A stretch of DNA of 64,000 bases from Pirellulaceae bacterium. GTDB taxonomy: Bacteria > Planctomycetota > Planctomycetia > Pirellulales > Pirellulaceae. Below are positions 1 through 64,000 of the stretch, one piece after another. The DNA lies in NCBI GenBank assembly GCA_022448315.1, contig JAKVCA010000001.1:135573-199572 (forward strand). The letters are read 5' to 3'. The notes below the pieces were generated by a model. It had not been told where the DNA came from. It saw only the letters and a list, made by a program, of their open reading frames with translations, and made no database searches. The translations under genes were made by a program, and so were the position numbers. How positions within the stretch are numbered: position 1 is the first letter of the stretch; the number at the start of each line of letters is the position of its first letter.

Positions 1-1168
1 ACACCCAAGATCGATTTGATTGTGCGGGATTTTTAAGGGTACTTACGAACGAAACACCATCGACATTGGATGGCGAGGGGTTCGCACCAGTGAGTTCGTG
101 AAAACTCGGAAGAAAATCGCTCATGTCTACGAGTGCATCCGTCTTTTGGCCTCCATGAATTGCTGCGGGCCACCGGACGATCATTGGGACGTGGGTACCG
201 CTGTCCGTCAGCTTTCCTTTACCACCCGGGATGAGAGTTCCTCTCCAATCGGATTGAACTGGAACCCGTTGGTATTGGCCATTTTCCGCGGTCAAAATCA
301 TCCGCTGGGGTGTTCCATTGTCACTGGTAAATACGACGACCGTGTTGTCTTCCAGTTGCAAGTCTTCAAGGGCTTGCATCAGTCGACCGATTTTTTGGTC
401 CATCGACTCGACCATTTCACGGTAATTCTCATAGCGACCCTTGGGTCCGTAAGGGACTGGATTTGCAAGATCGTCGGTCACGTCGTGACATAAGGCCATG
501 GAGTAAAATGCACAAAATGGATTCTTGCGATTTCGTTTCATGAAGTCGATCAAAAAATCCGTGTAAACATCGGGACCGTATTGATCACTCACGTCGTTTC
601 TCTGTTTTCCGTTTTCGTAAATCCACGGATCAAAATACCTCGCTCCTTCGTGCCATCCAAACAGGCAGTATTCGTCAAATCCCAAACGATAAGGGTGATC
701 AAGGTCATCTTTCAATAGCGTCAGTTGCCACTTACCAGCCACCGCGGTGGTGTATCCTCGATCCTGCAACAGACGCCCCAAAGAGACTTCTTCAGCGTCC
801 TTGGGGAAGGTTCCCCATCTTGGGTGACTCCAGCGAAACGGATACCGTCCGGTCATGAGCGTTAATCGGGTCGGATGACAGACGGCCATACTGTAGCAAT
901 GATCAAAACGCATACCTTGAGAGGCAAGACGATCCAAATGTGGTGTCTCGTAAGTTCTTCCTCCGTAACAACCGAGCGTTTCGACGCCCAAATCGTCAGC
1001 GAGAATTAGAAGCAGGTTAGGTTTTTCACTACCCCATGACGACGTCAACACAAAGCTAAACACGATACAACTCGTGACACTCAAGCAGGTGATTTGTCGT
1101 GTTGATATCCCCCGTCGTTGATTTGTGTTCCGGGACGACCGATTTCGTTTCTCGGTTTCAATCTTCAT
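1..1168 (-). CDS. Sulfatase (arylsulfatase family), C-terminus cut by window edge
   Basis: Reading the minus strand from an ATG at 1168 gives 389 residues running off the left edge. An N-terminal hydrophobic stretch (about residues 25-46) looks like a signal peptide. The sulfatase metal-site motif (NLLLILADDLG) follows, then the formylglycine motif CHPTR with Cys at residue 97, then GKW and a later TSDNG metal motif. Family knowledge: the cysteine is matured to formylglycine and the enzyme hydrolyses sulfate esters, in planctomycetes often on marine polysaccharides. The substrate cannot be read from sequence. It is divergent from the AGE-family epimerase gene at 1266. The family assignment is firm; the missing C-terminus limits subfamily assignment. 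Confidence 0.93.
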   Translation of the reverse strand, partial: MKIETEKRNRSSRNTNQRRGISTRQITCLSVTSCIVFSFVLTSSWGSEKPNLLLILADDLGVETLGCYGGRTYETPHLDRLASQGMRFDHCYSMAVCHPTRLTLMTGRYPFRWSHPRWGTFPKDAEEVSLGRLLQDRGYTTAVAGKWQLTLLKDDLDHPYRLGFDEYCLFGWHEGARYFDPWIYENGKQRNDVSDQYGPDVYTDFLIDFMKRNRKNPFCAFYSMALCHDVTDDLANPVPYGPKGRYENYREMVESMDQKIGRLMQALEDLQLEDNTVVVFTSDNGTPQRMILTAENGQYQRVPVQSDWRGTLIPGGKGKLTDSGTHVPMIVRWPAAIHGGQKTDALVDMSDFLPSFHELTGANPSPSNVDGVSFVSTLKNPAQSNRSWV

Positions 1169-1265
1169 TTCCAAGACTTTCTGCTTTCGAGATGTCCGTC
1201 AATCGGCGGGCAATTATAAATGAAAGAGGCGAACCCAACACTGCTCAGAACGACACAGAAATTCG

Positions 1266-2483
1266 ATGATCGATTTTGACGAATCAGAAATCAACCGCCT
1301 TCGAACATTGAAGGATGGCTACCGCGACCGCCTTCTGCATGACACCTTACCGTTTTGGCTCAGGTACGGTGTCGATCATCAACATGGTGGCATCATGACG
1401 TGCCTCGATCAGAATGGCGCGATTGTGGACACGGATAAGGGGGTGTGGCAACAAGCAAGGTTTGCGTGGCTTATGGGCGAGCTTTACAACCACGTTGAAC
1501 CACGTGGTGATTGGCTTGAACTCGCGGTAAACACGGCTGCTTTTATTTCATCCTGTGCCTTTGATCCTGACGACGGGAGAATGTGGTTTCAACTGACGCA
1601 GGACGGTCGTCCACTACGCAAGCGGCGATATGCGTTTTCTGAAAGTTTTGCAGCGATTGCCTACGGTGAGTTGGCAAAAGCCACCGGTGATGCATCCTAT
1701 CGAGAACAGGCCATTGATTGTTTTTCATCGTTCATCAAACAGATGTCATCGCCCCGGGATCCTGCACCGAAATGGACGGACGTCCGACCTACTCGTGGGC
1801 TTGGTTTCCCGATGATCACGCTTAACACGGCCCAAGAGCTTCGAGAGAGTATTGGCTGGAGTGATGCCAGTATATGGATTGATCAAAGTATTGAGACCAT
1901 TCGAAAGTACCATTTGAACACGGACTTACAGTGTGTCCTTGAAACGGTTTCACCCGAGGGAAAGTTGATTGATCATCTCGATGGCCGAGTTTTGAATCCT
2001 GGCCATGCCATCGAAGGTGCTTGGTTTATTCTCTGGGAAGCCCTTTATCGGCGTGACCGAGATCTTGTCGGGTTGGGTTGCCAGATGCTCGATTGGATGT
2101 GGCAGAAAGGGTGGGACGATGAATATGGTGGAATCCTTTATTTTGTCGATGCTCGTGGCGGACCTGTTTCTGAGTATTGGCATGATATGAAATTCTGGTG
2201 GCCCCAGAATGAGACCATCATTGCGACCTTGCTCGCATATATTCTCACCGGTGAATCCCGTTATCTTGAATGGCACACCAAGATTTATGACTGGGCTCAT
2301 CAACTGTTTCCTGACCCCAAGTCTGGCGAATGGTTTGGTTATCTGCACCGCGACGGGCGTTTAAGCACACCGGTGAAGGGAACCTTGTGGAAGGGTCCAT
2401 TCCATTTACCAAGAATGCAGCTCGTCTGCTGGAAACTGATCGAAAGATATGAGCGAAATGGGTTTCAGCCATTGATGACCTGA
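1266..2483 (+). CDS. N-acylglucosamine 2-epimerase (AGE) family protein
   Basis: 405 residues, the normal size for AGE, cellobiose 2-epimerase and related (alpha/alpha)6-barrel sugar epimerases/isomerases. Family-typical segments are visible in order: RYAFSESFAA, PGHAIEGAW, the KFWWPQNE block and the C-terminal KGPFHLPR block that supplies catalytic His and Arg residues. No signal peptide, so probably cytoplasmic. The substrate (GlcNAc, ManNAc, cellobiose or mannose) cannot be decided. The stop codon TGA is the first triplet of the second unit of an 8-bp tandem repeat (2473-2520), so the last codons are repeat-encoded. Confidence 0.88.
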   Translation: MIDFDESEINRLRTLKDGYRDRLLHDTLPFWLRYGVDHQHGGIMTCLDQNGAIVDTDKGVWQQARFAWLMGELYNHVEPRGDWLELAVNTAAFISSCAFDPDDGRMWFQLTQDGRPLRKRRYAFSESFAAIAYGELAKATGDASYREQAIDCFSSFIKQMSSPRDPAPKWTDVRPTRGLGFPMITLNTAQELRESIGWSDASIWIDQSIETIRKYHLNTDLQCVLETVSPEGKLIDHLDGRVLNPGHAIEGAWFILWEALYRRDRDLVGLGCQMLDWMWQKGWDDEYGGILYFVDARGGPVSEYWHDMKFWWPQNETIIATLLAYILTGESRYLEWHTKIYDWAHQLFPDPKSGEWFGYLHRDGRLSTPVKGTLWKGPFHLPRMQLVCWKLIERYERNGFQPLMT

Positions 2484-2520
2484 TGACCTGATGACCTGAT
2501 GACCTGATGACCTGATGACC
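2473..2520 (+). repeat. Six perfect tandem copies of TGATGACC
   Basis: Direct reading: TGATGACC starts at 2473, 2481, 2489, 2497, 2505 and 2513 without a mismatch. The array begins inside the last codons of the AGE-family gene and supplies its stop codon, then continues as 3' untranslated sequence. An 8-bp unit is typical of slipped-strand microsatellite expansion. Confidence 0.98.
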
Positions 2521-2579
2521 AAAGCCCTTCGCTCATCAAGGTGATTCAACTCCGCGACATTTCTTCTCTTGGGGTTGAT

Positions 2580-4259
2580 CTACTTAGACGAATTGGTGTG
2601 GGGTGCTATCTCTTGCCAGTTTTCAATTTTCAAGATTGGCAATGCGAATTGAGTTTGCCTGGACTCCTCGATCGTATCCAAAGCGCGAAAGACTTCCCAA
2701 GAGAGTTTTTTGTCTTTGGGCCAAGTAATCGAACCGGGTTCGACCGTCCATAAACCTAAATTAAGTCCGCCTTCCCGTTCATGATCAATCCATCGGTGGT
2801 AATGAAATGCCTGAATGGAATCGAGCGGCTTGATCTTCTTCCAGGCGTACGCGAGCGCTGCCGCCTGCATTTGTTGGGACGCTAAAGAATCATCTGACGA
2901 ATGAAAACCCTGCTCAGACAGCAGGATGGTACGTAATTTCTTCCCGAGATAGAGGTAGTTGTCCTGTTTCATCCAACGGTCGAGAACGTGGATATTCTTG
3001 AATGTGATTTGGGCGGTTTCGAAGTGATCGTCGGATTTACGGTCGAGCCAAGTTCGAGGGTTGAACAGATTTTCAGGGTACGGATGAAACGCAACACCCC
3101 ATTCAAAATCTCCGTGGTGCTCGGAATCAAGTGCTAAGAGTTCCATCAATCGCCGGCTGCGATAAAAACGCCTTGGATTCGGCCGATGCGATTCATTCCA
3201 ATGGTGGGTTAAGGTGATGAAAACCTGAGCATGGGGATCATAACTTCGCACACTGAAGTAAGCGATCCGAAGTGATCTTGTGTATTGTTCCATAAACTCA
3301 ACATCGGTTTTTTCACCTGCGTTGGTCCAAACCCAGGCGGCATCAACTTCGTTGTGAATAATCCAGTGGGTGATGCGACCATTCGGAAAATCGATGGGTC
3401 CATACCTTTCAGCTAAGAACCTCATGCAACCGCTGTAGTATTGAACCCCTTCAGGGGTGACGACGTTCGCGAGTGTATAGTGGCCATCGATCGCATCAGG
3501 GTGAACCAGAACCTCACCCAGGGTATGATCTCGCGTCGTCCGGGGAATCAAAATGATGGCCGACACCACCATTTGGTTCTGATGGGCGAACTTCAACAAT
3601 CGATCCAACTGTCGGATGTAGGTGGGATTGAAATAGAACTCCTTACCACCGTACTGACGCGTGATATTGCCCTCTCTTTCTGTACGCAATAACGAATTCA
3701 GCGTGATATTGACAGTAAGGTGTCCCACACCCAATTCAACAAGGTCGTCAAAAAGTCGAGGGTCTGGGTGAATGCCACCCAGCCCTTTGACCGTTTTTGC
3801 TTTAGCGGGTTCAAGGTTTTGATGAACCGCAGCATTTGAGACTTCGGATGCCCACAGCAACCTGGTCAACTTTTTGAGGGGTTGCGAATGACCACTGGTT
3901 AGGAAAAAACGAGACAAGATCCGGTCCCGGTCGTCTGACCAGCGCGGAAAACTCATTCGGAAAAACCCCGTCTCATCCAGTTCAACTTGCTGAATGATTT
4001 GCGCGTTGGCGAGATCATTCTTTGAGTGGTGCGGTGCAAGTTCTGCCAGAAATCGCGGTCTTTTCGATTCGATATCGCATCGACCTTCAATCGTGACTGT
4101 TGATCGATTCACAGAAATTTTTTCGATGCTTGAGTGAGACCGATTGTCTTCGGCCATTGCTCTAGTCGAAAGCCTCGGCAATTCGTCCATGATGAATATC
4201 AGGGATACCCACAGAAAGGGCATGATTCCGTATGTTTTCATCAACCCACTCAACATCAT
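2580..4259 (-). CDS. DUF5722-family protein, probable TIM-barrel glycoside hydrolase-like enzyme
   Basis: 559 residues from the ATG at 4259, which has AAGGA 7 bases upstream; a GTG at 4322 would add 21 residues. An N-terminal hydrophobic segment (about residues 10-27 of this start) indicates export or membrane anchoring. The body resembles the DUF5722 family: an N-terminal beta-rich part, then a barrel-like region with IIHNEVD (Glu304) at the end of one predicted strand and LLSEQGF (Glu449) at the end of another, the spacing expected of acid/base and nucleophile glutamates of clan GH-A. No reaction is established for the family as far as I know. With the adjacent sulfatase and epimerase it suggests polysaccharide processing. 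Confidence 0.75.
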   Translation of the reverse strand: MMLSGLMKTYGIMPFLWVSLIFIMDELPRLSTRAMAEDNRSHSSIEKISVNRSTVTIEGRCDIESKRPRFLAELAPHHSKNDLANAQIIQQVELDETGFFRMSFPRWSDDRDRILSRFFLTSGHSQPLKKLTRLLWASEVSNAAVHQNLEPAKAKTVKGLGGIHPDPRLFDDLVELGVGHLTVNITLNSLLRTEREGNITRQYGGKEFYFNPTYIRQLDRLLKFAHQNQMVVSAIILIPRTTRDHTLGEVLVHPDAIDGHYTLANVVTPEGVQYYSGCMRFLAERYGPIDFPNGRITHWIIHNEVDAAWVWTNAGEKTDVEFMEQYTRSLRIAYFSVRSYDPHAQVFITLTHHWNESHRPNPRRFYRSRRLMELLALDSEHHGDFEWGVAFHPYPENLFNPRTWLDRKSDDHFETAQITFKNIHVLDRWMKQDNYLYLGKKLRTILLSEQGFHSSDDSLASQQMQAAALAYAWKKIKPLDSIQAFHYHRWIDHEREGGLNLGLWTVEPGSITWPKDKKLSWEVFRALDTIEESRQTQFALPILKIENWQEIAPHTNSSK

Positions 4260-4363
4260 GTTGTTGTCCTTGCCAAATATCCCGTGAAGAATTCGCGACT
4301 CCTGTCGCTTTCTATACCCCACTGATTCACGAATATTGGCCCATTATTAATTCGCTAGGTTGT

Positions 4364-4372
4364 TGCTATGAT
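4364..4372 (+). promoter_or_regulatory. Possible extended -10 promoter for the ABC exporter
   Basis: TGCTATGAT at 4364-4372 matches an extended -10 (TGn plus TATGAT). The -35 position (4344-4349, TTATTA) is weak, as often with extended -10 promoters. It lies about 100 bases before the ATG at 4471. Tentative. Confidence 0.3.
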
Positions 4373-4470
4373 CCACTAGGTGATCATGATCCCGCAAAGA
4401 GTCATCTGATCGCCATCTCCGTGATGTCTTCCATCACGTCTTTACCTTGTATCGAGGCAATTCAGTACAG

Positions 4471-6375
4471 ATGACCGAAAGGCACGTTTCAAGCCGCCGC
4501 AGATTTGACGAAAACAAAATCAAGCTTAACGAGCAAATATCGGCTCAGTTTCATCAGGCAAGCAAATTGCGTGAGCGATCATCTTGGACACTGATCAAGA
4601 GTTTTTTCGGTCTTTTGAGATTCCATCGCCGTTCCGTTGTGTTTTCGTTGGTCACCCTGACTTTTGCAACATGCCTGGCTTTGGTTCCGCCGGCATCAAC
4701 CAAGTTCATTATTGATAATGTCATCGGTGATCAACCTCTGCCATCCTGGTTTCCGAAATTCGTGCCGACCGATCCTTGGAAGTTGCTGCTGTTGATTACT
4801 TTGACCGTTTTGGGCGTATCGTTCCTAAAAACGTTGCTCCATATCTCGAGTCGTTGGCACGCCACTCGAATCACAAAACTCATCCAGATGTCCATGCGGA
4901 AACGTGTTTTCGCTCATGCCATTCGCCTGCCCTTGCACCGAGTTCAAGAAATTAAATCCGGTGGCGCCGCCAGTATTTTACGCCAAGATGCGGGAAGTGT
5001 TGGAGATCTCGTATTCGGAATGATTTACAACCCCTGGCGAGCCTTGATTCAGTTATTAGGTAGCCTAACGATTCTTGCATGGGTCGACTGGCGTCTTTTG
5101 TTGGGTGCAATAGGGATTGTCCCTATTGTCTACGTGACTCATCGGACATGGATTAGTCGCATACGGCCCCAACATCGACGTGTGCGAGCTCAACGGGAAG
5201 AAGTCGATGCACTGGCAACCGAGTCATTTGGGGGTATGAGGGTGGTTCGGGCGTTCAGTCGCCAAAGGTCAGAAACTCGACGCATCATGCGTGGCAACCA
5301 TGTTATGGGCCGCTTGGAACTACTCGCATGGTGGTGGACGCGGGGGATTGAAATCGTCTGGGAAACCATCATTCCCGTAGCAAGTGCCGGTTTGATGATA
5401 TACGGCGGCTGGCAAGTCATCGAAAGTGAATTGACGCTCGGCGACCTCATGATGTTTCTTGTTTATCTTTTGATGCTCCTCGAACCCCTCGCCGTTCTCG
5501 CTTCCAGTGCTGCGACATTCCAAAACAGCTTGAGTGGTCTCGATCGGGTGCTTGATCTGCTGGATGAACCACTGGAAATGGCAAGCGATTCACCGCTGCG
5601 TAAAATCGACAAATCGCTGGTTCAAGGCGGTTTGTCCTTTGACGAAGTCGGCTTCCATTACCATGGCAGCGAAATTGAAGCATTGAAAAGTATCTCCATC
5701 GATATCCAGCCCGGAGAGACACTCGCGCTTGTTGGCCCCAGTGGCGCGGGCAAAACAACATTCTGTAATCTCGTCGCCCGATTTTATGATCCGACTCAAG
5801 GTGCGATTTATCTAGATGGTACCGATCTGAGAGAGTATGACGTCGAAAGCTATCGACAGCTCATCGGAATTGTCGAGCAGGATGTCTTCCTGTTTGATGG
5901 GACTGTTGCTGACAATATTGGTTATGGTGATCTCGCTGCACCTTTACATCAGGTACAGGCTGCGGCGGTTATCGCCAATGCGGACGAGTTCATTCAGAAG
6001 TTGCCACAAGGGTACGATACGCTTATTGGCGAACGGGGCGTCAAATTAAGTGGTGGTCAGCGGCAACGATTAGCCATCGCGCGTGCTGTGCTCGCTGACC
6101 CAAAAATCTTGATTCTGGACGAAGCGACCAGCAACCTTGATAGTGAAAGTGAACGCCTCATCCAGAAAAGTCTTGTGGAACTCATGAAGTCCAGGACCAA
6201 TTTCGTGATTGCTCATCGTCTCAGCACGATCCGGCATGCGGATCGCATCATCGTCATTGACGATGGGCAGATAGCAGAGCAGGGGAGTCATACCGACTTG
6301 ATGAAGTTGGGAGGTCACTATTTCGAAATGGCCCAACTGCAGTCGAGTCACGCTACGCTTGATGCTGCTGACTGA
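4471..6375 (+). CDS. ABC transporter, fused permease/ATPase (MsbA-like exporter)
   Basis: 634 residues from the ATG at 4471; a TTG at 4447 is the only upstream alternative. It is a half-transporter with an N-terminal six-helix membrane domain (about residues 40-320) and a C-terminal nucleotide-binding domain. The ATPase motifs are all present: Walker A GPSGAGKTT near residue 422, signature LSGGQRQR near 527, Walker B ILILDEAT near 547 and the switch histidine in IAHRLST near 581. Such proteins homodimerise in the inner membrane and export lipids, peptides or drugs. The substrate is not determinable. It diverges from the DUF5722 gene and converges on gyrB. Confidence 0.93.
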   Translation: MTERHVSSRRRFDENKIKLNEQISAQFHQASKLRERSSWTLIKSFFGLLRFHRRSVVFSLVTLTFATCLALVPPASTKFIIDNVIGDQPLPSWFPKFVPTDPWKLLLLITLTVLGVSFLKTLLHISSRWHATRITKLIQMSMRKRVFAHAIRLPLHRVQEIKSGGAASILRQDAGSVGDLVFGMIYNPWRALIQLLGSLTILAWVDWRLLLGAIGIVPIVYVTHRTWISRIRPQHRRVRAQREEVDALATESFGGMRVVRAFSRQRSETRRIMRGNHVMGRLELLAWWWTRGIEIVWETIIPVASAGLMIYGGWQVIESELTLGDLMMFLVYLLMLLEPLAVLASSAATFQNSLSGLDRVLDLLDEPLEMASDSPLRKIDKSLVQGGLSFDEVGFHYHGSEIEALKSISIDIQPGETLALVGPSGAGKTTFCNLVARFYDPTQGAIYLDGTDLREYDVESYRQLIGIVEQDVFLFDGTVADNIGYGDLAAPLHQVQAAAVIANADEFIQKLPQGYDTLIGERGVKLSGGQRQRLAIARAVLADPKILILDEATSNLDSESERLIQKSLVELMKSRTNFVIAHRLSTIRHADRIIVIDDGQIAEQGSHTDLMKLGGHYFEMAQLQSSHATLDAAD

Positions 6376-6444
6376 CCTAACTCCGTATCCACTTTAAACC
6401 CATCTAACGTTTGAGAAGAATTCAAGCTGGGCTAACTCGCGAAG

Positions 6445-9012
<2,568 letters not shown>

Positions 9013-9381
9013 CTAATCGACCGCGCCGAGTCTGAATTTCAGGTCTTGAATTGCTTTTCCCAACGACTCTTTTTGCAATCGAGCGAGAATATTGGACTTG
9101 TCGAAAGTCAACTCTGACAGAACCAGAGAATTCGCGACATAGACTTCCATGGTCCCCCTCAACAGGCGTCCACAGCGGCTATGTCTCGCGATATGATCTC
9201 CGACCACCTGGTTCCATAATGCTTGTATTTGATCTCGCTCTTCGACTTGAGCGTAGCCTTTCCGAGCAAGTAACCGATTGACTATTGATCGTGCCGTTTT
9301 CGAACGAGGAACACGAAACTTTTTCAGTTTCATATCATCGACCAGGTGATCGAAATCTTGTTCATCGTAGGAATCAAGCAT
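9013..9381 (-). CDS. dciA: DUF721/DciA-family protein, probable replicative helicase loader
   Basis: 122 residues with the DUF721 pattern: a basic N-terminal region followed by a compact domain starting near residue 48 (IQALWNQVVGDHIARHSR) and a strand/helix stretch with MEVYVANSLVLSEL. DciA proteins assist loading of the DnaB helicase in bacteria lacking DnaC. It lies between dnaN and gyrB, the place recF often occupies in other bacteria, which supports a replication role. Confidence 0.8.
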   Translation of the reverse strand: MLDSYDEQDFDHLVDDMKLKKFRVPRSKTARSIVNRLLARKGYAQVEERDQIQALWNQVVGDHIARHSRCGRLLRGTMEVYVANSLVLSELTFDKSNILARLQKESLGKAIQDLKFRLGAVD

Positions 9382-9407
9382 GAGCTATCACACGAGAATA
9401 AAGTTCA

Positions 9408-10526
9408 TCAACGACGATCGCGAGCCAGGGGCATAATGACATATCCATAGCTTTCCGAAGTTGTACAGAGAGCCGCACGATCTGCGTTCTCAATCTCCAT
9501 GGAGAAAGTTCCCATGGCATCGAGAACCCGAAGAAAATCAATGATGAATCGATAATCTAAAGTAATCTGCAGATTGGGACCGTCATAATTGACCGGCAGT
9601 TCGACACGTGATTCCCCAATATTGGCACAGGACAATCCCAAAACGAGCGTTCCATTCGTGAACTCAAAATCGATCCCGCGACTATCTGCATCGGCAACCA
9701 CAACGGCTTGCCGAATGGCGGAATGGAGGTCTCCGACGGGTAAATCGATCTGTGCGGCATCCGGTCGATTGGTTGGAAAAACATCACGCCACTTCGGAAA
9801 ACGACCCTCCACGAGGCGAGAATAAATGACGGTCCCACCATTTTTGACCAGAATGTCGTTGGCTCGAGCAGCGAGCATAACTTCAGAGTCATCATCGGGA
9901 AGTGATTTCTCAATGAGTTGCATCGACGCGGTCGGCACAATCGTCATGCTTTCAATATTGACCTCACCGACCTCTTCCGATGCTCCTTGCATCTTCGCAA
10001 GTCGCCGTCCGTCGGTTGCGACCGCGGTCATGCTTTGCTCCTCGAATTCAAGCAGGACACCTCCGAGGGCGAAACGACTGCTCTCATTGTCAGTTGCAAA
10101 CACGGTCCGATGAATAATCTGTTTAAGAACGCTGGATTTGACCTGAATGTAGGATTCTTCTTCGAAAGTTGCGACGGGTGGAAACTCATCGGGGTTACGA
10201 GCTTGGAGCGTCACCTGACTCTGATTTCCCTTCAGAACGATTTTCTCCGAACTGACGTCGATACTCAGAGTTTGATCACGAGATTCTCTTAGAAAAGGAG
10301 AAAGACGTGATACGGGTAATAACGCAACGCCTGGTTGGTGGACGGTAACATCGGGAACTTCGAGTCGCATCCCAATGTCCATATTGGTTGCAAGTAAAGT
10401 TGTTCCGGATTGGGTCACTTCAATCTTTACCGTTTCCAGAACGGGTTTGGGGCTCCGTGTGGGAGCAACGCTTCCGGCGATGGAAAAGACATTTAGAAAT
10501 GACTCGCGTTGAATTTCAATTTTCAC
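9408..10526 (-). CDS. dnaN: DNA polymerase III beta subunit (sliding clamp)
   Basis: 372 residues beginning at a GTG, with the three repeated beta-clamp domains expected for the family. Recognisable blocks include TDGRRLA near residue 173 and the C-terminal YVIMPLA motif that forms the partner-binding pocket. The clamp encircles DNA and tethers polymerase III and other factors. It is 26 bases upstream of dciA and 358 bases downstream of the dnaA-like gene. Confidence 0.98.
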   Translation of the reverse strand: MKIEIQRESFLNVFSIAGSVAPTRSPKPVLETVKIEVTQSGTTLLATNMDIGMRLEVPDVTVHQPGVALLPVSRLSPFLRESRDQTLSIDVSSEKIVLKGNQSQVTLQARNPDEFPPVATFEEESYIQVKSSVLKQIIHRTVFATDNESSRFALGGVLLEFEEQSMTAVATDGRRLAKMQGASEEVGEVNIESMTIVPTASMQLIEKSLPDDDSEVMLAARANDILVKNGGTVIYSRLVEGRFPKWRDVFPTNRPDAAQIDLPVGDLHSAIRQAVVVADADSRGIDFEFTNGTLVLGLSCANIGESRVELPVNYDGPNLQITLDYRFIIDFLRVLDAMGTFSMEIENADRAALCTTSESYGYVIMPLARDRR

Positions 10527-10884
10527 GAAATGATCCTTGCTTTCGAGGTCGCAAATCCGATTGCGATTGAGTGTTTAACTTTGGCCAGGGTCCTTGGCGT
10601 TTTGATTGTCAAGTTAAATGATCTATCTAGAAGATATTTAAGTAAGTATCAGTAATAGCAAGCATCTTACGCCCGGAGACTGGAACTGAAAGAGATAGCA
10701 CAGAAACCTCTATTTCTTGGTTGTTCTCACGATTCAAGGGTCTGGATAAGTTGTCATTAAACCGGTGGTATTCATGTTGGGGACCTGTTGCCGGATCGAC
10801 GGGTTTGTTGTTTTTCAGGAAAAGTTCAATTCCGGGTTCAGTTGCAGCAACAATATCCAACAATGGATTGACATATTTTCCAGA
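10527..10884. other. dnaA-dnaN intergenic region, candidate replication origin element
   Basis: 358 bases without a convincing gene between the dnaA-like gene and dnaN, a common place for a bacterial origin. An AT-rich stretch lies at about 10608-10655. The best DnaA-box match is at 10741-10749 (tctggataa, one mismatch to TGTGGATAA); TTTTCCAGA at about 10877 has two mismatches to TTATCCACA. One near-box is weak evidence. A 78-codon reading frame on the minus strand (10627-10863) begins with TTG and resembles nothing I recognise. Confidence 0.35.
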
Positions 10885-11949
10885 TTAGACCTCCTCGAAA
10901 TTAGGTTTGTTGGGAAGACTCGTTTTTAGGGAGCGACAAACGTCTTCCAAAAGGGTTTCAAGCTCAATGTCGTTGTGGCGAGATGATTCGATCTTTCGAT
11001 ACGCATGAATGATCGTCGAATGATCCCGATTTCCCAATAGATTTCCGATGGATTCAAAACTCGTTGAAGTGAGCTCTCGAATCAGATAGATGCAGACGCC
11101 TCTCATCCGGACTAAAGATTGGCGACGAGAATGGCCTTTCAGATCAGACCATTTGATTTTGCCAATTCGAGAAACGTGTTGCCCGATCAATTTTGGTTCG
11201 AGGACCTCAACTTCTTCGGTCAAATAAGCTTCAAGGTCGGCTGACCAATGACCGGTTGTCATGAGATCAGCCTCAATTTTTTCTATACACCTTTTCCATT
11301 GTGACCAGGTTGCTATGGGTCTCTGAAGAATCTGTGCGATCAATTTTGTATCCACATCCGGCAACCATACCGCGAGCCTTTCAGTCAAATAAGAGGCCTT
11401 CAGCCTTACCGGTGGTTGAGCAATTTTTAGTAGCAGTCCATCTGAAAGGCGACTTAGTAGCGGGTCTCCTTTTGATTCCTGGTCAATAAGAGAGGCTTCC
11501 ATGGTGACGATGATCAGTTGATCGGTGGTTCTCGCCCGATCGATCATTGCGATCAGCTCGGTATATGCCGTCTGGTTCACTTTCAATTGGGATGGATACT
11601 CGAAGATGATGATTTGATGATCGTCGAGTCGCTCGCGGAATTCGCCAAGAGATTTTGTTGTCACCGCATGATTAACGGACTGGCTGAATTCGCGGCCGCG
11701 AAAAGTGAAGGTTGATATTGAGTTTTGGCTTTTTAGAGACTTTGCAAGACTGATTGCCAAATTAATCCACCGACAAAGTCCAGTTTCCTGATCGCCGACC
11801 AGAACGATGGGTGAATACTGCGTGTCGATTCGCGAAATGGCCTGAAACGCAAGGTCAACCAACGAAGATTCGCCGAGCAGCCCGTTGGGTACTTCTGAAA
11901 TCAGAAAATCATGACTATTGGCAGACAAATCAATCACAGCAGTGTTCAT
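10885..11949 (-). CDS. DnaA-like replication initiator with degenerate ATPase site
   Basis: 354 residues against about 440-470 for typical DnaA: domains I and II are missing. The central part aligns with the AAA+ domain III, but the Walker A position (residues 52-59) reads GDQETGLC, so the Lys and Thr are Leu and Cys. Walker B reads IIIFEYP, with the first Asp replaced by Phe116 and Glu117 kept. The sensor 2 Arg is absent, while Arg167 in LLSRLSDGL aligns with the arginine finger. Domain IV is well kept: VRMRG, SFESIG and the RDHST box-binding motif at 308-312. It therefore looks able to bind DnaA boxes but not ATP. It heads the dnaN-dciA-gyrB block. It could be the locus's altered initiator or a paralogue. 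Confidence 0.82.
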   Translation of the reverse strand: MNTAVIDLSANSHDFLISEVPNGLLGESSLVDLAFQAISRIDTQYSPIVLVGDQETGLCRWINLAISLAKSLKSQNSISTFTFRGREFSQSVNHAVTTKSLGEFRERLDDHQIIIFEYPSQLKVNQTAYTELIAMIDRARTTDQLIIVTMEASLIDQESKGDPLLSRLSDGLLLKIAQPPVRLKASYLTERLAVWLPDVDTKLIAQILQRPIATWSQWKRCIEKIEADLMTTGHWSADLEAYLTEEVEVLEPKLIGQHVSRIGKIKWSDLKGHSRRQSLVRMRGVCIYLIRELTSTSFESIGNLLGNRDHSTIIHAYRKIESSRHNDIELETLLEDVCRSLKTSLPNKPNFEEV

Positions 11950-12092
11950 CTACGAGCAGCATTCCTGAGCCTGACCGGTAAAAGCTCAAGACGCCTTATA
12001 TCGGCACTCAACCCCATCTTGATCCATGGCTCAAATGAGAGCCTCTCAGTATAGCGTTTTTTCTCCTATTAGCGAGCCGCAACGAGTGGATT

Positions 12093-13322
12093 TCAATCGT
12101 GACTTCGCGATTGTAACTTACTGTGAGCCAATGAGATACGACGAGCAGACTCTGTAGCGTCGTCCAAGCTATTGAAAAGTCCAAAGCTGAAGCGGAGTGC
12201 GCTATCAATTACCGCTGGAGAGAGGCCCATATTTTGGAGAACCGGTGATGGATCACTCGAGCCACTTGCACAGGCGGAGCCCGTCGAACAAGCGACACCC
12301 GCCATATCTGCAGCCAAGACCATTTCCTGTCGGTCGACACCAGGAAACGCTATGCAACTTGTGTTTGGAAGACGCGAAACATCTTTTCCGATAACCAACG
12401 CGGCGGGAATGGCTTTGGTCACCAAGGACTCAAACTCATTTCTCATTGACCGGAGTTTTGATTCGTGTCGATTTCGATCTGTGAAGTACCAATGCATGGC
12501 TGCTGCTGCTCCCGCCGCCAAAGCAATATTTTCGGTTCCAGGACGTAATCCTTCCTGCTGGAATCCTCCCATAAGCCTTGGCTGTAGCGACGCATCAGAT
12601 TTAAGAAGTAAACCAGCAATTCCTACCGGCCCATGAAATTTATGGGGTGCGAACGTTAATGCATCCACTCCCAAAGCTTCGAAGGAGACCTCAATTTTCC
12701 CAATTGCTTGAACAGCGTCAGTATGACAAAACACGTTTCGATCGCGACAAAGCTTCGATACCGATTGAAGAGGCTGAATAACACCGGTTTCGTTATTCGC
12801 AAGCATGACAGACACCGCAAGTGTCGCTTCGTCAACGAGTTGATTCAGGTCGTCAAGCGATACGACGCCGTTGGAATCAGCTTGTGCGATGCGCAGTTCT
12901 ACCCCCAGGCGTTGCAGTTGTTGCGCAGCGAGAGTTACACTCGGATGCTCAATTCCTGAAATGACGAGATTACCAGGTCGGATTCTTCCTCTCTCATCCA
13001 AACACCGACCGAACAGGATGAGGTTATTCGCTTCGGTACCGCAACCCGTCCAAATGAGTTTGTCTGCAGGAAACTTAGTTGCGGAGGCATCTAAGAGATT
13101 GAGAACGAGTTCTCGGACACGGTTTAGGATTCTTGAACTTACCTGGCCTGTTTGGTGCTGACTGGCAGGATTCGCAAGTCTGCTATTCCAACACGCTTCG
13201 ATGGTTTCGATTGCAACATCAGCAATCGGAGTGGTCGAGTTGTTATCCAAATAAATTTGTTCTGACTGTTGGAGACCCGTCATCACGGGAGTCCACGGCA
13301 GGTGGGAATGGTCTGAAGTCAT
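12093..13322 (-). CDS. Cysteine desulfurase (NifS/IscS family)
   Basis: 409 residues from the ATG at 13322; an ATG at 13283 is an equally possible start just before the conserved YLDNNSTTP. PLP-dependent class V aminotransferase fold: HTDAVQAIGK precedes the PLP-binding lysine in APHKFHGP (near residue 227), and the catalytic cysteine lies in CSTGSACASG (near residue 347). The enzyme removes sulfur from cysteine to give a persulfide for Fe-S clusters or thio-tRNAs. No scaffold gene (iscU, sufU, mnmA) is adjacent, so the recipient is unknown. Confidence 0.93.
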   Translation of the reverse strand: MTSDHSHLPWTPVMTGLQQSEQIYLDNNSTTPIADVAIETIEACWNSRLANPASQHQTGQVSSRILNRVRELVLNLLDASATKFPADKLIWTGCGTEANNLILFGRCLDERGRIRPGNLVISGIEHPSVTLAAQQLQRLGVELRIAQADSNGVVSLDDLNQLVDEATLAVSVMLANNETGVIQPLQSVSKLCRDRNVFCHTDAVQAIGKIEVSFEALGVDALTFAPHKFHGPVGIAGLLLKSDASLQPRLMGGFQQEGLRPGTENIALAAGAAAAMHWYFTDRNRHESKLRSMRNEFESLVTKAIPAALVIGKDVSRLPNTSCIAFPGVDRQEMVLAADMAGVACSTGSACASGSSDPSPVLQNMGLSPAVIDSALRFSFGLFNSLDDATESARRISLAHSKLQSRSHD

Positions 13323-13441
13323 AACTTTTCGGGATTCTGTGGCTCTGACTGATGATCAAGGCACGCGACTTTCGAACGGTTCATTTGCCAGATTTTAAAT
13401 CTGCTTCGCGCATCTGGCTCAGCTGATGATTTGGCCGCGAC

Positions 13442-14026
13442 CTAGTTAGCGGTTTTCATGACCTCTTCAATTTTATCGCGAAAAATAACAGGGTCTTCAA
13501 TTTCTGATACGGCGTCGAAAATCAATGGAATCGATTCATATTGGTCTTCGCGAGCGAGTTCGATCACCGTGAGCCACAAGTATTTTGCCAACTCAGGACG
13601 GGTTGCTGACCAATCTAGCCAAAACGAAGTGAAGTCTTCATTTTTCAATAAGCGAACGAGTGGTCGAGACCGCCAATCCAAGGAATCCCCCTCGACAGTC
13701 GAATCTTCCATGAGATCCCACTGGTCTTGAGTCGAAGCCGGGAACCAGGGCTGCGCGGAGATAAATTTGGATAGGGAGTCTTGTTTTTTTGTCCGCTTGA
13801 TGCCTTTAAGTTGCCTTTTTGTGATCAAGCCTTGGCGATAGGAAAAGGATCGCGTCTCGAAAGTGTAAGGATTGAATTCTTCACCCGAGACACTTCGTCC
13901 TACCCATTCAAATTGGTAAATCACCACGAGCAATACCAACCCGAGCACAATAAGACCGCTAATCACCGGAACTGCCCAAGATTGCCAGGATCCTTTATTT
14001 GATTGAGTTGGGAATGCGGATGACAT
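13442..14026 (-). CDS. Membrane-anchored protein of unknown function
   Basis: 194 residues from the ATG at 14026. One transmembrane helix near residues 17-40 (VPVISGLIVLGLVLLVV), then a hydrophilic region with many basic residues and a C-terminal helical part rich in acidic residues. No motif I recognise. Divergent from scpB. Probably an inner-membrane protein with a soluble domain on one side. Confidence 0.7.
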   Translation of the reverse strand: MSSAFPTQSNKGSWQSWAVPVISGLIVLGLVLLVVIYQFEWVGRSVSGEEFNPYTFETRSFSYRQGLITKRQLKGIKRTKKQDSLSKFISAQPWFPASTQDQWDLMEDSTVEGDSLDWRSRPLVRLLKNEDFTSFWLDWSATRPELAKYLWLTVIELAREDQYESIPLIFDAVSEIEDPVIFRDKIEEVMKTAN

Positions 14027-14351
14027 GGCTATGGTCTCTGAGAAACGCAAATCGATTTAATAACCGCACGATTCATTTTGGCCAAAGCGTTCCGTTCGGT
14101 CCAGCAATCGTCGCTACGAAAGGGATAGAGTGCGTCGCTTCTTTCAGAAATATTCGCAGACACAGGGTCATTTTGGCGTTTGCTGAGATACCATCTTTGT
14201 CAGAAATTTGACAAACTGGATCGACATGCAACCGCTCACCCAAACCATTTGAAAAACTTCTGTTATGAGACATTTCCATCACCGTCTTCCGACCGCCGCC
14301 ACGCATCGTCGATCACACGCTTCATTATCATCGAAGTTAAGCGGATCACAT
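14027..14351. other. Divergent intergenic region
   Basis: 325 bases between a minus-strand membrane-protein gene and plus-strand scpB, which must contain both promoters. I see no consensus -35/-10 pair and no RNA gene. Confidence 0.5.
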
Positions 14352-15389
14352 ATGACGAATGTTACAACGGGCTGGAACTGGTTTTGGGTGTTTAGGGGTT
14401 ATGGGGGGTGTGAAAACCTCGACAATCGTGGTCGTAGAGTTCGTCGAAAGCGGCTCGAAGCAATCTTGTTCATCGCGCGAGAGCCTTTAAACGCCCGTAA
14501 GTTAGCTCAACTGGCGGATCTTAAGAATGGGACTGAAGCCCGAGCCCTAATCCGGCGATTGAATCAACATTACCGACGTAATGTTCGATCATTTCGAGTG
14601 GAGCGAATTGCTGGGGGTTATCAACTCCTGACCAAACCGGAATTTGCGGGGTGGTTACGAAGATTGAACAACCAAAATCAAAGTCTTGGGCTTTCAAGTC
14701 CCGCTCTAGAGACCCTGGCAGTCGTTGCCTACCAGCAGCCGATTCTGAGAGCGGAAGTCGAATCTGTTCGAGGAGTCAGTTGTGGGGAATTGTTGAGGCA
14801 ACTCATGGATCGTAACTTGGTACGGATCTCAGGTCGAAGTGAAGAACTGGGACGCCCTTTTTTGTACTCGACAACTCGACAATTTTTGTCGATGTTTGGT
14901 CTTAACTCACTGGATGATTTGCCACAATCTGAAGCGTTGGTTGACGCGGCTTCGGATGATCACGTTGACCCGATCGTTGTCGAATCGGAACCACGAACGG
15001 TTGCTAACCCTTCTCAGGAGAATGAAGAAGTGACTTTGACGGAATGGCACCAAGATGGCGTTGAGGAAACCGACGATACTGAAGATGGATCACAGTCGGT
15101 CGTCATGGAGATTGAGGATGAAGAAAACTATGCCTACGCCGACGACGATGACGACGAGGAAGAAGACGGTCTGCCAGCCGATGGATTCGACGGCTTAGAT
15201 AACAACTTTGACGACGCCGACGACGATGATGACGATGACTACGATGACGATGACTCAGAAGAGAATGAGTGGCAAGAGGTCGAGGGAGACGACGACGAAG
15301 AAGATGATGAGTACGACGACGAATGGAGCGATGACGACGACGTCGAGTGGACTGACGACGACGATGATGATGATGACGATTGGGACTAG
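14352..15389 (+). CDS. scpB: Segregation and condensation protein B with long acidic tail
   Basis: 345 residues from the ATG at 14352. ScpB winged-helix core at about residues 30-190: LEAILFIAREPL, then SPALETLAVVAYQQPI and RAEVESVRG, then GRPFLYSTT. ScpB dimers bind ScpA in the SMC complex that organises and separates chromosomes. Typical ScpB is about 170-200 residues. Here about 150 more follow, the last 85 almost only Asp and Glu with a few Trp and Tyr. The tail DNA (about 15100-15389) is a GAC/GAT/GAA-rich low-complexity run. scpA is 6 kb away on the other strand. Confidence 0.9.
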   Translation: MTNVTTGWNWFWVFRGYGGCENLDNRGRRVRRKRLEAILFIAREPLNARKLAQLADLKNGTEARALIRRLNQHYRRNVRSFRVERIAGGYQLLTKPEFAGWLRRLNNQNQSLGLSSPALETLAVVAYQQPILRAEVESVRGVSCGELLRQLMDRNLVRISGRSEELGRPFLYSTTRQFLSMFGLNSLDDLPQSEALVDAASDDHVDPIVVESEPRTVANPSQENEEVTLTEWHQDGVEETDDTEDGSQSVVMEIEDEENYAYADDDDDEEEDGLPADGFDGLDNNFDDADDDDDDDYDDDDSEENEWQEVEGDDDEEDDEYDDEWSDDDDVEWTDDDDDDDDDWD

Positions 15390-15452
15390 AAAATCAGACG
15401 GTCGACCTCAACTGGACCGCCTCTGACAGAAATACGACACCTTCATCTTTGG

Positions 15453-16727
15453 TTAATCACGTAGTTTGAATAACTTCCGAAGTGCATCGACCATGGACTT
15501 TGGAGATTCAAGATCAGCTTCGTCCCTCAGCGATTCCAATGGCGGATGAAGTAGCTTATTCACCAAACGATCAAACGCGTACTGAATCTCTGATCGAGAG
15601 TGTTCATCAAGAGGTTCGAGTTTGTGCAGCAGGCGTTCGAGCTCCTGCCCCTTCAGTTCGTTCGCCTGCTTTCGAAGTTGTCGTATGGTCGGAATGGTCT
15701 CACGGTGACTGAGTTCCGACATGAACTTGTTGGCTTCTTCCTTAATGATGTTGAATGCTTTGGGCAATTCTTTCTTCCGGGCGGCTCGATTCTCGTCGCA
15801 CTGGGCCTGAAGGTCGTCAACGCTGTATAGAAAAACGTTGGAACAGTCCCCGATCGCGGGCTCGAAATCGCGGGGGATGGCCAGATCTAGAACAAAGAAG
15901 GTCTGTTGATTCCGTTTTCTCTCAATGGCCCGATAGCGTTCTAGCGTGAGAATAGGTTCTTGCGCACTGGTTGCTGACACGACCATGTCCGCTTGAATCA
16001 ATTGCGTTTCCAACTCCTCCCAGGGGTAAACTTTGGCATTGAATTGTTTCGCCAGCTTTTCGGCCCGTTCTGCTGTCCGATTAATAAGTCGAATGTCTTT
16101 CGCCCCGAATCCAACCAGATAGGTCAGCGTTTCTTCAGCCATTTCGCCGGCGCCGACAACGATGATTGTCTTGTCGTCAAACCGCTCAAAAATCTCCGTG
16201 GCCAGTTCTGAAATCGCGACACTTGGGATACTGACTCGACGCGCATGAATACGAGTTTCTGTCGCAATTCTTTTCGCCACATGGATCGCGCGTTGAAACG
16301 CTACGTGACTCATGGGCATTGATTCGTTGAAACCCGTCGCAAGTTCATATGCTTGCTTTACCTGCGATAAGATCTGAGCTTCGCCGACGACCATACTATC
16401 GAGGCTTGCCGCAACCGTGAATAAATGAGCGATCACTTCTTCGCCAGTTCGTTCAAACAACTCACTTGAAAGCTGATGGGTATCAAGTCCGTGAAAATCT
16501 GCGACGAACTGAATGAGTTCGTTGGATGCCGGTATCTTCGTCTGATCTTTCGCGGCCGTGTAGATTTCGGTGCGATTGCAGGTGGAGAGCAGAACAGCTT
16601 CGCACCCCGGAAACAGGGAATAAAACTGCGCGAGCGCGGCTTTGGTCTGCTCGGGCGAAAACGCAATTTTTTCCCGAATAGAAATCGAGGTCTCTTTGTG
16701 GCTGCACCCAATCATCATCATGTTCAT
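15453..16727 (-). CDS. hemA: Glutamyl-tRNA reductase
   Basis: 424 residues from the ATG at 16727, chosen because AGGGAGG lies 8 bases upstream and the product starts with the family's MIGCSHK block. Active-site cysteine in STCNRTEIY, tRNA/substrate region with VGEAQILSQV, then the NADPH-binding GAGEMAEE segment and the C-terminal dimerisation helix. It reduces glutamyl-tRNA(Glu) to glutamate-1-semialdehyde, the first committed step of C5 tetrapyrrole synthesis. Its start overlaps the stop of the upstream HemX/CcsA-like gene as ATGA, so the two are probably translationally coupled. Confidence 0.97.
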   Translation of the reverse strand: MNMMMIGCSHKETSISIREKIAFSPEQTKAALAQFYSLFPGCEAVLLSTCNRTEIYTAAKDQTKIPASNELIQFVADFHGLDTHQLSSELFERTGEEVIAHLFTVAASLDSMVVGEAQILSQVKQAYELATGFNESMPMSHVAFQRAIHVAKRIATETRIHARRVSIPSVAISELATEIFERFDDKTIIVVGAGEMAEETLTYLVGFGAKDIRLINRTAERAEKLAKQFNAKVYPWEELETQLIQADMVVSATSAQEPILTLERYRAIERKRNQQTFFVLDLAIPRDFEPAIGDCSNVFLYSVDDLQAQCDENRAARKKELPKAFNIIKEEANKFMSELSHRETIPTIRQLRKQANELKGQELERLLHKLEPLDEHSRSEIQYAFDRLVNKLLHPPLESLRDEADLESPKSMVDALRKLFKLRD

Positions 16728-17629
16728 CGAAGGATTCCTCCCTGATGAGGCGACGATGTTGCGGCACTCGCCGATTTCGCGACTGGCTCTTTCGTACCGT
16801 GGTTGACACCCAGAACGATTACCAACTCGACGATGAGAAAGACAAAACTTGCCAATACCAGATAAGCCACTTTGCGACCGTGACGAGCGGGGCGATAGAG
16901 TCGCTGAAAGCCGAGCGAAGCGACGAGCCAGGCCAAAAGGACCGCGGATGACCAGACAACCGGATTGGTCCACTGAACTGCGATTTGATCCTTCTGCTGC
17001 CCAATCAAGTTGATCAGAATGCCCGAAATGAAGCCGACAAGGAGAGACAGCGTAGAGAGAATTAAAGCTTGTTCACTAGCAGTTTCAAGCTTCTCCAAAC
17101 TCGGCAATTTGAAGCCACGACCCGCTGCTTTTTTCTTCTTCAAACGGGACGAATGGAGCAGATACATCAATCCGGTAAGGAACCCAACAAAGACGGACAC
17201 AGTTCCCAGCAATAGAGCGAACCCATGAATGGCTCTCCACGAGCTCTGCGCTCCTTCACTTGAGAAAGGGGGCCAACCTCGCAATAAGTAAGCGATGATA
17301 ATGAGTCCCAAAATCGCAGGGAGCATGAAAAGACTGTAAGCGACCTTGGGGAATCGGATCGAGGAATAGAAAACGATGATTGTCAGCAACCACGCACCCA
17401 TGAGGCACCAAGCCTGCCAACTCGCGAGAGGGGTTCCCTCACTCAGATCTAACCGCGCCCGTACCACCAAAAACGAGGTCTGGGCGAATAAACCCGCACC
17501 GATAAAACCGAACGAGATGGTTCCACGAATTCTGTCAGGATAATAAACCCGCAATAACTCCAAGCCCCAAGCAATCAAATAGCTCAGACCAAAACAGGAA
17601 ATGGTGATGCGGCTGAAAAATTCCAACAT
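16724..17629 (-). CDS. HemX/CcsA-like cytochrome c assembly-family membrane protein
   Basis: 301 residues from the ATG at 17629, with about eight hydrophobic helices. It resembles the cytochrome c assembly/HemX family (PF01578), including the paired helices around SWRAIHGFALLLG. The strict WWD heme-handling motif of CcsA is not evident, which favours HemX. In Bacillus and other bacteria hemX sits directly before hemA and affects glutamyl-tRNA reductase level. The same order and the 4-bp ATGA overlap here support that reading. A role in cytochrome c maturation remains possible. Confidence 0.8.
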   Translation of the reverse strand: MLEFFSRITISCFGLSYLIAWGLELLRVYYPDRIRGTISFGFIGAGLFAQTSFLVVRARLDLSEGTPLASWQAWCLMGAWLLTIIVFYSSIRFPKVAYSLFMLPAILGLIIIAYLLRGWPPFSSEGAQSSWRAIHGFALLLGTVSVFVGFLTGLMYLLHSSRLKKKKAAGRGFKLPSLEKLETASEQALILSTLSLLVGFISGILINLIGQQKDQIAVQWTNPVVWSSAVLLAWLVASLGFQRLYRPARHGRKVAYLVLASFVFLIVELVIVLGVNHGTKEPVAKSASAATSSPHQGGILR

Positions 17630-17771
17630 GGGTGTCGAGAGGGTTGGAGGGTTTGAACAACGAAACGCAATAAAAATACGTACAGGATTCGTCGGTTTCA
17701 ATTCAATTGGATGTTTACCGTGAGCTTGAAACCGCAGGTGAGCGGCTTTCAAAACGTGTTGATCATTACGG

Positions 17772-18476
17772 TTATTCGGCTAATTCAACCGACTCGATAC
17801 AATCGGGCTGATCATACCGCGGAGAATTGACAAGCTTACTGACAGGATACATAGCTAAAACGCCTTCGGCAGCAGGTTTCAACAACTTGATCAGATTGGT
17901 CGGCTGCGCTGCCTTAGACAACCAGAGATCGTGGTCCTCAGGTGGCAGGATGACAGGCATACGGTGATGGACCGATTGGGTGAGCCGATTCGCTGACGTG
18001 GTCAGGATCGTGCACGTTTCCAACCCAGTTGAAGTCGCCTCGGTTCGCTTTGGTTCCCATGCTTCCCATAAGCCAGCCATGGCAAAGGGAGCGAAGTCGG
18101 TTTGATGGATGTAAAAAGGCTGTTTCTGACCATCGGCGGAACGCCACTCGTAATAGCCATCGGCAATGATCAGGCAGCGACGATTTTTGAAGGCATACCG
18201 AAACGATGGTTTCTCAGCCACCGTCTCACTTCGCGCGTTAATCATACGATTTCCAACATTGGGATCCTTTGCCCAAGATGGGACGAGTCCCCAACGTAAA
18301 AGAGTGAATCCATAGCCGTTGGGCAGTCGACCGTCTGGTGGCGTCGCCTGTCGAATTGCCAGTACTTGTTGCGTCGGGGCAACATTAAACCGAAGGGGCA
18401 GTTGAAGATCGGGTGGCAAATGAAGTTGTTCCGCCAGTTGTTTCTGCGGAGTCCGTAAAGTAAATCGGCCACACAC
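17772..18476 (-). CDS. SRAP-domain protein (YedK/HMCES family)
   Basis: 234 residues starting with a GTG at 18476. This start is fixed by function: the family needs Cys immediately after the initiator Met, and the product begins MCGRFTL. Further SRAP motifs: FNVAPTQ, RWGLVPSWAKD, NARSET, RCLIIADGYYEW and the H-R-M-P block near residue 168. SRAP proteins link covalently through Cys2 to abasic sites in single-stranded DNA and shield them. No SOS box was recognised upstream. Confidence 0.95.
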   Translation of the reverse strand: MCGRFTLRTPQKQLAEQLHLPPDLQLPLRFNVAPTQQVLAIRQATPPDGRLPNGYGFTLLRWGLVPSWAKDPNVGNRMINARSETVAEKPSFRYAFKNRRCLIIADGYYEWRSADGQKQPFYIHQTDFAPFAMAGLWEAWEPKRTEATSTGLETCTILTTSANRLTQSVHHRMPVILPPEDHDLWLSKAAQPTNLIKLLKPAAEGVLAMYPVSKLVNSPRYDQPDCIESVELAE

Positions 18477-18908
18477 GATTTCAACCCCTCAAAAGGCGAT
18501 CTCTGCTTCAGACTCAAGCCGTGGCTTTCGAGCCGAGAGGCATGTGCAGAACAAACATGTTTCTCGCTACCTCGCCGCCACCTGGATTCGAAACGGTTGA
18601 TATTTTACGGTCGCTAATTCGATACGGCATGACCATTCCAAACAGCCGAACACGAGTCAGCAGCAATTTTACCGATTCCCCAATTGGTCATTTGACTCAC
18701 TTCGCGCAGCAAAGTACGTATCAGATGTCCCTCGACCCATTTTTTGGCCCCACGATTCACCGAAAACTCAGGTCATCGAAAAAGGTTTTGACGAACCGAC
18801 AAGGAAACACTTGTCTCTGTACTGACACGGCACGTCGATAAAATTTAAAACCTATCGACCTTGAATCGTAACATCAACCGATCGCCTTTTAGCAAACACA
18901 GGTCGTTT
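18477..18908. other. Divergent intergenic region
   Basis: 432 bases between the SRAP gene and the PilZ-like gene. It contains a 106-codon plus-strand reading frame (18521-18841) with no family resemblance, which I do not call. No clear promoter, repeat or RNA structure was seen. Confidence 0.5.
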
Positions 18909-19364
18909 ATGCCAACGGAAATCCAAACGGATCAACTTGCATCGACGGAGCTTGCGAAGTCCATTTTCAAGTCAATCGATTCGATTGAGGATGGCGTCCA
19001 ATGGGCTTTGGACTCTCTGCTGGATCGGGAACCTCAAGTATCCGAAAGACGATCTCGAAAACGGGTCCCTTATCCGCAACCTTTTTTCATTACGCCCATC
19101 AACACTTACGGTGAGACCGTTACCAAGGAAACATTTTCCGTCATTGGCCACCGTCTATCTTCATCGGGCATCGATTTTTACCACCAGGAAGCGATTCCAT
19201 ATCGGCGTGTGATCGCCTCGTTTTCGGTGCAAGAGGACCAATGGGTGGCTTTTGTCTTGAATCTTAATTGGTGCAGGTTCAATCGTTATGGGTGGTATGA
19301 CAACGGCGGGCGATTTCTAAGAATGGTTCCCTCGCCCCTCGAACAACCTGCCATTGAGGGTTAA
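18909..19364 (+). CDS. PilZ-like small protein
   Basis: 151 residues from the ATG at 18909. A PilZ-like pattern is visible: a basic RRSRKR cluster near residues 46-51, then 30 residues later LSSSGIDF, reminiscent of the (D/N)xSxxG c-di-GMP motif but with the first position altered, followed by beta-strand-like segments. If it is PilZ, c-di-GMP binding is uncertain because of that change. Cytoplasmic, no signal peptide. The family call is tentative. Confidence 0.55.
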   Translation: MPTEIQTDQLASTELAKSIFKSIDSIEDGVQWALDSLLDREPQVSERRSRKRVPYPQPFFITPINTYGETVTKETFSVIGHRLSSSGIDFYHQEAIPYRRVIASFSVQEDQWVAFVLNLNWCRFNRYGWYDNGGRFLRMVPSPLEQPAIEG

Positions 19365-19418
19365 CAACAGAGCATCGAATCTCAGATGCGGTCTCCGAAC
19401 CGTCAATGGTCAGTAGGC

Positions 19419-20585
19419 TCAATCAGCAAGGATCTTTGTCCACAGTGAATCACTGATCATGAGACCCGCACGACTCAACTTCAATGTTGAGTCGGTTTCG
19501 ATCAAGTAACCCAAACGGATGAGTTCTTTAAGTTTGGGACCCACGAGCCCATGCACCGAGAACCCATACTCGTCTTCGAAATGGGCCAGATTCCAGCCTT
19601 CCATGCGACGTAACCCGATGACGAGTCGCTCCTTTGCGCGGCGATGTTGGTTTAGTGTCTCGGATTCAAATACCGCCGGACCACCGGTTTCCATCAGCTT
19701 GAAGTACTGAGATGTCGAGCGGTGATTCATGTCACGCCGCGTTCCGGTGTAGCTTGCAGCACCGGGACCAAATCCGAAAAAAGGTTTACCTGACCAATAA
19801 ACCTCATTGTGTTGGCAGCGATGGGCAGGTCGAGAAAAGCTGGAGATCTCATAGTGCTCGAAACCGAGCTCGCTCAGCCGATCGATTGCATATTCGTAAC
19901 AGCTCGCAGATGTGTCTTCGTCCAACTCAATCAACGAGTTTTCATGTTTTCGCTTCCAGAAAGACGTTCCTTTTTCGATGGTTAAACCGTAAGTAGAGAC
20001 ATGGTCAACGGGAAGTAAACTTGCCTCGAAGATATCTGATTTCCATTCGTCCAGAGTTTCATCAGGGGTCCCAAAGATCAAATCCAACGAGATACTTCGA
20101 AGCCACGGTCGGATCGCGTTCATGACATCATGAACTTCACGAGGGGTATGGTCCCGCTCAAGAAGGTCTAATTTTCTCGGTTGGAGTGACTGGACGCCTA
20201 GGCTTATGCGATTGACACCATGTTGACGGATCACGTCCAACTTACGGTGGTCTTTTAAATCACTGGGATTGGCTTCTATCGTGAATTCGGAGGTAGGCTC
20301 CCTCGGTAACCATTCATCGACGATCTCGAGTAATCGATCAAGCTGATTTGAAGAAAGATGTGTCGGAGTTCCGCCACCTATGTACAGTGTATCGAGTTGG
20401 CGAGGTTGCTTCAGAAGGGCGAGTTCTCGTTTGAGATTTAGGAGGTATCTTTCGATCCATGCATCCCGACCAGAAACGAGCGTAAAATTGCAGTAACCGC
20501 AACGATGCCGACAAAATGGAACGTGAATGTATGCCGATCGAGCTTCCATCCCATAACGATCGGCGGGCATTCGAGTCACGCTCAC
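19419..20585 (-). CDS. hemW: Radical SAM heme chaperone HemW (HemN-like)
   Basis: 388 residues if started at the GTG at 20585; ATG at 20570 or 20549 are shorter alternatives. Radical SAM cluster motif CRHRCGYCNF near residue 25, followed by GGGTPT and later the HemW-type HNEVYW motif. HemW proteins bind heme and deliver it to respiratory enzymes; true coproporphyrinogen dehydrogenase HemN has an extra N-terminal region and a different cysteine motif, so HemW is preferred. A 14-bp tandem duplication overlaps the GTG start. Confidence 0.9.
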   Translation of the reverse strand: MSVTRMPADRYGMEARSAYIHVPFCRHRCGYCNFTLVSGRDAWIERYLLNLKRELALLKQPRQLDTLYIGGGTPTHLSSNQLDRLLEIVDEWLPREPTSEFTIEANPSDLKDHRKLDVIRQHGVNRISLGVQSLQPRKLDLLERDHTPREVHDVMNAIRPWLRSISLDLIFGTPDETLDEWKSDIFEASLLPVDHVSTYGLTIEKGTSFWKRKHENSLIELDEDTSASCYEYAIDRLSELGFEHYEISSFSRPAHRCQHNEVYWSGKPFFGFGPGAASYTGTRRDMNHRSTSQYFKLMETGGPAVFESETLNQHRRAKERLVIGLRRMEGWNLAHFEDEYGFSVHGLVGPKLKELIRLGYLIETDSTLKLSRAGLMISDSLWTKILAD

Positions 20586-20609
20586 AGTTTAGGTATCACA
20601 GTTTAGGTA
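20582..20609. repeat. 14-bp tandem duplication at the hemW start
   Basis: The 14-mer tcacagtttaggta occurs twice in tandem (20582-20595 and 20596-20609). It covers the GTG candidate start of hemW and the bases just upstream, so the duplication may have moved or duplicated part of the leader. Confidence 0.9.
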
Positions 20610-20634
20610 TCACCGAAGGGCGAGCCAAAGGACT

Positions 20635-21474
20635 TTAGAGCCAGAGGTGCAATCGACCGTCAAGCATACCGGGCAACGACTTTTTGACGATGTTGATGAT
20701 TTGCTGGCGGCTATATCGGGTGCTGAAATGTCCAACGATGACCTTCTTATTTTTGAAGAGATGAGCACGCTCGATATAGTCGTCCAAGTGCATGTGACCA
20801 TGCTTGTGAATTTTTTCTTTGCGGTGCCCGGCGGCGACGAATGTCATTTCAGAGATTAGGTACCGCGCCTCATAAAATTCTGGGTTTTGATCCAAACCAG
20901 AAGGAGATGTATCGCCAAGGTACCCAACCAAAGGCAATCGCTTTTCTTCGCTGATCTGGCGACCCGCTTCCTTGTGTGCACGTATTTCTTCACCGCCGAG
21001 TCCTTGATACTCCTGTTTGAGCTTTTGGCGACGTTCCCAGACCAGATACCCGACCGAGGGAACGGTATGTGTGGTTGCGTGAACGGTGACCACTAACTCT
21101 CTTGAGAGTTCGATTTCCTGACCCGCGGTGACAGGAACGAGGTCGCATGGAAGACGTCCCCGATCAAGGCGACTGAATGCGCGAAGCATATCGCGGGTTG
21201 GATCGATCGCATGTTCTGGCAAAAAGATCCTGGGAGGCGACATTTTCATCATCCGCCGCCGTGCAATATAAACGGGCAATGCGGCGATGTGATCAAGATG
21301 GGTGTGACTCACGAACCACGTTGCCGTGCCCATGAAGTCCCAAGGTTGAGCGCCAAGATCAAACCCGATTTTAAACTCGGGGATTCTCCAATAACTTTGG
21401 ACGGCTGCTCTTGAGTACCCTTCGAGCGTAAGATCCCCAAGCGTCAATTCTTGCAAAGCAACGTTATTCAGCAT
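20635..21474 (-). CDS. RNase Z-like metallo-beta-lactamase fold hydrolase
   Basis: 279 residues from the ATG at 21474. Metal-binding SHTHLDH motif near residue 75, later histidines in HATTHT, an aspartate in LGDTS, and C-terminal HGHMHLDD and GHFSTRYS, the last resembling the GHxS/T block of RNase Z. Family members cleave tRNA 3' trailers or hydrolyse other phosphodiesters; this short form lacks a clear flexible exosite arm, so tRNase activity is likely but unproven. It lies between scpA and hemW on the same strand. Confidence 0.8.
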   Translation of the reverse strand: MLNNVALQELTLGDLTLEGYSRAAVQSYWRIPEFKIGFDLGAQPWDFMGTATWFVSHTHLDHIAALPVYIARRRMMKMSPPRIFLPEHAIDPTRDMLRAFSRLDRGRLPCDLVPVTAGQEIELSRELVVTVHATTHTVPSVGYLVWERRQKLKQEYQGLGGEEIRAHKEAGRQISEEKRLPLVGYLGDTSPSGLDQNPEFYEARYLISEMTFVAAGHRKEKIHKHGHMHLDDYIERAHLFKNKKVIVGHFSTRYSRQQIINIVKKSLPGMLDGRLHLWL

Positions 21475-21630
21475 GAAGTCTTGGTTACGACCAGGATGGG
21501 GCGAAAAATACCCGACCGACAAGTTTTGGCCGGGTGAGAAACGATCGAATAGTTTAAAGACAAAAGACGGCTTTTTACAGACGGACAAAAGGGACATCTT
21601 AAAATGTCCCAATAATCACTCGACATGCAA

Positions 21631-22425
21631 CTATTCTTCAGCAGGATCGTTTTCATGACCGTAGTCATCGACATCTGATAAATCGATTTCAGAGTCAAAC
21701 GACTCTCCCGGATAAATCCAGATGTCGCCATGCTGTGACTCTTGGGAAGCACGCACGCTGTGATGACGAATGAGCTCGAGAACCGCGAGAAAGATACCAA
21801 TCATTGCAGATTTGTGCATGCCCGCCTCAAACATCTCCGAGAATCGAGCCTTTCCATTTGCATCGATTCGATCATGGATCGAAGTCATGTAATGGGCGAT
21901 CGGCGTGTCATCGTAGACGATGTTTGACACTTCTGATGGCGCCTGCTCTCGAACTATTCGGCCAAACGCGCTCACTAAATCCCAAGTTTCGACATCCGCG
22001 ATCGGTTGTTCTGCGGGGTCAACGCGTCGAGGAGGAAGGTCGTTTGTCCGTCGGGAAAATCGCTGTCGCCACTGACGCGACTGATCATCAAGCATGCTAG
22101 CGGCATCACGAATCTTCTGGTACTCCAAAAGCCGCTGGACTAATTCCTCCCGAGGATCTTCGACATGCTCTCCATCGTCTTCCTCTTCGATGCGAGGTAA
22201 CGCGAGTTTTGACTTAATTTCGACCAAGGTGCTTGCGATTTCGAGAAAGTCACCCGCACCGTTGATATCGATTTCCTTCAATACCTCAATGTGTTCCAAG
22301 TACTGCCGAGTGATCTCGTGAATCGGAAGATCAATGAGGCTGACTTCGTGCTTTCGAACCAGATGGAGCAGTAGGTCCAAAGGGCCTCGAAAACCGGTGA
22401 GATCAACTCGAAAAGATGATTCCAT
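21631..22425 (-). CDS. scpA: Segregation and condensation protein A
   Basis: 264 residues, normal for ScpA. N-terminal FRGPLDLLLHLVRKHEV and the LVEIKSKLALP block that binds the SMC head/neck; central acidic linker with EEEDDGEHVEDP; C-terminal winged helix with AVLELIRHHSV. ScpA is the kleisin bridging SMC heads, with ScpB bound to its middle. scpB is on the opposite strand 6 kb away instead of adjacent. 156 bases upstream of the RNase Z-like gene. Confidence 0.95.
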   Translation of the reverse strand: MESSFRVDLTGFRGPLDLLLHLVRKHEVSLIDLPIHEITRQYLEHIEVLKEIDINGAGDFLEIASTLVEIKSKLALPRIEEEDDGEHVEDPREELVQRLLEYQKIRDAASMLDDQSRQWRQRFSRRTNDLPPRRVDPAEQPIADVETWDLVSAFGRIVREQAPSEVSNIVYDDTPIAHYMTSIHDRIDANGKARFSEMFEAGMHKSAMIGIFLAVLELIRHHSVRASQESQHGDIWIYPGESFDSEIDLSDVDDYGHENDPAEE

Positions 22426-23095
22426 GACTTAAAAACTCGCAGAAGCGACGCAGAACTGATCAAAAGGATCCAATGCGACCGTCGATTTTAGCCCGAATTT
22501 TGTCATCGTCGGAAGGGTGTGCCAAGCCGCTTTCTCCCGGAAACCTCGAGTACTTTGGCAGCATCAACCAACTAAAACCATCAAAAACTGTCTGAAGTAC
22601 ATCAATTGCAGGGATATTGGGAAAAAATAAGATTGTCATTATCTGTATGTCCGCTCTAAGATGTGACGAGATCGGATACATCTTCGACGATGAGGAAAAT
22701 CTCCCTTACATTCCCACCCAATCCTGTGACAGGCACGGATCTAACCCCCCCAATCCGTGATATTTTCCGCGACGTTAGAACGCTACGATCAGTCATCGCA
22801 AACTTAGTTGCGCTCGTAAGCAGTTTTAGAATAGTCACTCCGACAGCGGTGGCAAAAAGGCCATCGACGAAGGTTCATGGATCTTTCAGATGAATCGATC
22901 ATCTGTTGTTTCTATCTAATTCTGTATCCCGTGCGCCCAGAATGAGTTTCCAGTGTCCATGTGTGTCGGCCGGATACACCTTCTCACTGCTGGCTGATGG
23001 TCGGTTTTATGACAATTGTTGTGTTTTGCCTGGCGGCTCGTTTTTGATCGAGCACCGCCATCCACGGGAACACGCCATTAGGTTCAGGTGCAATC
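22426..23095. other. Long region without a confident gene
   Basis: 670 bases between scpA and the pentapeptide-repeat gene. On the minus strand a short frame ending near 22656 (up to 22838) encodes a stretch with REIFLIVEDVSDLV that faintly recalls the end of a PAS-type domain; it could be a gene remnant, but it is closed by stops on both sides. A run of seven C at 22745-22751 is the only simple feature. No RNA gene seen. Confidence 0.4.
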
Positions 23096-23734
23096 ATGAT
23101 CGAGATCAAACGTGTTCAAGACGGCAAAGTTGTCATGCGATTTGAGACGGAAACCCTCGCGGGTGGTAAGTTTGTCAACACGGATTTTTCCGGAACCGAC
23201 CTCAGTGGCATGGATTTCTCTGGCGCGGATTTACGACACTGCAACCTGAATGATTGCGACTGTCGCGAAACAAACTTTGCGAAGGCAACCCTGCAAAACT
23301 CGGTAATGAACCGAGTCCATGCTCAACACGCTAAGTTCGATCAAGCGAATGTAAGCGACACCTGCTTCGTGAACGCAACTTTAAGCGGAATCTCGGCGTG
23401 CGGTGCTGACTTCAGGCATGCAAAACTAAACAAGTGTGATTTGAGTCAGGCTGATCTCTTCACGGCCGACTGCTCTTTCGCTGAAATGCGTTGCACTCTG
23501 CATGGTACGAATCTCAAAGAAACCAACTTGTACAGTGTGGATCTGACGGAAGCCAACTTGTCAGAAGCGGATTTGAGACGAGCGAACATGACCAACGCGA
23601 AAACAGAAGGAGCGAACTTCAGATCCGCCCAAATGGAAGGCTCGATAGGTGTCTATGGACAAAAATTCGGGAGCACGGGGCCTTTCAAGCGGAAAGAAAA
23701 AAGCCGACCGTGGTGGAAGTTTTGGGCGAAGTGA
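23096..23734 (+). CDS. Pentapeptide-repeat protein
   Basis: 212 residues. From about residue 30 to 185 the sequence is a near-continuous run of A(D/N)LxX-type pentapeptides (for example TDLSG, ADLRH, ADLRR, ANMTN), which fold as a right-handed quadrilateral beta-helix. Nine cysteines are unusual for a beta-helix interior. The C-terminus is basic and aromatic (RPWWKFW). Some pentapeptide proteins mimic DNA and protect gyrase, others are scaffolds; nothing here decides. It is convergent with the NagB/PIG-L gene. Confidence 0.92.
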   Translation: MIEIKRVQDGKVVMRFETETLAGGKFVNTDFSGTDLSGMDFSGADLRHCNLNDCDCRETNFAKATLQNSVMNRVHAQHAKFDQANVSDTCFVNATLSGISACGADFRHAKLNKCDLSQADLFTADCSFAEMRCTLHGTNLKETNLYSVDLTEANLSEADLRRANMTNAKTEGANFRSAQMEGSIGVYGQKFGSTGPFKRKEKSRPWWKFWAK

Positions 23735-23765
23735 AATTGAGCGGTCGTCGTGGTGTTGAAGACCT

Positions 23766-25643
23766 TTAAATGGGAACTCCATCCCACCTGACAAAGGCTT
23801 CCATTGCGAAGTATTCCGGCAATCCAACTTCGTTGAATCTTTTCGCGGTACCACAATTCCGATCTTCGGCACGCTGCCAGAATTCTCTTGGATCAGATCC
23901 GGGGAACAGGGCTTCATCCTTCTGACTTTCATGCATGAAAATCGCCTTTTTCTTCAGCTCCATGTTACTCGGGCTCAAGGGAACCGAGATATGCAATTCA
24001 TGCAGTGCGTACTCCTGCCACGCCCCCCGGTACAGCAAAACATCAGGACACCAACCTTCCTCTTCCTTGAGTTGTCGCAGTGTTTCAAAGATTGCTTCGG
24101 CACAAACTCGGTGGGTGCCATGAGGATCCGATAAATCTCCCGCTACGTAGATTTGATCGGGACGAACGGTAGTCAGTAAATCTCGAATGATCTTCACATC
24201 TTCGGTGCCCCAAGGATGCTTGTTGATCGTGCCTGTCCGATAGAAGGGTAAGTCGAGGAAGTGCAGGTGTTCTTCCTTGCAACCAACTTTAAACGCGCCC
24301 GCTTTCGCTTCGCTCCAGCGTATCAAGCTTTTGATCGCCCTGACCTCGTCGATATCAGGTTCGCCTGCCTGCTTGGTTCCCAGCGAATTGAGAACTTGTT
24401 GTTCGACCGATCGCGATTTCTGATTGTCGATATCGAAAATTCGGTTGTACTCGGTCACCATGTCTGCAATGCGATGAGCATCGTGATCAAAAACAGCGAT
24501 ATTACCACTGGTCATGTAGGCGATGTGTGCCTCATGTCCGTCGTCGACAAGCCGGATCAGGGTACCACCCATGCTGATGACATCGTCATCGGGATGCGGG
24601 CTGAAACAAATGATCTTTTTGGGATCGCGACCCCCTGGATGGTACTCAATAGTGTCCATGAGCCACCGGAAAACTCGATGCGCTATTCGCTCGGCGGGAC
24701 CATGGTGACGCAGCAGCTTATGAAGATTGTGTTCACGGAAATCGTGATCGTTCAGTTTGAGCAGCGCCTTACCCGCTTGTTCACATAACCACAGAACAGC
24801 GCGTTTGATGAGAAGGTCAGTCCATTCTACATCTTCGAAGGACCAGGGTGTTTGATAGAAATCAAGCTGGCTCGCAGATGCTTCATCCACGATCACCATC
24901 GAATCAGGATGGTCTTGCAGGTGGCTCGCTGGAACTCTTTCCGTAATCCCTCCCTGAGTCAGAGCTCTGATGATGGAAGATTTATGTTCACCCAGTGCAA
25001 CCAACAAGATTTTCCTAGCTTCCTGGATCGTGCCCATTCCCATGGTGATGGCCTGAGTGGGAACATTGGTTTCACCAAAAAAATCGCTGGCCGCTGCTCG
25101 TCGGGTCACAGGGTCCAACGTGCAAAGTCGCGTTCGACTATTTCGAATGCTAAAGGGTTCATTGGCACCGACATGTCCGTTACCGCCAATTCCCAACAGC
25201 ATCACATCGATACCACCCGCCTTTCGTATCGACTCTTCATAGTTCCGACAATGCTGATCAACATCCTCGGCCGCGACTGTTCCATCAGGGATATGGATGG
25301 ACTCAGGTGGAATGTTGACGTGGTTGAAGAAATTGTCCTGCATCCACCGGTGGTAACTCTGAAGCTGATCCTTCGCCAGTCCGTAATACTCCACCAGATT
25401 GAAGGTTTCAACTTCGGAAAAGTCCAAGTTTTCCTCTTGGTGAAGTCGGATCAGCTCCCGATAAATGCTGACGGGCGTTGACCCGGTGGGCAGTCCCAAG
25501 ACGGCTTTCTGACCGAGCGCATTTCTTTCGCGAATGACGCCAGCAATGATGTTGGCCACGTGGCTCGCGAGGGGTTTAACATTGTCAAAAACATAGGTGG
25601 GAAGACGGGTACCCTTCGCTTGAGATACGTTTGGGGCGCTCAT
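23766..25643 (-). CDS. Fused glucosamine-6-phosphate deaminase-like / PIG-L deacetylase-like protein
   Basis: 625 residues. The first about 270 residues form a NagB-type isomerase domain (LPTGSTPVSIY; FNLVEYYGL; GIGGNGHVGANEP). From about residue 340 a PIG-L/LmbE N-deacetylase domain follows, with the zinc motif HPDDD at 350-354 and later HGTH. This architecture is known in Bacteroidetes as a long NagB homologue. Compared with E. coli NagB, the proton-abstracting Asp72 position is Val84 and Asp141 is Asn155, while His157 and Glu162 are kept. Deaminase activity is therefore doubtful, whereas the deacetylase half looks intact. It may act on amino-sugars or their conjugates. Confidence 0.88.
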   Translation of the reverse strand: MSAPNVSQAKGTRLPTYVFDNVKPLASHVANIIAGVIRERNALGQKAVLGLPTGSTPVSIYRELIRLHQEENLDFSEVETFNLVEYYGLAKDQLQSYHRWMQDNFFNHVNIPPESIHIPDGTVAAEDVDQHCRNYEESIRKAGGIDVMLLGIGGNGHVGANEPFSIRNSRTRLCTLDPVTRRAAASDFFGETNVPTQAITMGMGTIQEARKILLVALGEHKSSIIRALTQGGITERVPASHLQDHPDSMVIVDEASASQLDFYQTPWSFEDVEWTDLLIKRAVLWLCEQAGKALLKLNDHDFREHNLHKLLRHHGPAERIAHRVFRWLMDTIEYHPGGRDPKKIICFSPHPDDDVISMGGTLIRLVDDGHEAHIAYMTSGNIAVFDHDAHRIADMVTEYNRIFDIDNQKSRSVEQQVLNSLGTKQAGEPDIDEVRAIKSLIRWSEAKAGAFKVGCKEEHLHFLDLPFYRTGTINKHPWGTEDVKIIRDLLTTVRPDQIYVAGDLSDPHGTHRVCAEAIFETLRQLKEEEGWCPDVLLYRGAWQEYALHELHISVPLSPSNMELKKKAIFMHESQKDEALFPGSDPREFWQRAEDRNCGTAKRFNEVGLPEYFAMEAFVRWDGVPI

Positions 25644-25721
25644 GACCAGCTTCTTTTGTAATCGTTAAATGAATGCAATAGGCTTCTTGGGGCAATCGAC
25701 GCGATCCGTCTCGACAAGACC

Positions 25722-26873
25722 TTAGTCTCCCGTCGGTTCCAAAACCAGTAGATTATCGCGATGAACCACCTCTTCGTAAGGCACATGGCCAAGGACTTCA
25801 ATAATTTCTCGGCTGGAAAGACCTCGAATCCTCTGAAGTTCGTCTGACGTGTAGTTCGTTAGGCCGCGGGCAATAGCTTTCCCGGTTGAATCCACTAATG
25901 TGATGACATCGCCTTTGCCAAAGGTTCCCTTGACCCGCCTGACGCCGATCGACAGCAGGCTTCGACCGCAACGTACGATGGCATCTGAAGCACCAGAATC
26001 TAATGAAGCTTCACCTTTACTCTGAGCAGAAAACCCGATCCATCGCTTCCGGGGTGTGAGCGATTTTCCCTGCGCGAGAAACAGTGTACCGAGCGGTTCG
26101 CTATTGAAAACACGACTCAGTATCGATTTTTGTTTACCGCTGGTAATGATCGCATTTTCACCTGCCAAGGTTACCATTTTCGCGGCTTCGAGTTTCGTCA
26201 TCATCCCGCCGCGACTTAACCCTGACTGTTGATCACAGACCATCTTAAATGTTTGATCATCTATCTGTTGAATGACAGGAATCAACGCGCTTTCCGGCAA
26301 AGCAGGATTCCCATCATAGAGTCCTTCAACATCGCTCAAAATCACCAACAGAGGTGCTCGGACGAGGTTGGTTACTAACGCGGCCAGCCGGTCGTTGTCG
26401 CCAAAATGGGTGACAAGTTCGTCGATCGCAACGGTGTCGTTTTCGTTCACAATCGGAATGGTGCCCAAATCAAGCAGGCGAAGCAACGTGTTTCGCACAT
26501 TCAAGTACCGACCGCGATCGGCAAGGTCATCAGCGGTCAATAACACTTGCGCGGTTTGGAGATGATGCGCTTGAAACGCAAAATCGTAGTGATGCATCAA
26601 TTTGGATTGTCCAACTGCAGCAACGGCCTGCAAACTCGCGACATTTTCTGGACGCTTTTCAAGACCTAGACAGCCCATGCCTGCACCGACCGCCCCGGAG
26701 CTGACCAGCACCACCTGAACTCCTTTCGCATGAAGGTTCGAAATTTCATCGACGAGATGGTGGAGTTGGTGCAGATCAAGTCGGCCCGACTCATCCGTCA
26801 AAACACGTGTTCCGACTTTGACGACGCATAAGTGACATTCAGCAAAAATCTCTTGCCGTGTCAGATCCGCCAT
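25722..26873 (-). CDS. proB: Glutamate 5-kinase with PUA domain
   Basis: 383 residues from the ATG at 26873 (a TTG at 26906 and an ATG at 26888 are alternatives). Amino-acid kinase fold: VVKVGTRVLT, VSSGAVGAGM, VNENDTVA and a SRGGMMTKLEAA block. A PUA domain occupies about residues 285-375. It phosphorylates glutamate in the first step of proline synthesis. proA is not in the neighbourhood. Confidence 0.95.
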   Translation of the reverse strand: MADLTRQEIFAECHLCVVKVGTRVLTDESGRLDLHQLHHLVDEISNLHAKGVQVVLVSSGAVGAGMGCLGLEKRPENVASLQAVAAVGQSKLMHHYDFAFQAHHLQTAQVLLTADDLADRGRYLNVRNTLLRLLDLGTIPIVNENDTVAIDELVTHFGDNDRLAALVTNLVRAPLLVILSDVEGLYDGNPALPESALIPVIQQIDDQTFKMVCDQQSGLSRGGMMTKLEAAKMVTLAGENAIITSGKQKSILSRVFNSEPLGTLFLAQGKSLTPRKRWIGFSAQSKGEASLDSGASDAIVRCGRSLLSIGVRRVKGTFGKGDVITLVDSTGKAIARGLTNYTSDELQRIRGLSSREIIEVLGHVPYEEVVHRDNLLVLEPTGD

Positions 26874-27371
26874 GGGGATTTCCATCATCAAAGTTCCATT
26901 GGCCAAGGAGAGAGAGTGGAAGCGTCGGTCGAACTGATGGGTGCACGTCCGCGAGACGACTTCAGCTCATCATTGTAACGCCTCGGCGATGACTTACAGG
27001 TGAAAGGAAACGCGTGTTTGATGCATCGCGGGTGTCAGCTTTGGAATTACTGCTCATGAAAAACGGGCGGTGATTGGAATTCCGTGATCCGCTGGTCATG
27101 GCCGGAGTGATTCCTGATGAATTCTCGAGACCCTAAAAACCCTATCGTCATCCTAACCGAATTTGCCAACGATACCGGCATCGCTGTTGGGAATCCTGTT
27201 GAACGAGGAATCATTTTTCGCTGAACCGCCCATTTACGAGCTAGAGTCTCCTACACCCATTTCCCCACATTATGGGCACCCTTTGGGTAGATGACCCATC
27301 CACGAGCGATGGCGACTACCCTCATCGAACTTGCGATAAATATGAACCCTCTGAAACGCTGGAGTTCCCCC
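26874..27371. other. Intergenic region with a short hairpin
   Basis: 498 bases between proB and the small exported peptide gene. Near its right end the bases accctttgggt (27278-27288) can form a small hairpin, flanked by ATGGG at 27272 and CCCAT at 27295, which extend the symmetry. Function unknown; no T-run follows, so it is not a typical terminator. Confidence 0.45.
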
Positions 27372-27635
27372 ATGAAAAGCCAACTGTTTGTGATCATCCT
27401 CGTTTTGACCATGACCTCGATTGCCACGGCTGTTTTTGCTACGGAGTCGACAACGGTAGGGCCTACCGTGGTGCAAGAGTCAGAGCGATCGCCATCAGAT
27501 GTTGTTCCATCGCCAGAGCCGAGCGACGAAGCGGAAGACAATGCGTGCGGACCTCGATGCTTCATCCAACGCGTCCATCAGTTGAAGGGACGATTGTTGA
27601 ACATGATTCAAAGTCGACTCTGCCAAGGATGCTGA
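27372..27635 (+). CDS. Small exported protein with two Cys pairs
   Basis: 87 residues from an ATG at 27372 with GGAG upstream; an in-frame ATG at 27342 adds 10 residues. Residues 1-24 form a clear signal peptide (hydrophobic core ILVLTMTSIATAVF ending before ATES). The mature part is a Pro/Ser/Glu-rich linker followed by a compact C-terminus with CGPRC and CQGC. The arrangement suggests two disulfides or a metal site in the periplasm. Followed at once by a strong terminator, so it is a single-gene unit. Unknown family. Confidence 0.7.
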   Translation: MKSQLFVIILVLTMTSIATAVFATESTTVGPTVVQESERSPSDVVPSPEPSDEAEDNACGPRCFIQRVHQLKGRLLNMIQSRLCQGC

Positions 27636-27657
27636 TTTCGCCTGAATTAAAATTCCG

Positions 27658-27693
27658 AACCCCGGTGATCATGCTCGAGAGCCGGGGTTTTTT
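27658..27693 (+). terminator. Rho-independent terminator
   Basis: Stem AACCCCGG (27658-27665) pairs with CCGGGGTT (27682-27689), loop of 16 bases, followed by TTTTTT. It lies 22 bases after the stop of the small exported protein. Confidence 0.9.
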
Positions 27694-27806
27694 GGCACCA
27701 CAAAATGGACTTGATCGATTCCATTTCTAAAACATCGGAAAACCAAAGGCTGAATCGATCCTCAATGCGCTGTCTGATCGCAAGGACAAGAGCGGAAGTG
27801 CGGCGG

Positions 27807-28913
27807 TCAGTCCAGATCCTGATACTCGCCAAGCGCAGCCTTCTTTACGTTAGTCTCACCACGGTGAAGCCACGTTACCGAAACTTCGGTTCCGATTTCG
27901 TACGCTGAGATTGCTTCGATCAATTGTTCCGAAGTCTGTACCTGAGTGTCGTTGATTTTCTGGATCACATCTCCGACCGCGATTCCAACTTTGTCCGCAG
28001 AAGATTCAGGGACAACACGGCTTACCCGGCAACCCGAGTTGTCTGATATGCACGACACACCCAAAAACCCGCCGCGACGGTAGTCGACGACAGACGCACC
28101 AAAAAGATCTTCTAATTCGATCGCCACCTCGGGTGAGATCTTGGTTCCAACCAACATCAATTTGGCCAGGAACTGAAACCGCTTCAGCGCGGGAAGGCAA
28201 TCATCATTTACTGCACAATATCGCAGTTCAAATCCTTCTAGTTGCTCATGTTTGGCCAAAAGAAACGGGGTTTGATTGGTGATCTTTGCCTTTCGGATGG
28301 AGAGTTGACGCAAATGTTTGATTGCAGAGACGACCTCAATGATCTCGTCATTGACCCATTCGCCCGTCAATTCAAGGGTGACCATCCCTGTCAAATATTG
28401 AAGTCGATTCAGATCTTCGAACTTCCCTTTCCAAGTCGTGTTGAGGGAAAGGGCGTACACACCGGCTTGATTAACAAACATTCCAGCAACGACAGGCCGG
28501 TTATCTTTGACTCCACCCCGTTCCTGAAAGAAGATCAGCGTTTTTGCTTCGCGGAGGGTATTCAGCTCGGCGATCACCGCTGCGGCCCGCCGTTCTAAAA
28601 ACGGAGTGCTTTTGTCTCGCAGCGATTCAATTGCCAGTCGGGCGGGTTCGGGCGCACCAATCTCTTCCGTTTTGGCAATTTCTTTCAAGACAAAAATGCC
28701 TCTCGTGCGGATTTCATTACTTCCATTTCGTATGGCCTGCGAGATTGGCTGAATGGCTTGCGGGCCCATTTCAATGAGTTGGCGCGTCGCCGCTTCACGA
28801 ATACTGAATTCTCCAGCATCAAGCTTTTGCAAGACCTCCTGAACATCTTGAGCGTGCACGAAACTGCCCGAGAAGCTGCTGAAGATGAACCAGGCAAGGG
28901 TCGTGACGACCAT
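27807..28913 (-). CDS. Exported HEAT-repeat / LRR-like / PDZ protein
   Basis: 368 residues from the ATG at 28913. Signal peptide (residues 1-22, ending SFVHAQ). Residues about 23-125 are HEAT-like helical repeats (REAATRQLIEMGPQAIQPI), about 160-260 are leucine-rich-repeat-like (LRQLSIRKAKITN), and the last about 80 form a PDZ domain (RGGFLGVSC, VPESSADKVGIAVGDVIQKIND). No protease catalytic triad is present. Probably a periplasmic protein-binding scaffold. It is divergent from the RNA methyltransferase pair. Confidence 0.8.
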   Translation of the reverse strand: MVVTTLAWFIFSSFSGSFVHAQDVQEVLQKLDAGEFSIREAATRQLIEMGPQAIQPISQAIRNGSNEIRTRGIFVLKEIAKTEEIGAPEPARLAIESLRDKSTPFLERRAAAVIAELNTLREAKTLIFFQERGGVKDNRPVVAGMFVNQAGVYALSLNTTWKGKFEDLNRLQYLTGMVTLELTGEWVNDEIIEVVSAIKHLRQLSIRKAKITNQTPFLLAKHEQLEGFELRYCAVNDDCLPALKRFQFLAKLMLVGTKISPEVAIELEDLFGASVVDYRRGGFLGVSCISDNSGCRVSRVVPESSADKVGIAVGDVIQKINDTQVQTSEQLIEAISAYEIGTEVSVTWLHRGETNVKKAALGEYQDLD

Positions 28914-29269
28914 CTGTCCGTGTGGGCGGTTCGTGGTGTGACGAAAGCCTGGTATCTCATTGAGTTGCCGGTCGGCGTGAGATCTCGGTCCCTGCATCCG
29001 CGTCTAATCCTTTGGTCGTTGCTAATTCGTGACCTCGTAGATCGGGTCGTTCATGTCTGGCATTTCACCTGCATTGTCGAAGGAAACGCCATGAAATACT
29101 AGATGAATCTGACATTCAAATTCCGGATTCAGGTTGAAGACCCTAGTGAAACGCTGCCGAAGCCATTAAAAATCGTCATCAAGCAGTCCTCGAGCAGGGT
29201 CCATTCGTTCCGATTTAAGACTCGATAATGATGGCTGTTGGTCATTGTCCCTCTTTTAGCGATCAAAAA
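28914..29269. other. Divergent intergenic region
   Basis: 356 bases carrying the promoters of the PDZ protein (minus) and the methyltransferase pair (plus). No recognised motif or RNA. Confidence 0.45.
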
Positions 29270-30184
29270 ATGACTCAAGATGAATGGAATAACTACGAGT
29301 TGATCGACTTCGGCCGGGGCCGAAAACTGGAAAGATGGGGTGACCTTTTAATCGATCGACCCTCGCCAGCCGCTGTATCCGCCAAACGATCTCACCCGGG
29401 ACAATGGAGTCAAGCACACGGGTACTTCGAAAAAAAGTATGGGAGTCGCGGAGCCTGGAAATGGAAACGACAGATCGCCGACTCTTGGAACCTTCGTTTT
29501 GGATCGGTGACCGTCGCCGTGGGACCGACCCCATTTGGCCACCTTGGCCTGTTTCCGGAACAGCAGGGAAACTGGAAGTGGATCCTACGGCAACATGAAG
29601 CAAGCCAACGTCCACTAAGAGTTTTGAATCTTTTCGCATATACCGGCGCTTCAACCCTTTTTGCATCCCAAACCCGAAGCAAAGCTTCCGCCCCAGAGAA
29701 GGCCGCAAGCGACGTTGTCCACGTGGATGCGTCCAAAAGCTCGGTGGCCAAGGCCCGTCGGAATGCGACTCTTTCTCAGCTCGAGCATCATCCTGTCCGG
29801 TGGATCGTTGATGATGTTCTTAAATTTTGCAAACGTGAAATCAAAAGAGGTCGTCGTTACGATGCGATCATTCTCGATCCTCCAACCTATGGACATGGCC
29901 CCAAAGGAGAACGGTGGGAGATCGAAAATCATTTAGAGGAACTTTTGAACTGCTGCCGGCACCTTTGGTCGGGGGATCGGGGGTACTTTCTCTTGACCTG
30001 TCATTCTGACTCGATAGACGCTTCAATGATGAAACAAATGGCGGCCTCTTTCTTTCAAAAGCCGCAGATGCCTACGGCATCCGCTACGGTGGAATCGGGA
30101 CCGATGAATCTGATCACCCGTGATCAAAGACGACTCAACAGTGGGGTTTTTGCCCGCTGGACTTTGGAGGCTTCAATATCGTGA
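29270..30184 (+). CDS. Class I SAM-dependent methyltransferase, RlmI-like
   Basis: 304 residues from the ATG at 29270 (ATG at 29228 possible). SAM-binding motif I NLFAYTGAST near residue 122, acidic motif with VDASKS, motif IV ILDPPTYG near residue 205. The DPPTYG signature and N-terminal half resemble the rRNA cytosine-C5 methyltransferase family (PF10672/RlmI-like), but a PUA domain is not obvious. It is followed with a 4-bp overlap by a TrmH-type methyltransferase, giving a two-gene RNA modification operon. Confidence 0.85.
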   Translation: MTQDEWNNYELIDFGRGRKLERWGDLLIDRPSPAAVSAKRSHPGQWSQAHGYFEKKYGSRGAWKWKRQIADSWNLRFGSVTVAVGPTPFGHLGLFPEQQGNWKWILRQHEASQRPLRVLNLFAYTGASTLFASQTRSKASAPEKAASDVVHVDASKSSVAKARRNATLSQLEHHPVRWIVDDVLKFCKREIKRGRRYDAIILDPPTYGHGPKGERWEIENHLEELLNCCRHLWSGDRGYFLLTCHSDSIDASMMKQMAASFFQKPQMPTASATVESGPMNLITRDQRRLNSGVFARWTLEASIS

Positions 30185-30975
30185 TCGAGATTGTGAGTTC
30201 GGCCAATCCAAAATTCAAACTGGCGATGAAGCTCCATGAACGCCGCGGTCGTCAGCAGCAGCAGAAAATCCTGATTGATGGAATCCGAGAGGTCCGTTAC
30301 GCCATGCAATCCGGAATCGAAATCGAAACGCTATTCGTGTCGAATTCGGTGTTGGCGGAGCAAATTGAACATGTGACCGAACTGGTAAACTCGACGGCGG
30401 GTTCAGCCTTCTATCTTGCACAGGATCTCTTTGATCGCTTGTCTTACGGTCAAAGAAACAGCCAAGTGATCGCAATCGCTAAAACACCAAAAAGATCACT
30501 CGATCATTTGCAAATCAACTCTCCCGCATTTCTTGTTGTGGTGGAGGGAATCGAAAAGCCGGGCAATCTCGGCGCGATTGCTCGAACGGTCGACGCGGTT
30601 GGCGCGGACGGAATGATCTTGGTGGATTGCGTCACTGAAGCTTTTAACCCGAATGCGATTCGGGCGAGCATGGGAACGGTGTTATCGCGACGAGTCGTTG
30701 CAAGTTCGTCGGACCGTTTAATGCCGTGGCTGAAAACCAATCACATTACGAGCTACGCAGCGTGGGTTGACGATAGCCAAAGTTATCATCAGGCAGATTT
30801 TCGCGAATCGATCGCCATCGTCCTTGGAAGCGAAGCAAAGGGGCTCAGCCGTCAGTGGACCGGGGAGTCAGTAAAAAAAATCAGCTTGCCGATGCGCGGC
30901 ACCGCTGACAGTCTCAACGTGTCGACGACAGCGGCCGTCTTGCTTTACGAAGTGTGGAGACAGAGACAGTTTTGA
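30181..30975 (+). CDS. TrmH/SpoU-family RNA 2'-O-methyltransferase
   Basis: 264 residues with a GTG start at 30181 that overlaps the upstream stop (GTGA), a translational-coupling arrangement. N-terminal substrate-binding domain (SANPKFKLAMKL, LIDGIREV), then the SPOUT trefoil knot with motif 1 EKPGNLGAIART near residue 122, motif 2 IVLGSEAKG and motif 3 LPMRGTADSLNVS. It methylates a ribose in rRNA or tRNA; the target is not known. Confidence 0.94.
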   Translation: MIEIVSSANPKFKLAMKLHERRGRQQQQKILIDGIREVRYAMQSGIEIETLFVSNSVLAEQIEHVTELVNSTAGSAFYLAQDLFDRLSYGQRNSQVIAIAKTPKRSLDHLQINSPAFLVVVEGIEKPGNLGAIARTVDAVGADGMILVDCVTEAFNPNAIRASMGTVLSRRVVASSSDRLMPWLKTNHITSYAAWVDDSQSYHQADFRESIAIVLGSEAKGLSRQWTGESVKKISLPMRGTADSLNVSTTAAVLLYEVWRQRQF

Positions 30976-30997
30976 AGGCGTGGTCTGTATCTGGCGA

Positions 30998-31954
30998 CTA
31001 CCGATTTGAAAGCAGGATTTTCAAATGATATTCAAAACTGCGGTCGTTCGGTTCTCGCGACGAGAAGGGAGGCCCGGTCAGATACTCGTTGGGATTTCTT
31101 CGTTCTGCGTGAAGCATATCAAGGAGTTGCCGGTAGATCACTTTCGCTTCTGCCCTTTCTCCTTCGTTCTCCAACTCCAACGCTGATCGCACGAGGATCT
31201 GGTAGGGCTCCAATGGCTGTTTGGTGCCGATATAGGATTGCTGCAGCACCTCGACTGAATCACTCATGGAGTTGTTGGCAGTGGGCAACTCTTCTGGAAC
31301 AAAGAGCAGCAATAACGACATGGCAACACTCATGACCAGAATCAGAATGAGAATCAATGGGTTAGATTCTTTGCTCTCCCGCTGTTTGACCTCTTTCAGA
31401 TGTTCGTCCTTCACCACCAACTGGGGAAGTTCCCCGTCATTCCCGAGCGGAAGCCAGGTTTCGGAGGCATCATTGCTCAGTAGTCGGGCGGTTTTGCGTT
31501 GTCGTTTTTCGGGAGCAGAATTTCGAGTCGACTTCGGTTCAGGAGGCGTGGGTTGGGAGTTCGGTTTAGACAACTTCGGGCTTGGTGCCGGTGAATTCTC
31601 CGTGGAGGATTCACCTTGCAGTTCGGACAGCAGATGAGCATCCAGTCCCTTGAAACGGGGTGTTTTCATCGAGGTTTCGGCGTCAGATACCGACTTCGAT
31701 GTGGGATTCCCTTTTTCTTTTGTGGGTCGCCTTTTTTCTGTGGTCTTTGGTTTGCTTTTTTTGGATTTTGGCTCGGTAGGCTCGCTCAGCGGTGCGGCAG
31801 AAGTCCCGGGCGCAGCAGAAGTCCCGGGCGCGGCGTTGATCGGCTGCACGATAAATTGCTCCTGACAGTTCGGGCAGATGGCGGGTTTGCCTTCGAGTTC
31901 TGCCGGAGCTTCGAGCTCCATCTGACAGTGAGGACACTGGATGGTGACTTCCAT
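30998..31954 (-). CDS. Zinc-ribbon protein with single membrane helix
   Basis: 318 residues from the ATG at 31954. N-terminal zinc ribbon with CPHCQ and CPNCQ (residues 6-37), then a long Pro/Ser/Lys-rich disordered linker, one transmembrane helix near residues 200-220 (LILILILVMSVAMSLLLLF) and a C-terminal helical region of about 90 residues that may be TPR-like. A perfect tandem repeat in the linker gives the repeated APGTSA. It is the last gene after the TadC-like gene on the same strand and may belong to that cluster, though zinc-ribbon/membrane proteins are common in this group. Confidence 0.7.
   Translation of the reverse strand: MEVTIQCPHCQMELEAPAELEGKPAICPNCQEQFIVQPINAAPGTSAAPGTSAAPLSEPTEPKSKKSKPKTTEKRRPTKEKGNPTSKSVSDAETSMKTPRFKGLDAHLLSELQGESSTENSPAPSPKLSKPNSQPTPPEPKSTRNSAPEKRQRKTARLLSNDASETWLPLGNDGELPQLVVKDEHLKEVKQRESKESNPLILILILVMSVAMSLLLLFVPEELPTANNSMSDSVEVLQQSYIGTKQPLEPYQILVRSALELENEGERAEAKVIYRQLLDMLHAERRNPNEYLTGPPFSSREPNDRSFEYHLKILLSNR
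31797..31832. repeat. In-frame 18-bp tandem duplication
   Basis: The 18-mer gcagaagtcccgggcgca is followed by gcagaagtcccgggcgcg (one difference at the last base). It encodes two successive A-P-G-T-S-A units in the linker of the zinc-ribbon protein. Confidence 0.9.
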
Positions 31955-32000
31955 CAGGATTGGCCCACAAGTCGAGTTAACAAGAGGAAAAGGATCGAAC

Positions 32001-32921
32001 CTAGAGGCCCATCCCCAAAACAACATAATTCAACACAAAGGGTCCCAAAATCAACAAGACCGTTGAAGCCATGACGAGTACGCCGGGAAGGAGCATGTTG
32101 ACACCCGCTTCTCCAGCAATTTTTTCGGCCCGCTGGCTGCGTTTGACACGCAGAACTTCGGCTTGGGTACGAAAAATACTGGTGATCGGCGTTCCCAACT
32201 CTTCACTTTGCAAAATCGCTGCGATGATGCTGTTGATTTCATCATCATCGAGTCGTCGCCGAATTGAGTCAAATGCCTCGCTTCGTGCCTTTCCCATATT
32301 CATGTCCGCCAAAACTCGGCCAAACTCTTCGGCGACAGGTTGACGAGCGAACTCGTGGACGGCTTGTTGCAAAGCGTGGATAAAACTCGAACCAGCTTCC
32401 ATCAAAAGGGTCAGCAAATCGAGGAGATATGGCATGCGCCGCTTGATCAGGATCAATCGACGTTCGGCCCTTCTTTTGATCTGCCTTTTCATGACCCAAA
32501 AGGTCATTCCACTTGCAATGAAGGCTGTTAAAACGCCCATGCCACCAATCGTGGCGACGAAAGACAGTGCATAAACGGGCAACAAAAGAATACTGATCAA
32601 CTCGAGTTTGCCAAGATATTCCTCAGCAAGCCAGTAACGAGACATGCCTGCGGCCTGAATTTGACGCCCCAACTCGGGAAGTTCTCCGCCAAAAACATTT
32701 CGGTTAAACCTCGCGGCCGTTTGAATCAGCGGTTGAAACAGGCGGAACACAGGATCGCTTCGACGTAAGCCGTTGATGCGACTGACGTCATACCTCCACT
32801 CATCATCTTGCTCGAGATCATCGGTCGCGAGTGAGCGAAGTAGCCAGACGATGAAAATGGTGACCGCACCACCCATCACCAAACAAGCTGCAAGTCCAAT
32901 GGGTTCAGTCGAGAAGTCCAT
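32001..32921 (-). CDS. tadC: TadC-like type II secretion F-domain membrane protein
   Basis: 306 residues: N-terminal helix, a central helix pair and C-terminal helix, with the T2SSF cytoplasmic domain (MPYLLDLLTLLMEAGSS, then ALQQAV and LGTPI). TadB and TadC form the inner-membrane platform of the Tad/Flp pilus assembly machine. It lies 28 bases after tadB. Confidence 0.88.
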   Translation of the reverse strand: MDFSTEPIGLAACLVMGGAVTIFIVWLLRSLATDDLEQDDEWRYDVSRINGLRRSDPVFRLFQPLIQTAARFNRNVFGGELPELGRQIQAAGMSRYWLAEEYLGKLELISILLLPVYALSFVATIGGMGVLTAFIASGMTFWVMKRQIKRRAERRLILIKRRMPYLLDLLTLLMEAGSSFIHALQQAVHEFARQPVAEEFGRVLADMNMGKARSEAFDSIRRRLDDDEINSIIAAILQSEELGTPITSIFRTQAEVLRVKRSQRAEKIAGEAGVNMLLPGVLVMASTVLLILGPFVLNYVVLGMGL

Positions 32922-32948
32922 GTTGATCTTTCAATACGGTTCGGGTCA

Positions 32949-33788
32949 TCAGATATCCGGATTCAGGATTTTGACGGCCCAAAAATAAGCCACGATATTC
33001 AGCATCAACGCAACGGCGAGCATGATCTGGCCAGGAAGTGTGCTGAACAGCAGTCCAACATTGTTGGGGTCAAGCCACGCGTAAATGATCAAAACAAATG
33101 GCGGGACGGCTGCCATGTATAAAGTCGATTTCTTTGCCTGGGCGGTCTCTGATTGAATCTTCCGTTCCAACCGCTGCATCTCCAAAATCGAACGGGAGAT
33201 CCGTTCTACGGTTTCATTAAGGCGACCGCCACTTTCTCGACTTGCCAATAAGGCTGCCGCAAACAGAACAAAATTCTCGCTGTTCAAGCGTTCTTTCGAC
33301 TCCTCCAGAACCCGTTCCAGCGGTTTACCCAATTGATACTCACCGACCATTTGTGCGAATTCTTGACGAATGGGTTTAGGGCAGTCGTTTGCAAGTAGGT
33401 CCAGTGCCTGTGCAAGGGAAAGTCCCGCTCGAATACCACTGGAGAACATCACCATTGAGTCGGCGAGCTGATCCTCAATTCGGAAGCGTCGTTCTCGTGC
33501 GAGTCGTCGCAGGATGTACCACGGACCCGCCCCAAAGAGAAGAATCACCATCAAGGCCAAAGGGAATGTTCCAGACGCGACCCAGACCAAAACAAAGCCA
33601 AAGACCGTGATCACCATCCAAAGCTGGATCCAAAGCCTGAGCTGCGTGGGCCGTAACCGAAGTTCCTTCAACCGATGACTGATGTCATCCTCGACGAAGT
33701 CAATGGTGGCTTCGATATTCTTTGAATTCAGCGCAACCGCCAGGATGATCAAAACGGCAACAATCACGCTGATAACGATGATTTCCAT
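32949..33788 (-). CDS. tadB: TadB-like type II secretion F-domain membrane protein
   Basis: 279 residues from the ATG at 33788 (GTG at 33794 possible). N-terminal helix, a helix pair near residues 55-90, the T2SSF domain (MVMFSSGIRAGLSLAQAL; ESGGRLNETV) and C-terminal helices. Partner of TadC in the membrane platform of a Tad-like system. About 50 bases after the CpaF gene. Confidence 0.88.
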   Translation of the reverse strand: MEIIVISVIVAVLIILAVALNSKNIEATIDFVEDDISHRLKELRLRPTQLRLWIQLWMVITVFGFVLVWVASGTFPLALMVILLFGAGPWYILRRLARERRFRIEDQLADSMVMFSSGIRAGLSLAQALDLLANDCPKPIRQEFAQMVGEYQLGKPLERVLEESKERLNSENFVLFAAALLASRESGGRLNETVERISRSILEMQRLERKIQSETAQAKKSTLYMAAVPPFVLIIYAWLDPNNVGLLFSTLPGQIMLAVALMLNIVAYFWAVKILNPDI

Positions 33789-33839
33789 GGACACGTTGCC
33801 TGGGCTTCTCTGGAGTAACTTGTAGGTTTGAGGCGGTTG

Positions 33840-35774
33840 CTATCGTCGCGATTCCGACTTGCGACCGTACAGAAATTCGAGTTCCAGAAGATCGTTGTCG
33901 ACAAGTGACTCAATAAAAGTTGGTAGTTTTCCAGTGGGCTCGAGACTGCGTTCATTACGACGGTTGAACAGGTCGCTAAGGACGACTTGATGCGTTTGTG
34001 GATGCAAACCGACCACTTCGGATATCTGCCCAATAACCCGGCGACCGGACGAAAGTCGATCGATATGGACGATGACATCAACTGCCGATGCGATTTGACG
34101 ATGGATCGAGGAGATGGGTAGATCCGCCCCCATCAACATCAGCAGTTCCATCCGCTGCAAAACTTCGGCTGAACTGTTGGCATGAATGGTTGTCATTGAA
34201 CCGTTATGGCCCGTGTTCATGGCCTGCACCATATCGAGCGCTTCACCACCTCGGCACTCGCCAACAATGATTCGATCGGGTCGCATTCGGAGCGCATTTT
34301 TTACGAGATCTCGTATGGAGTACTCGCCGGTTCCCTCGACATTAGGTGGTTTGCTCTCCAGCGAAACGACATGCTCCTGGTGAAGTCGCAATTCTGCGGT
34401 ATCCTCGATCGTGACGATCCGCTCTTTGTAAGGAACGAAGCTGCTGACCACATTCAGCAGGGTGGTCTTTCCGGATCCGGTACCGCCACTGATTAAAACG
34501 CTCCGATGATCGATGACGCATGCTCGTATGAACTTTGCGGCGGCTTCTGAAATCGTGCCAATTTCGATCAGGTCATCCATCGTCATTCGCTGGACCGGGA
34601 ATTTCCTGATGGTCAAACAAGGACCGAACAGCGCCAGCGGTGGGATGATGGCATTGACGCGAGATCCATCTGTGAGTCTTGCGTCGACAAGTGGTTGACT
34701 TCGATCGATGCGTCGGCCGACCTGAGAAACGATCCGTTCGATGATCGATTCCGTTACCTTTTCGGAAATGAATCGGCGACCGGACCGTTCGATGACGCCA
34801 TCCCGTTCGACAAAGATCTGATCGCTACGAACCACCATGATTTCGCTGATTGTCGGCGCGCGCAGCAGATCTTGCAGGGGGCCGTAACCGAAGACAATAT
34901 CCTTCAAGTCCTTTTTCAACATGCGAAGGATCAGATACTTTCGCAACTCCGCGTGCAGGTGGGGACGAACCTGGTGAAAGACCTCGGTAAATCGTTCTTC
35001 AATGGACTGAATCTTGCTGCTGATATCAGGAAAGTTCTCCAAATCCAACTTTTTGCGCAACAACTGTAGAAGCCCGTGGAGTTCCTGTTCTCGCTCCGGA
35101 ACCAAGGTCGCCGGTACATCAAATTCATTACTTGTCAGCGCGGCCAGATCAAAGATCTGGTCATCGACGCCGGTCTCCATAATGAGTTGGTTGATCGCGT
35201 GATCACGCAACCCGAGCCCCGCGATTTCTTCGAGCAATTCCGCATTGTCATCTCCGAAAACATCGAGTTCGCGACATACGTCCTCGATATTGTTTTCGAG
35301 GAGTAAGATACTATCTTGCGAACCTCCACGAGTGGATTCCATTTCGTAGAGATCAAGCCGTTCCAACAGTTGCTTGTGGACACGCAGTTCGAGGTTCGCG
35401 ACCAGGGCTCGCAGGTGAGATTCAATTTCCCGTCGGCTAAAGGTAACCTTTTGCTCTGACTCAAATGAAATGGTGTAAGGCCAGATGCGAATCTTCGTAT
35501 CAGGAGAGAACGTGACTCTTTGCCCACCTAAAATCTCGGTGTCGCCTACCAGGCAACTGTTGACCCCGACATTTTGAAGTTCCAGACCATCGTCAAGTAT
35601 TCGGACCACCGCGTGATGCCGCGAGACCAATGGACTTCGCAACACCACGTCACACTCTGGATCCCGCCCGAACAAAACCTCATCGCCATCGACTTCGACA
35701 CTCGAACGGCGACTCTCGTTCAGCTTGTTGAACCAGACTTTCAACGTTGAGTTTTGGGGTGGGGATGAGGCCAT
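33840..35774 (-). CDS. cpaF: FHA domain fused to CpaF/TadA-type secretion ATPase
   Basis: 644 residues. The N-terminal about 100 residues form an FHA domain ([26 protein letters not shown]), which recognises phosphothreonine. A helical linker follows, then the CpaF/TadA secretion ATPase with Walker [10 protein letters not shown] near residue 430, Walker B region [15 protein letters not shown] and the TTIHANS block. Standard CpaF starts with an acidic N-domain, not FHA. The ATPase powers Tad pilus extension or retraction. The FHA domain points to control by Ser/Thr phosphorylation. Confidence 0.93.
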
Positions 35775-35827
35775 CGAATCGGGACCATGGGGGTAGAATG
35801 TTGAACAGAAGTCAGTGGCTGATTTCT

Positions 35828-36508
35828 TTATTCGGATGAACCATGAAGGACGACGGAAGTGTCGCGAGATCCAACCGAACTCAAGCGGGCCTGAAGTGTC
35901 TGAGCCTTGGGTTCGAGTTGCCCATTTTCCGTTCGAACGATGATGCCGATCTGATTCGATTGAACCGGTCGAATGCCTTGAGCCTCGAACACAGATCGGC
36001 TGCCAAGTTGGTTACCGATGGCGGCGACCTCAAATTCGCCTATCAATTCATATTCCGGCTCCAAAGAGTTGCTTGGATTCGGTTTGGGGACCGAAAAAGA
36101 AATCATGTCGCCGGGTTGGATGAGGGGACTGCGATTGCTGACGGAGATGGTGAGAAGCACTTCATTGGACTTCAAGTCAAGTTCCATTGGCGGCGTTTGA
36201 TTATCCTGCTTGAAAACCAGTTCACCACCCTCGTAGCTCTTGATCGCCAGACGCGTTTCCAAGAGCGGCAGGTCCGAATACAGGTAAACAAAATCTTCAA
36301 GACCTTGAGCACGATTTGCGGGAATGGGGACTTCCACGAAGTGACTTCGTTTAAATTCCGTCCCTTGCTTGACGACCGTGTCGTCGCTGATGCCGAGAAA
36401 CGACACCATTTTCATATTCTGGGATTTATTGACGAGGTAAAAAAAGTTCAATCCACCTCCAAGTAGTCCCAATATGACCGCGACGATCAATCCGGTTAGA
36501 CCTTTCAT
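35828..36508 (-). CDS. cpaB: CpaB/RcpC-like Tad pilus assembly protein
   Basis: 226 residues. N-terminal transmembrane helix (residues 5-26), then a SAF-type domain with RSHFVEVPIPA and RLAIKSYEGGEL, and a second beta-rich region with LLTISVSNRSPLIQPGD. CpaB normally works in the periplasm beside the CpaC secretin. Here it directly precedes the FHA-CpaF gene and no secretin is in the window. Confidence 0.8.
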   Translation of the reverse strand: MKGLTGLIVAVILGLLGGGLNFFYLVNKSQNMKMVSFLGISDDTVVKQGTEFKRSHFVEVPIPANRAQGLEDFVYLYSDLPLLETRLAIKSYEGGELVFKQDNQTPPMELDLKSNEVLLTISVSNRSPLIQPGDMISFSVPKPNPSNSLEPEYELIGEFEVAAIGNQLGSRSVFEAQGIRPVQSNQIGIIVRTENGQLEPKAQTLQARLSSVGSRDTSVVLHGSSE

Positions 36509-36560
36509 GGTTGTTATCCTCTCATTTCTCAGTTGTTCAGCAATGTTTTACCACGAAGGA

Positions 36561-37514
36561 TTACGGTTGATCGGTAATCAATCCCTGAGTGCCCGCCCCT
36601 GTCGAATTCAGATCCACGCGAATTTTAACTCGATCCGCCACCTGACAGTGGCCTTGCAGGTAACTCTCTTCACCGACTTGTCGCATGTCCGACCATTCTA
36701 CCTCGGCCCACCCCTGGTCGCGCCAGTGTTGAATCATCTCGTTTCGAGTCTCGACCAAGGTCAAATCCGATACAAATTTCACCATGGAATGGCCGACGCC
36801 ATCGGTGACCGAATATATCTTTCTGAAACGTTGAGGAATGGACAAAACAGCGGCAGAATTTTTCGAGTCTGTGGATTGAGGGTGACAGACAATCAGGGTC
36901 CATGCGCGAACCACCGCGGGTTCCACTCCCGGCAACTCGGGATCCACATTTTCCATCCGACCGCCCGGAAGGGCCAGCGTCCAACAACCCACCAGGAGCG
37001 ACTCGTTCGTTGAAGCAGCGGAAGTAGCTCGGTCAACTGCAACGCGACAGGCCACTGCGAGAGGAATGGGTCCATCCTGCATGTAGACGCGATGACCGAG
37101 GGCGTCCGACCATGCGGATTCTTGATTCTGAAGTTGCTTGGACAGCGTGTTCCAGCTCGTATCGGGTTCATCGTGAAAGTGAATGCGATTCGACTGAATT
37201 TCGTGTCGAGTCATCTCGATTATTTCAGCCAGCATTTCTTCACGTGTGCCGGCAAATTCAATTCGCGTCCAGTTCCCTCCCGCTTTACCCAGGTCCAACT
37301 CAACCGTGGGTCCCTGCGCTAATGACGCCTGTGGTATTACTCCTTCAGTGGCTGGGGAGCCTGGATACCAAGACCGAACGATCTGGAATCCGAAGGTGAG
37401 CATCACTATCAGGATGATGGCCGAAGCGATGAGATTATGGGTCCAACCGATCACTTGTTTGCCCAAGGACTTCGATCGCGCTGAAGAGGTCTTCGTATTT
37501 GACGATGACTTCAT
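36561..37514 (-). CDS. Membrane-anchored protein of the Tad-like cluster
   Basis: 317 residues from the ATG at 37514. One N-terminal transmembrane helix near residues 27-45, then a large presumably periplasmic domain with no motif I recognise and one Cys near 140. It is the first gene of the minus-strand run continuing with cpaB, FHA-cpaF, tadB and tadC, so a role in that machine is inferred from position only. Confidence 0.65.
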   Translation of the reverse strand: MKSSSNTKTSSARSKSLGKQVIGWTHNLIASAIILIVMLTFGFQIVRSWYPGSPATEGVIPQASLAQGPTVELDLGKAGGNWTRIEFAGTREEMLAEIIEMTRHEIQSNRIHFHDEPDTSWNTLSKQLQNQESAWSDALGHRVYMQDGPIPLAVACRVAVDRATSAASTNESLLVGCWTLALPGGRMENVDPELPGVEPAVVRAWTLIVCHPQSTDSKNSAAVLSIPQRFRKIYSVTDGVGHSMVKFVSDLTLVETRNEMIQHWRDQGWAEVEWSDMRQVGEESYLQGHCQVADRVKIRVDLNSTGAGTQGLITDQP

Positions 37515-37685
37515 GGTCAGGTTTGAATCAAAAAAGAATGTTGGAAAATCAACGTGTGGCGGCCGAAGAACTCGCGTTATTCTAACGGAACCTGTCATGG
37601 TTGCCGCCTTTTATGACTCAAATTTTCTCCGTCCCGTTAGATGCCGGGGGAAAGGCAGGGGGCGTGTCGAGAATCCCGTGGCGTC

Positions 37686-38591
37686 TCATGTCATGCTGGC
37701 GGCAGGGGTCAATAGAAACCTCAACGCCGATTCGAGATCCGGATCTTGGAATTTGAAATTCGTATTGACCAGTTTCGATGAAATCACATGCGCACCTGAT
37801 AGCAGCATTTCTTCGGCCATTTCCCCGAGTACGATTTTCAGTACCAGTTCAGGCGCGGCAAAACAGGCCGGACGGGAAACGACTTTAGCGAGCGTTTTCG
37901 TGAATTCCCGATTGGTCACAGGGTGGGGAGCCACCGCGTTCACTGGACCCTCCAAAGACGAATCGAGGATCAAGTAGACCAACAGTTCCGTCAGGTCACG
38001 TTCAGAAATCCAACTCATGTATTGAGATCCGCTTCCCAGTCTTGCGCCCAATCCCAATTTGAAAGGGAGCAACATCTTGGCCAATGCGCCTCCTTTTTTT
38101 GAGAGGACAATTCCCAGACGTGGAAGTGTTACGCGGATGCCAGCGTCGGCAGCAGCTTGGGTGGTTTCTTCCCAAGCGATGGAAGTTTCCGCCAAGAAGC
38201 CGGATCCCGAGGCACTCGATTCGTCACATCGTTCATCACCCCGGTTTCCATAAAATCCAACTGCAGACGCGCTGATCAGCGTGTGGGGTGGCTTCTGGAG
38301 ACCCGCCAGAGCCTGGCAAAGCAACCGGGTGCCTTCAATCCGACTCTCGCGAATTCGTTGTTTTTTGGCCGGTGTCCAACGACCCTCCGCAATGTTTTCA
38401 CCCGCGAGATGAACCACCGCGTCATAACCTTCCATGCCCTGAACATCCACCTCCCCGGTCACGGGATTCCAAAGCACCCCTTCTTTGGATCTCTGCCGGA
38501 CCAAAGGAATAACCGTGTGGTCCTCTTTTTGGAGTCGGTGGACAAGTTGTCTACCCACAAGACCGGTTGAACCGCTAACCAGGATTTTCAT
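37686..38591 (-). CDS. TIGR01777-family sugar-nucleotide epimerase-like SDR
   Basis: 301 residues from the ATG at 38591. Extended SDR Rossmann motif GSTGLVG at the N-terminus, VHLAGENI near residue 62, SASAVGFYG with the catalytic Tyr near residue 116, and a C-terminal DUF1731-type region ending near LLTPA. YfcH-like proteins; the natural substrate is unknown. Confidence 0.9.
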   Translation of the reverse strand: MKILVSGSTGLVGRQLVHRLQKEDHTVIPLVRQRSKEGVLWNPVTGEVDVQGMEGYDAVVHLAGENIAEGRWTPAKKQRIRESRIEGTRLLCQALAGLQKPPHTLISASAVGFYGNRGDERCDESSASGSGFLAETSIAWEETTQAAADAGIRVTLPRLGIVLSKKGGALAKMLLPFKLGLGARLGSGSQYMSWISERDLTELLVYLILDSSLEGPVNAVAPHPVTNREFTKTLAKVVSRPACFAAPELVLKIVLGEMAEEMLLSGAHVISSKLVNTNFKFQDPDLESALRFLLTPAASMT

Positions 38592-38736
38592 GATGGACGC
38601 CTTCAGCTTTGCAATGAACGGGAATCTCATCCATTGTTAGGACGCTGTGCTCTCTTTGCAGCCCCCAAGGTGAAGCAAGGTCAGATCTGACGAAAGCGAA
38701 ACAAGCTTGCCATTTTAAGAAGGGGAATGGCCCGCA

Positions 38737-39585
38737 TCAGTCGATAAAGTTCGACATGGATCCAGCATTGGCCGTCTCAGCCATGCAGGTGGACGGATCT
38801 CCGCCCTCCAAGACTTCTCGCGCAAGTTGCTCATAATCTTCGGCGCCATTGGACGAGGCCGAATAGTCAAAAATGGATTGACCGAAGCTTGGTGCTTCCG
38901 CCAAGCGAATGTTCCGCCGAATACGTGTTGCAAACGGGCGGGCCCCTGCCCAGACCGACTCGCTGTGATTCAGAGATTCAAAGAAGTCTTCGACATCGGT
39001 GGTCACCTCAGCAGCCAGTCGAGTACTCGACTCGTACATGCAATAGACGATGCCCGTTAGCCGCAACGTTGGATTCAACCTTCTGGCGACAAGCTCAATG
39101 GTCCGAAGCAGCTTGCTAAGACCATGCAAAGCTAAAAAATGCGGTTGAAGCGGAAGGAAAACCTCTCCCGCTGCGGTCAGCGCGTTCAGTGTCAAAACGC
39201 CGAGGGACGGGGGACAGTCCAAGATCAGAAAGTCAAACTCTTCGCTATCTTCGTCGAGCTTGTCCTGCAAAATAATTTCTCGCCCGACCTCACTGGCGAG
39301 TTCCAGCTCAGCAGCCGCAAGATCCAGATGCGCAGGAACGACCCAAAGATTTTCTTCGACCTGATAACGGGCTTCGGCGAGTGGCCGATCCGAAGTGAGC
39401 ACGCCATAAATACTCGCTTCGGAATCTTCCGGTGACATTCCGAGATGCAAAGAAGCATGTGCCTGGGGATCAAGATCAATGAGGCAAACCCGTTTACCCA
39501 TTCTTGCAAGTGCAGCGCTCAGATTGACGGCCGTCGTCGTTTTGCCGACGCCACCTTTCTGATTGATGGTGGCAATTGCTCGCAT
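38737..39585 (-). CDS. parA: ParA/Soj-family ATPase
   Basis: 282 residues starting directly with the deviant Walker A ([11 protein letters not shown]), then LIDLDPQAH and LDCPPSLG. No N-terminal HTH, so it is the chromosomal Soj/ParA or MinD-related type. ParA drives segregation of DNA or positioning of cargo together with a ParB-like partner, but no parB is nearby. Between the TIGR01777 epimerase and miaB. Confidence 0.93.
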
Positions 39586-39791
39586 GGCCGGAAACTCCCT
39601 TTTCCTTGCGTCCGTTCAACGTCCCATCTGTCAATTGACGATGGATCACGTGTGGGATTATAGACAACGAAGAAAAAATGACGCTAGACGAATCATGGTG
39701 CGAGGCGGGTTCATCCGCCCACCTCGTCCCTTTCTTTCGAATTGCTAGCAACCCAAGGCTTGGCATCGTCCGCTGCTGGCACGTCGGGCAT

Positions 39792-41213
39792 TTAGAGGCC
39801 GATTTGGAGGACGTCACCCTGAACATGTTCGGTGAGAACGGTTCCCATCAAGGTGAAAGGGGTCACTTCGTAGATGCCAACCGCAAGCATTTGACCAATC
39901 TGTCGACGGTTGCCCTCAAAGACGACGATACGATCGCACTGCGTTCGTCCCGTGAGTTGCAGAACGTCTTGGCCCGTATCGTTTTTGGCACCCAGCTTGC
40001 TGGGACCTTCAACAAGAACCTGGACCGTCTCTCCGAGAAACGGATGGTTATCTTCTTCGCTGATACGATTCTGAATCGCCAGCAACTCGTTGTTGCGACG
40101 CTTTTTGATGTCGTCGGGAATGTCGTCGATCATTCGAGTTTCGGATTTGGTTCCGGGCCGCTCACTGTATTTGAAAATGAAGCTATTTTTGAATCGACAT
40201 TCTTCGACCAATTCACAGGTCAGCTGGAACTCTTCTTCGGTTTCCCCACAAAAGCCCACAATGAAATCACTGGAAACCGCAGCACCGGGAATGGTCTCAC
40301 GGATTCGTGACATCATTTCGCGATAATCTTCAACCGTGTAACCCCGCTTCATACGCTTCAGGACTTCGTTGGATCCACTTTGGGCGGGCACATGGAGGTA
40401 TTTCGACAGTTTTGGCATATCTCGAATGACTTGGAGCAGATCATCGGTCATGTCTTTCGGATAACTCGTTACAAATTTGAGTCTTTCGATGCCCTCAATA
40501 TCGTGAAGTCGAAGCAGGAGATCGGAGAGCCGTGTCTCACCCTTTTCATCACGGTAACGATAACTGTTGACGGTTTGCCCGAGCAGTGTGATTTCCTTGC
40601 AGCCCTGGTCAGCGAGCACGCGAGCTTCGTCCACGATGATGTCAGGAGAACGTCCTTGTTCGGGGCCACGCGTCATGGGAACGATACAGTAGGTGCAAAA
40701 TTTGTCGCAGCCGATCTGAATCCGCAAGTAAGCCTGAAAAGGCGTTGGACGCATCGTGGGGTCCCGCATCGGATCAAATGTTTCGTGACTCCGTTTGATG
40801 GACTCCAGATTTCCTGCGGTCCGCTCAAGGCTTAATGCGGTGTATTGGCCCGGTTGATTTCGCGCCTCGTCAATCAAATCGGGAACTTGCTGAAGTTGCC
40901 CGGGCCCCACAACAAGGTCCACATAGGGAGCCTTGTCAAAAATCAGTTTCTGGTCTTTCTGAGCCATACAGCCCAGCACACCGATCACTTTGTGAGGGTG
41001 GCGATTTTTCTCCAATCTTAATCGACCCAAAGCACTGTAGATCTTATCTTCGGCGTGCTTTCGCACGCTGCAGGTGTTGAACAGGATCGTATCCGCGTCT
41101 TTGGTGTTGTCGGTCAATTCGTAGCCTCGCTTACGGAGGCTGGCAACTACCATTTCGCTGTCAAGCATATTCATCTGGCAACCAACCGTTTCGATGTACA
41201 GCTTATGGGTCAT
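39792..41213 (-). CDS. miaB: tRNA-2-methylthio-N6-dimethylallyladenosine synthase MiaB
   Basis: 473 residues from the ATG at 41213. Methylthiotransferase domain with the three cluster cysteines in TVGCQMN, FNTCSVR and LGCMAQ; radical SAM motif CDKFCTYC near residue 168; C-terminal TRAM domain from about residue 385. It converts i6A37 to ms2i6A37 in tRNAs reading UNN codons. Its closest homologues include RimO and MtaB; the N-terminal MNMLDSE and TRAM features favour MiaB. Confidence 0.95.
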   Translation of the reverse strand: MTHKLYIETVGCQMNMLDSEMVVASLRKRGYELTDNTKDADTILFNTCSVRKHAEDKIYSALGRLRLEKNRHPHKVIGVLGCMAQKDQKLIFDKAPYVDLVVGPGQLQQVPDLIDEARNQPGQYTALSLERTAGNLESIKRSHETFDPMRDPTMRPTPFQAYLRIQIGCDKFCTYCIVPMTRGPEQGRSPDIIVDEARVLADQGCKEITLLGQTVNSYRYRDEKGETRLSDLLLRLHDIEGIERLKFVTSYPKDMTDDLLQVIRDMPKLSKYLHVPAQSGSNEVLKRMKRGYTVEDYREMMSRIRETIPGAAVSSDFIVGFCGETEEEFQLTCELVEECRFKNSFIFKYSERPGTKSETRMIDDIPDDIKKRRNNELLAIQNRISEEDNHPFLGETVQVLVEGPSKLGAKNDTGQDVLQLTGRTQCDRIVVFEGNRRQIGQMLAVGIYEVTPFTLMGTVLTEHVQGDVLQIGL

Positions 41214-41435
41214 GATCGAACCGATGTCTTCCTGAAGAATCATGAATGAAATACTGAACTTCGGCGTCAAGCTGTCTCATTCGCGAGAAGTGCCGATGAG
41301 TTTGGAGTCGAAAAGCAGCGTATAGTTTGTCTTGAATCGAGGGATTCGGCAATGGTCAACGAGAACGATGTTGTTATGCCCGGATGCGTTCTCCACGCTT
41401 CATGATATGAGGAGCGGGCGGGGACCATAAATACG

Positions 41436-41591
41436 CTATGTGGGCTGATTTCGCTGGCGGTCCCGCTCCGCCCGCCATCGTTCGCGCAGTTCCGCTAGAC
41501 CCTGATTTTGTCGTTGCCGCATCATGCGAACCAGTAAAATGACGGACAGATAGATTCCCACGCTCAATAGGCTGATATCAATCCAATTCAT
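41436..41591 (-). CDS. Very small membrane protein (51 residues)
   Basis: From an ATG at 41591 to a TAG at 41436 the minus strand encodes 51 residues. The first about 23 form a hydrophobic helix (IDISLLSVGIYLSVILLV); the rest is highly charged (RMMRQRQNQ and RERWRAERDRQRN), a typical N-in single-pass small protein. No strong ribosome-binding site is visible. It sits 74 bases upstream (in its own direction, downstream) of the outer-membrane protein gene's stop. Confidence 0.55.
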   Translation of the reverse strand: MNWIDISLLSVGIYLSVILLVRMMRQRQNQGLAELRERWRAERDRQRNQPT

Positions 41592-41665
41592 CTCTATTTT
41601 TCCGTTAAATCCTGTGGGCGATGTCGAGCCACTCGGCCTTCACCAAGACATGGAATGGCGGTCGT

Positions 41666-42634
41666 CTACAACCATAATCTTAACCCGAATATAGGGCCTG
41701 AGATTTCAACATCGCCGAAACGTCGATAATCGTAAGCTGAGAACAGTTCGACATGTTTCCATGTTGCACCGATCCCGAGGCGAAGGTGTTGCGCTGTGGC
41801 ATGGCCAAGTCGACCCAGATCGTATTCTCCGGAAATGACCCAGGGTTCTGACGGAAAGTAGTCGACCTTGACCGTGCCATTGATTCCAAAAGCGGTCCCT
41901 TCTCGATCGTGCGACCAACCCGTTCCTAATCCCCAACGAACGAGCCAGCGACGGGCCTGCAAGCGTCTCCACAGGATATTGAGGTCTCCCAGGTGAAGTT
42001 CATCGCTCGTTCCGTCTTGAAGGTTTTCATGAAAATAGGTCCATTCCGTATCGACGCCAAATCGAGTTTGTGACCACTCAAAAAAACCTTTGGCCGTATA
42101 CCATTGGACCGAATCAAAGTCCGAGCCGAAAGCAATTTGATATTGCATTGCCGAGGTTAGAGGCCTTGCGGGAACATGGTCCGATTGCATGGCGTAGCCA
42201 TTCAAGCCATCGGCGTAAGGATAATGGGCGAAATACATGGTGGCTGGCGTATCCATCGCGGCAGAATCGGACGATTTGTAGGTGATGTCATAACCGCGAT
42301 TTGAAGGGTCGCCAACAAACGTGACGTAGGTGAATCCGACTGCAAAATTCCACCCTAACTCACCCAGCATCTGACCCCAGGTTTGGTCCTCTTCCGAATC
42401 CATAAACGTCATTGACTCATGAGCGGCTTCTTGATTGCTTCGATGGTCTGTCGTCCGTTGATTCGCAGCGACTGACTCGGACGGCGAAAGAATCTCCGAC
42501 CGAACCTCGTTCAAGGTCTGGCTTTTTAATGGCGCAGAAGATGGGCAAACAAAGATCCCGATCGCCACGAAATAGAGACTCGCAACCTGCCGGCTGACAA
42601 TTTGGCCCCTGATTTTGAAGGTAACCGTTTCCAT
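41666..42634 (-). CDS. Probable outer-membrane beta-barrel protein
   Basis: 322 residues. Signal peptide about residues 1-38 (VASLYFVAIGIFVCPSSAPLKS). The mature part has alternating hydrophobic/aromatic strands (WNFAVGFTYVTFVG, WLVRWGLGTGWSH, GPIFGLRLWL) and ends in an aromatic-flanked leucine, as outer-membrane barrels do. No named family recognised. Confidence 0.65.
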   Translation of the reverse strand: METVTFKIRGQIVSRQVASLYFVAIGIFVCPSSAPLKSQTLNEVRSEILSPSESVAANQRTTDHRSNQEAAHESMTFMDSEEDQTWGQMLGELGWNFAVGFTYVTFVGDPSNRGYDITYKSSDSAAMDTPATMYFAHYPYADGLNGYAMQSDHVPARPLTSAMQYQIAFGSDFDSVQWYTAKGFFEWSQTRFGVDTEWTYFHENLQDGTSDELHLGDLNILWRRLQARRWLVRWGLGTGWSHDREGTAFGINGTVKVDYFPSEPWVISGEYDLGRLGHATAQHLRLGIGATWKHVELFSAYDYRRFGDVEISGPIFGLRLWL

Positions 42635-43002
42635 CGCATACCTTGAATGACCAAAAAATCCGGTAGGCTAGACTTCCAACAAGTGCTGTTCTCAGAATAT
42701 TCAAAGGCTGTCAACGGCAATGCAAAAGTGAAGGTGAATCCACGTACTAATTTTTCGGTTGCTTGCATTGCAGAGGGGATCTGGGTTGACACCTCTTCTC
42801 GATCATGGGTCAATCCGAGAGAATGCGTAGATCAGATGCGTACACTCGACCAGACAAGCCTAAAATTTTGCAGGACCCAAAGGTTATGCGTGGAGCCGAA
42901 GTTCTCCCGGTCGATATCCGTACGTTGTTCGCTTTCAGGAATCGGTGGACGAAATCCATTCATTTATGACCCAAACCGGCCATTTTTCGCGGGTGTTTCA
43001 TC
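42635..43002. other. Divergent intergenic region
   Basis: 368 bases between the outer-membrane protein gene and pckA. It contains TTGACA at 42786, but without a good -10 at 16-18 bases. No other feature seen. Confidence 0.45.
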
Positions 43003-44595
43003 ATGTCCAGTTTGCTTGCTGCTCTGAACCAAGGTGATTTCGAGGCTCCTGTATTTCGCAACGCGGCGCCTGCCATTTTGATGGAACATGCCGTGATTCA
43101 TGACGCGGGTCAGTTGTCTGATTTGGGGACGATCGTTTCATTCTCCGGCGAAAAGACGGGCCGTTGTCCGAAAGACAAACGGGTTGTTGCGGAGCCGACC
43201 AGTGAAGCGGATGTCTGGTGGGGTCCGGTCAACATCGCACTGTCTGACTCTTCTTTTACTCAACTTCAAGAACTCGCGACAACATTCCTCGATTCCCAGC
43301 CCCGGCTCTACGTGGTGGACGGCTTCGCGGGTTGGGATTCTGAACACCGAATTAAAGTTCGAATTGTTTGTTCGAGACCTTATCACGCACTCTTCATGCA
43401 CAACATGTTGATTCGACCGACCGAGGAGGAACTCGACTCTTTCGGCGAACCGGATTACGTGATTTACAACGCTGGCCAATGTCCGGCCAAGCCTGACATC
43501 GAGGGAGTGACCGGCTCGACAAGCGTAGCGGTCCATTTTGATCGTCGAGAGATGGTGATTCTGGGAACCGAATACGCCGGTGAGATGAAAAAAGGCGTGT
43601 TCACGATCATGAATTACATCATGCCTCGAGAAGACGTGCTTTCCATGCACTGCTCTGCTAACGAAGGGAAAGACGGTGACGTCTCGCTCTTTTTTGGGTT
43701 GTCCGGCACCGGCAAAACGACCCTATCTGCCGATCCACATCGGGATCTGATCGGAGATGACGAACACTGCTGGACAGATCGTGGGGTTTTTAATATCGAA
43801 GGCGGTTGTTACGCAAAGTGTCTTGGGTTGTCCTACGAACGCGAACCAGAAATTTTTAGTTCCATCAAATTTGGCGCCGTTCTTGAAAACACAACGATCG
43901 ACCCGCACACGCGTTCGGTTGACTTTGAAGACGGAAGCTTGACGCAGAACACTCGGGTTTCCTACCCGATCGATTTCATTCCTCACGCCAAAATTCCTTG
44001 TGTCGGTGGACACCCGAAGAACATCATTCTTCTTACTTGTGATGCCTTTGGCGTTCTTCCACCCGTCTCAAAACTGAACCCCAAGCAGGCGATGTACCAC
44101 TTCATCAGTGGTTATACGGCGAAAGTCGCTGGAACTGAGCAGGGGGTAACGGAGCCGACGGCGACGTTCTCAGCATGTTTCGGAGCGGCGTTCCTCGTAT
44201 GGCACCCCAACAAGTACGCACAGATGCTCGCGGAAAAAATGGATCAACATGCGGCTGACGCCTGGCTGATCAACACGGGATGGATCGGTGGCGCTTTCGG
44301 GACCGGTCAGCGGATCCCCCTTGGATATACCCGCGCCATCATCGACGCCATTCATGGGGGTCATCTCGAACAGGTGGAGATGATTCAAGACGATTTCTTC
44401 GGGTTGGCCATTCCTCAAGAATGTCCTGGAGTGCCACAGGAGGTCCTGCAACCTCGTCTTGCTTGGAACGATCAGGACAGCTATCAGGAAACGGCACTTC
44501 ATCTTGCGAAACTCTTCGACCAAAACTTCCACCAGTACCGCGAGGGCGCTTCCGATGGCATTGCCGAGGGTGGGCCGAGTTTAACGGTAAGTTGA
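43003..44595 (+). CDS. pckA: Phosphoenolpyruvate carboxykinase (ATP)
   Basis: 530 residues. ATP-type PEPCK kinase-1a motif GLSGTGKTTLSAD near residue 232, kinase-2 DDEHCW, lysine in MKKGVFT and the C-terminal GWIGGAFGTG block. It decarboxylates and phosphorylates oxaloacetate to PEP in gluconeogenesis. Its start is preceded by a 368-base leader region. Confidence 0.97.
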   Translation: MSSLLAALNQGDFEAPVFRNAAPAILMEHAVIHDAGQLSDLGTIVSFSGEKTGRCPKDKRVVAEPTSEADVWWGPVNIALSDSSFTQLQELATTFLDSQPRLYVVDGFAGWDSEHRIKVRIVCSRPYHALFMHNMLIRPTEEELDSFGEPDYVIYNAGQCPAKPDIEGVTGSTSVAVHFDRREMVILGTEYAGEMKKGVFTIMNYIMPREDVLSMHCSANEGKDGDVSLFFGLSGTGKTTLSADPHRDLIGDDEHCWTDRGVFNIEGGCYAKCLGLSYEREPEIFSSIKFGAVLENTTIDPHTRSVDFEDGSLTQNTRVSYPIDFIPHAKIPCVGGHPKNIILLTCDAFGVLPPVSKLNPKQAMYHFISGYTAKVAGTEQGVTEPTATFSACFGAAFLVWHPNKYAQMLAEKMDQHAADAWLINTGWIGGAFGTGQRIPLGYTRAIIDAIHGGHLEQVEMIQDDFFGLAIPQECPGVPQEVLQPRLAWNDQDSYQETALHLAKLFDQNFHQYREGASDGIAEGGPSLTVS

Positions 44596-44988
44596 AGTCG
44601 GGGCACATTCGTTCTCTTTAAAATGGGTTCGCGGTTTGTCGATCTCGACGACCTAGCGGGCTGTTGCCTGAAAGACCGAAGGGCAAACAGGGCTTTCAGG
44701 CCCTTAGGCCATGCCGATGATCGTGTGGCGACATGTCCTTACTGGACCGCCCACAGGAGACGAAAAGTCAAGCCATGGTATCGACGAGCATTTCATTCTG
44801 GACCCGAGTTTGTAGAAACCAGTAAGCGTGACTTAAACTCAAGCACCGGTTTGGGTTCAGGGTGCGTTGGACTTGGGCCGGTTTTTCGTCTGGTCACCCA
44901 TCAAGCGTGATTGGTCATCATCGCCACCGAACAGCTGTCATCCAGCAAAAGGTAGTGTCCGCTCATCACCGTCATACGGGTCGAAGCC
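44596..44988. other. Intergenic region with an 8-bp inverted repeat
   Basis: 393 bases between pckA and the ceramidase-like gene. CCTGAAAG (44667-44674) and CTTTCAGG (44693-44700) form a perfect 8-bp inverted repeat around an 18-base loop. No T-run follows, so it is not a standard terminator. Confidence 0.5.
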
Positions 44989-46446
44989 ATGGATGTTATT
45001 CAACAATGTCTACCGCGCAAGAACAGCCTTAAGCGAGCTGAACGAATCCTCGGGTCACTTTGTTTTCTGGCGTGCGTCGGTTTACTGGGCATGAATGTTG
45101 CATCAGGAATGTCAGGGAAGGAAGGCTGGCAGTTTGGTAAGGCCAAAGTCAACATCACGCCGATGGAGCCGATGTGGATGTCCGGTTACGGGGGACGTGA
45201 TCGCGTGGCTGAAGGGAAGCTGACGGACCTTTGGGCCAAAGTTCTCGTGTTGAAACCGAAAACCGGAGACATGGCGATCCTGATCACTATGGATCTTGTC
45301 GGGATTGATCAGACGCTGTCAGACTCGATTCGAAAACGACTCGCAGACGAGTATGGCGTTGAGGTTGAACGAATCGTCCTCTGTTGTTCGCATACTCACA
45401 CCGGTCCTGTTGTCGGCATGAATCTTGCGCCATTGCACTACTTGCAAGTAGAACGGGTTCACCAAGCTCAAATTGATAAGTATGCGGTATGGTTGAAATC
45501 GCAGGTGATCAAGAGTGTTTCTGTGGCGATGAAGAATTTGTCTTCGGGCTCGGTATCTTGGGGGACAGGGCGTTGTGCGGTTGCGGTCAATCGTAGAAAT
45601 AATCGGGAAGCGAGTGTTCCCTCGGTTCGATCACGTGGCGAACTTGCTGGCCCAACGGATCACGATACACCCGTTTTGGTCATCAAGGATTTGGACCATC
45701 GGATTCAGGTGATTGTGTTTGGTTATGCGTGCCACGCTACGGTTCTCAGTTTTTATCAATGGTCCGGGGATTATCCGGGTTATGCACAGATGGCACTGGA
45801 ATCTCGGTTGCCCGGTGTTCAGGCCATGTTCTGGGCCGGTTGCGGTGGTGATCAAAACCCGCTGCCGCGTCGCAAGGTCGAGTTAGCGCGGCACTATGGA
45901 GAGCGACTGGCTTTGGCGGTCGAATCCGTGATCGCGACGCAAGAACTTCGTCCATTGGCAGCCAGTTTGGAAAGTCGCTCCGCGTGCATACCATTGCCGT
46001 ATGCTTCGGTTCCTGAGTTATCGGAGTTACGGGAGACTCTTGATTCCAAAGATCGATTTGAAAAGGCACGGGCCCAATGGCTTCTGAGCATCGTTGAGAC
46101 GAATGGTGGTCTGTCGGAAACTTACCCGTATCCCATCGTGACCTGGAATTTGGGAGATCAAATCCAGTGGGTGTTCCTCGGAGGAGAGGTCGTTGTCGAC
46201 TATGCTTTGCGGATTAAAAAAGAGAATCGAGGAACCTCAACGTGGGTTGCGGGTTATACCAATGATGTGATGGCTTACGTTCCTTCACGCCGAGTCCTTC
46301 GGGAAGGCGGATATGAAGGTGCGGGTGCCATGGTCTACTACGGCTTGCCCGGCCCTTGGAGTGAGACGGTCGAGCAGCGAATTATGGATGAAGTGACGTC
46401 GCAATTGTCCGAAGGAGATGATGAGTCGACGGATCGTCAGAAATGA
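44989..46446 (+). CDS. Neutral/alkaline ceramidase-like exported hydrolase
   Basis: 485 residues. Signal-anchor near residues 20-42 (LGSLCFLACVGLLGMNV). The catalytic-domain pattern of neutral ceramidases is present: GKAKVNITP, SGYGGRD, CCSHTHTGPVVG (metal His pair near residue 140), GYACHATVLS and GCGGDQNP. The C-terminal immunoglobulin-like domain of full neutral ceramidases is absent. Planctomycetes often carry several such paralogues; true ceramide activity is unproven. Probably periplasmic or membrane-bound. Confidence 0.85.
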   Translation: MDVIQQCLPRKNSLKRAERILGSLCFLACVGLLGMNVASGMSGKEGWQFGKAKVNITPMEPMWMSGYGGRDRVAEGKLTDLWAKVLVLKPKTGDMAILITMDLVGIDQTLSDSIRKRLADEYGVEVERIVLCCSHTHTGPVVGMNLAPLHYLQVERVHQAQIDKYAVWLKSQVIKSVSVAMKNLSSGSVSWGTGRCAVAVNRRNNREASVPSVRSRGELAGPTDHDTPVLVIKDLDHRIQVIVFGYACHATVLSFYQWSGDYPGYAQMALESRLPGVQAMFWAGCGGDQNPLPRRKVELARHYGERLALAVESVIATQELRPLAASLESRSACIPLPYASVPELSELRETLDSKDRFEKARAQWLLSIVETNGGLSETYPYPIVTWNLGDQIQWVFLGGEVVVDYALRIKKENRGTSTWVAGYTNDVMAYVPSRRVLREGGYEGAGAMVYYGLPGPWSETVEQRIMDEVTSQLSEGDDESTDRQK

Positions 46447-46581
46447 CAAATTTGCAGCCATGGATGTCAGAAGAATGTAGAAACCAATCGGTCTTCTGGT
46501 CGCTCCTGCATTCATCGAGATCATGGCTCCACGACCACTTCAGCCGAGTCTTCGTCAGTCCAACAGAGGCGGGTGATATTC

Positions 46582-47493
46582 ATGTCACTGAGAGTCATAT
46601 GTCCTGAAGGTTGTCGCTTTCTGTTGCCACTCTCGGAGGCGGGCCATTTGGTGACTTGCCCGGAGTGCAACACCCGGCTCGATGTTCCAGAGGTATCACA
46701 GACTCTTCGCCGCGGGGATCGGGCCCAATCTGAACTTGTCATTGTCAGTGCGACCAACGTAGGAAAGACTCGCAAATTTGACAAAGATCCCGGACCTTCA
46801 CCTGACATTTTCATGCCGGTCGTCATCTCGACCGAGGGCCATGGTTCGGAGGGAGATTTCACCGACCGCTCCGCGAATGATCGGTTTACCCGTCCCATCG
46901 ATTCTGGCCCCGTGTTACCGAGCATTGAGGCTGTTCAATCAAGTTTTGTACCGACTCAGGAAGATCTCGAACTTCCCGAAATCGTTCTGGATGACGATCG
47001 GTTAGAGGCGTTTGAGGCGAGGCAGAACGTTCGCGCTTTTGAAACGTCGCGACGATCCGTCGCCCGTATCATTGCCTTCTTGATGGCGGTGGTGGGTATG
47101 TCAAATGTGGCCCTTGCAATCTGGCAGTCCGGTTGGCTTGAAGGGTCAACAACTGAACGATTGCAAATGTGGGCGACCGTATCCATCTTGATCGGCATGG
47201 GGCACCTCGCCTATGCATTCTTCTTAAGCCAAGTCGCGGATTGGAGCGCGAACTGGGTGGTTGCTGCTTTCCTTCTTGCCGTTGCTGCCGGGTATGCGTG
47301 CGGCGGCGTGCTGCTGGGATTCGCCGGTGTAGACAACGTTTTTGTTCAATGGCTGGAACTACCCATCATGCTCAAAACCAAAGGCTCGATTTGGTCGACC
47401 TGTATGGTGCTCGTTTCAGCAAGCCTCGCCTGGTGGTGCGGGCGTGAAGCAATGCACTGGCGGCAGACCGTTCAATGGTTGCGTTCGTTTTGA
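46582..47493 (+). CDS. Zinc-ribbon protein with four membrane helices
   Basis: 303 residues from the ATG at 46582. N-terminal ribbon with CPEGC and CPECN (about residues 6-32), a variable acidic linker, and four hydrophobic helices between about residues 158 and 285. No enzyme motif. Similar in plan to the zinc-ribbon protein at 30998-31954 but with more helices. Function unknown. Confidence 0.65.
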   Translation: MSLRVICPEGCRFLLPLSEAGHLVTCPECNTRLDVPEVSQTLRRGDRAQSELVIVSATNVGKTRKFDKDPGPSPDIFMPVVISTEGHGSEGDFTDRSANDRFTRPIDSGPVLPSIEAVQSSFVPTQEDLELPEIVLDDDRLEAFEARQNVRAFETSRRSVARIIAFLMAVVGMSNVALAIWQSGWLEGSTTERLQMWATVSILIGMGHLAYAFFLSQVADWSANWVVAAFLLAVAAGYACGGVLLGFAGVDNVFVQWLELPIMLKTKGSIWSTCMVLVSASLAWWCGREAMHWRQTVQWLRSF

Positions 47494-47571
47494 AGGCCTC
47501 GCGATCGATGCATCTGTTCGAACAAATCAGAGTCCGGTTGAGTGAAGCTTACCTTTTCTTTTCATGACGTC

Positions 47572-47601
47572 GACCAGTCTCGTCGTTGCCAGTCTCGTCG
47601 T
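47572..47601. repeat. 15-bp tandem duplication
   Basis: ccagtctcgtcgttg occurs twice in tandem (47572-47586 and 47587-47601), in the intergenic region 80 bases after a stop codon. Confidence 0.9.
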
Positions 47602-47770
47602 TGCCAACAGCGAGATCGCGGCGGATGGATTCCTGATCGGTTGCTTTCGCGTTGCATGTTGATCGCAACTTGTCATGGTCCCTTTGGAAACTGGGGCACT
47701 TTGGAATAAAGTGAAGCCTAATGACCAGTTGTCATTTGCAATCGGGGTGAGTTCGATTTGGAGGAACACG

Positions 47771-49012
47771 ATGAATCGCCAGCGTCTTCTGGAGCGCTTT
47801 TTAAGGTATGTCCAGGTCGATACGACCGCGAACGAGCAACAGGAATCGTACCCAAGCAGCTCCGGTCAGTGGGACCTTGGTCGTATGCTCGTTGAAGAGC
47901 TAAAAACAATAGGCTACGCCGATGCACATCAGGATGACCACGCCCTCGTCTGGGTAACCATCCCTTCCAATCAGGCAGACGCGGGTCCCACGATTGCATT
48001 CAATGCTCATTTGGATACTTCGCCAGAAACAAGTGGTAAAGGTGTTAAGCCCCAAGTGATCGAGTCGTACTCCGGAGAGGTCATCCAACTTTCGGGTGAC
48101 CCTCAAAAAACGATCAGCATGGAATCGAACCCAGAGCTTCAACAGTTTTTGGGAACCACCCTCATTACGACCGATGGCACAACCTTGTTGGGCGGAGACG
48201 ACAAAGCGGGTGTCGCCATCATGATGGAACTCGCGGAGACGTTGGCGGAGCAATCGTCGCTTCCGCGTGGAGAGGTCAAGTTACTTTTTACCTGCGATGA
48301 AGAAATCGGTCGCGGTGTGGATCACGTCGACTTCGAAAAGCTTGGCGCGACGGCGTGTTATACCTTGGACGGAGGTGGAGCGAACGACGTCGACATCGAG
48401 ACTTTTTCTGCGGACCTCGCGATCGTCTCGATTCAAGGCGAAAATATTCACCCAGCAATCGCCAAGGACAGGATGGTCAATGCGCTGCGCGTGGGGGCAG
48501 ATATGATCGAACGCTTACCGAAAGATCAATCGCCTGAAAGAACCGAGGGGCGTGCAGGCTTTATTCATCCTTACAGCATGGAGGGAGGAGTCGCATCAGC
48601 GACGATTCGAATGATCCTCCGCGACTTCGACACGGAAAAACTTTTGGAATATGCGGAGCAGCTCGAAGCGACCGCGAAAGACGTGCAGTCAGCTTGGCCG
48701 GGCAGCGAGGTCACGGTCGAAGTTCGAAAGCAGTATCGGAATTTGTCGGAGGGGCTTCGTCGAGAACCCCGAGCCGCTGCTTATGCATTTTTGGCTCATG
48801 AGAGACTTGGGCGAACGGCAAAGAGTTCGATTGTTCGCGGTGGGACCGATGGATCACAAATGACGGAACGTGGGCTGCCAACTCCCAACCTTTCATGTGG
48901 ACAACACAACATTCACTCGCCGTTGGAGTGGGCGAGCTTGGAAGAGATGGTCGCAGCAGGAAATGTGGCAATGGAGCTCGTCAAGATTTGGAACGAACAG
49001 CCCAGCCTCTAG
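47771..49012 (+). CDS. pepT: Peptidase T (tripeptide aminopeptidase, M20)
   Basis: 413 residues from the ATG at 47771, which has GAGG 6 bases upstream. M20 metallopeptidase: the metal His in AHLDTSPE near residue 79, the bridging Asp in GGDDKAG near residue 140, the catalytic Glu pair in CDEEIGRG near residue 176 and the dimerisation domain between about 210 and 320. It removes the N-terminal residue of tripeptides in the cytoplasm. Confidence 0.95.
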   Translation: MNRQRLLERFLRYVQVDTTANEQQESYPSSSGQWDLGRMLVEELKTIGYADAHQDDHALVWVTIPSNQADAGPTIAFNAHLDTSPETSGKGVKPQVIESYSGEVIQLSGDPQKTISMESNPELQQFLGTTLITTDGTTLLGGDDKAGVAIMMELAETLAEQSSLPRGEVKLLFTCDEEIGRGVDHVDFEKLGATACYTLDGGGANDVDIETFSADLAIVSIQGENIHPAIAKDRMVNALRVGADMIERLPKDQSPERTEGRAGFIHPYSMEGGVASATIRMILRDFDTEKLLEYAEQLEATAKDVQSAWPGSEVTVEVRKQYRNLSEGLRREPRAAAYAFLAHERLGRTAKSSIVRGGTDGSQMTERGLPTPNLSCGQHNIHSPLEWASLEEMVAAGNVAMELVKIWNEQPSL

Positions 49013-49047
49013 GCAGGAGATGGTGCGAAGGGGCGGGGTTATAAGAG

Positions 49048-49338
49048 ATGCGAATCGTCGTTGAGTTGTATGGCCTTCCCCGGCGACGAGCAGGGATTAC
49101 GGAGGTCCCGATTGACCTTGACCTGCAGTCCGTCCAGCTCGCGGAATTGATCGAAGTTCTTGCAGAGCAATTTCCCGATCTTCATCCCGACTGTCTGGTT
49201 TGTAGCCCTCTTGGGAATTGGGAACTCAGTCGCCACATTGTTGGTAATCGAAATGGCGATTGTTTCATTCGCTCCGGCGTAGAAGTGCTGGTGGACGGAG
49301 ACCGACTCTTGTTGATGTCCGCAGATGTGGGAGGATAG
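49048..49338 (+). CDS. MoaD/ThiS-like ubiquitin-fold protein
   Basis: 96 residues from ATG at 49048, 35 bases after pepT. Beta-grasp pattern (IVVELYGLPRRRAG, then VLVDGDRLLLMSADVGG) and the C-terminal Gly-Gly that is adenylated or thiocarboxylated in MoaD and ThiS. No E1-like partner (MoeB/ThiF) is adjacent. It could be a sulfur carrier for molybdopterin, thiamine, tungsten cofactor or tRNA thiolation. Confidence 0.7.
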   Translation: MRIVVELYGLPRRRAGITEVPIDLDLQSVQLAELIEVLAEQFPDLHPDCLVCSPLGNWELSRHIVGNRNGDCFIRSGVEVLVDGDRLLLMSADVGG

Positions 49339-49566
49339 TCGTCCAGTTTTTGGAGTTTTTGATCGCTTGCAATTCTCCAAAGGTTGGATTCTCCAGTCAA
49401 ACCGTTGGTTTCAGGCCAAAAATACCTTTTTTCCGGCTTAGTCGTTTCGACTCTTTTCTTGTCACCAGGTTCGTCGTGAAAAATAACGGTAACCAAACGG
49501 GAATACCGGTGCTAAGATGACCCGTGATGAGGGGGCAACTCGACATTTACCACTCTGGTGGCAAGC

Positions 49567-50217
49567 ATGTGGCCTGAATCCACAGAGACTCAAGAATTGA
49601 TGATCAACGCCAAGGGTGAGAACCCTGACGCGGTTGATGCTTTATTTGAGCGACATCGCGCCGCTGTCAGGCGGTTGATACAAATGCGATTGGATCACGG
49701 GATCCGTCGTCGAGTTGATGTCAGCGACGTTTTGCAAGACGTGCTGCTTGAAGCCAGTCGGCGACTACAGGCTTACTTGGAAAAACCGCCCATGTCTTTC
49801 CATCTTTGGCTTCGCCAAATTGCGATGGACCGCATTATTGACGCCCATCGTCGTCATCGGGGCTCGGCCAAACGCAGCGTCGATCGTGAGCAACCCCTCC
49901 AAATTGGTGCGACCGGCGACAAATCAGCCGTGGATTTGGGTCAGCAGGTGGTTGACCAAAATTTGACACCCGCCACAGCCGCGGCCCGCCGAGAACTCGC
50001 CAAGGAGGTCGAGGCTGCCATTTTACTGCTACCGGCCAATGACGCCGAAATTCTGATGATGCGCAATTTTGAACAATTGACGAATCAGGAAGTCGCAGAG
50101 GCCCTTAGTTTAAGCGAGCCCGCTGCCAGCATGAGGTACCTGAGGGCACTTCGTCGGCTCAAGCAGGCTCTGCAAGAAGATTCTTCGTCGAGTGGCCTCA
50201 CTGAAAATCCTCTCTAG
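49567..50217 (+). CDS. ECF-type RNA polymerase sigma factor
   Basis: 216 residues from the ATG at 49567 (GTG at 49558 possible). Region 2 with VDALFERHRAAVRRLI, VDVSDVLQDVLLEASRRL and FHLWLRQIAMDRIIDAHRRH; region 4 helix-turn-helix with MRNFEQLTNQEVAEALSLSEPAASMRY. A longer insert between the regions than in classical ECF factors, as in several planctomycete-type sigma factors. No anti-sigma gene adjacent. Confidence 0.9.
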   Translation: MWPESTETQELMINAKGENPDAVDALFERHRAAVRRLIQMRLDHGIRRRVDVSDVLQDVLLEASRRLQAYLEKPPMSFHLWLRQIAMDRIIDAHRRHRGSAKRSVDREQPLQIGATGDKSAVDLGQQVVDQNLTPATAAARRELAKEVEAAILLLPANDAEILMMRNFEQLTNQEVAEALSLSEPAASMRYLRALRRLKQALQEDSSSSGLTENPL

Positions 50218-50219
50218 AT

Positions 50220-50241
50220 TCGGCAATAAGTCGGCAATAAG
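50220..50241. repeat. 11-bp tandem duplication
   Basis: tcggcaataag occurs twice in tandem (50220-50230, 50231-50241), three bases after the stop codon of the ECF sigma factor gene. Confidence 0.9.
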
Positions 50242-50389
50242 GCCGAGTACCGAGAGCTTGGCAGCTAGGAAGAATGGCTTCATCTCGTTAGAATTTGGGG
50301 TTTTTAGAGCCCATCGGTCATCCTCTGACCCGCGACAGGGCTTTGCCGAATCTCCTCGGCATCTCCTGAGATCTTAAAGCGAGCCCAGC

Positions 50390-51580
50390 ATGGTTTTGTT
50401 GGATTGGATAAGTGGACGCGTTTTCAATTCCGTCCATCGCAACAACTTGGTTTACAACACGTGTTGGGAGGATCCACGACTCGATCGAGAGGCGCTCGAC
50501 TTCCAACCCGATGATCAGGTGATGGTGATCACCAGTGCTGGATGCAACGCATTGGATTACGCTTTGACCGGCCCCGCGAACGTTCACGCCGTTGATATGA
50601 ACCCTCGGCAGAATGCTTTATTGCAGCTCAAAATTGCCGCCGTCAAAGAACTGGACTATCAGGACTTTTTCAAGATGTTTGGTATCGGCCGGTACGAAGG
50701 TATCCGGACCGTCTACGAGCAGAAACTCAGGAACCACCTGAATCTCTGGTCCCAGGAGTTTTGGGATCGCAAAATCAAATTCTTTGATAACCGCCGCAAT
50801 ACATTTTATTACCGCGGTACAAGTGGAAGCTTCGCTCGATTGATGCGGATGTATATTGAGCGCGTTATCAAAGTCCGCGACCCGATCGACCACCTCTTCA
50901 GTGCAAAGACAGTGGAAGAGCAGCAGCGAGTCTACAAAGAGGAACTCAAGGATCGATTTTGGACCGGGTTTCTGAAATTCGCGTTGAATCGAGATACCAC
51001 TTTGAGCATGCTCGGTGTGCCCAAGGCCCAGCGTCGGCAGATCGAGTATCAGTACGAAGGTGGGATCGTCAAATACATGCAGGATTGCCTTGAGAGCGTT
51101 TTTACGAAGTTACCCATTCACGATAATTACTTCTGGCGAGTTTACTTGTACGGCTCCTACACCCCAGAGTGTTGCCCCGAATACCTGAAGGAAGCGAATT
51201 ACGAAGCGCTCAGGAATGGTCTTGCAGATCGAGTCACCACCCACACAAAATCGGTCCAAGCCTTTTTAGAAGGGCATGATGGACAGATCTCGAAGTTCAT
51301 TCTCCTGGATCATATGGACTGGTTGTCCGACAAGTTTTTTCCATTGCTTGAAAGTGAGTGGCAAGCGATCGTTGAAAAAGCTGCTCCGAATGCGAAGATC
51401 ATCTGGCGGAGCGGAGGTTTGCGAACAGAGTTCATCGAAGAGGTCAAGGTGAGTCACGAGGGCAAAATCAAGCCCCTGAGCGAGTTGCTGGAGTACAACA
51501 CGGAACTTTCCGATCGACTTCACCAACTCGACCGCGTTCACACTTACGCCAGCTTCTATATTTCCAAATTCCTCGGCTAG
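50390..51580 (+). CDS. BtaA/DUF3419-family aminocarboxypropyl transferase
   Basis: 396 residues. DUF3419 pattern: LVYNTCWEDPRLDREAL at the N-terminus, a SAM-binding motif in ITSAGCNALDYAL near residue 45, acidic AVDMNPRQNAL, and a conserved SGGLRTEF block near residue 346. BtaA moves the 3-amino-3-carboxypropyl group of SAM onto diacylglycerol, the first step of betaine lipid (DGTS) synthesis. The N-methylating partner BtaB is not adjacent, so betaine lipid formation is only a possibility. Confidence 0.85.
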   Translation: MVLLDWISGRVFNSVHRNNLVYNTCWEDPRLDREALDFQPDDQVMVITSAGCNALDYALTGPANVHAVDMNPRQNALLQLKIAAVKELDYQDFFKMFGIGRYEGIRTVYEQKLRNHLNLWSQEFWDRKIKFFDNRRNTFYYRGTSGSFARLMRMYIERVIKVRDPIDHLFSAKTVEEQQRVYKEELKDRFWTGFLKFALNRDTTLSMLGVPKAQRRQIEYQYEGGIVKYMQDCLESVFTKLPIHDNYFWRVYLYGSYTPECCPEYLKEANYEALRNGLADRVTTHTKSVQAFLEGHDGQISKFILLDHMDWLSDKFFPLLESEWQAIVEKAAPNAKIIWRSGGLRTEFIEEVKVSHEGKIKPLSELLEYNTELSDRLHQLDRVHTYASFYISKFLG

Positions 51581-51611
51581 GCGGTGCCGGGAGAACATCC
51601 TTTCCCTGCAT

Positions 51612-51997
51612 TCAGTTGCTGCCTTCGTTACCAACATCGAGTGCCAGAACGTCGACATATGGTTTGCAGGTTGGTCAAGTTTCCACAAAGCGCACCGATC
51701 TGCCGTCACCAAGATCTCTGCGCCACACTCTTCGCAATGGAAAATGAAAGGTTGATTTTTCAGGTGCTTTCTTCGAAGACGCTTCTCTTGACTGACCTCG
51801 TCGACTAGCCGCTTGGCCTCTTTGTAGTCATTTTCGGAACATTGAAGCTGCACACGTCCAACGTTATTGGCGGAGAGTGATTCGGCGATGCGGGCGTTAC
51901 TGATGTGGGACGAGATGCCGTATTCAGCCAATAGCGCCCGGTAGTACTCGGCTTCAAGTTCATGTCCAAATCAGGCAATGATTTTGAGGTGAGACAT
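51612..51997 (-). pseudogene. Decayed DUF2007/zinc-ribbon protein gene
   Basis: Beginning with ATG at 51997, 7 bases after the carB stop, the frame reads MSHLKIIA, a TGA at 51971-51973, then FGHELEAEYYRALLAEYGI and about 60 more residues of DUF2007-like sequence up to FHCEECGAEI. The frame then shifts; in another frame the expected end appears as RSVRFVET, a TGA, PTCKPYVDVL, to a stop at 51612. The second TGA sits exactly where the zinc-ribbon Cys of a CPxC motif should be, and the first where related proteins usually have Arg. Two nonsense codons plus a frameshift indicate a pseudogene (or, less likely, sequence errors). Confidence 0.8.
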
Positions 51998-52003
51998 ACT
52001 TGA

Positions 52004-55000
52004 TTACGAGTTAGAAACAGCACCTTCACGGGACGGTGAATTTCGAGATTCAAATCGATCCTGTAGCGCTTGCACATCCATCGTTTCCTCGCGCAGTGCT
52101 TCCATCGCGGTGACAGCTGCTTCTGCTGCAGAGATCGTGGTGATGCAAGGAACACCTTGTTGAACGGCGGCGGCGCGAATTTTGCCTTCGTCCGTCCGCG
52201 CCCCTTTGCCACTTGGGGTATTGAGGACCAGATCGACTTCTTCATTTTTAAGGTAGTCAATCAGGTTGGGGTGGCCCTCTGCGAGCTTCTTGATCGGTGT
52301 CACCGGGATACCGCCTTCCTGCAGTCGTTGAGCCGTGCCCTGGGAGGCGATCAGATTGAACCCAAGTTGATCGAGTCGTCGTGCCAGATCTTCGATCTTA
52401 TGTTTGTGCCGACTGGAGACGCTCACAAAAATCGTACCGGATGTGGGGAAATCGACTCCTGCAGCAAGTTGGCTCTTGGCGAAGGCGAGTGAGAATCGTT
52501 CGGAGACACCCATGACTTCGCCGGTACTTCGCATTTCAGGACCGAGGACAATATCGACTCCTGCAAATTTTCGGAACGGGAAGACGCTTTCTTTGATCGA
52601 GACATGTGCAGGGATCGGTTCACGGGTCACACCGAGTTCGGCAAGAGACATTCCAGCCATGACTTTCGCTGCGATCTTGGCGACCGGAAGACCGGTCGCT
52701 TTCGCAACAAACGGAACGGTTCGGCTGGCTCGTGGATTGACTTCGATCACGTACAGGACGTGCTGTCCATCTTCTTTCTTGATGGCGTACTGAACATTCA
52801 TCAATCCTACTACTTTGAGCGCTTTGGCCATGGCCACCGTGGCGTGACGAATTTCATCGACAATCGGTGCGGGAAGGCTGTAAGGTGGAATGACACAGGC
52901 GGAGTCACCGGAATGCACACCCGCCTCTTCAATGTGTTCCATGATGCCGGTGATGACGACATCGGTTCCATCTCCGATCGCATCGACATCAACCTCGGTG
53001 GCATCCTCCAAAAATCGGTCAATCAACACCGGTTGCCCTTGGGCAACGGCAAAAGCCTCTGCGACGTATCGTTCGAATTGAGACGTGTCATAGCAGATTT
53101 CCATAGCGCGACCACCGAGAACGAAGCTCGGTCGCACCAACGCTGGAAAACCGACTTCGGTACCGACCTGTCTGGCCTGTTCCATGGTTCGAGCGATGCC
53201 GTTGGCCGGCTGTTTCAGGTTCAATCTTTGCAGGAGCTGCTGAAACTTTTCGCGATCCTCCGCAGCCTCAATGGTGTCCACACTGGTTCCGATGATCGGG
53301 ACGCCGGCATTGGATAGTCCGCGAGCGAGATTCAATGGAGTTTGGCCGCCAAACTGAACAATGACGCCATCGGGTTGAACAGCGTCACAGATATTGAGAA
53401 CATCCTCAGTTGTCAGCGGTTCGAAAAACAATAGATCACTGGTGTCGTAGTCGGTGCTGACCGTTTCAGGATTCGAGTTAACCATGATGGACTCGATTCC
53501 CATTTCTTCAAGTGCGAAGCTCGCATGACAACAACAATAGTCGAATTCAATACCCTGACCGATTCGGTTGGGTCCTCCACCCAGGATCATGATCCGTTTA
53601 CGATCTGGACTTTTCGGAGGAACTTCATTTTCTTCTTCGTAGGTTGAATAGTAGTAGGGCGTATAAGCTTCGAACTCCGCCGCACAGGTATCGACGGATT
53701 TGAATGTCGCAACGATACCCAGACTCTTTCGAAACTCGCGAACGTCCATCTCGTTTGAGTCCCAGAGATGAGACAGTTGTCGATCTGAGAACCCACAGAT
53801 TTTCGCCCTTCGCAGCAGGTTCGGGTCGACTTCTTCGAGGGAGCCGGCACTCCGAAGAAGCTCCTCGATTTCGACGATCTCTTGGAGTTGGTCAAGGAAC
53901 CATGGATCGATGAAGGTTCTGTCGAAAATTTCTTCGAGGGACATGCCCGCCTTCATCGCGTACCTTAGGTACCAGATGCGTTGGTCGTTGGGTGTGGAAA
54001 GTTTGGCGTGAATTTCATCGACCGTTGGCTCTTGGGGTGTGTTCCAGAGATCTTTCATATCCGAGCCGAATCCGAAACTGCCGACTTCTAAACCACGCAG
54101 CGCTTTTTGCAAGGATTCTTTAAACGTTCTCCCGATTGCCATCGTCTCGCCGACACTTTTCATTTGAGTGGTGAGTGTCGAGTCCGCCTCTTGAAATTTC
54201 TCAAAAGCGAAACGTGGGATTTTTGTCACCACGTAATCGATGGTTGGCTCAAAACAGGCCTTCGTCTGGCGAGTGATGTCATTGGGCAATTCCCACAAAC
54301 GATAGCCGACCGCCAGCTTGGCTGCGATTTTGGCAATTGGGAAACCCGTCGCTTTAGATGCGAGAGCGCTCGAACGGCTGACGCGTGGGTTCATTTCGAT
54401 CACGATCATGTCTCCGTTGTCCGGGTTGATCGCAAACTGAATGTTCGAACCACCCGTCTCGACTCCGATTTCGCGAATGACGGCGAGACTGGCGTCTCGC
54501 ATTCGCTGATATTCTTTGTCAGACAGCGTTTGAGCGGGCGCTACCGTAATGGAATCACCCGTGTGGACTCCCATCGGATCAAAATTTTCGATGGCGCAAA
54601 TGATCACGACATTGTCATCAAGATCCCGCATCACCTCCATCTCGTATTCTTTCCATCCGATGATGGACTGCTCGAGAAGCACCTCGGAGACGGGTGACAA
54701 GTCGAGTCCACGTTGAACCAGCGTGTCGAACTCGTCACGATTGTAGGCGATGGATGAACCGCTTCCCCCGAGCGTGAAACTCGGGCGAACGACACAGGGC
54801 AGGCCAATGTTTTCCAAAGTGGAACGTGCTTCATCCAGCGTGTGGACCGTTTCGCCCAAACAAACGCTGAGCCCGATCTTGTCCATCGCCTGTTTGAATT
54901 GTTCACGTTCTTCAGCTTTGGCGATGACGTCGGCCCGAGCTCCAATCATTTCAACGTCATATTTTTCGAGCACCCCGTGCCGAGAGAGATCCATCGCGAC

Positions 55001-55291
55001 ATTCAACCCGGTCTGGCCTCCCAAAGTCGGTAACAGGGCATCAGGTCGTTCCTTGGCGATGATTTTCTCGACGATCCGCCAGTCGAGCGGTTCAATGTAG
55101 GTCCGCTCGGCCGTGCCAGGATCGGTCATGATGGTGGCCGGATTGGAGTTGACCAGGACAACTTCATAACCCTCTTCTCGCAGTGCCTTACAGGCTTGGG
55201 TGCCCGAATAATCGAATTCGCAGGCTTGTCCAATGACGATAGGACCGGAGCCAATGAGTAGTATCTTCTGGATATCCGTTCGCTTTGGCAC
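52004..55291 (-). CDS. carB: Carbamoyl-phosphate synthase large subunit
   Basis: 1095 residues with a GTG start at 55291, giving the typical [18 protein letters not shown] beginning. Two homologous ATP-grasp halves (carboxyphosphate half about residues 1-400, carbamate half about 560-940), each with IGQ(A/G)xEFDYSG-type motifs, and a C-terminal MGS-like allosteric domain. With CarA it makes carbamoyl phosphate for arginine and pyrimidine synthesis. carA is not adjacent. It diverges from argH. Confidence 0.98.
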
Positions 55292-55872
55292 GGGGCTGAT
55301 TTCCCTTCTCGGGCAGAGGTCGTCCTGGCTTTAAACCGGATTTCCGCCCGTTTGTGGTCAAGATGGTGACCAACTGTGGGCGGCGTCTGAAATCTATAAA
55401 ATCCCTCAAAGTTAAACGTTTTGAAACGAGTTTCGCAAGGGTCTGATGTCGGGAACTTAAGATCCGATCACCGATTGGCCGACGAAAGCTCACAAACGAA
55501 GGGCCTATGTTTCGCCAGCACGCTGCAGCTCGGGCCCCGAAACTCTTTTTGCTTCCCCCAAAATGGCTCCAATCGAATGGTAGTTACATCTCCGTTAGGC
55601 TCGATGAAGGGGTTGTACGGGGCCACCACGTCGAGCCTCGGTAAAACGTGACGCGTACGGGAACCGATTGGTGGTCGGGATTCCCAGCAGAAGGGTGACT
55701 TCGGCGGGTAAAATCGTCAAAATTCTCACCATCTATGCCCCATGAAAGCGTTTGAATCCGGTCTTGGGTTCTCAAAAACGTATTCGTTGACACTCCACAG
55801 GGCCGTATTTAGTATTAATTGTTCGAAATTTTATTTTTTGAGCGTAGACTCGATCTGTGGAAGGACTCCCGT
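55292..55872. other. carB-argH divergent intergenic region
   Basis: 581 bases. Apart from the argH promoter (55787-55815) I see no coding or RNA feature. Confidence 0.5.
55787..55815 (+). promoter_or_regulatory. Sigma-70 promoter of argH
   Basis: TTGACA (55787-55792), a 17-base spacer and TAGTAT (55810-55815; four of six matches to TATAAT). The predicted start of transcription, about 55822, lies just past an in-frame ATG at 55819 and 51 bases before the TTG at 55873. Confidence 0.75.
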
Positions 55873-57288
55873 TTGTCTAGCCCAAGCCGATCAGGCGCCT
55901 TTGAGGAGGCTGCTGATCACCGCGTCGAACTCTTCACGGAGAGTGTTAGCTTTGACCGACGTTTATATCGGCAGGATATTGCTGGGTCTGTGGCTCATGC
56001 GCACATGCTCGCTGATCAAAATATTCTGACTGCGGAAGAAGCTTCACAGATTCAATCAGCGCTCGAAGAAATTCAATTGAAAATTGAATCCGGCGAGTTC
56101 GAATATCGAACGGAGCTGGAAGATATCCATATGCACATCGAACATGCGCTCATTGAGCAACTGGGAGATGTGGGCAGAAAATTGCACACGGGCCGCAGTC
56201 GGAATGATCAGGTTTCCACCGATTTCCGACTGTGGGTTCGAGATGCCCTGGACAAAATCGATCATCTGCTCGTGGAATTGCAGCGGTCTTTTTTGTCGCG
56301 AACGGACCTTGATGAAGGCACGATACTACCTGCTTACACCCATTTGCAGCGAGCGCAACCGGTTCTGGCAAATCACTATTGGCTTGCCTACTGCGAAAAG
56401 CTGCAAAGGGATAGGGAGCGAGTTGCGGACTGCCGTCATCGAGTCAATCGTTTGAGTTTGGGGGCTGCCGCATTGGCTGGAACGACGATTGATATCGATC
56501 GCGAAAATGTTGCGCGTCGGTTAGGTTTTGAGTCCGTTGCTGCCAATAGCCTCGATATTTCCAGTGATCGCGATTTTGCGGCCGAATCCGTGTTTGTTTT
56601 GTCGATGATTGCACAGCATTTAGCGACTTGGGCCGATGAATGGATCTTGTGGTCGACCGTGGAGTTTGACTTTATCAAACTTCCTGACAGGTTCTGCACA
56701 GGTTCCTCAATCATGCCTCAAAAGATCAATCCTGATGTGCTAGAGTTGACCCGCGGCAAGACTTCACGGGTGATTGGAAGTTTGCAAACGCTGATGGTTT
56801 TGCTCAAAGGGCTCCCACTGGCTTACAACCGCGACCTGCAGGAAGACAAGCCGGCGGTCTTTGATGCATTTGATACCGTTCAGTCATGTTTGGAACTCGC
56901 AATTCCGATTGTGAGGGATAGTCAACTGAAGCGTGAGTCGATCGAGTCCCGTCTCGACCGAGGGTACCTTGATGCCACCACGCTGATGGAATATTTGATC
57001 AAAACCGGTATGCCCCAACGGAGAGCCCACCACGCGGTGGGAGCTTTGGTGCGCCGGGCGATGGGCGAAGGGAAGCGTCTCGCTGATTTGCCTCTGGAAG
57101 CGTTCCAGGAAATGGACTCTCGTTTAGACGAGAGCATCTATGAAGTCCTGGGAGTGGAAAAGGCGGTTCAGTCCTTTGTCAGCTATGGTTCAACTGCGCC
57201 CCAAAGGGTCGTGGAGCAAGTTCGAGTCTGGAAGGAGAGACTTGAGCGAGAACCCGAATACGACATGTCCTGTACGACTGGTGTTTGA
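55873..57288 (+). CDS. argH: Argininosuccinate lyase
   Basis: 471 residues from the TTG at 55873. This start is preferred over the ATG at 55819 because GGAAGGA lies 7 bases upstream of it, the predicted transcript starts after 55819, and the product then begins SSPSRSGAF as ArgH proteins do. Fumarase-superfamily signature GSSIMPQKINPD near residue 280, HTGRSRNDQ near residue 110, THLQRAQP near residue 160. It splits argininosuccinate to arginine and fumarate. Confidence 0.95.
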   Translation: MSSPSRSGAFEEAADHRVELFTESVSFDRRLYRQDIAGSVAHAHMLADQNILTAEEASQIQSALEEIQLKIESGEFEYRTELEDIHMHIEHALIEQLGDVGRKLHTGRSRNDQVSTDFRLWVRDALDKIDHLLVELQRSFLSRTDLDEGTILPAYTHLQRAQPVLANHYWLAYCEKLQRDRERVADCRHRVNRLSLGAAALAGTTIDIDRENVARRLGFESVAANSLDISSDRDFAAESVFVLSMIAQHLATWADEWILWSTVEFDFIKLPDRFCTGSSIMPQKINPDVLELTRGKTSRVIGSLQTLMVLLKGLPLAYNRDLQEDKPAVFDAFDTVQSCLELAIPIVRDSQLKRESIESRLDRGYLDATTLMEYLIKTGMPQRRAHHAVGALVRRAMGEGKRLADLPLEAFQEMDSRLDESIYEVLGVEKAVQSFVSYGSTAPQRVVEQVRVWKERLEREPEYDMSCTTGV

Positions 57289-57359
57289 ATTTTCAAAATA
57301 GGTCTCGCAGGCAGGAAACAACGGTTTTCCGGTCCCAAGCCCAATACGATGAGACAACG

Positions 57360-59591
57360 ATGTTCTATCGCGGTGGTCAAAATCTGAAGCGCTGGTTATT
57401 TCTTGTGCCTTTAATCCTGTGTCCTGCAATTTTTGTCGGCGCACAGGATGATCCATTTGGCGTTAAAGATGATGACGGACCCGCGGCAACTCCGGCTTCG
57501 CCGAAGGCTACAGACGACGGGGAAGATGATCCAATCGTCTTGGCCGTACGGGACTCCAATCCCTCGGATCCAACCTCGTGGTTTCGTGCGCTCAAACTCA
57601 TGGTGGATATTGAGCGATACGATGAAGCTGCGAAGTATCTCAATGCTCTAAACAACGCGGCTTTGAGTGACGAATCGGCTTTCGACTTGCAACGCCAGTA
57701 TGGCACCGGCTTTCTGATCGAATTGAGTCAGATCGAGGAATTGGGAGAGGATGCTCCACGACTGGCCCGCGGCATCATTGATGCCGCTCAGAGATATTCA
57801 CGGGACGCGGTTCGAGTGAATACCTTGATCATACAACTCAAAGACCTTTCGATCCAAAAACGGACCGAGGCTCTTCAAGAATTGCGAGCATTGGGGGACG
57901 AAGGTCTGATCGCACTGATCCGCTACGTTGCCCAAAATGGTGACAAAGATCAGGGGCTGATCCGTGATACCCTGATCGCATGGGGTGCTCAGGCAATTGC
58001 CCCCATGATTGCGACTCTTAAAAGTGAGTCGCCTCAAGTCCGACAAACCGCAATTCAAGTTCTTGCAGCTCTGAAAGCAAGTGAAGCAACCGTGTACCTT
58101 GCTTCGATGGCTCAGAACCTTGAGGATCCGAAGCAGGCAGAGCAGGCGAAGGCCGCGATTCGGGAGATCTCCGGAGCCGAGCCGAGTCGCGGCGAAACTA
58201 TCCAGTGGGTCTATCGTTTGTGGAAGTACCTTGATGAAGGTGGAAATGTCGCCCAACCGGATGCCTATGGCGAAGTGGAGCAGTGGTCATGGGACCCTGC
58301 GAATCAGACACTGGTGAAACAGGCTTTGCCGGTCACCGAAGCGAATGTGGCCCTGAAAGCATTGCTCGCTGAAGATCTGCGAACACTCGATGCTACGAAC
58401 CCTGAATTCAACCAGTTATTCTGGGAGAGTCGGCTTGAGGCAGCCAAGACGACCTTGGGGGTGAGTCGGCGGTTGACGCTCAGCGATTTGAATGTCAACG
58501 ACGTGCCTTCCGCAGAAGTGCTGCAAAGCATACTCGAATCGGGATTGGGTCGCGACCAAGGTTTATCGAGTGTCGCTGCCGTGGAATTGCTCGCCGATTT
58601 GGGTGATGCTTCTCTACTGGATCGAAAATCGGGGAACGCCGTACCCATGGTCGGGGCCCTGAGACACAGCGACCGACGTCTACGACTTGCGGCACTTCAA
58701 GCTATCGTTTCCTGGCAACCGCAGCGTTCCTTCTCCGGAGCAAATCGAGTCGCTGAGGCTTTGGTTTATTTCATCAGCAGCCAAGGGCAACCCCGAGTTC
58801 TTATTGGGCATCCGGGACAGAGGAAGAATCGAGATTTGGTCGGCTTGTTGAATGAAATCGGCTACGAGGCTGATTCTGCACAAAACGGACGCGACCTGTT
58901 TTTTAAAGCGCGTCAGCACGCGGATTATCAGGCCATTCTAATCAGTGACGCGGTCGACTCCCCAGAGATCCTCGAACTGGTTCAGCAACTACGCAAAGAC
59001 CCGCGCACGGCCAAGATTCCAATCGGCTTGCTTCCCCGATTGGAATATGTTGAACGGGCAAGGCGAATTGCGAGAGATCATGAGAAAGTGGAGGCCTTTC
59101 CTTGGCCTTACACGGCGGAAACGGCTCAGCTCGAGCTTGATCAACTCGCTGCGCTTTCGGACTCTGATTGGCCTACCCCGCAGGAAAGGTTGGATCAGGC
59201 GGCGACAAGCATGGAGCATTTGGTGCTGGTGGCGGGACAGGATCATATTTACGGTTTCGATGCCTTGGTCCAAAATCAGGGCAAGTTTATCGCAACGATG
59301 TACCAACCCGGGCTCGATCAAGCGGCAATTTCGGTGGTTGGCAAAATTGCCACACCCGAATGTCAAAATGCACTGCTTGACTTCGCAAGTCTTGAGTCTT
59401 TGTCGCTCGACCTTCGAACAGCTGCTGTCGATTCCTTTGAGTCCGCGATTGCCAAGCGAGGGGTGTTGTTGACCACCCAAGACCTCAAACAGCAATACGA
59501 CCGTTACAACGCCAGCGAGTCGCTCAGCACGGAGACCCAACAACTGCTGGGGCGAGTCCTGGATCTCATCGAGCAAGCCGCTCGAAACTGA
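57360..59591 (+). CDS. Exported HEAT-repeat protein with receiver-like domain
   Basis: 743 residues from the ATG at 57360 (TTG at 57285 overlaps the argH stop). Signal peptide about residues 1-28 (WLFLVPLILCPAIFVGAQ). Acidic linker, then HEAT-like repeats (about 150-290 and around 400-470). Residues about 479-581 look like a response-regulator receiver fold: RVLIGHPGQ, LLNEIGYEADSAQNGRDLF, YQAILISDAV, DPRTAKIPIGLL. The acidic pair of the first strand is Gly-His and the phosphorylation position is Ser, so no phosphotransfer is expected. A second all-helical region ends the protein. Followed by a sigma-54 activator gene. Confidence 0.8.
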   Translation: MFYRGGQNLKRWLFLVPLILCPAIFVGAQDDPFGVKDDDGPAATPASPKATDDGEDDPIVLAVRDSNPSDPTSWFRALKLMVDIERYDEAAKYLNALNNAALSDESAFDLQRQYGTGFLIELSQIEELGEDAPRLARGIIDAAQRYSRDAVRVNTLIIQLKDLSIQKRTEALQELRALGDEGLIALIRYVAQNGDKDQGLIRDTLIAWGAQAIAPMIATLKSESPQVRQTAIQVLAALKASEATVYLASMAQNLEDPKQAEQAKAAIREISGAEPSRGETIQWVYRLWKYLDEGGNVAQPDAYGEVEQWSWDPANQTLVKQALPVTEANVALKALLAEDLRTLDATNPEFNQLFWESRLEAAKTTLGVSRRLTLSDLNVNDVPSAEVLQSILESGLGRDQGLSSVAAVELLADLGDASLLDRKSGNAVPMVGALRHSDRRLRLAALQAIVSWQPQRSFSGANRVAEALVYFISSQGQPRVLIGHPGQRKNRDLVGLLNEIGYEADSAQNGRDLFFKARQHADYQAILISDAVDSPEILELVQQLRKDPRTAKIPIGLLPRLEYVERARRIARDHEKVEAFPWPYTAETAQLELDQLAALSDSDWPTPQERLDQAATSMEHLVLVAGQDHIYGFDALVQNQGKFIATMYQPGLDQAAISVVGKIATPECQNALLDFASLESLSLDLRTAAVDSFESAIAKRGVLLTTQDLKQQYDRYNASESLSTETQQLLGRVLDLIEQAARN

Positions 59592-59720
59592 TTGTGAGCC
59601 GATCTGATTCCGGGTCTCATCAATCCTACGTTTCGCTGTTAGAATGTGGCGAAGGCAGCCAAGTACTGCCACAGGTTGTGAGACCTTCTCGGAAGCAATC
59701 CACGATTGCAGTAGGGCACA

Positions 59721-60782
59721 ATGGCCAGTTTTCCTTCGAGCTCAACACGAGATTCCGGTTTGCCTATCCAAGGGTTGATTGGTTCTTCTCCCGCAATGCA
59801 AGAGGTTTACCGACTGACACGTCGGGCGGCCCAGAGTAACGCGTCTGTATTGCTGCTGGGCGAGACGGGGACAGGCAAGGAATTGATTGCCAAAGCCCTG
59901 CATCGCTTAAGCAAGCGAGGCAGTGGACCGCTCGTCAAAGTGAACTGTGGTGCACTGACGGAAAGCTTGTTGGAGAGCGAACTTTTTGGTCATGTCCGCG
60001 GATCATTCACCGGTGCTGTCGCGAACCGGACCGGAAGATTCGAAGCGGCTCATACGGGAACGATTTTTCTTGATGAGATCAATTCCACCTCGACACACCT
60101 GCAAGTCAAACTCTTGAGGGTTTTGCAAGAGCGAGAATTCGAGCGTGTCGGGGATACACAGACGGTCCAGGTGGACGTTAGGGTTGTTGCCGCAAGCAAT
60201 TGCGATCTCATGCAAATGGTTCAGGAGTCAAAGTTTCGAGAGGATCTTTATTGGCGACTGAACGTCCTACCCATTCAGATTCCACCTCTTCGTGATCGTC
60301 GAGAAGACGTTCGCGATCTGGTGACTTATTTTCTGAAAGTGTACAGCGATTTAAACGATCGCTACGTCGTCCACATTCATCGGGATGCACTCAAGTCGCT
60401 CGAAGACTACCACTGGCCAGGCAATGTTCGTGAGTTACAAAACTACATCGAACGCGCGGTGATCATGGCCGAAGGGGATGAGCTCAACTCGGAACATCTC
60501 CCCGATGTAGTCTTTGGCAGTGAAACACCACAGGGTGCGGCTTTGATTCCCGGAGATATCGATTCGTTGGTTCAGGCGGTTGTTCATACCGGTGTTTCCG
60601 GGGCGACAAAAAGCGAAGATAACCTCCATGCTAAGATCGTCAGCCGTATTGAAAAAGAATTGATATCGCAGGTGATGGTGGACTGCAATAACGTGCAAAT
60701 TAAAGCGGCCGCTCGGCTGGGCATTAACCGAAACACATTGCATAAAAAGCTCAAAGAGTATGGGCTTGATCAAAACTCCTAA
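59721..60782 (+). CDS. Sigma-54-dependent activator without sensor domain
   Basis: 353 residues. The AAA+ domain starts almost at the N-terminus: GETGTGKE, the L1 loop GSFTGA (residues 94-99, consensus GAFTGA with Ala to Ser), GTIFLDEIN and WPGNVRELQNYIE. A C-terminal Fis-type helix-turn-helix (KAAARLGINRNTLHKKLKEYG) follows. No receiver, GAF or PAS domain, so control must come from expression, a partner protein or constitutive action, as in PspF. It lies 129 bases after the exported HEAT/receiver gene. Confidence 0.93.
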   Translation: MASFPSSSTRDSGLPIQGLIGSSPAMQEVYRLTRRAAQSNASVLLLGETGTGKELIAKALHRLSKRGSGPLVKVNCGALTESLLESELFGHVRGSFTGAVANRTGRFEAAHTGTIFLDEINSTSTHLQVKLLRVLQEREFERVGDTQTVQVDVRVVAASNCDLMQMVQESKFREDLYWRLNVLPIQIPPLRDRREDVRDLVTYFLKVYSDLNDRYVVHIHRDALKSLEDYHWPGNVRELQNYIERAVIMAEGDELNSEHLPDVVFGSETPQGAALIPGDIDSLVQAVVHTGVSGATKSEDNLHAKIVSRIEKELISQVMVDCNNVQIKAAARLGINRNTLHKKLKEYGLDQNS

Positions 60783-61344
60783 TGGGGCGTTGGATCAAGT
60801 GCATGTTGTCAAAGTCGGCGATCTGCCGGCAGGAAGCCGTGGACAACAATCTTTCGCTAAGGACGAGTCGCTTTCCCGTCTATCGGTTCACAACACCGTC
60901 TTTGCGCAAATTTGCATGAAGGTTCATCAACGTTTCTGTTACGACGATCGCAGACTCCAGAACGTGCCCGTCGGAGGTGGGTACTTCGTGTCAACGATCT
61001 ATTTTCGGTCAAGCAAGTTGAGTGTTGGAAAGCGCTTTTCTGGACTTGTGAATTTGTTGGATTCAAGGGCCGATTTTCGTTTTTAAGGAACATTTTTTGT
61101 TTTCGGATATCAGAGGTTGAATCGCAGGAATCATCGTCGTTAGGATGGAAGCATTGAAAGAACGTTCTCGCGAGAACGCGCAATAGTTGAAGACAAAAAT
61201 TTCATTTTAAAGCGATTCGGTTTGAACCGGTTTCGATATGACTTGGCGAGAAGCTGAGGCAGTAAAAAACGATTCGTCTCGTCATGAACGTTGCGAACGG
61301 GATTAGAAACATCGGTTTACAAACGGGCTCGAACAAGGCTTGAT
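60783..61344. other. Intergenic region with a perfect palindrome
   Basis: 562 bases before the small zinc-ribbon gene. The main feature is a perfect 16-bp palindrome at 61163-61178 (listed separately). A second weak symmetry (CGGTTTGAACCG, about 61215) lies between it and the start codon. No coding frame is convincing. Confidence 0.5.
61163..61178. promoter_or_regulatory. Perfect 16-bp palindrome, possible operator
   Basis: CGTTCTCGCGAGAACG equals its own reverse complement. It lies 167 bases upstream of the small zinc-ribbon gene. Palindromes of this size often bind dimeric repressors, but the half-site is not one I recognise. Confidence 0.45.
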
Positions 61345-61653
61345 ATGATCCATTTCACGTGCGACCGGTGTGGCCGACCCATCGATCCAGCAAATGAGAT
61401 ACGGTACACGGTAAAGATGGAAGTCCAGGCAGCGATGGAGACCTGGGAAGATGAAAATCAAGATGAGGATCGAGACCACTTGATGGAGGTTCATGAGATC
61501 CTCGATCGGGAAGACGAATTCGACGACGATCATTCGGGTCTTGAAGTTTATCGACGAATGCGGTTCGACTTGTGCACGAACTGTTACCAACAGTTCATGC
61601 AAAACCCGTTAGGGAAATCAAAGTCCGTGAAGTTGGGTTTTGGCGAAAACTAA
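61345..61653 (+). CDS. Small protein with two CxxC pairs and acidic middle
   Basis: 102 residues from ATG 61345. HFTCDRCGRPIDP at the N-terminus, then a very acidic middle (EDENQDEDRDHLME, DREDEFDDD), then RFDLCTNCYQQF near the end. The four cysteines suggest a zinc-binding fold (treble-clef or ribbon-like). Many planctomycetes seem to have such small proteins, but I know no function. Single gene with its own upstream region. Confidence 0.7.
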   Translation: MIHFTCDRCGRPIDPANEIRYTVKMEVQAAMETWEDENQDEDRDHLMEVHEILDREDEFDDDHSGLEVYRRMRFDLCTNCYQQFMQNPLGKSKSVKLGFGEN

Positions 61654-62075
61654 ACCTCTCCGATACGACTGTTTTGGGTCGTTCCATTTCGAGGGAAGAT
61701 GAATCCCTTTTCGCTTTCCCAAGGGAATGAATTCTATCCATGCGTAAATTGCATGGACCCGAAGTTTGCCAATCCGAACTGCCCCAGTTTTCGTGTCGAC
61801 GTCGCTCCGCTCAATTTACCACCCGCATTTGCCATCGGCTTCGTTAGTTCGCAACCGACCTCGCGGTCTAAATTGGCGGGTTCGCCTTGAGATTGCTAAG
61901 ATGGAAATCAATCGGAGCGCTCTCACCGCATCAGTTTGGTGCACTGTTGAGAGACGACTTGAAATGATGTCTGGGGTTCAAAGGTTCTCAAGCTTTGATC
62001 CGCGTGTGACCTTGTCGAGGATTTCCGGCATCCAATAGAGATACAAAAAGTGACATTGTCGCGGGGAGAGAACGA
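61654..62075. other. Intergenic region
   Basis: 422 bases between the small zinc-binding protein gene and the HNH endonuclease gene. I found no gene, RNA or repeat I can support. Confidence 0.45.
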
Positions 62076-62708
62076 ATGGTCAGCCTCGATCCGAGTTCAC
62101 CCTTGAACTCGAGTGTTCTGGTATTGAATCGATTCTACATGCCGGTTCATGTGATTGCGGCTCGTCGAGCTCTAACGCTGCTTTATCGGGATACCGCTGA
62201 GGTCGTGTACCTTGAAGACGGTCAATATTGCAATTACTCATTCTCGTCTTGGTGCGAAGTATCCGAGTTGCTGTCGGGCGAGAAGGGCGAACACGACGAT
62301 TGGATACGATGTGTCGACTTTGAGCTGCAAATTCCAAGGGTGATCCGGTTGAATATTTACTCGAAGACACCCAAGATGACGCTGCGACTCACTCGGCGAA
62401 ATCTGTTCGCGAGAGACAAGCATCAGTGCCAATACTGCGGAAAGTCATTTTCGCCAATTGATCTGAGCGTCGATCATGTGATTCCGCGAAGTCGCGGCGG
62501 TAAAACAAGTTGGGAAAATGTGGTTTGCTGTTGCCTCAGGTGCAATTCCAAGAAGGGAGATCGAACACCTTCGGAAGCTGGGATGGATTTGATTGCCGAG
62601 CCGAAACGCCCGCAACGGAATCCGCTGCTCCAAATGAAACTACTGAACCCGAAATATGAGATGTGGAGGTCGTTTTTGCATGGAGTAGATCCAGTACACG
62701 CAGCGTAG
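62076..62708 (+). CDS. HNH endonuclease family protein
   Basis: 210 residues with GGGGAGAG upstream of the ATG. The C-terminal half has an HNH domain: CQYCG zinc pair near residue 120, DHVIPRSRGG with the catalytic His, CLRCNSKKG zinc pair. The N-terminal half (VLNRFYMPVHVIAARRALTLLY) is typical of a widespread family of stand-alone HNH proteins in planctomycetes and cyanobacteria. No toxin-immunity or mobile-element partner is adjacent. Confidence 0.92.
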   Translation: MVSLDPSSPLNSSVLVLNRFYMPVHVIAARRALTLLYRDTAEVVYLEDGQYCNYSFSSWCEVSELLSGEKGEHDDWIRCVDFELQIPRVIRLNIYSKTPKMTLRLTRRNLFARDKHQCQYCGKSFSPIDLSVDHVIPRSRGGKTSWENVVCCCLRCNSKKGDRTPSEAGMDLIAEPKRPQRNPLLQMKLLNPKYEMWRSFLHGVDPVHAA

Positions 62709-62747
62709 TACTCGATACGACGATCAGAGAGACCATTTGAGTCATGA

Positions 62748-62778
62748 AAAAACCCTTGCAGACACAGCAAGGGTTTTT
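62748..62778 (+). terminator. Bidirectional rho-independent terminator
   Basis: AAAAACCCTTGC (62748-62759) pairs with GCAAGGGTTTTT (62767-62778) around a 7-base loop. The A-run and T-run on the two sides allow termination in both directions, between the HNH gene and the convergent ferredoxin gene. Confidence 0.92.
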
Positions 62779-62806
62779 AATTTAGATTGCCAATGCGTAC
62801 CCAAGG

Positions 62807-63082
62807 TCAGTCGCAAAGAGGTTTTTTCTTCTCGGTGATATTTTCAGTGTTCTGCGACTGATCAGCGTTGATTTCGACATATTCTTTCCACTCGTCCGGG
62901 AGATCATCTTCATGGAAGATGGCTTCGACAGGACACTCCGGAACACAGGCTTCGCAGTCGATGCACTCATCTGGATTGATGTAGAGCATCTTTTCACCTT
63001 CGTAAAAGCACTCAACAGGGCAAACTACAACGCAATCGGTGTATCGGCAACCGTCACAAGGTTTGGCTACGACGTGAGGCAT
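62807..63082 (-). CDS. Ferredoxin (FdxA-type, 4Fe-4S/7Fe)
   Basis: 91 residues. N-terminal CDGCRYTDC and a following CPVECF, then [17 protein letters not shown]: two cluster-binding sets as in FdxA-type ferredoxins that carry a [3Fe-4S] and a [4Fe-4S] cluster. Acidic C-terminal tail. A soluble electron carrier; the partner is unknown. Confidence 0.93.
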
Positions 63083-63519
63083 TCGTTAACTCCCGGCTTT
63101 GATTAATGATCAACGGCAGGTTTTGGCATGGACCTATACGATCGATATCGGTTCGATCGCGGGAGATCTTCGATAAATTCCATTGTATGAGTCGGCTCCA
63201 CTCGATTTATCACTTAGTAATCCTGAGGGTTACCTTCTGAAAACAAACCGTGTGGCTGGGTGGAACTGCAAAAAATCCTAGTAGCGTAGAAAAAATGCGT
63301 CAAGATCGATGACTGGGAAAATCGCGACGGTGGCGTAGTCTTGGTTGCGAATGCTGTCATTCACTAAAGAATCTGGCCAGACTCTCCGTAGATTCGTATT
63401 TCATCTTGCTCCGCATTTTCGCATCCCGGTAGAATCGATATCGCGACCGGGTCAGGGTAGACCCGCAAAATTCTGCATGGAACAACGGTTTTAGCTCCAG
63501 CATCAGGATGACGAGCAGC
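63083..63519. other. Intergenic region
   Basis: 437 bases between the ferredoxin and sigma-factor genes. CCCGGT (about 63425) and ACCGGG (about 63446) form a 6-bp inverted repeat around 15 bases. No promoter consensus or gene seen. Confidence 0.4.
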
Positions 63520-64000
63520 ATGGCACTGTCTGAACGAGATCGTGACTTGCTAAACCGTTGCCTGGAAGGGATCGATCAGTCTTGGCGCGAATTTGTTGAT
63601 CGATTTGTAGGGCTGGTTTATCAGGTGATTGAGCATACGTCACAGTCCCGTGGAATCGGGATGGGGCGGCAGGATCGAGATGATCTGGTTGCAGACGTGT
63701 TTCTTGAGCTGATTCAAGACGATTTTCGTGTCCTGCGACGTTTTCGGGGTGAATCGAGTCTTGCCACTTATTTGACCGTGATTGCGCGTCGAATTGCGGT
63801 CCGCGAATTACTTCGCCAGCAATCTTCACGTCGCAGGACTGCGATTTTGGCAGGCCCCAAGTTTGGGCAAGATGACTTCCGAAGGCACTTCGAGAATGCG
63901 GACCTGGTTCGTCGCTTGCTCGAGCAGTTGAATGAACGAGAGTCGATGGTGGTCCAACTCTATTACCTCAGCGATCTCAAGTACCATCAGATCGCGAGTC
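63520..64000 (+). CDS. Sigma-70 family (ECF-like) sigma factor, truncated by window edge
   Basis: 160 residues from ATG 63520 (63508 in frame is possible) up to the right edge. Region 2 with WREFVDRFVGLVYQVI, DLVADVFLELIQDDF, FRGESSLATYLTVIARRIAVREL, and the beginning of region 4 (LNERESMVVQLYYLSDLKYHQIAS). Different from the ECF factor at 49567. The C-terminus is not in the window. Confidence 0.88.
   Translation, partial: MALSERDRDLLNRCLEGIDQSWREFVDRFVGLVYQVIEHTSQSRGIGMGRQDRDDLVADVFLELIQDDFRVLRRFRGESSLATYLTVIARRIAVRELLRQQSSRRRTAILAGPKFGQDDFRRHFENADLVRRLLEQLNERESMVVQLYYLSDLKYHQIAS

Follow-up and report, generated by a model that had tools for sequence, protein, structure and literature searches.

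A DnaA paralogue lacking the Walker A lysine beside dnaN in a Pirellulaceae genome, and a possible division of the replication initiator between two proteins

The dnaN locus and its reduced DnaA

The window, that is the whole stretch of 64,000 nucleotides of Pirellulaceae DNA that was analysed, carries a minus-strand open frame of 354 amino acids which is followed by dnaN, dciA and gyrB (Table 1). An earlier note on this DNA, made from the letters alone, had named these three neighbours and Pfam bears them out. The frame encodes a DnaA paralogue, hereafter S, a name that is also used for its dnaN-linked counterparts in other genomes. An ScpB gene (14265-15389), the product of which has a long acidic, Asp/Glu-rich C-terminal tail, is encoded on the other strand from S and dnaN.

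Table 1. Positions in the window of S, its neighbours and the elements of the S-dnaN gap
Feature	Positions	Strand	Remarks
S, dnaN-linked DnaA paralogue	10885..11949	-	Walker A Lys lost; domain III degenerate; RDHST motif in domain IV
dnaN (beta clamp)	9408..10526	-	Pfam
dciA	9013..9381	-	Pfam
gyrB	6445..8946	-	Pfam
class-V aminotransferase (NifS-like)	12093..13322	-	Pfam; 36 of the 58 S loci, window counted, have it upstream of S
DnaA-like box 1 TTTTCCAGA	10876..10884	+	extended GACANNTTWTCCA at 10870-10882
DnaA-like box 2 TTATCCAGA	10741..10749	-	inverted to box 1, 135 bp away; extended motif 10743-10755
degenerate DnaA-trio run CTA TTA CTG ATA CTT	10644..10658	-	trio rule from PMC8287927
AT-rich tract past the trios, candidate unwinding element	10612..10643	-	

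The Pfam family Bac_DnaA_C matches S with an E-value of 9.6e-21, more than chance would give, and domain IV with its RDHST motif is present as had been described. The DnaA ATPase domain (PF00308) is found at E 0.013 with 16.2 bits, below the cut-off of 23. Among the 55 S sequences scanned, of which 54 match this domain, the window's is the sole one without a match at E 0.01; this family scan and the alignment for the structural model drew on 55 S sequences, part of them cut to 400 aa. Against the TIGR00362 equivalog model S scores 112.1 bits where the cut-off is 343.9. Hda, an AAA+ protein without domain IV, does not describe S either, since domain IV is there.

Aligned with its relatives, S reads GDQETGLC at the position of the Walker A motif GxxxxGK[ST], so the loss that the earlier note had reported stands. 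Walker B reads IIIFEY against LLVIDD: the first acid is present as Glu and the second Asp has become Tyr, hence the pair of acids is incomplete. The motif is indeed degenerate but, contrary to what had been stated, its first acidic residue is not lost; that statement was off by one because the Phe of IIIFEY sits before the first acid. The sensor-2 Arg, correctly given as missing, is replaced by Ser, which is not peculiar to this gene (see below). The Arg finger is kept as R167 in LLSRLSDG. A search of S for DnaA_N (domain I) gave no match at E 1, and only 26 residues precede the N-linker box of domain III, so that the absence of domains I and II also holds; loss of domain I is common among S copies. 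Many S N-termini show a short similar stretch like NGVFSIPL in place of domains I/II, hardly visible in the window, which is a possible interaction peptide.

Residue numbers of E. coli DnaA were transferred via the alignment with 1j1v, the chain numbering offset of which we take to give the E. coli positions. In the accessible part of PMC7561715 the DnaA box contacts are named as R399, P423, D433, H434, T435 and H439. The window's S keeps R399, D433, H434 and H439, has Ser for T435 and Glu for P423.

An AlphaFold2 model of S is confident and DnaA-like (mean pLDDT 87.9, pTM 0.73). Its best PDB matches are DnaA structures, with the origin-opening complex 8btg on top (E 2e-14); the whole-chain TM of about 0.5 to this structure indicates that the domains of the model are placed differently relative to each other. 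Domain IV of the model superposes on the DnaA-DNA structure 1j1v with a TMt of 0.95 and an rmsd of 1.1 A, and the model also matches structures of DnaA domain III (8bv3, TMt 0.68).

A second DnaA in the same genome

The genome has only one other DnaA_C gene, a 478-aa frame on contig C35, hereafter B. It shows GPTGCGKSH, VDD, an Arg finger, the sensor-2 Arg and a DnaA_N domain, and scores 321.8 bits against TIGR00362, which is also under the cut-off of 343.9. S as the sole DnaA of this genome is ruled out by B, the second DnaA with intact Walker A for which the earlier note had proposed a search.

That note had left two readings: either initiation no longer depends on ATP-bound DnaA, or S is a DNA-binding regulator, as an intact paralogue acting as the essential initiator would make it, with the real DnaA elsewhere. 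By its motifs B is an intact paralogue for which essential initiator is a candidate role, and with such a gene encoded ATP-free initiation need not be assumed. An ATPase encoded elsewhere fits the regulator reading. 'Regulator' may however be too weak a label, because S adjoins a conserved box pair and DnaA-trio run and keeps most of the box-reading residues.

Genes for the helicase DnaB were seen directly downstream of B in five of 60 B loci (L135, L137, L151, L158 and L159), forming an initiator-helicase gene pair, and at 3.5 kb from B in a sixth (L162).

Distribution and ancestry

The sample comprised 60 genomes out to the level of the order, own genome included. In 59 of these DnaA_C matched two or more times at E 0.001; the second match of G038 falls below the cut-off. 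B is present in 60/60 genomes and G043, with a single match, has B alone and no S. Leaving out G043 (no S) and G038 (broken frame) gives a set of 58 S, to which G441 was added for the residue counts (59 S). G009, G024 and G029 have further DnaA_C matches besides the S/B pair, with E-values from 4.6e-9 to 6.4e-4, two of which exceed the cut-off; these may be other domain IV proteins. In a survey of 199 genomes of the phylum 191 had at least one DnaA_C match and about 140, counted by hand, at least two; the family f62 contains four genomes with four to six matches each (G108, G129, G180 and G211), its other members having two or three.

The gene immediately downstream of S is dnaN in 54 of 58 loci, and the flanks of the 60 B genes (up to ~6 kb) contain neither dnaN nor gyrB. 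In other classes dnaN is near four of seven canonical full-length DnaA loci, and one of five loci taken as second copies (L308) is also beside dnaN; the outgroups included some generic DnaAs. Grouping canonical DnaA with S gives a tree that the AU test does not reject (p-AU 0.643) and that has a likelihood slightly above that of the free tree. B groups with four of the five second copies, a weak join with an SH-aLRT of 88. On this basis S most plausibly represents the ancestral dnaA, and B an old paralogue, provisionally so because of long branches.

The Walker A position cannot be read in one B, nor in L072 and L093, where the contig ends. Among the 57 readable S it is Lys in 53, Leu in three (window, G017 and G441) and Arg in one (G021). 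The latter copy (L084) reads GPPGNGRS and has the longest S branch of the tree. G017 (GPNAAGLS) and G441 (GSSSCGLT) belong to another genus. All three Leu copies fall in a single clade (SH-aLRT 100), and when the window's protein was compared with 241 genomes of the family only these two others reached E 1e-36. A sequencing error behind the loss is rejected and an assembly error is unlikely, since Lys to Leu is common to three assemblies of two genera. The loss as a trait of the whole order is likewise rejected by the 53 copies with Lys. Dating by alignment of homologues, which the earlier note had suggested, confines the change to three genomes in two genera; it is young, atop an older reduction common across the order.

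Complementary conservation of S and B

S and B are worn at different sites. D433 is found in 59/59 S versus 0/60 B (Ser in 47 B; one B has a gap), H439 in 55/59 S versus 0/60 B, and R399 in 58/59 S versus 26/60 B, of which another 27 have Lys. H434 occurs in all S and all 60 B, and R407 in 60/60 B. The ATPase residues show the opposite: the sensor-2 Arg is kept in 12/59 S (window counted) versus 60/60 B and the Walker Lys in 53/57 readable S versus 59/59 readable B; the Arg finger is present in 56/59 S. DnaA_N matches 45/60 B and is outside the 25 commonest families of the 55 S scanned.

Mean identities over 1653 genome pairs are 27% for domain III and 44% for domain IV of S, and 44% and 56% for the corresponding domains of B. 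The window's S has the second lowest mean identity of 58 in domain III as well as in domain IV, hence it has diverged beyond the ATPase part too. Between the S of G017 and G441 dN and dS are 0.65 and 1.31 in domain III and 0.48 and 1.41 in domain IV, values near saturation by which some constraint seems to remain in both domains.

The other family of the class that was sampled, f21, differs: Asn433 stands in both copies, the sensor-2 Arg is retained by the four S-like copies, and the two B-like loci have no box of the type described below upstream. From this pattern the split between S and B is not class-wide.

The S-dnaN gap and the box upstream of B

Boxes of the form TTWTNCACA are concentrated in the 1.5 kb downstream of S, at 2.9 per 10 kb versus 0.4-0.9 elsewhere in the same loci. 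In the window the gap between S and dnaN measures 358 bp. DnaA-trios and their role in origin opening are described in the accessible text of PMC8287927, from which the trio rule was taken. For the gap a set of 55 loci was used, without L073, L076, L093 and L115, where no dnaN was found, and with G441. In 41/55 loci the top trio-like site of the gap matches at 10/14 positions or more, versus 8/55 in one shuffle each. Relative to this site a minus-strand box lies near -230 and a plus-strand box near -95, with an AT-rich tract past the trios; a third box, TTATC(G/A)AC, lies near -24 in 9/41 loci. The box test used only the 41 loci with at least 10/14 trio matches and is partly post hoc, because the search ranges for the boxes were chosen after seeing the trio-anchored layout. 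Both boxes with at most one mismatch are present in 27/41 of these trio-bearing loci, window counted, versus a mean of 0.035 and a maximum of 1 in 200 shuffles, and in 24 of the 27 the spacing of the pair is 132-136 bp.

The window keeps this geometry, with boxes at -223 and -88, and has no third box near -24. At position 8 G replaces C in each of its two boxes; the box upstream of the genome's own B keeps C. The extended motif GACANNTTWTCCA occurs twice in the window, as the two boxes, versus 0.09 expected and 0/100 shuffles reaching two. Own genome has ten copies (two for the reversed control), of which two are the box pair and one is upstream of B. At extended-box sites in other genomes, seven loci of which were viewed by eye, no common neighbour was noticed, except for dnaB near one.

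For 50/60 B genes a TTWTCCAC box falls between -800 and +300 relative to the frame start, and 50/52 of such sites are on the coding strand. The 400 bp upstream of B hold 45 sites, or 19.4 per 10 kb versus 0.2-2.2 in the other upstream bins. In the window's genome ACAGGTTWTCCAC occurs a single time, at some 300 bp ahead of B. Because the core TTWTCCAC was required, the logo of these boxes carries information in its flanking bases only. In their flanks the two boxes of the origin pair and the box upstream of B are alike: 94-100% of sites have A at -5 and C at -4, and A at -3 is found in 57-96% of sites at the same three places.

Checks of origin position were made by skew and by parS. GC skew, sampled in 14 and 6 stretches of 20 kb in two single-contig relatives, showed no large-scale flip at S. 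In G041 it turns positive between 2.9 and 3.5 Mb, with S at 4.2 Mb; in 2-kb windows it goes from -0.12 to +0.14 across the S locus. In 12 genomes parS sites were next to neither S nor B, a search of no use since the reversed control gave about as many sites. From boxes, trios and their spacing we infer that the S-dnaN gap is the likely origin in use.

Interpretation

In the usual model of bacterial initiation a single DnaA provides recognition, ATP switching, opening and helicase recruitment. The explanation we favour, with confidence and doubt about equal, is that S acts as a nucleotide-independent box reader and origin anchor and that opening depends on ATP bound by B. S would be the original origin-linked DnaA, in the window's clade reduced to a nucleotide-independent reader of DnaA boxes. 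By means of domain IV it would hold the inverted box pair in the S-dnaN gap and serve as anchor or end protomer at the origin. Because R167 is kept, its Arg finger could engage the ATP bound by an adjacent protomer, B, despite its own empty pocket. B would contribute ATP binding and filament growth on the DnaA-trios, and recruit the helicase through domain I; S probably acts at the conserved box upstream of B as well. That S and B cooperate and make contact, that S and not B reads the boxes, and that events at the origin take this order are inferences, and B, which keeps H434 and R407, may still bind such boxes.

For an anchor the loss of the Walker Lys in the window's clade would cost little. 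Unwinding in E. coli proceeds fully when box R1 carries ADP-DnaA, since the nucleotide of the R1 protomer is at the outer edge of the complex, according to the part of PMC5742627 that was available. With the Lys kept in most readable copies, S is not ATP-blind in general. Several observations count against this explanation: P423 is not kept in the window's S and its domain IV is the second most diverged of 58; the window's boxes are changed (G at position 8, no -24 box); and the GC skew, the parS result and the pattern in f21 do not favour it.

A rather unlikely alternative, though the strongest of those considered, places S outside the opening complex as a DNA-binding regulator, which would occupy the boxes of the gap and the one upstream of B and thereby limit access of B or tune its synthesis. 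The TTWTCCAC box at 50 of the 60 B genes, with its 45 sites within 400 bp upstream, would suit such a protein, as would an S without domain I and, in the window's clade, without an ATP site. The near-fixed spacing of the boxes and their set distance to the trio run in many loci are however those of opening machinery, and S stays by dnaN in 54 of 58 loci. The two roles, regulator and anchor, can coexist.

That S is a decaying relic in the window's clade, on its way to being lost while B does everything, we regard as improbable. The low identity of the window's S in both domains, its damaged Walker A and B and the existence of a genome with B only (G043) agree with decay, but the open frame is kept in three genomes, R399, D433, H434 and H439 are retained, the model is confidently DnaA-like (mean pLDDT 87.9), and dN is smaller than dS between G017 and G441 in both domains, if near saturation. 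It is most improbable that S alone initiates without ATP in the window's clade and B has another job. The origin-like module does adjoin S and not B, yet B occurs in 60/60 genomes with its ATPase motifs and mostly with DnaA_N, S has no domain I, and no DnaA is known to us that opens its origin unless ATP is present.

Returning to S as box reader and B as ATP-dependent opener, a wider proposal that we put forward more tentatively is that the initiator is split across the order into an origin reader, S, and an ATPase and helicase loader, B, the wear of each falling where the other is conserved. One clade would have completed the split with a reader that does not bind ATP, and the reader may also set the level of B via the box upstream of it.

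The pair matters for annotation. In at least seven sampled single-contig relatives (G006, G011, G019, G028, G035, G042 and G059) the record starts at the reduced S copy, and in one paper, as far as its available text goes, Pirellulaceae chromosomes were rotated to dnaA (PMC13241502). If recognition and use of ATP sit on two proteins, the ATP requirement of the anchor sites and that of the opening filament could be tested apart.

Comparison with known initiators

The ORC/Cdc6 initiators of eukaryotes and archaea include inactive ATPase subunits. A division of work between two DnaA proteins would resemble them in that the initiator is divided among active and inactive AAA+ subunits; they differ in not being bacterial and in having other DNA-binding domains. 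With canonical DnaA (TIGR00362; dnaA-dnaN locus) S shares the fold of domain IV, most box-contact residues, the place by dnaN, and boxes and DnaA-trios in the gap to dnaN. Unlike canonical DnaA, the window's S is without the Walker Lys, the second acid of Walker B, the sensor-2 Arg and domain I.

No description of a planctomycete DnaA pair was found in the open-licence literature, in so far as its text was accessible, and 'dnaA' is absent from the available main text of the essential-gene paper on Planctopirus (PMC10632474). Paired dnaA genes, likewise two in one chromosome, are described for Chlamydiales in a paper on Waddlia (PMC2878342); a difference is that neither of the Chlamydiales copies is linked to the GC-skew minimum. 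In the E. coli system, as given in the available text of PMC5742627, one protein in another nucleotide state takes the place that a dedicated ATP-blind paralogue would have here; the likeness is that ADP-DnaA at box R1 is an anchor protomer, the nucleotide state of which is immaterial to unwinding.
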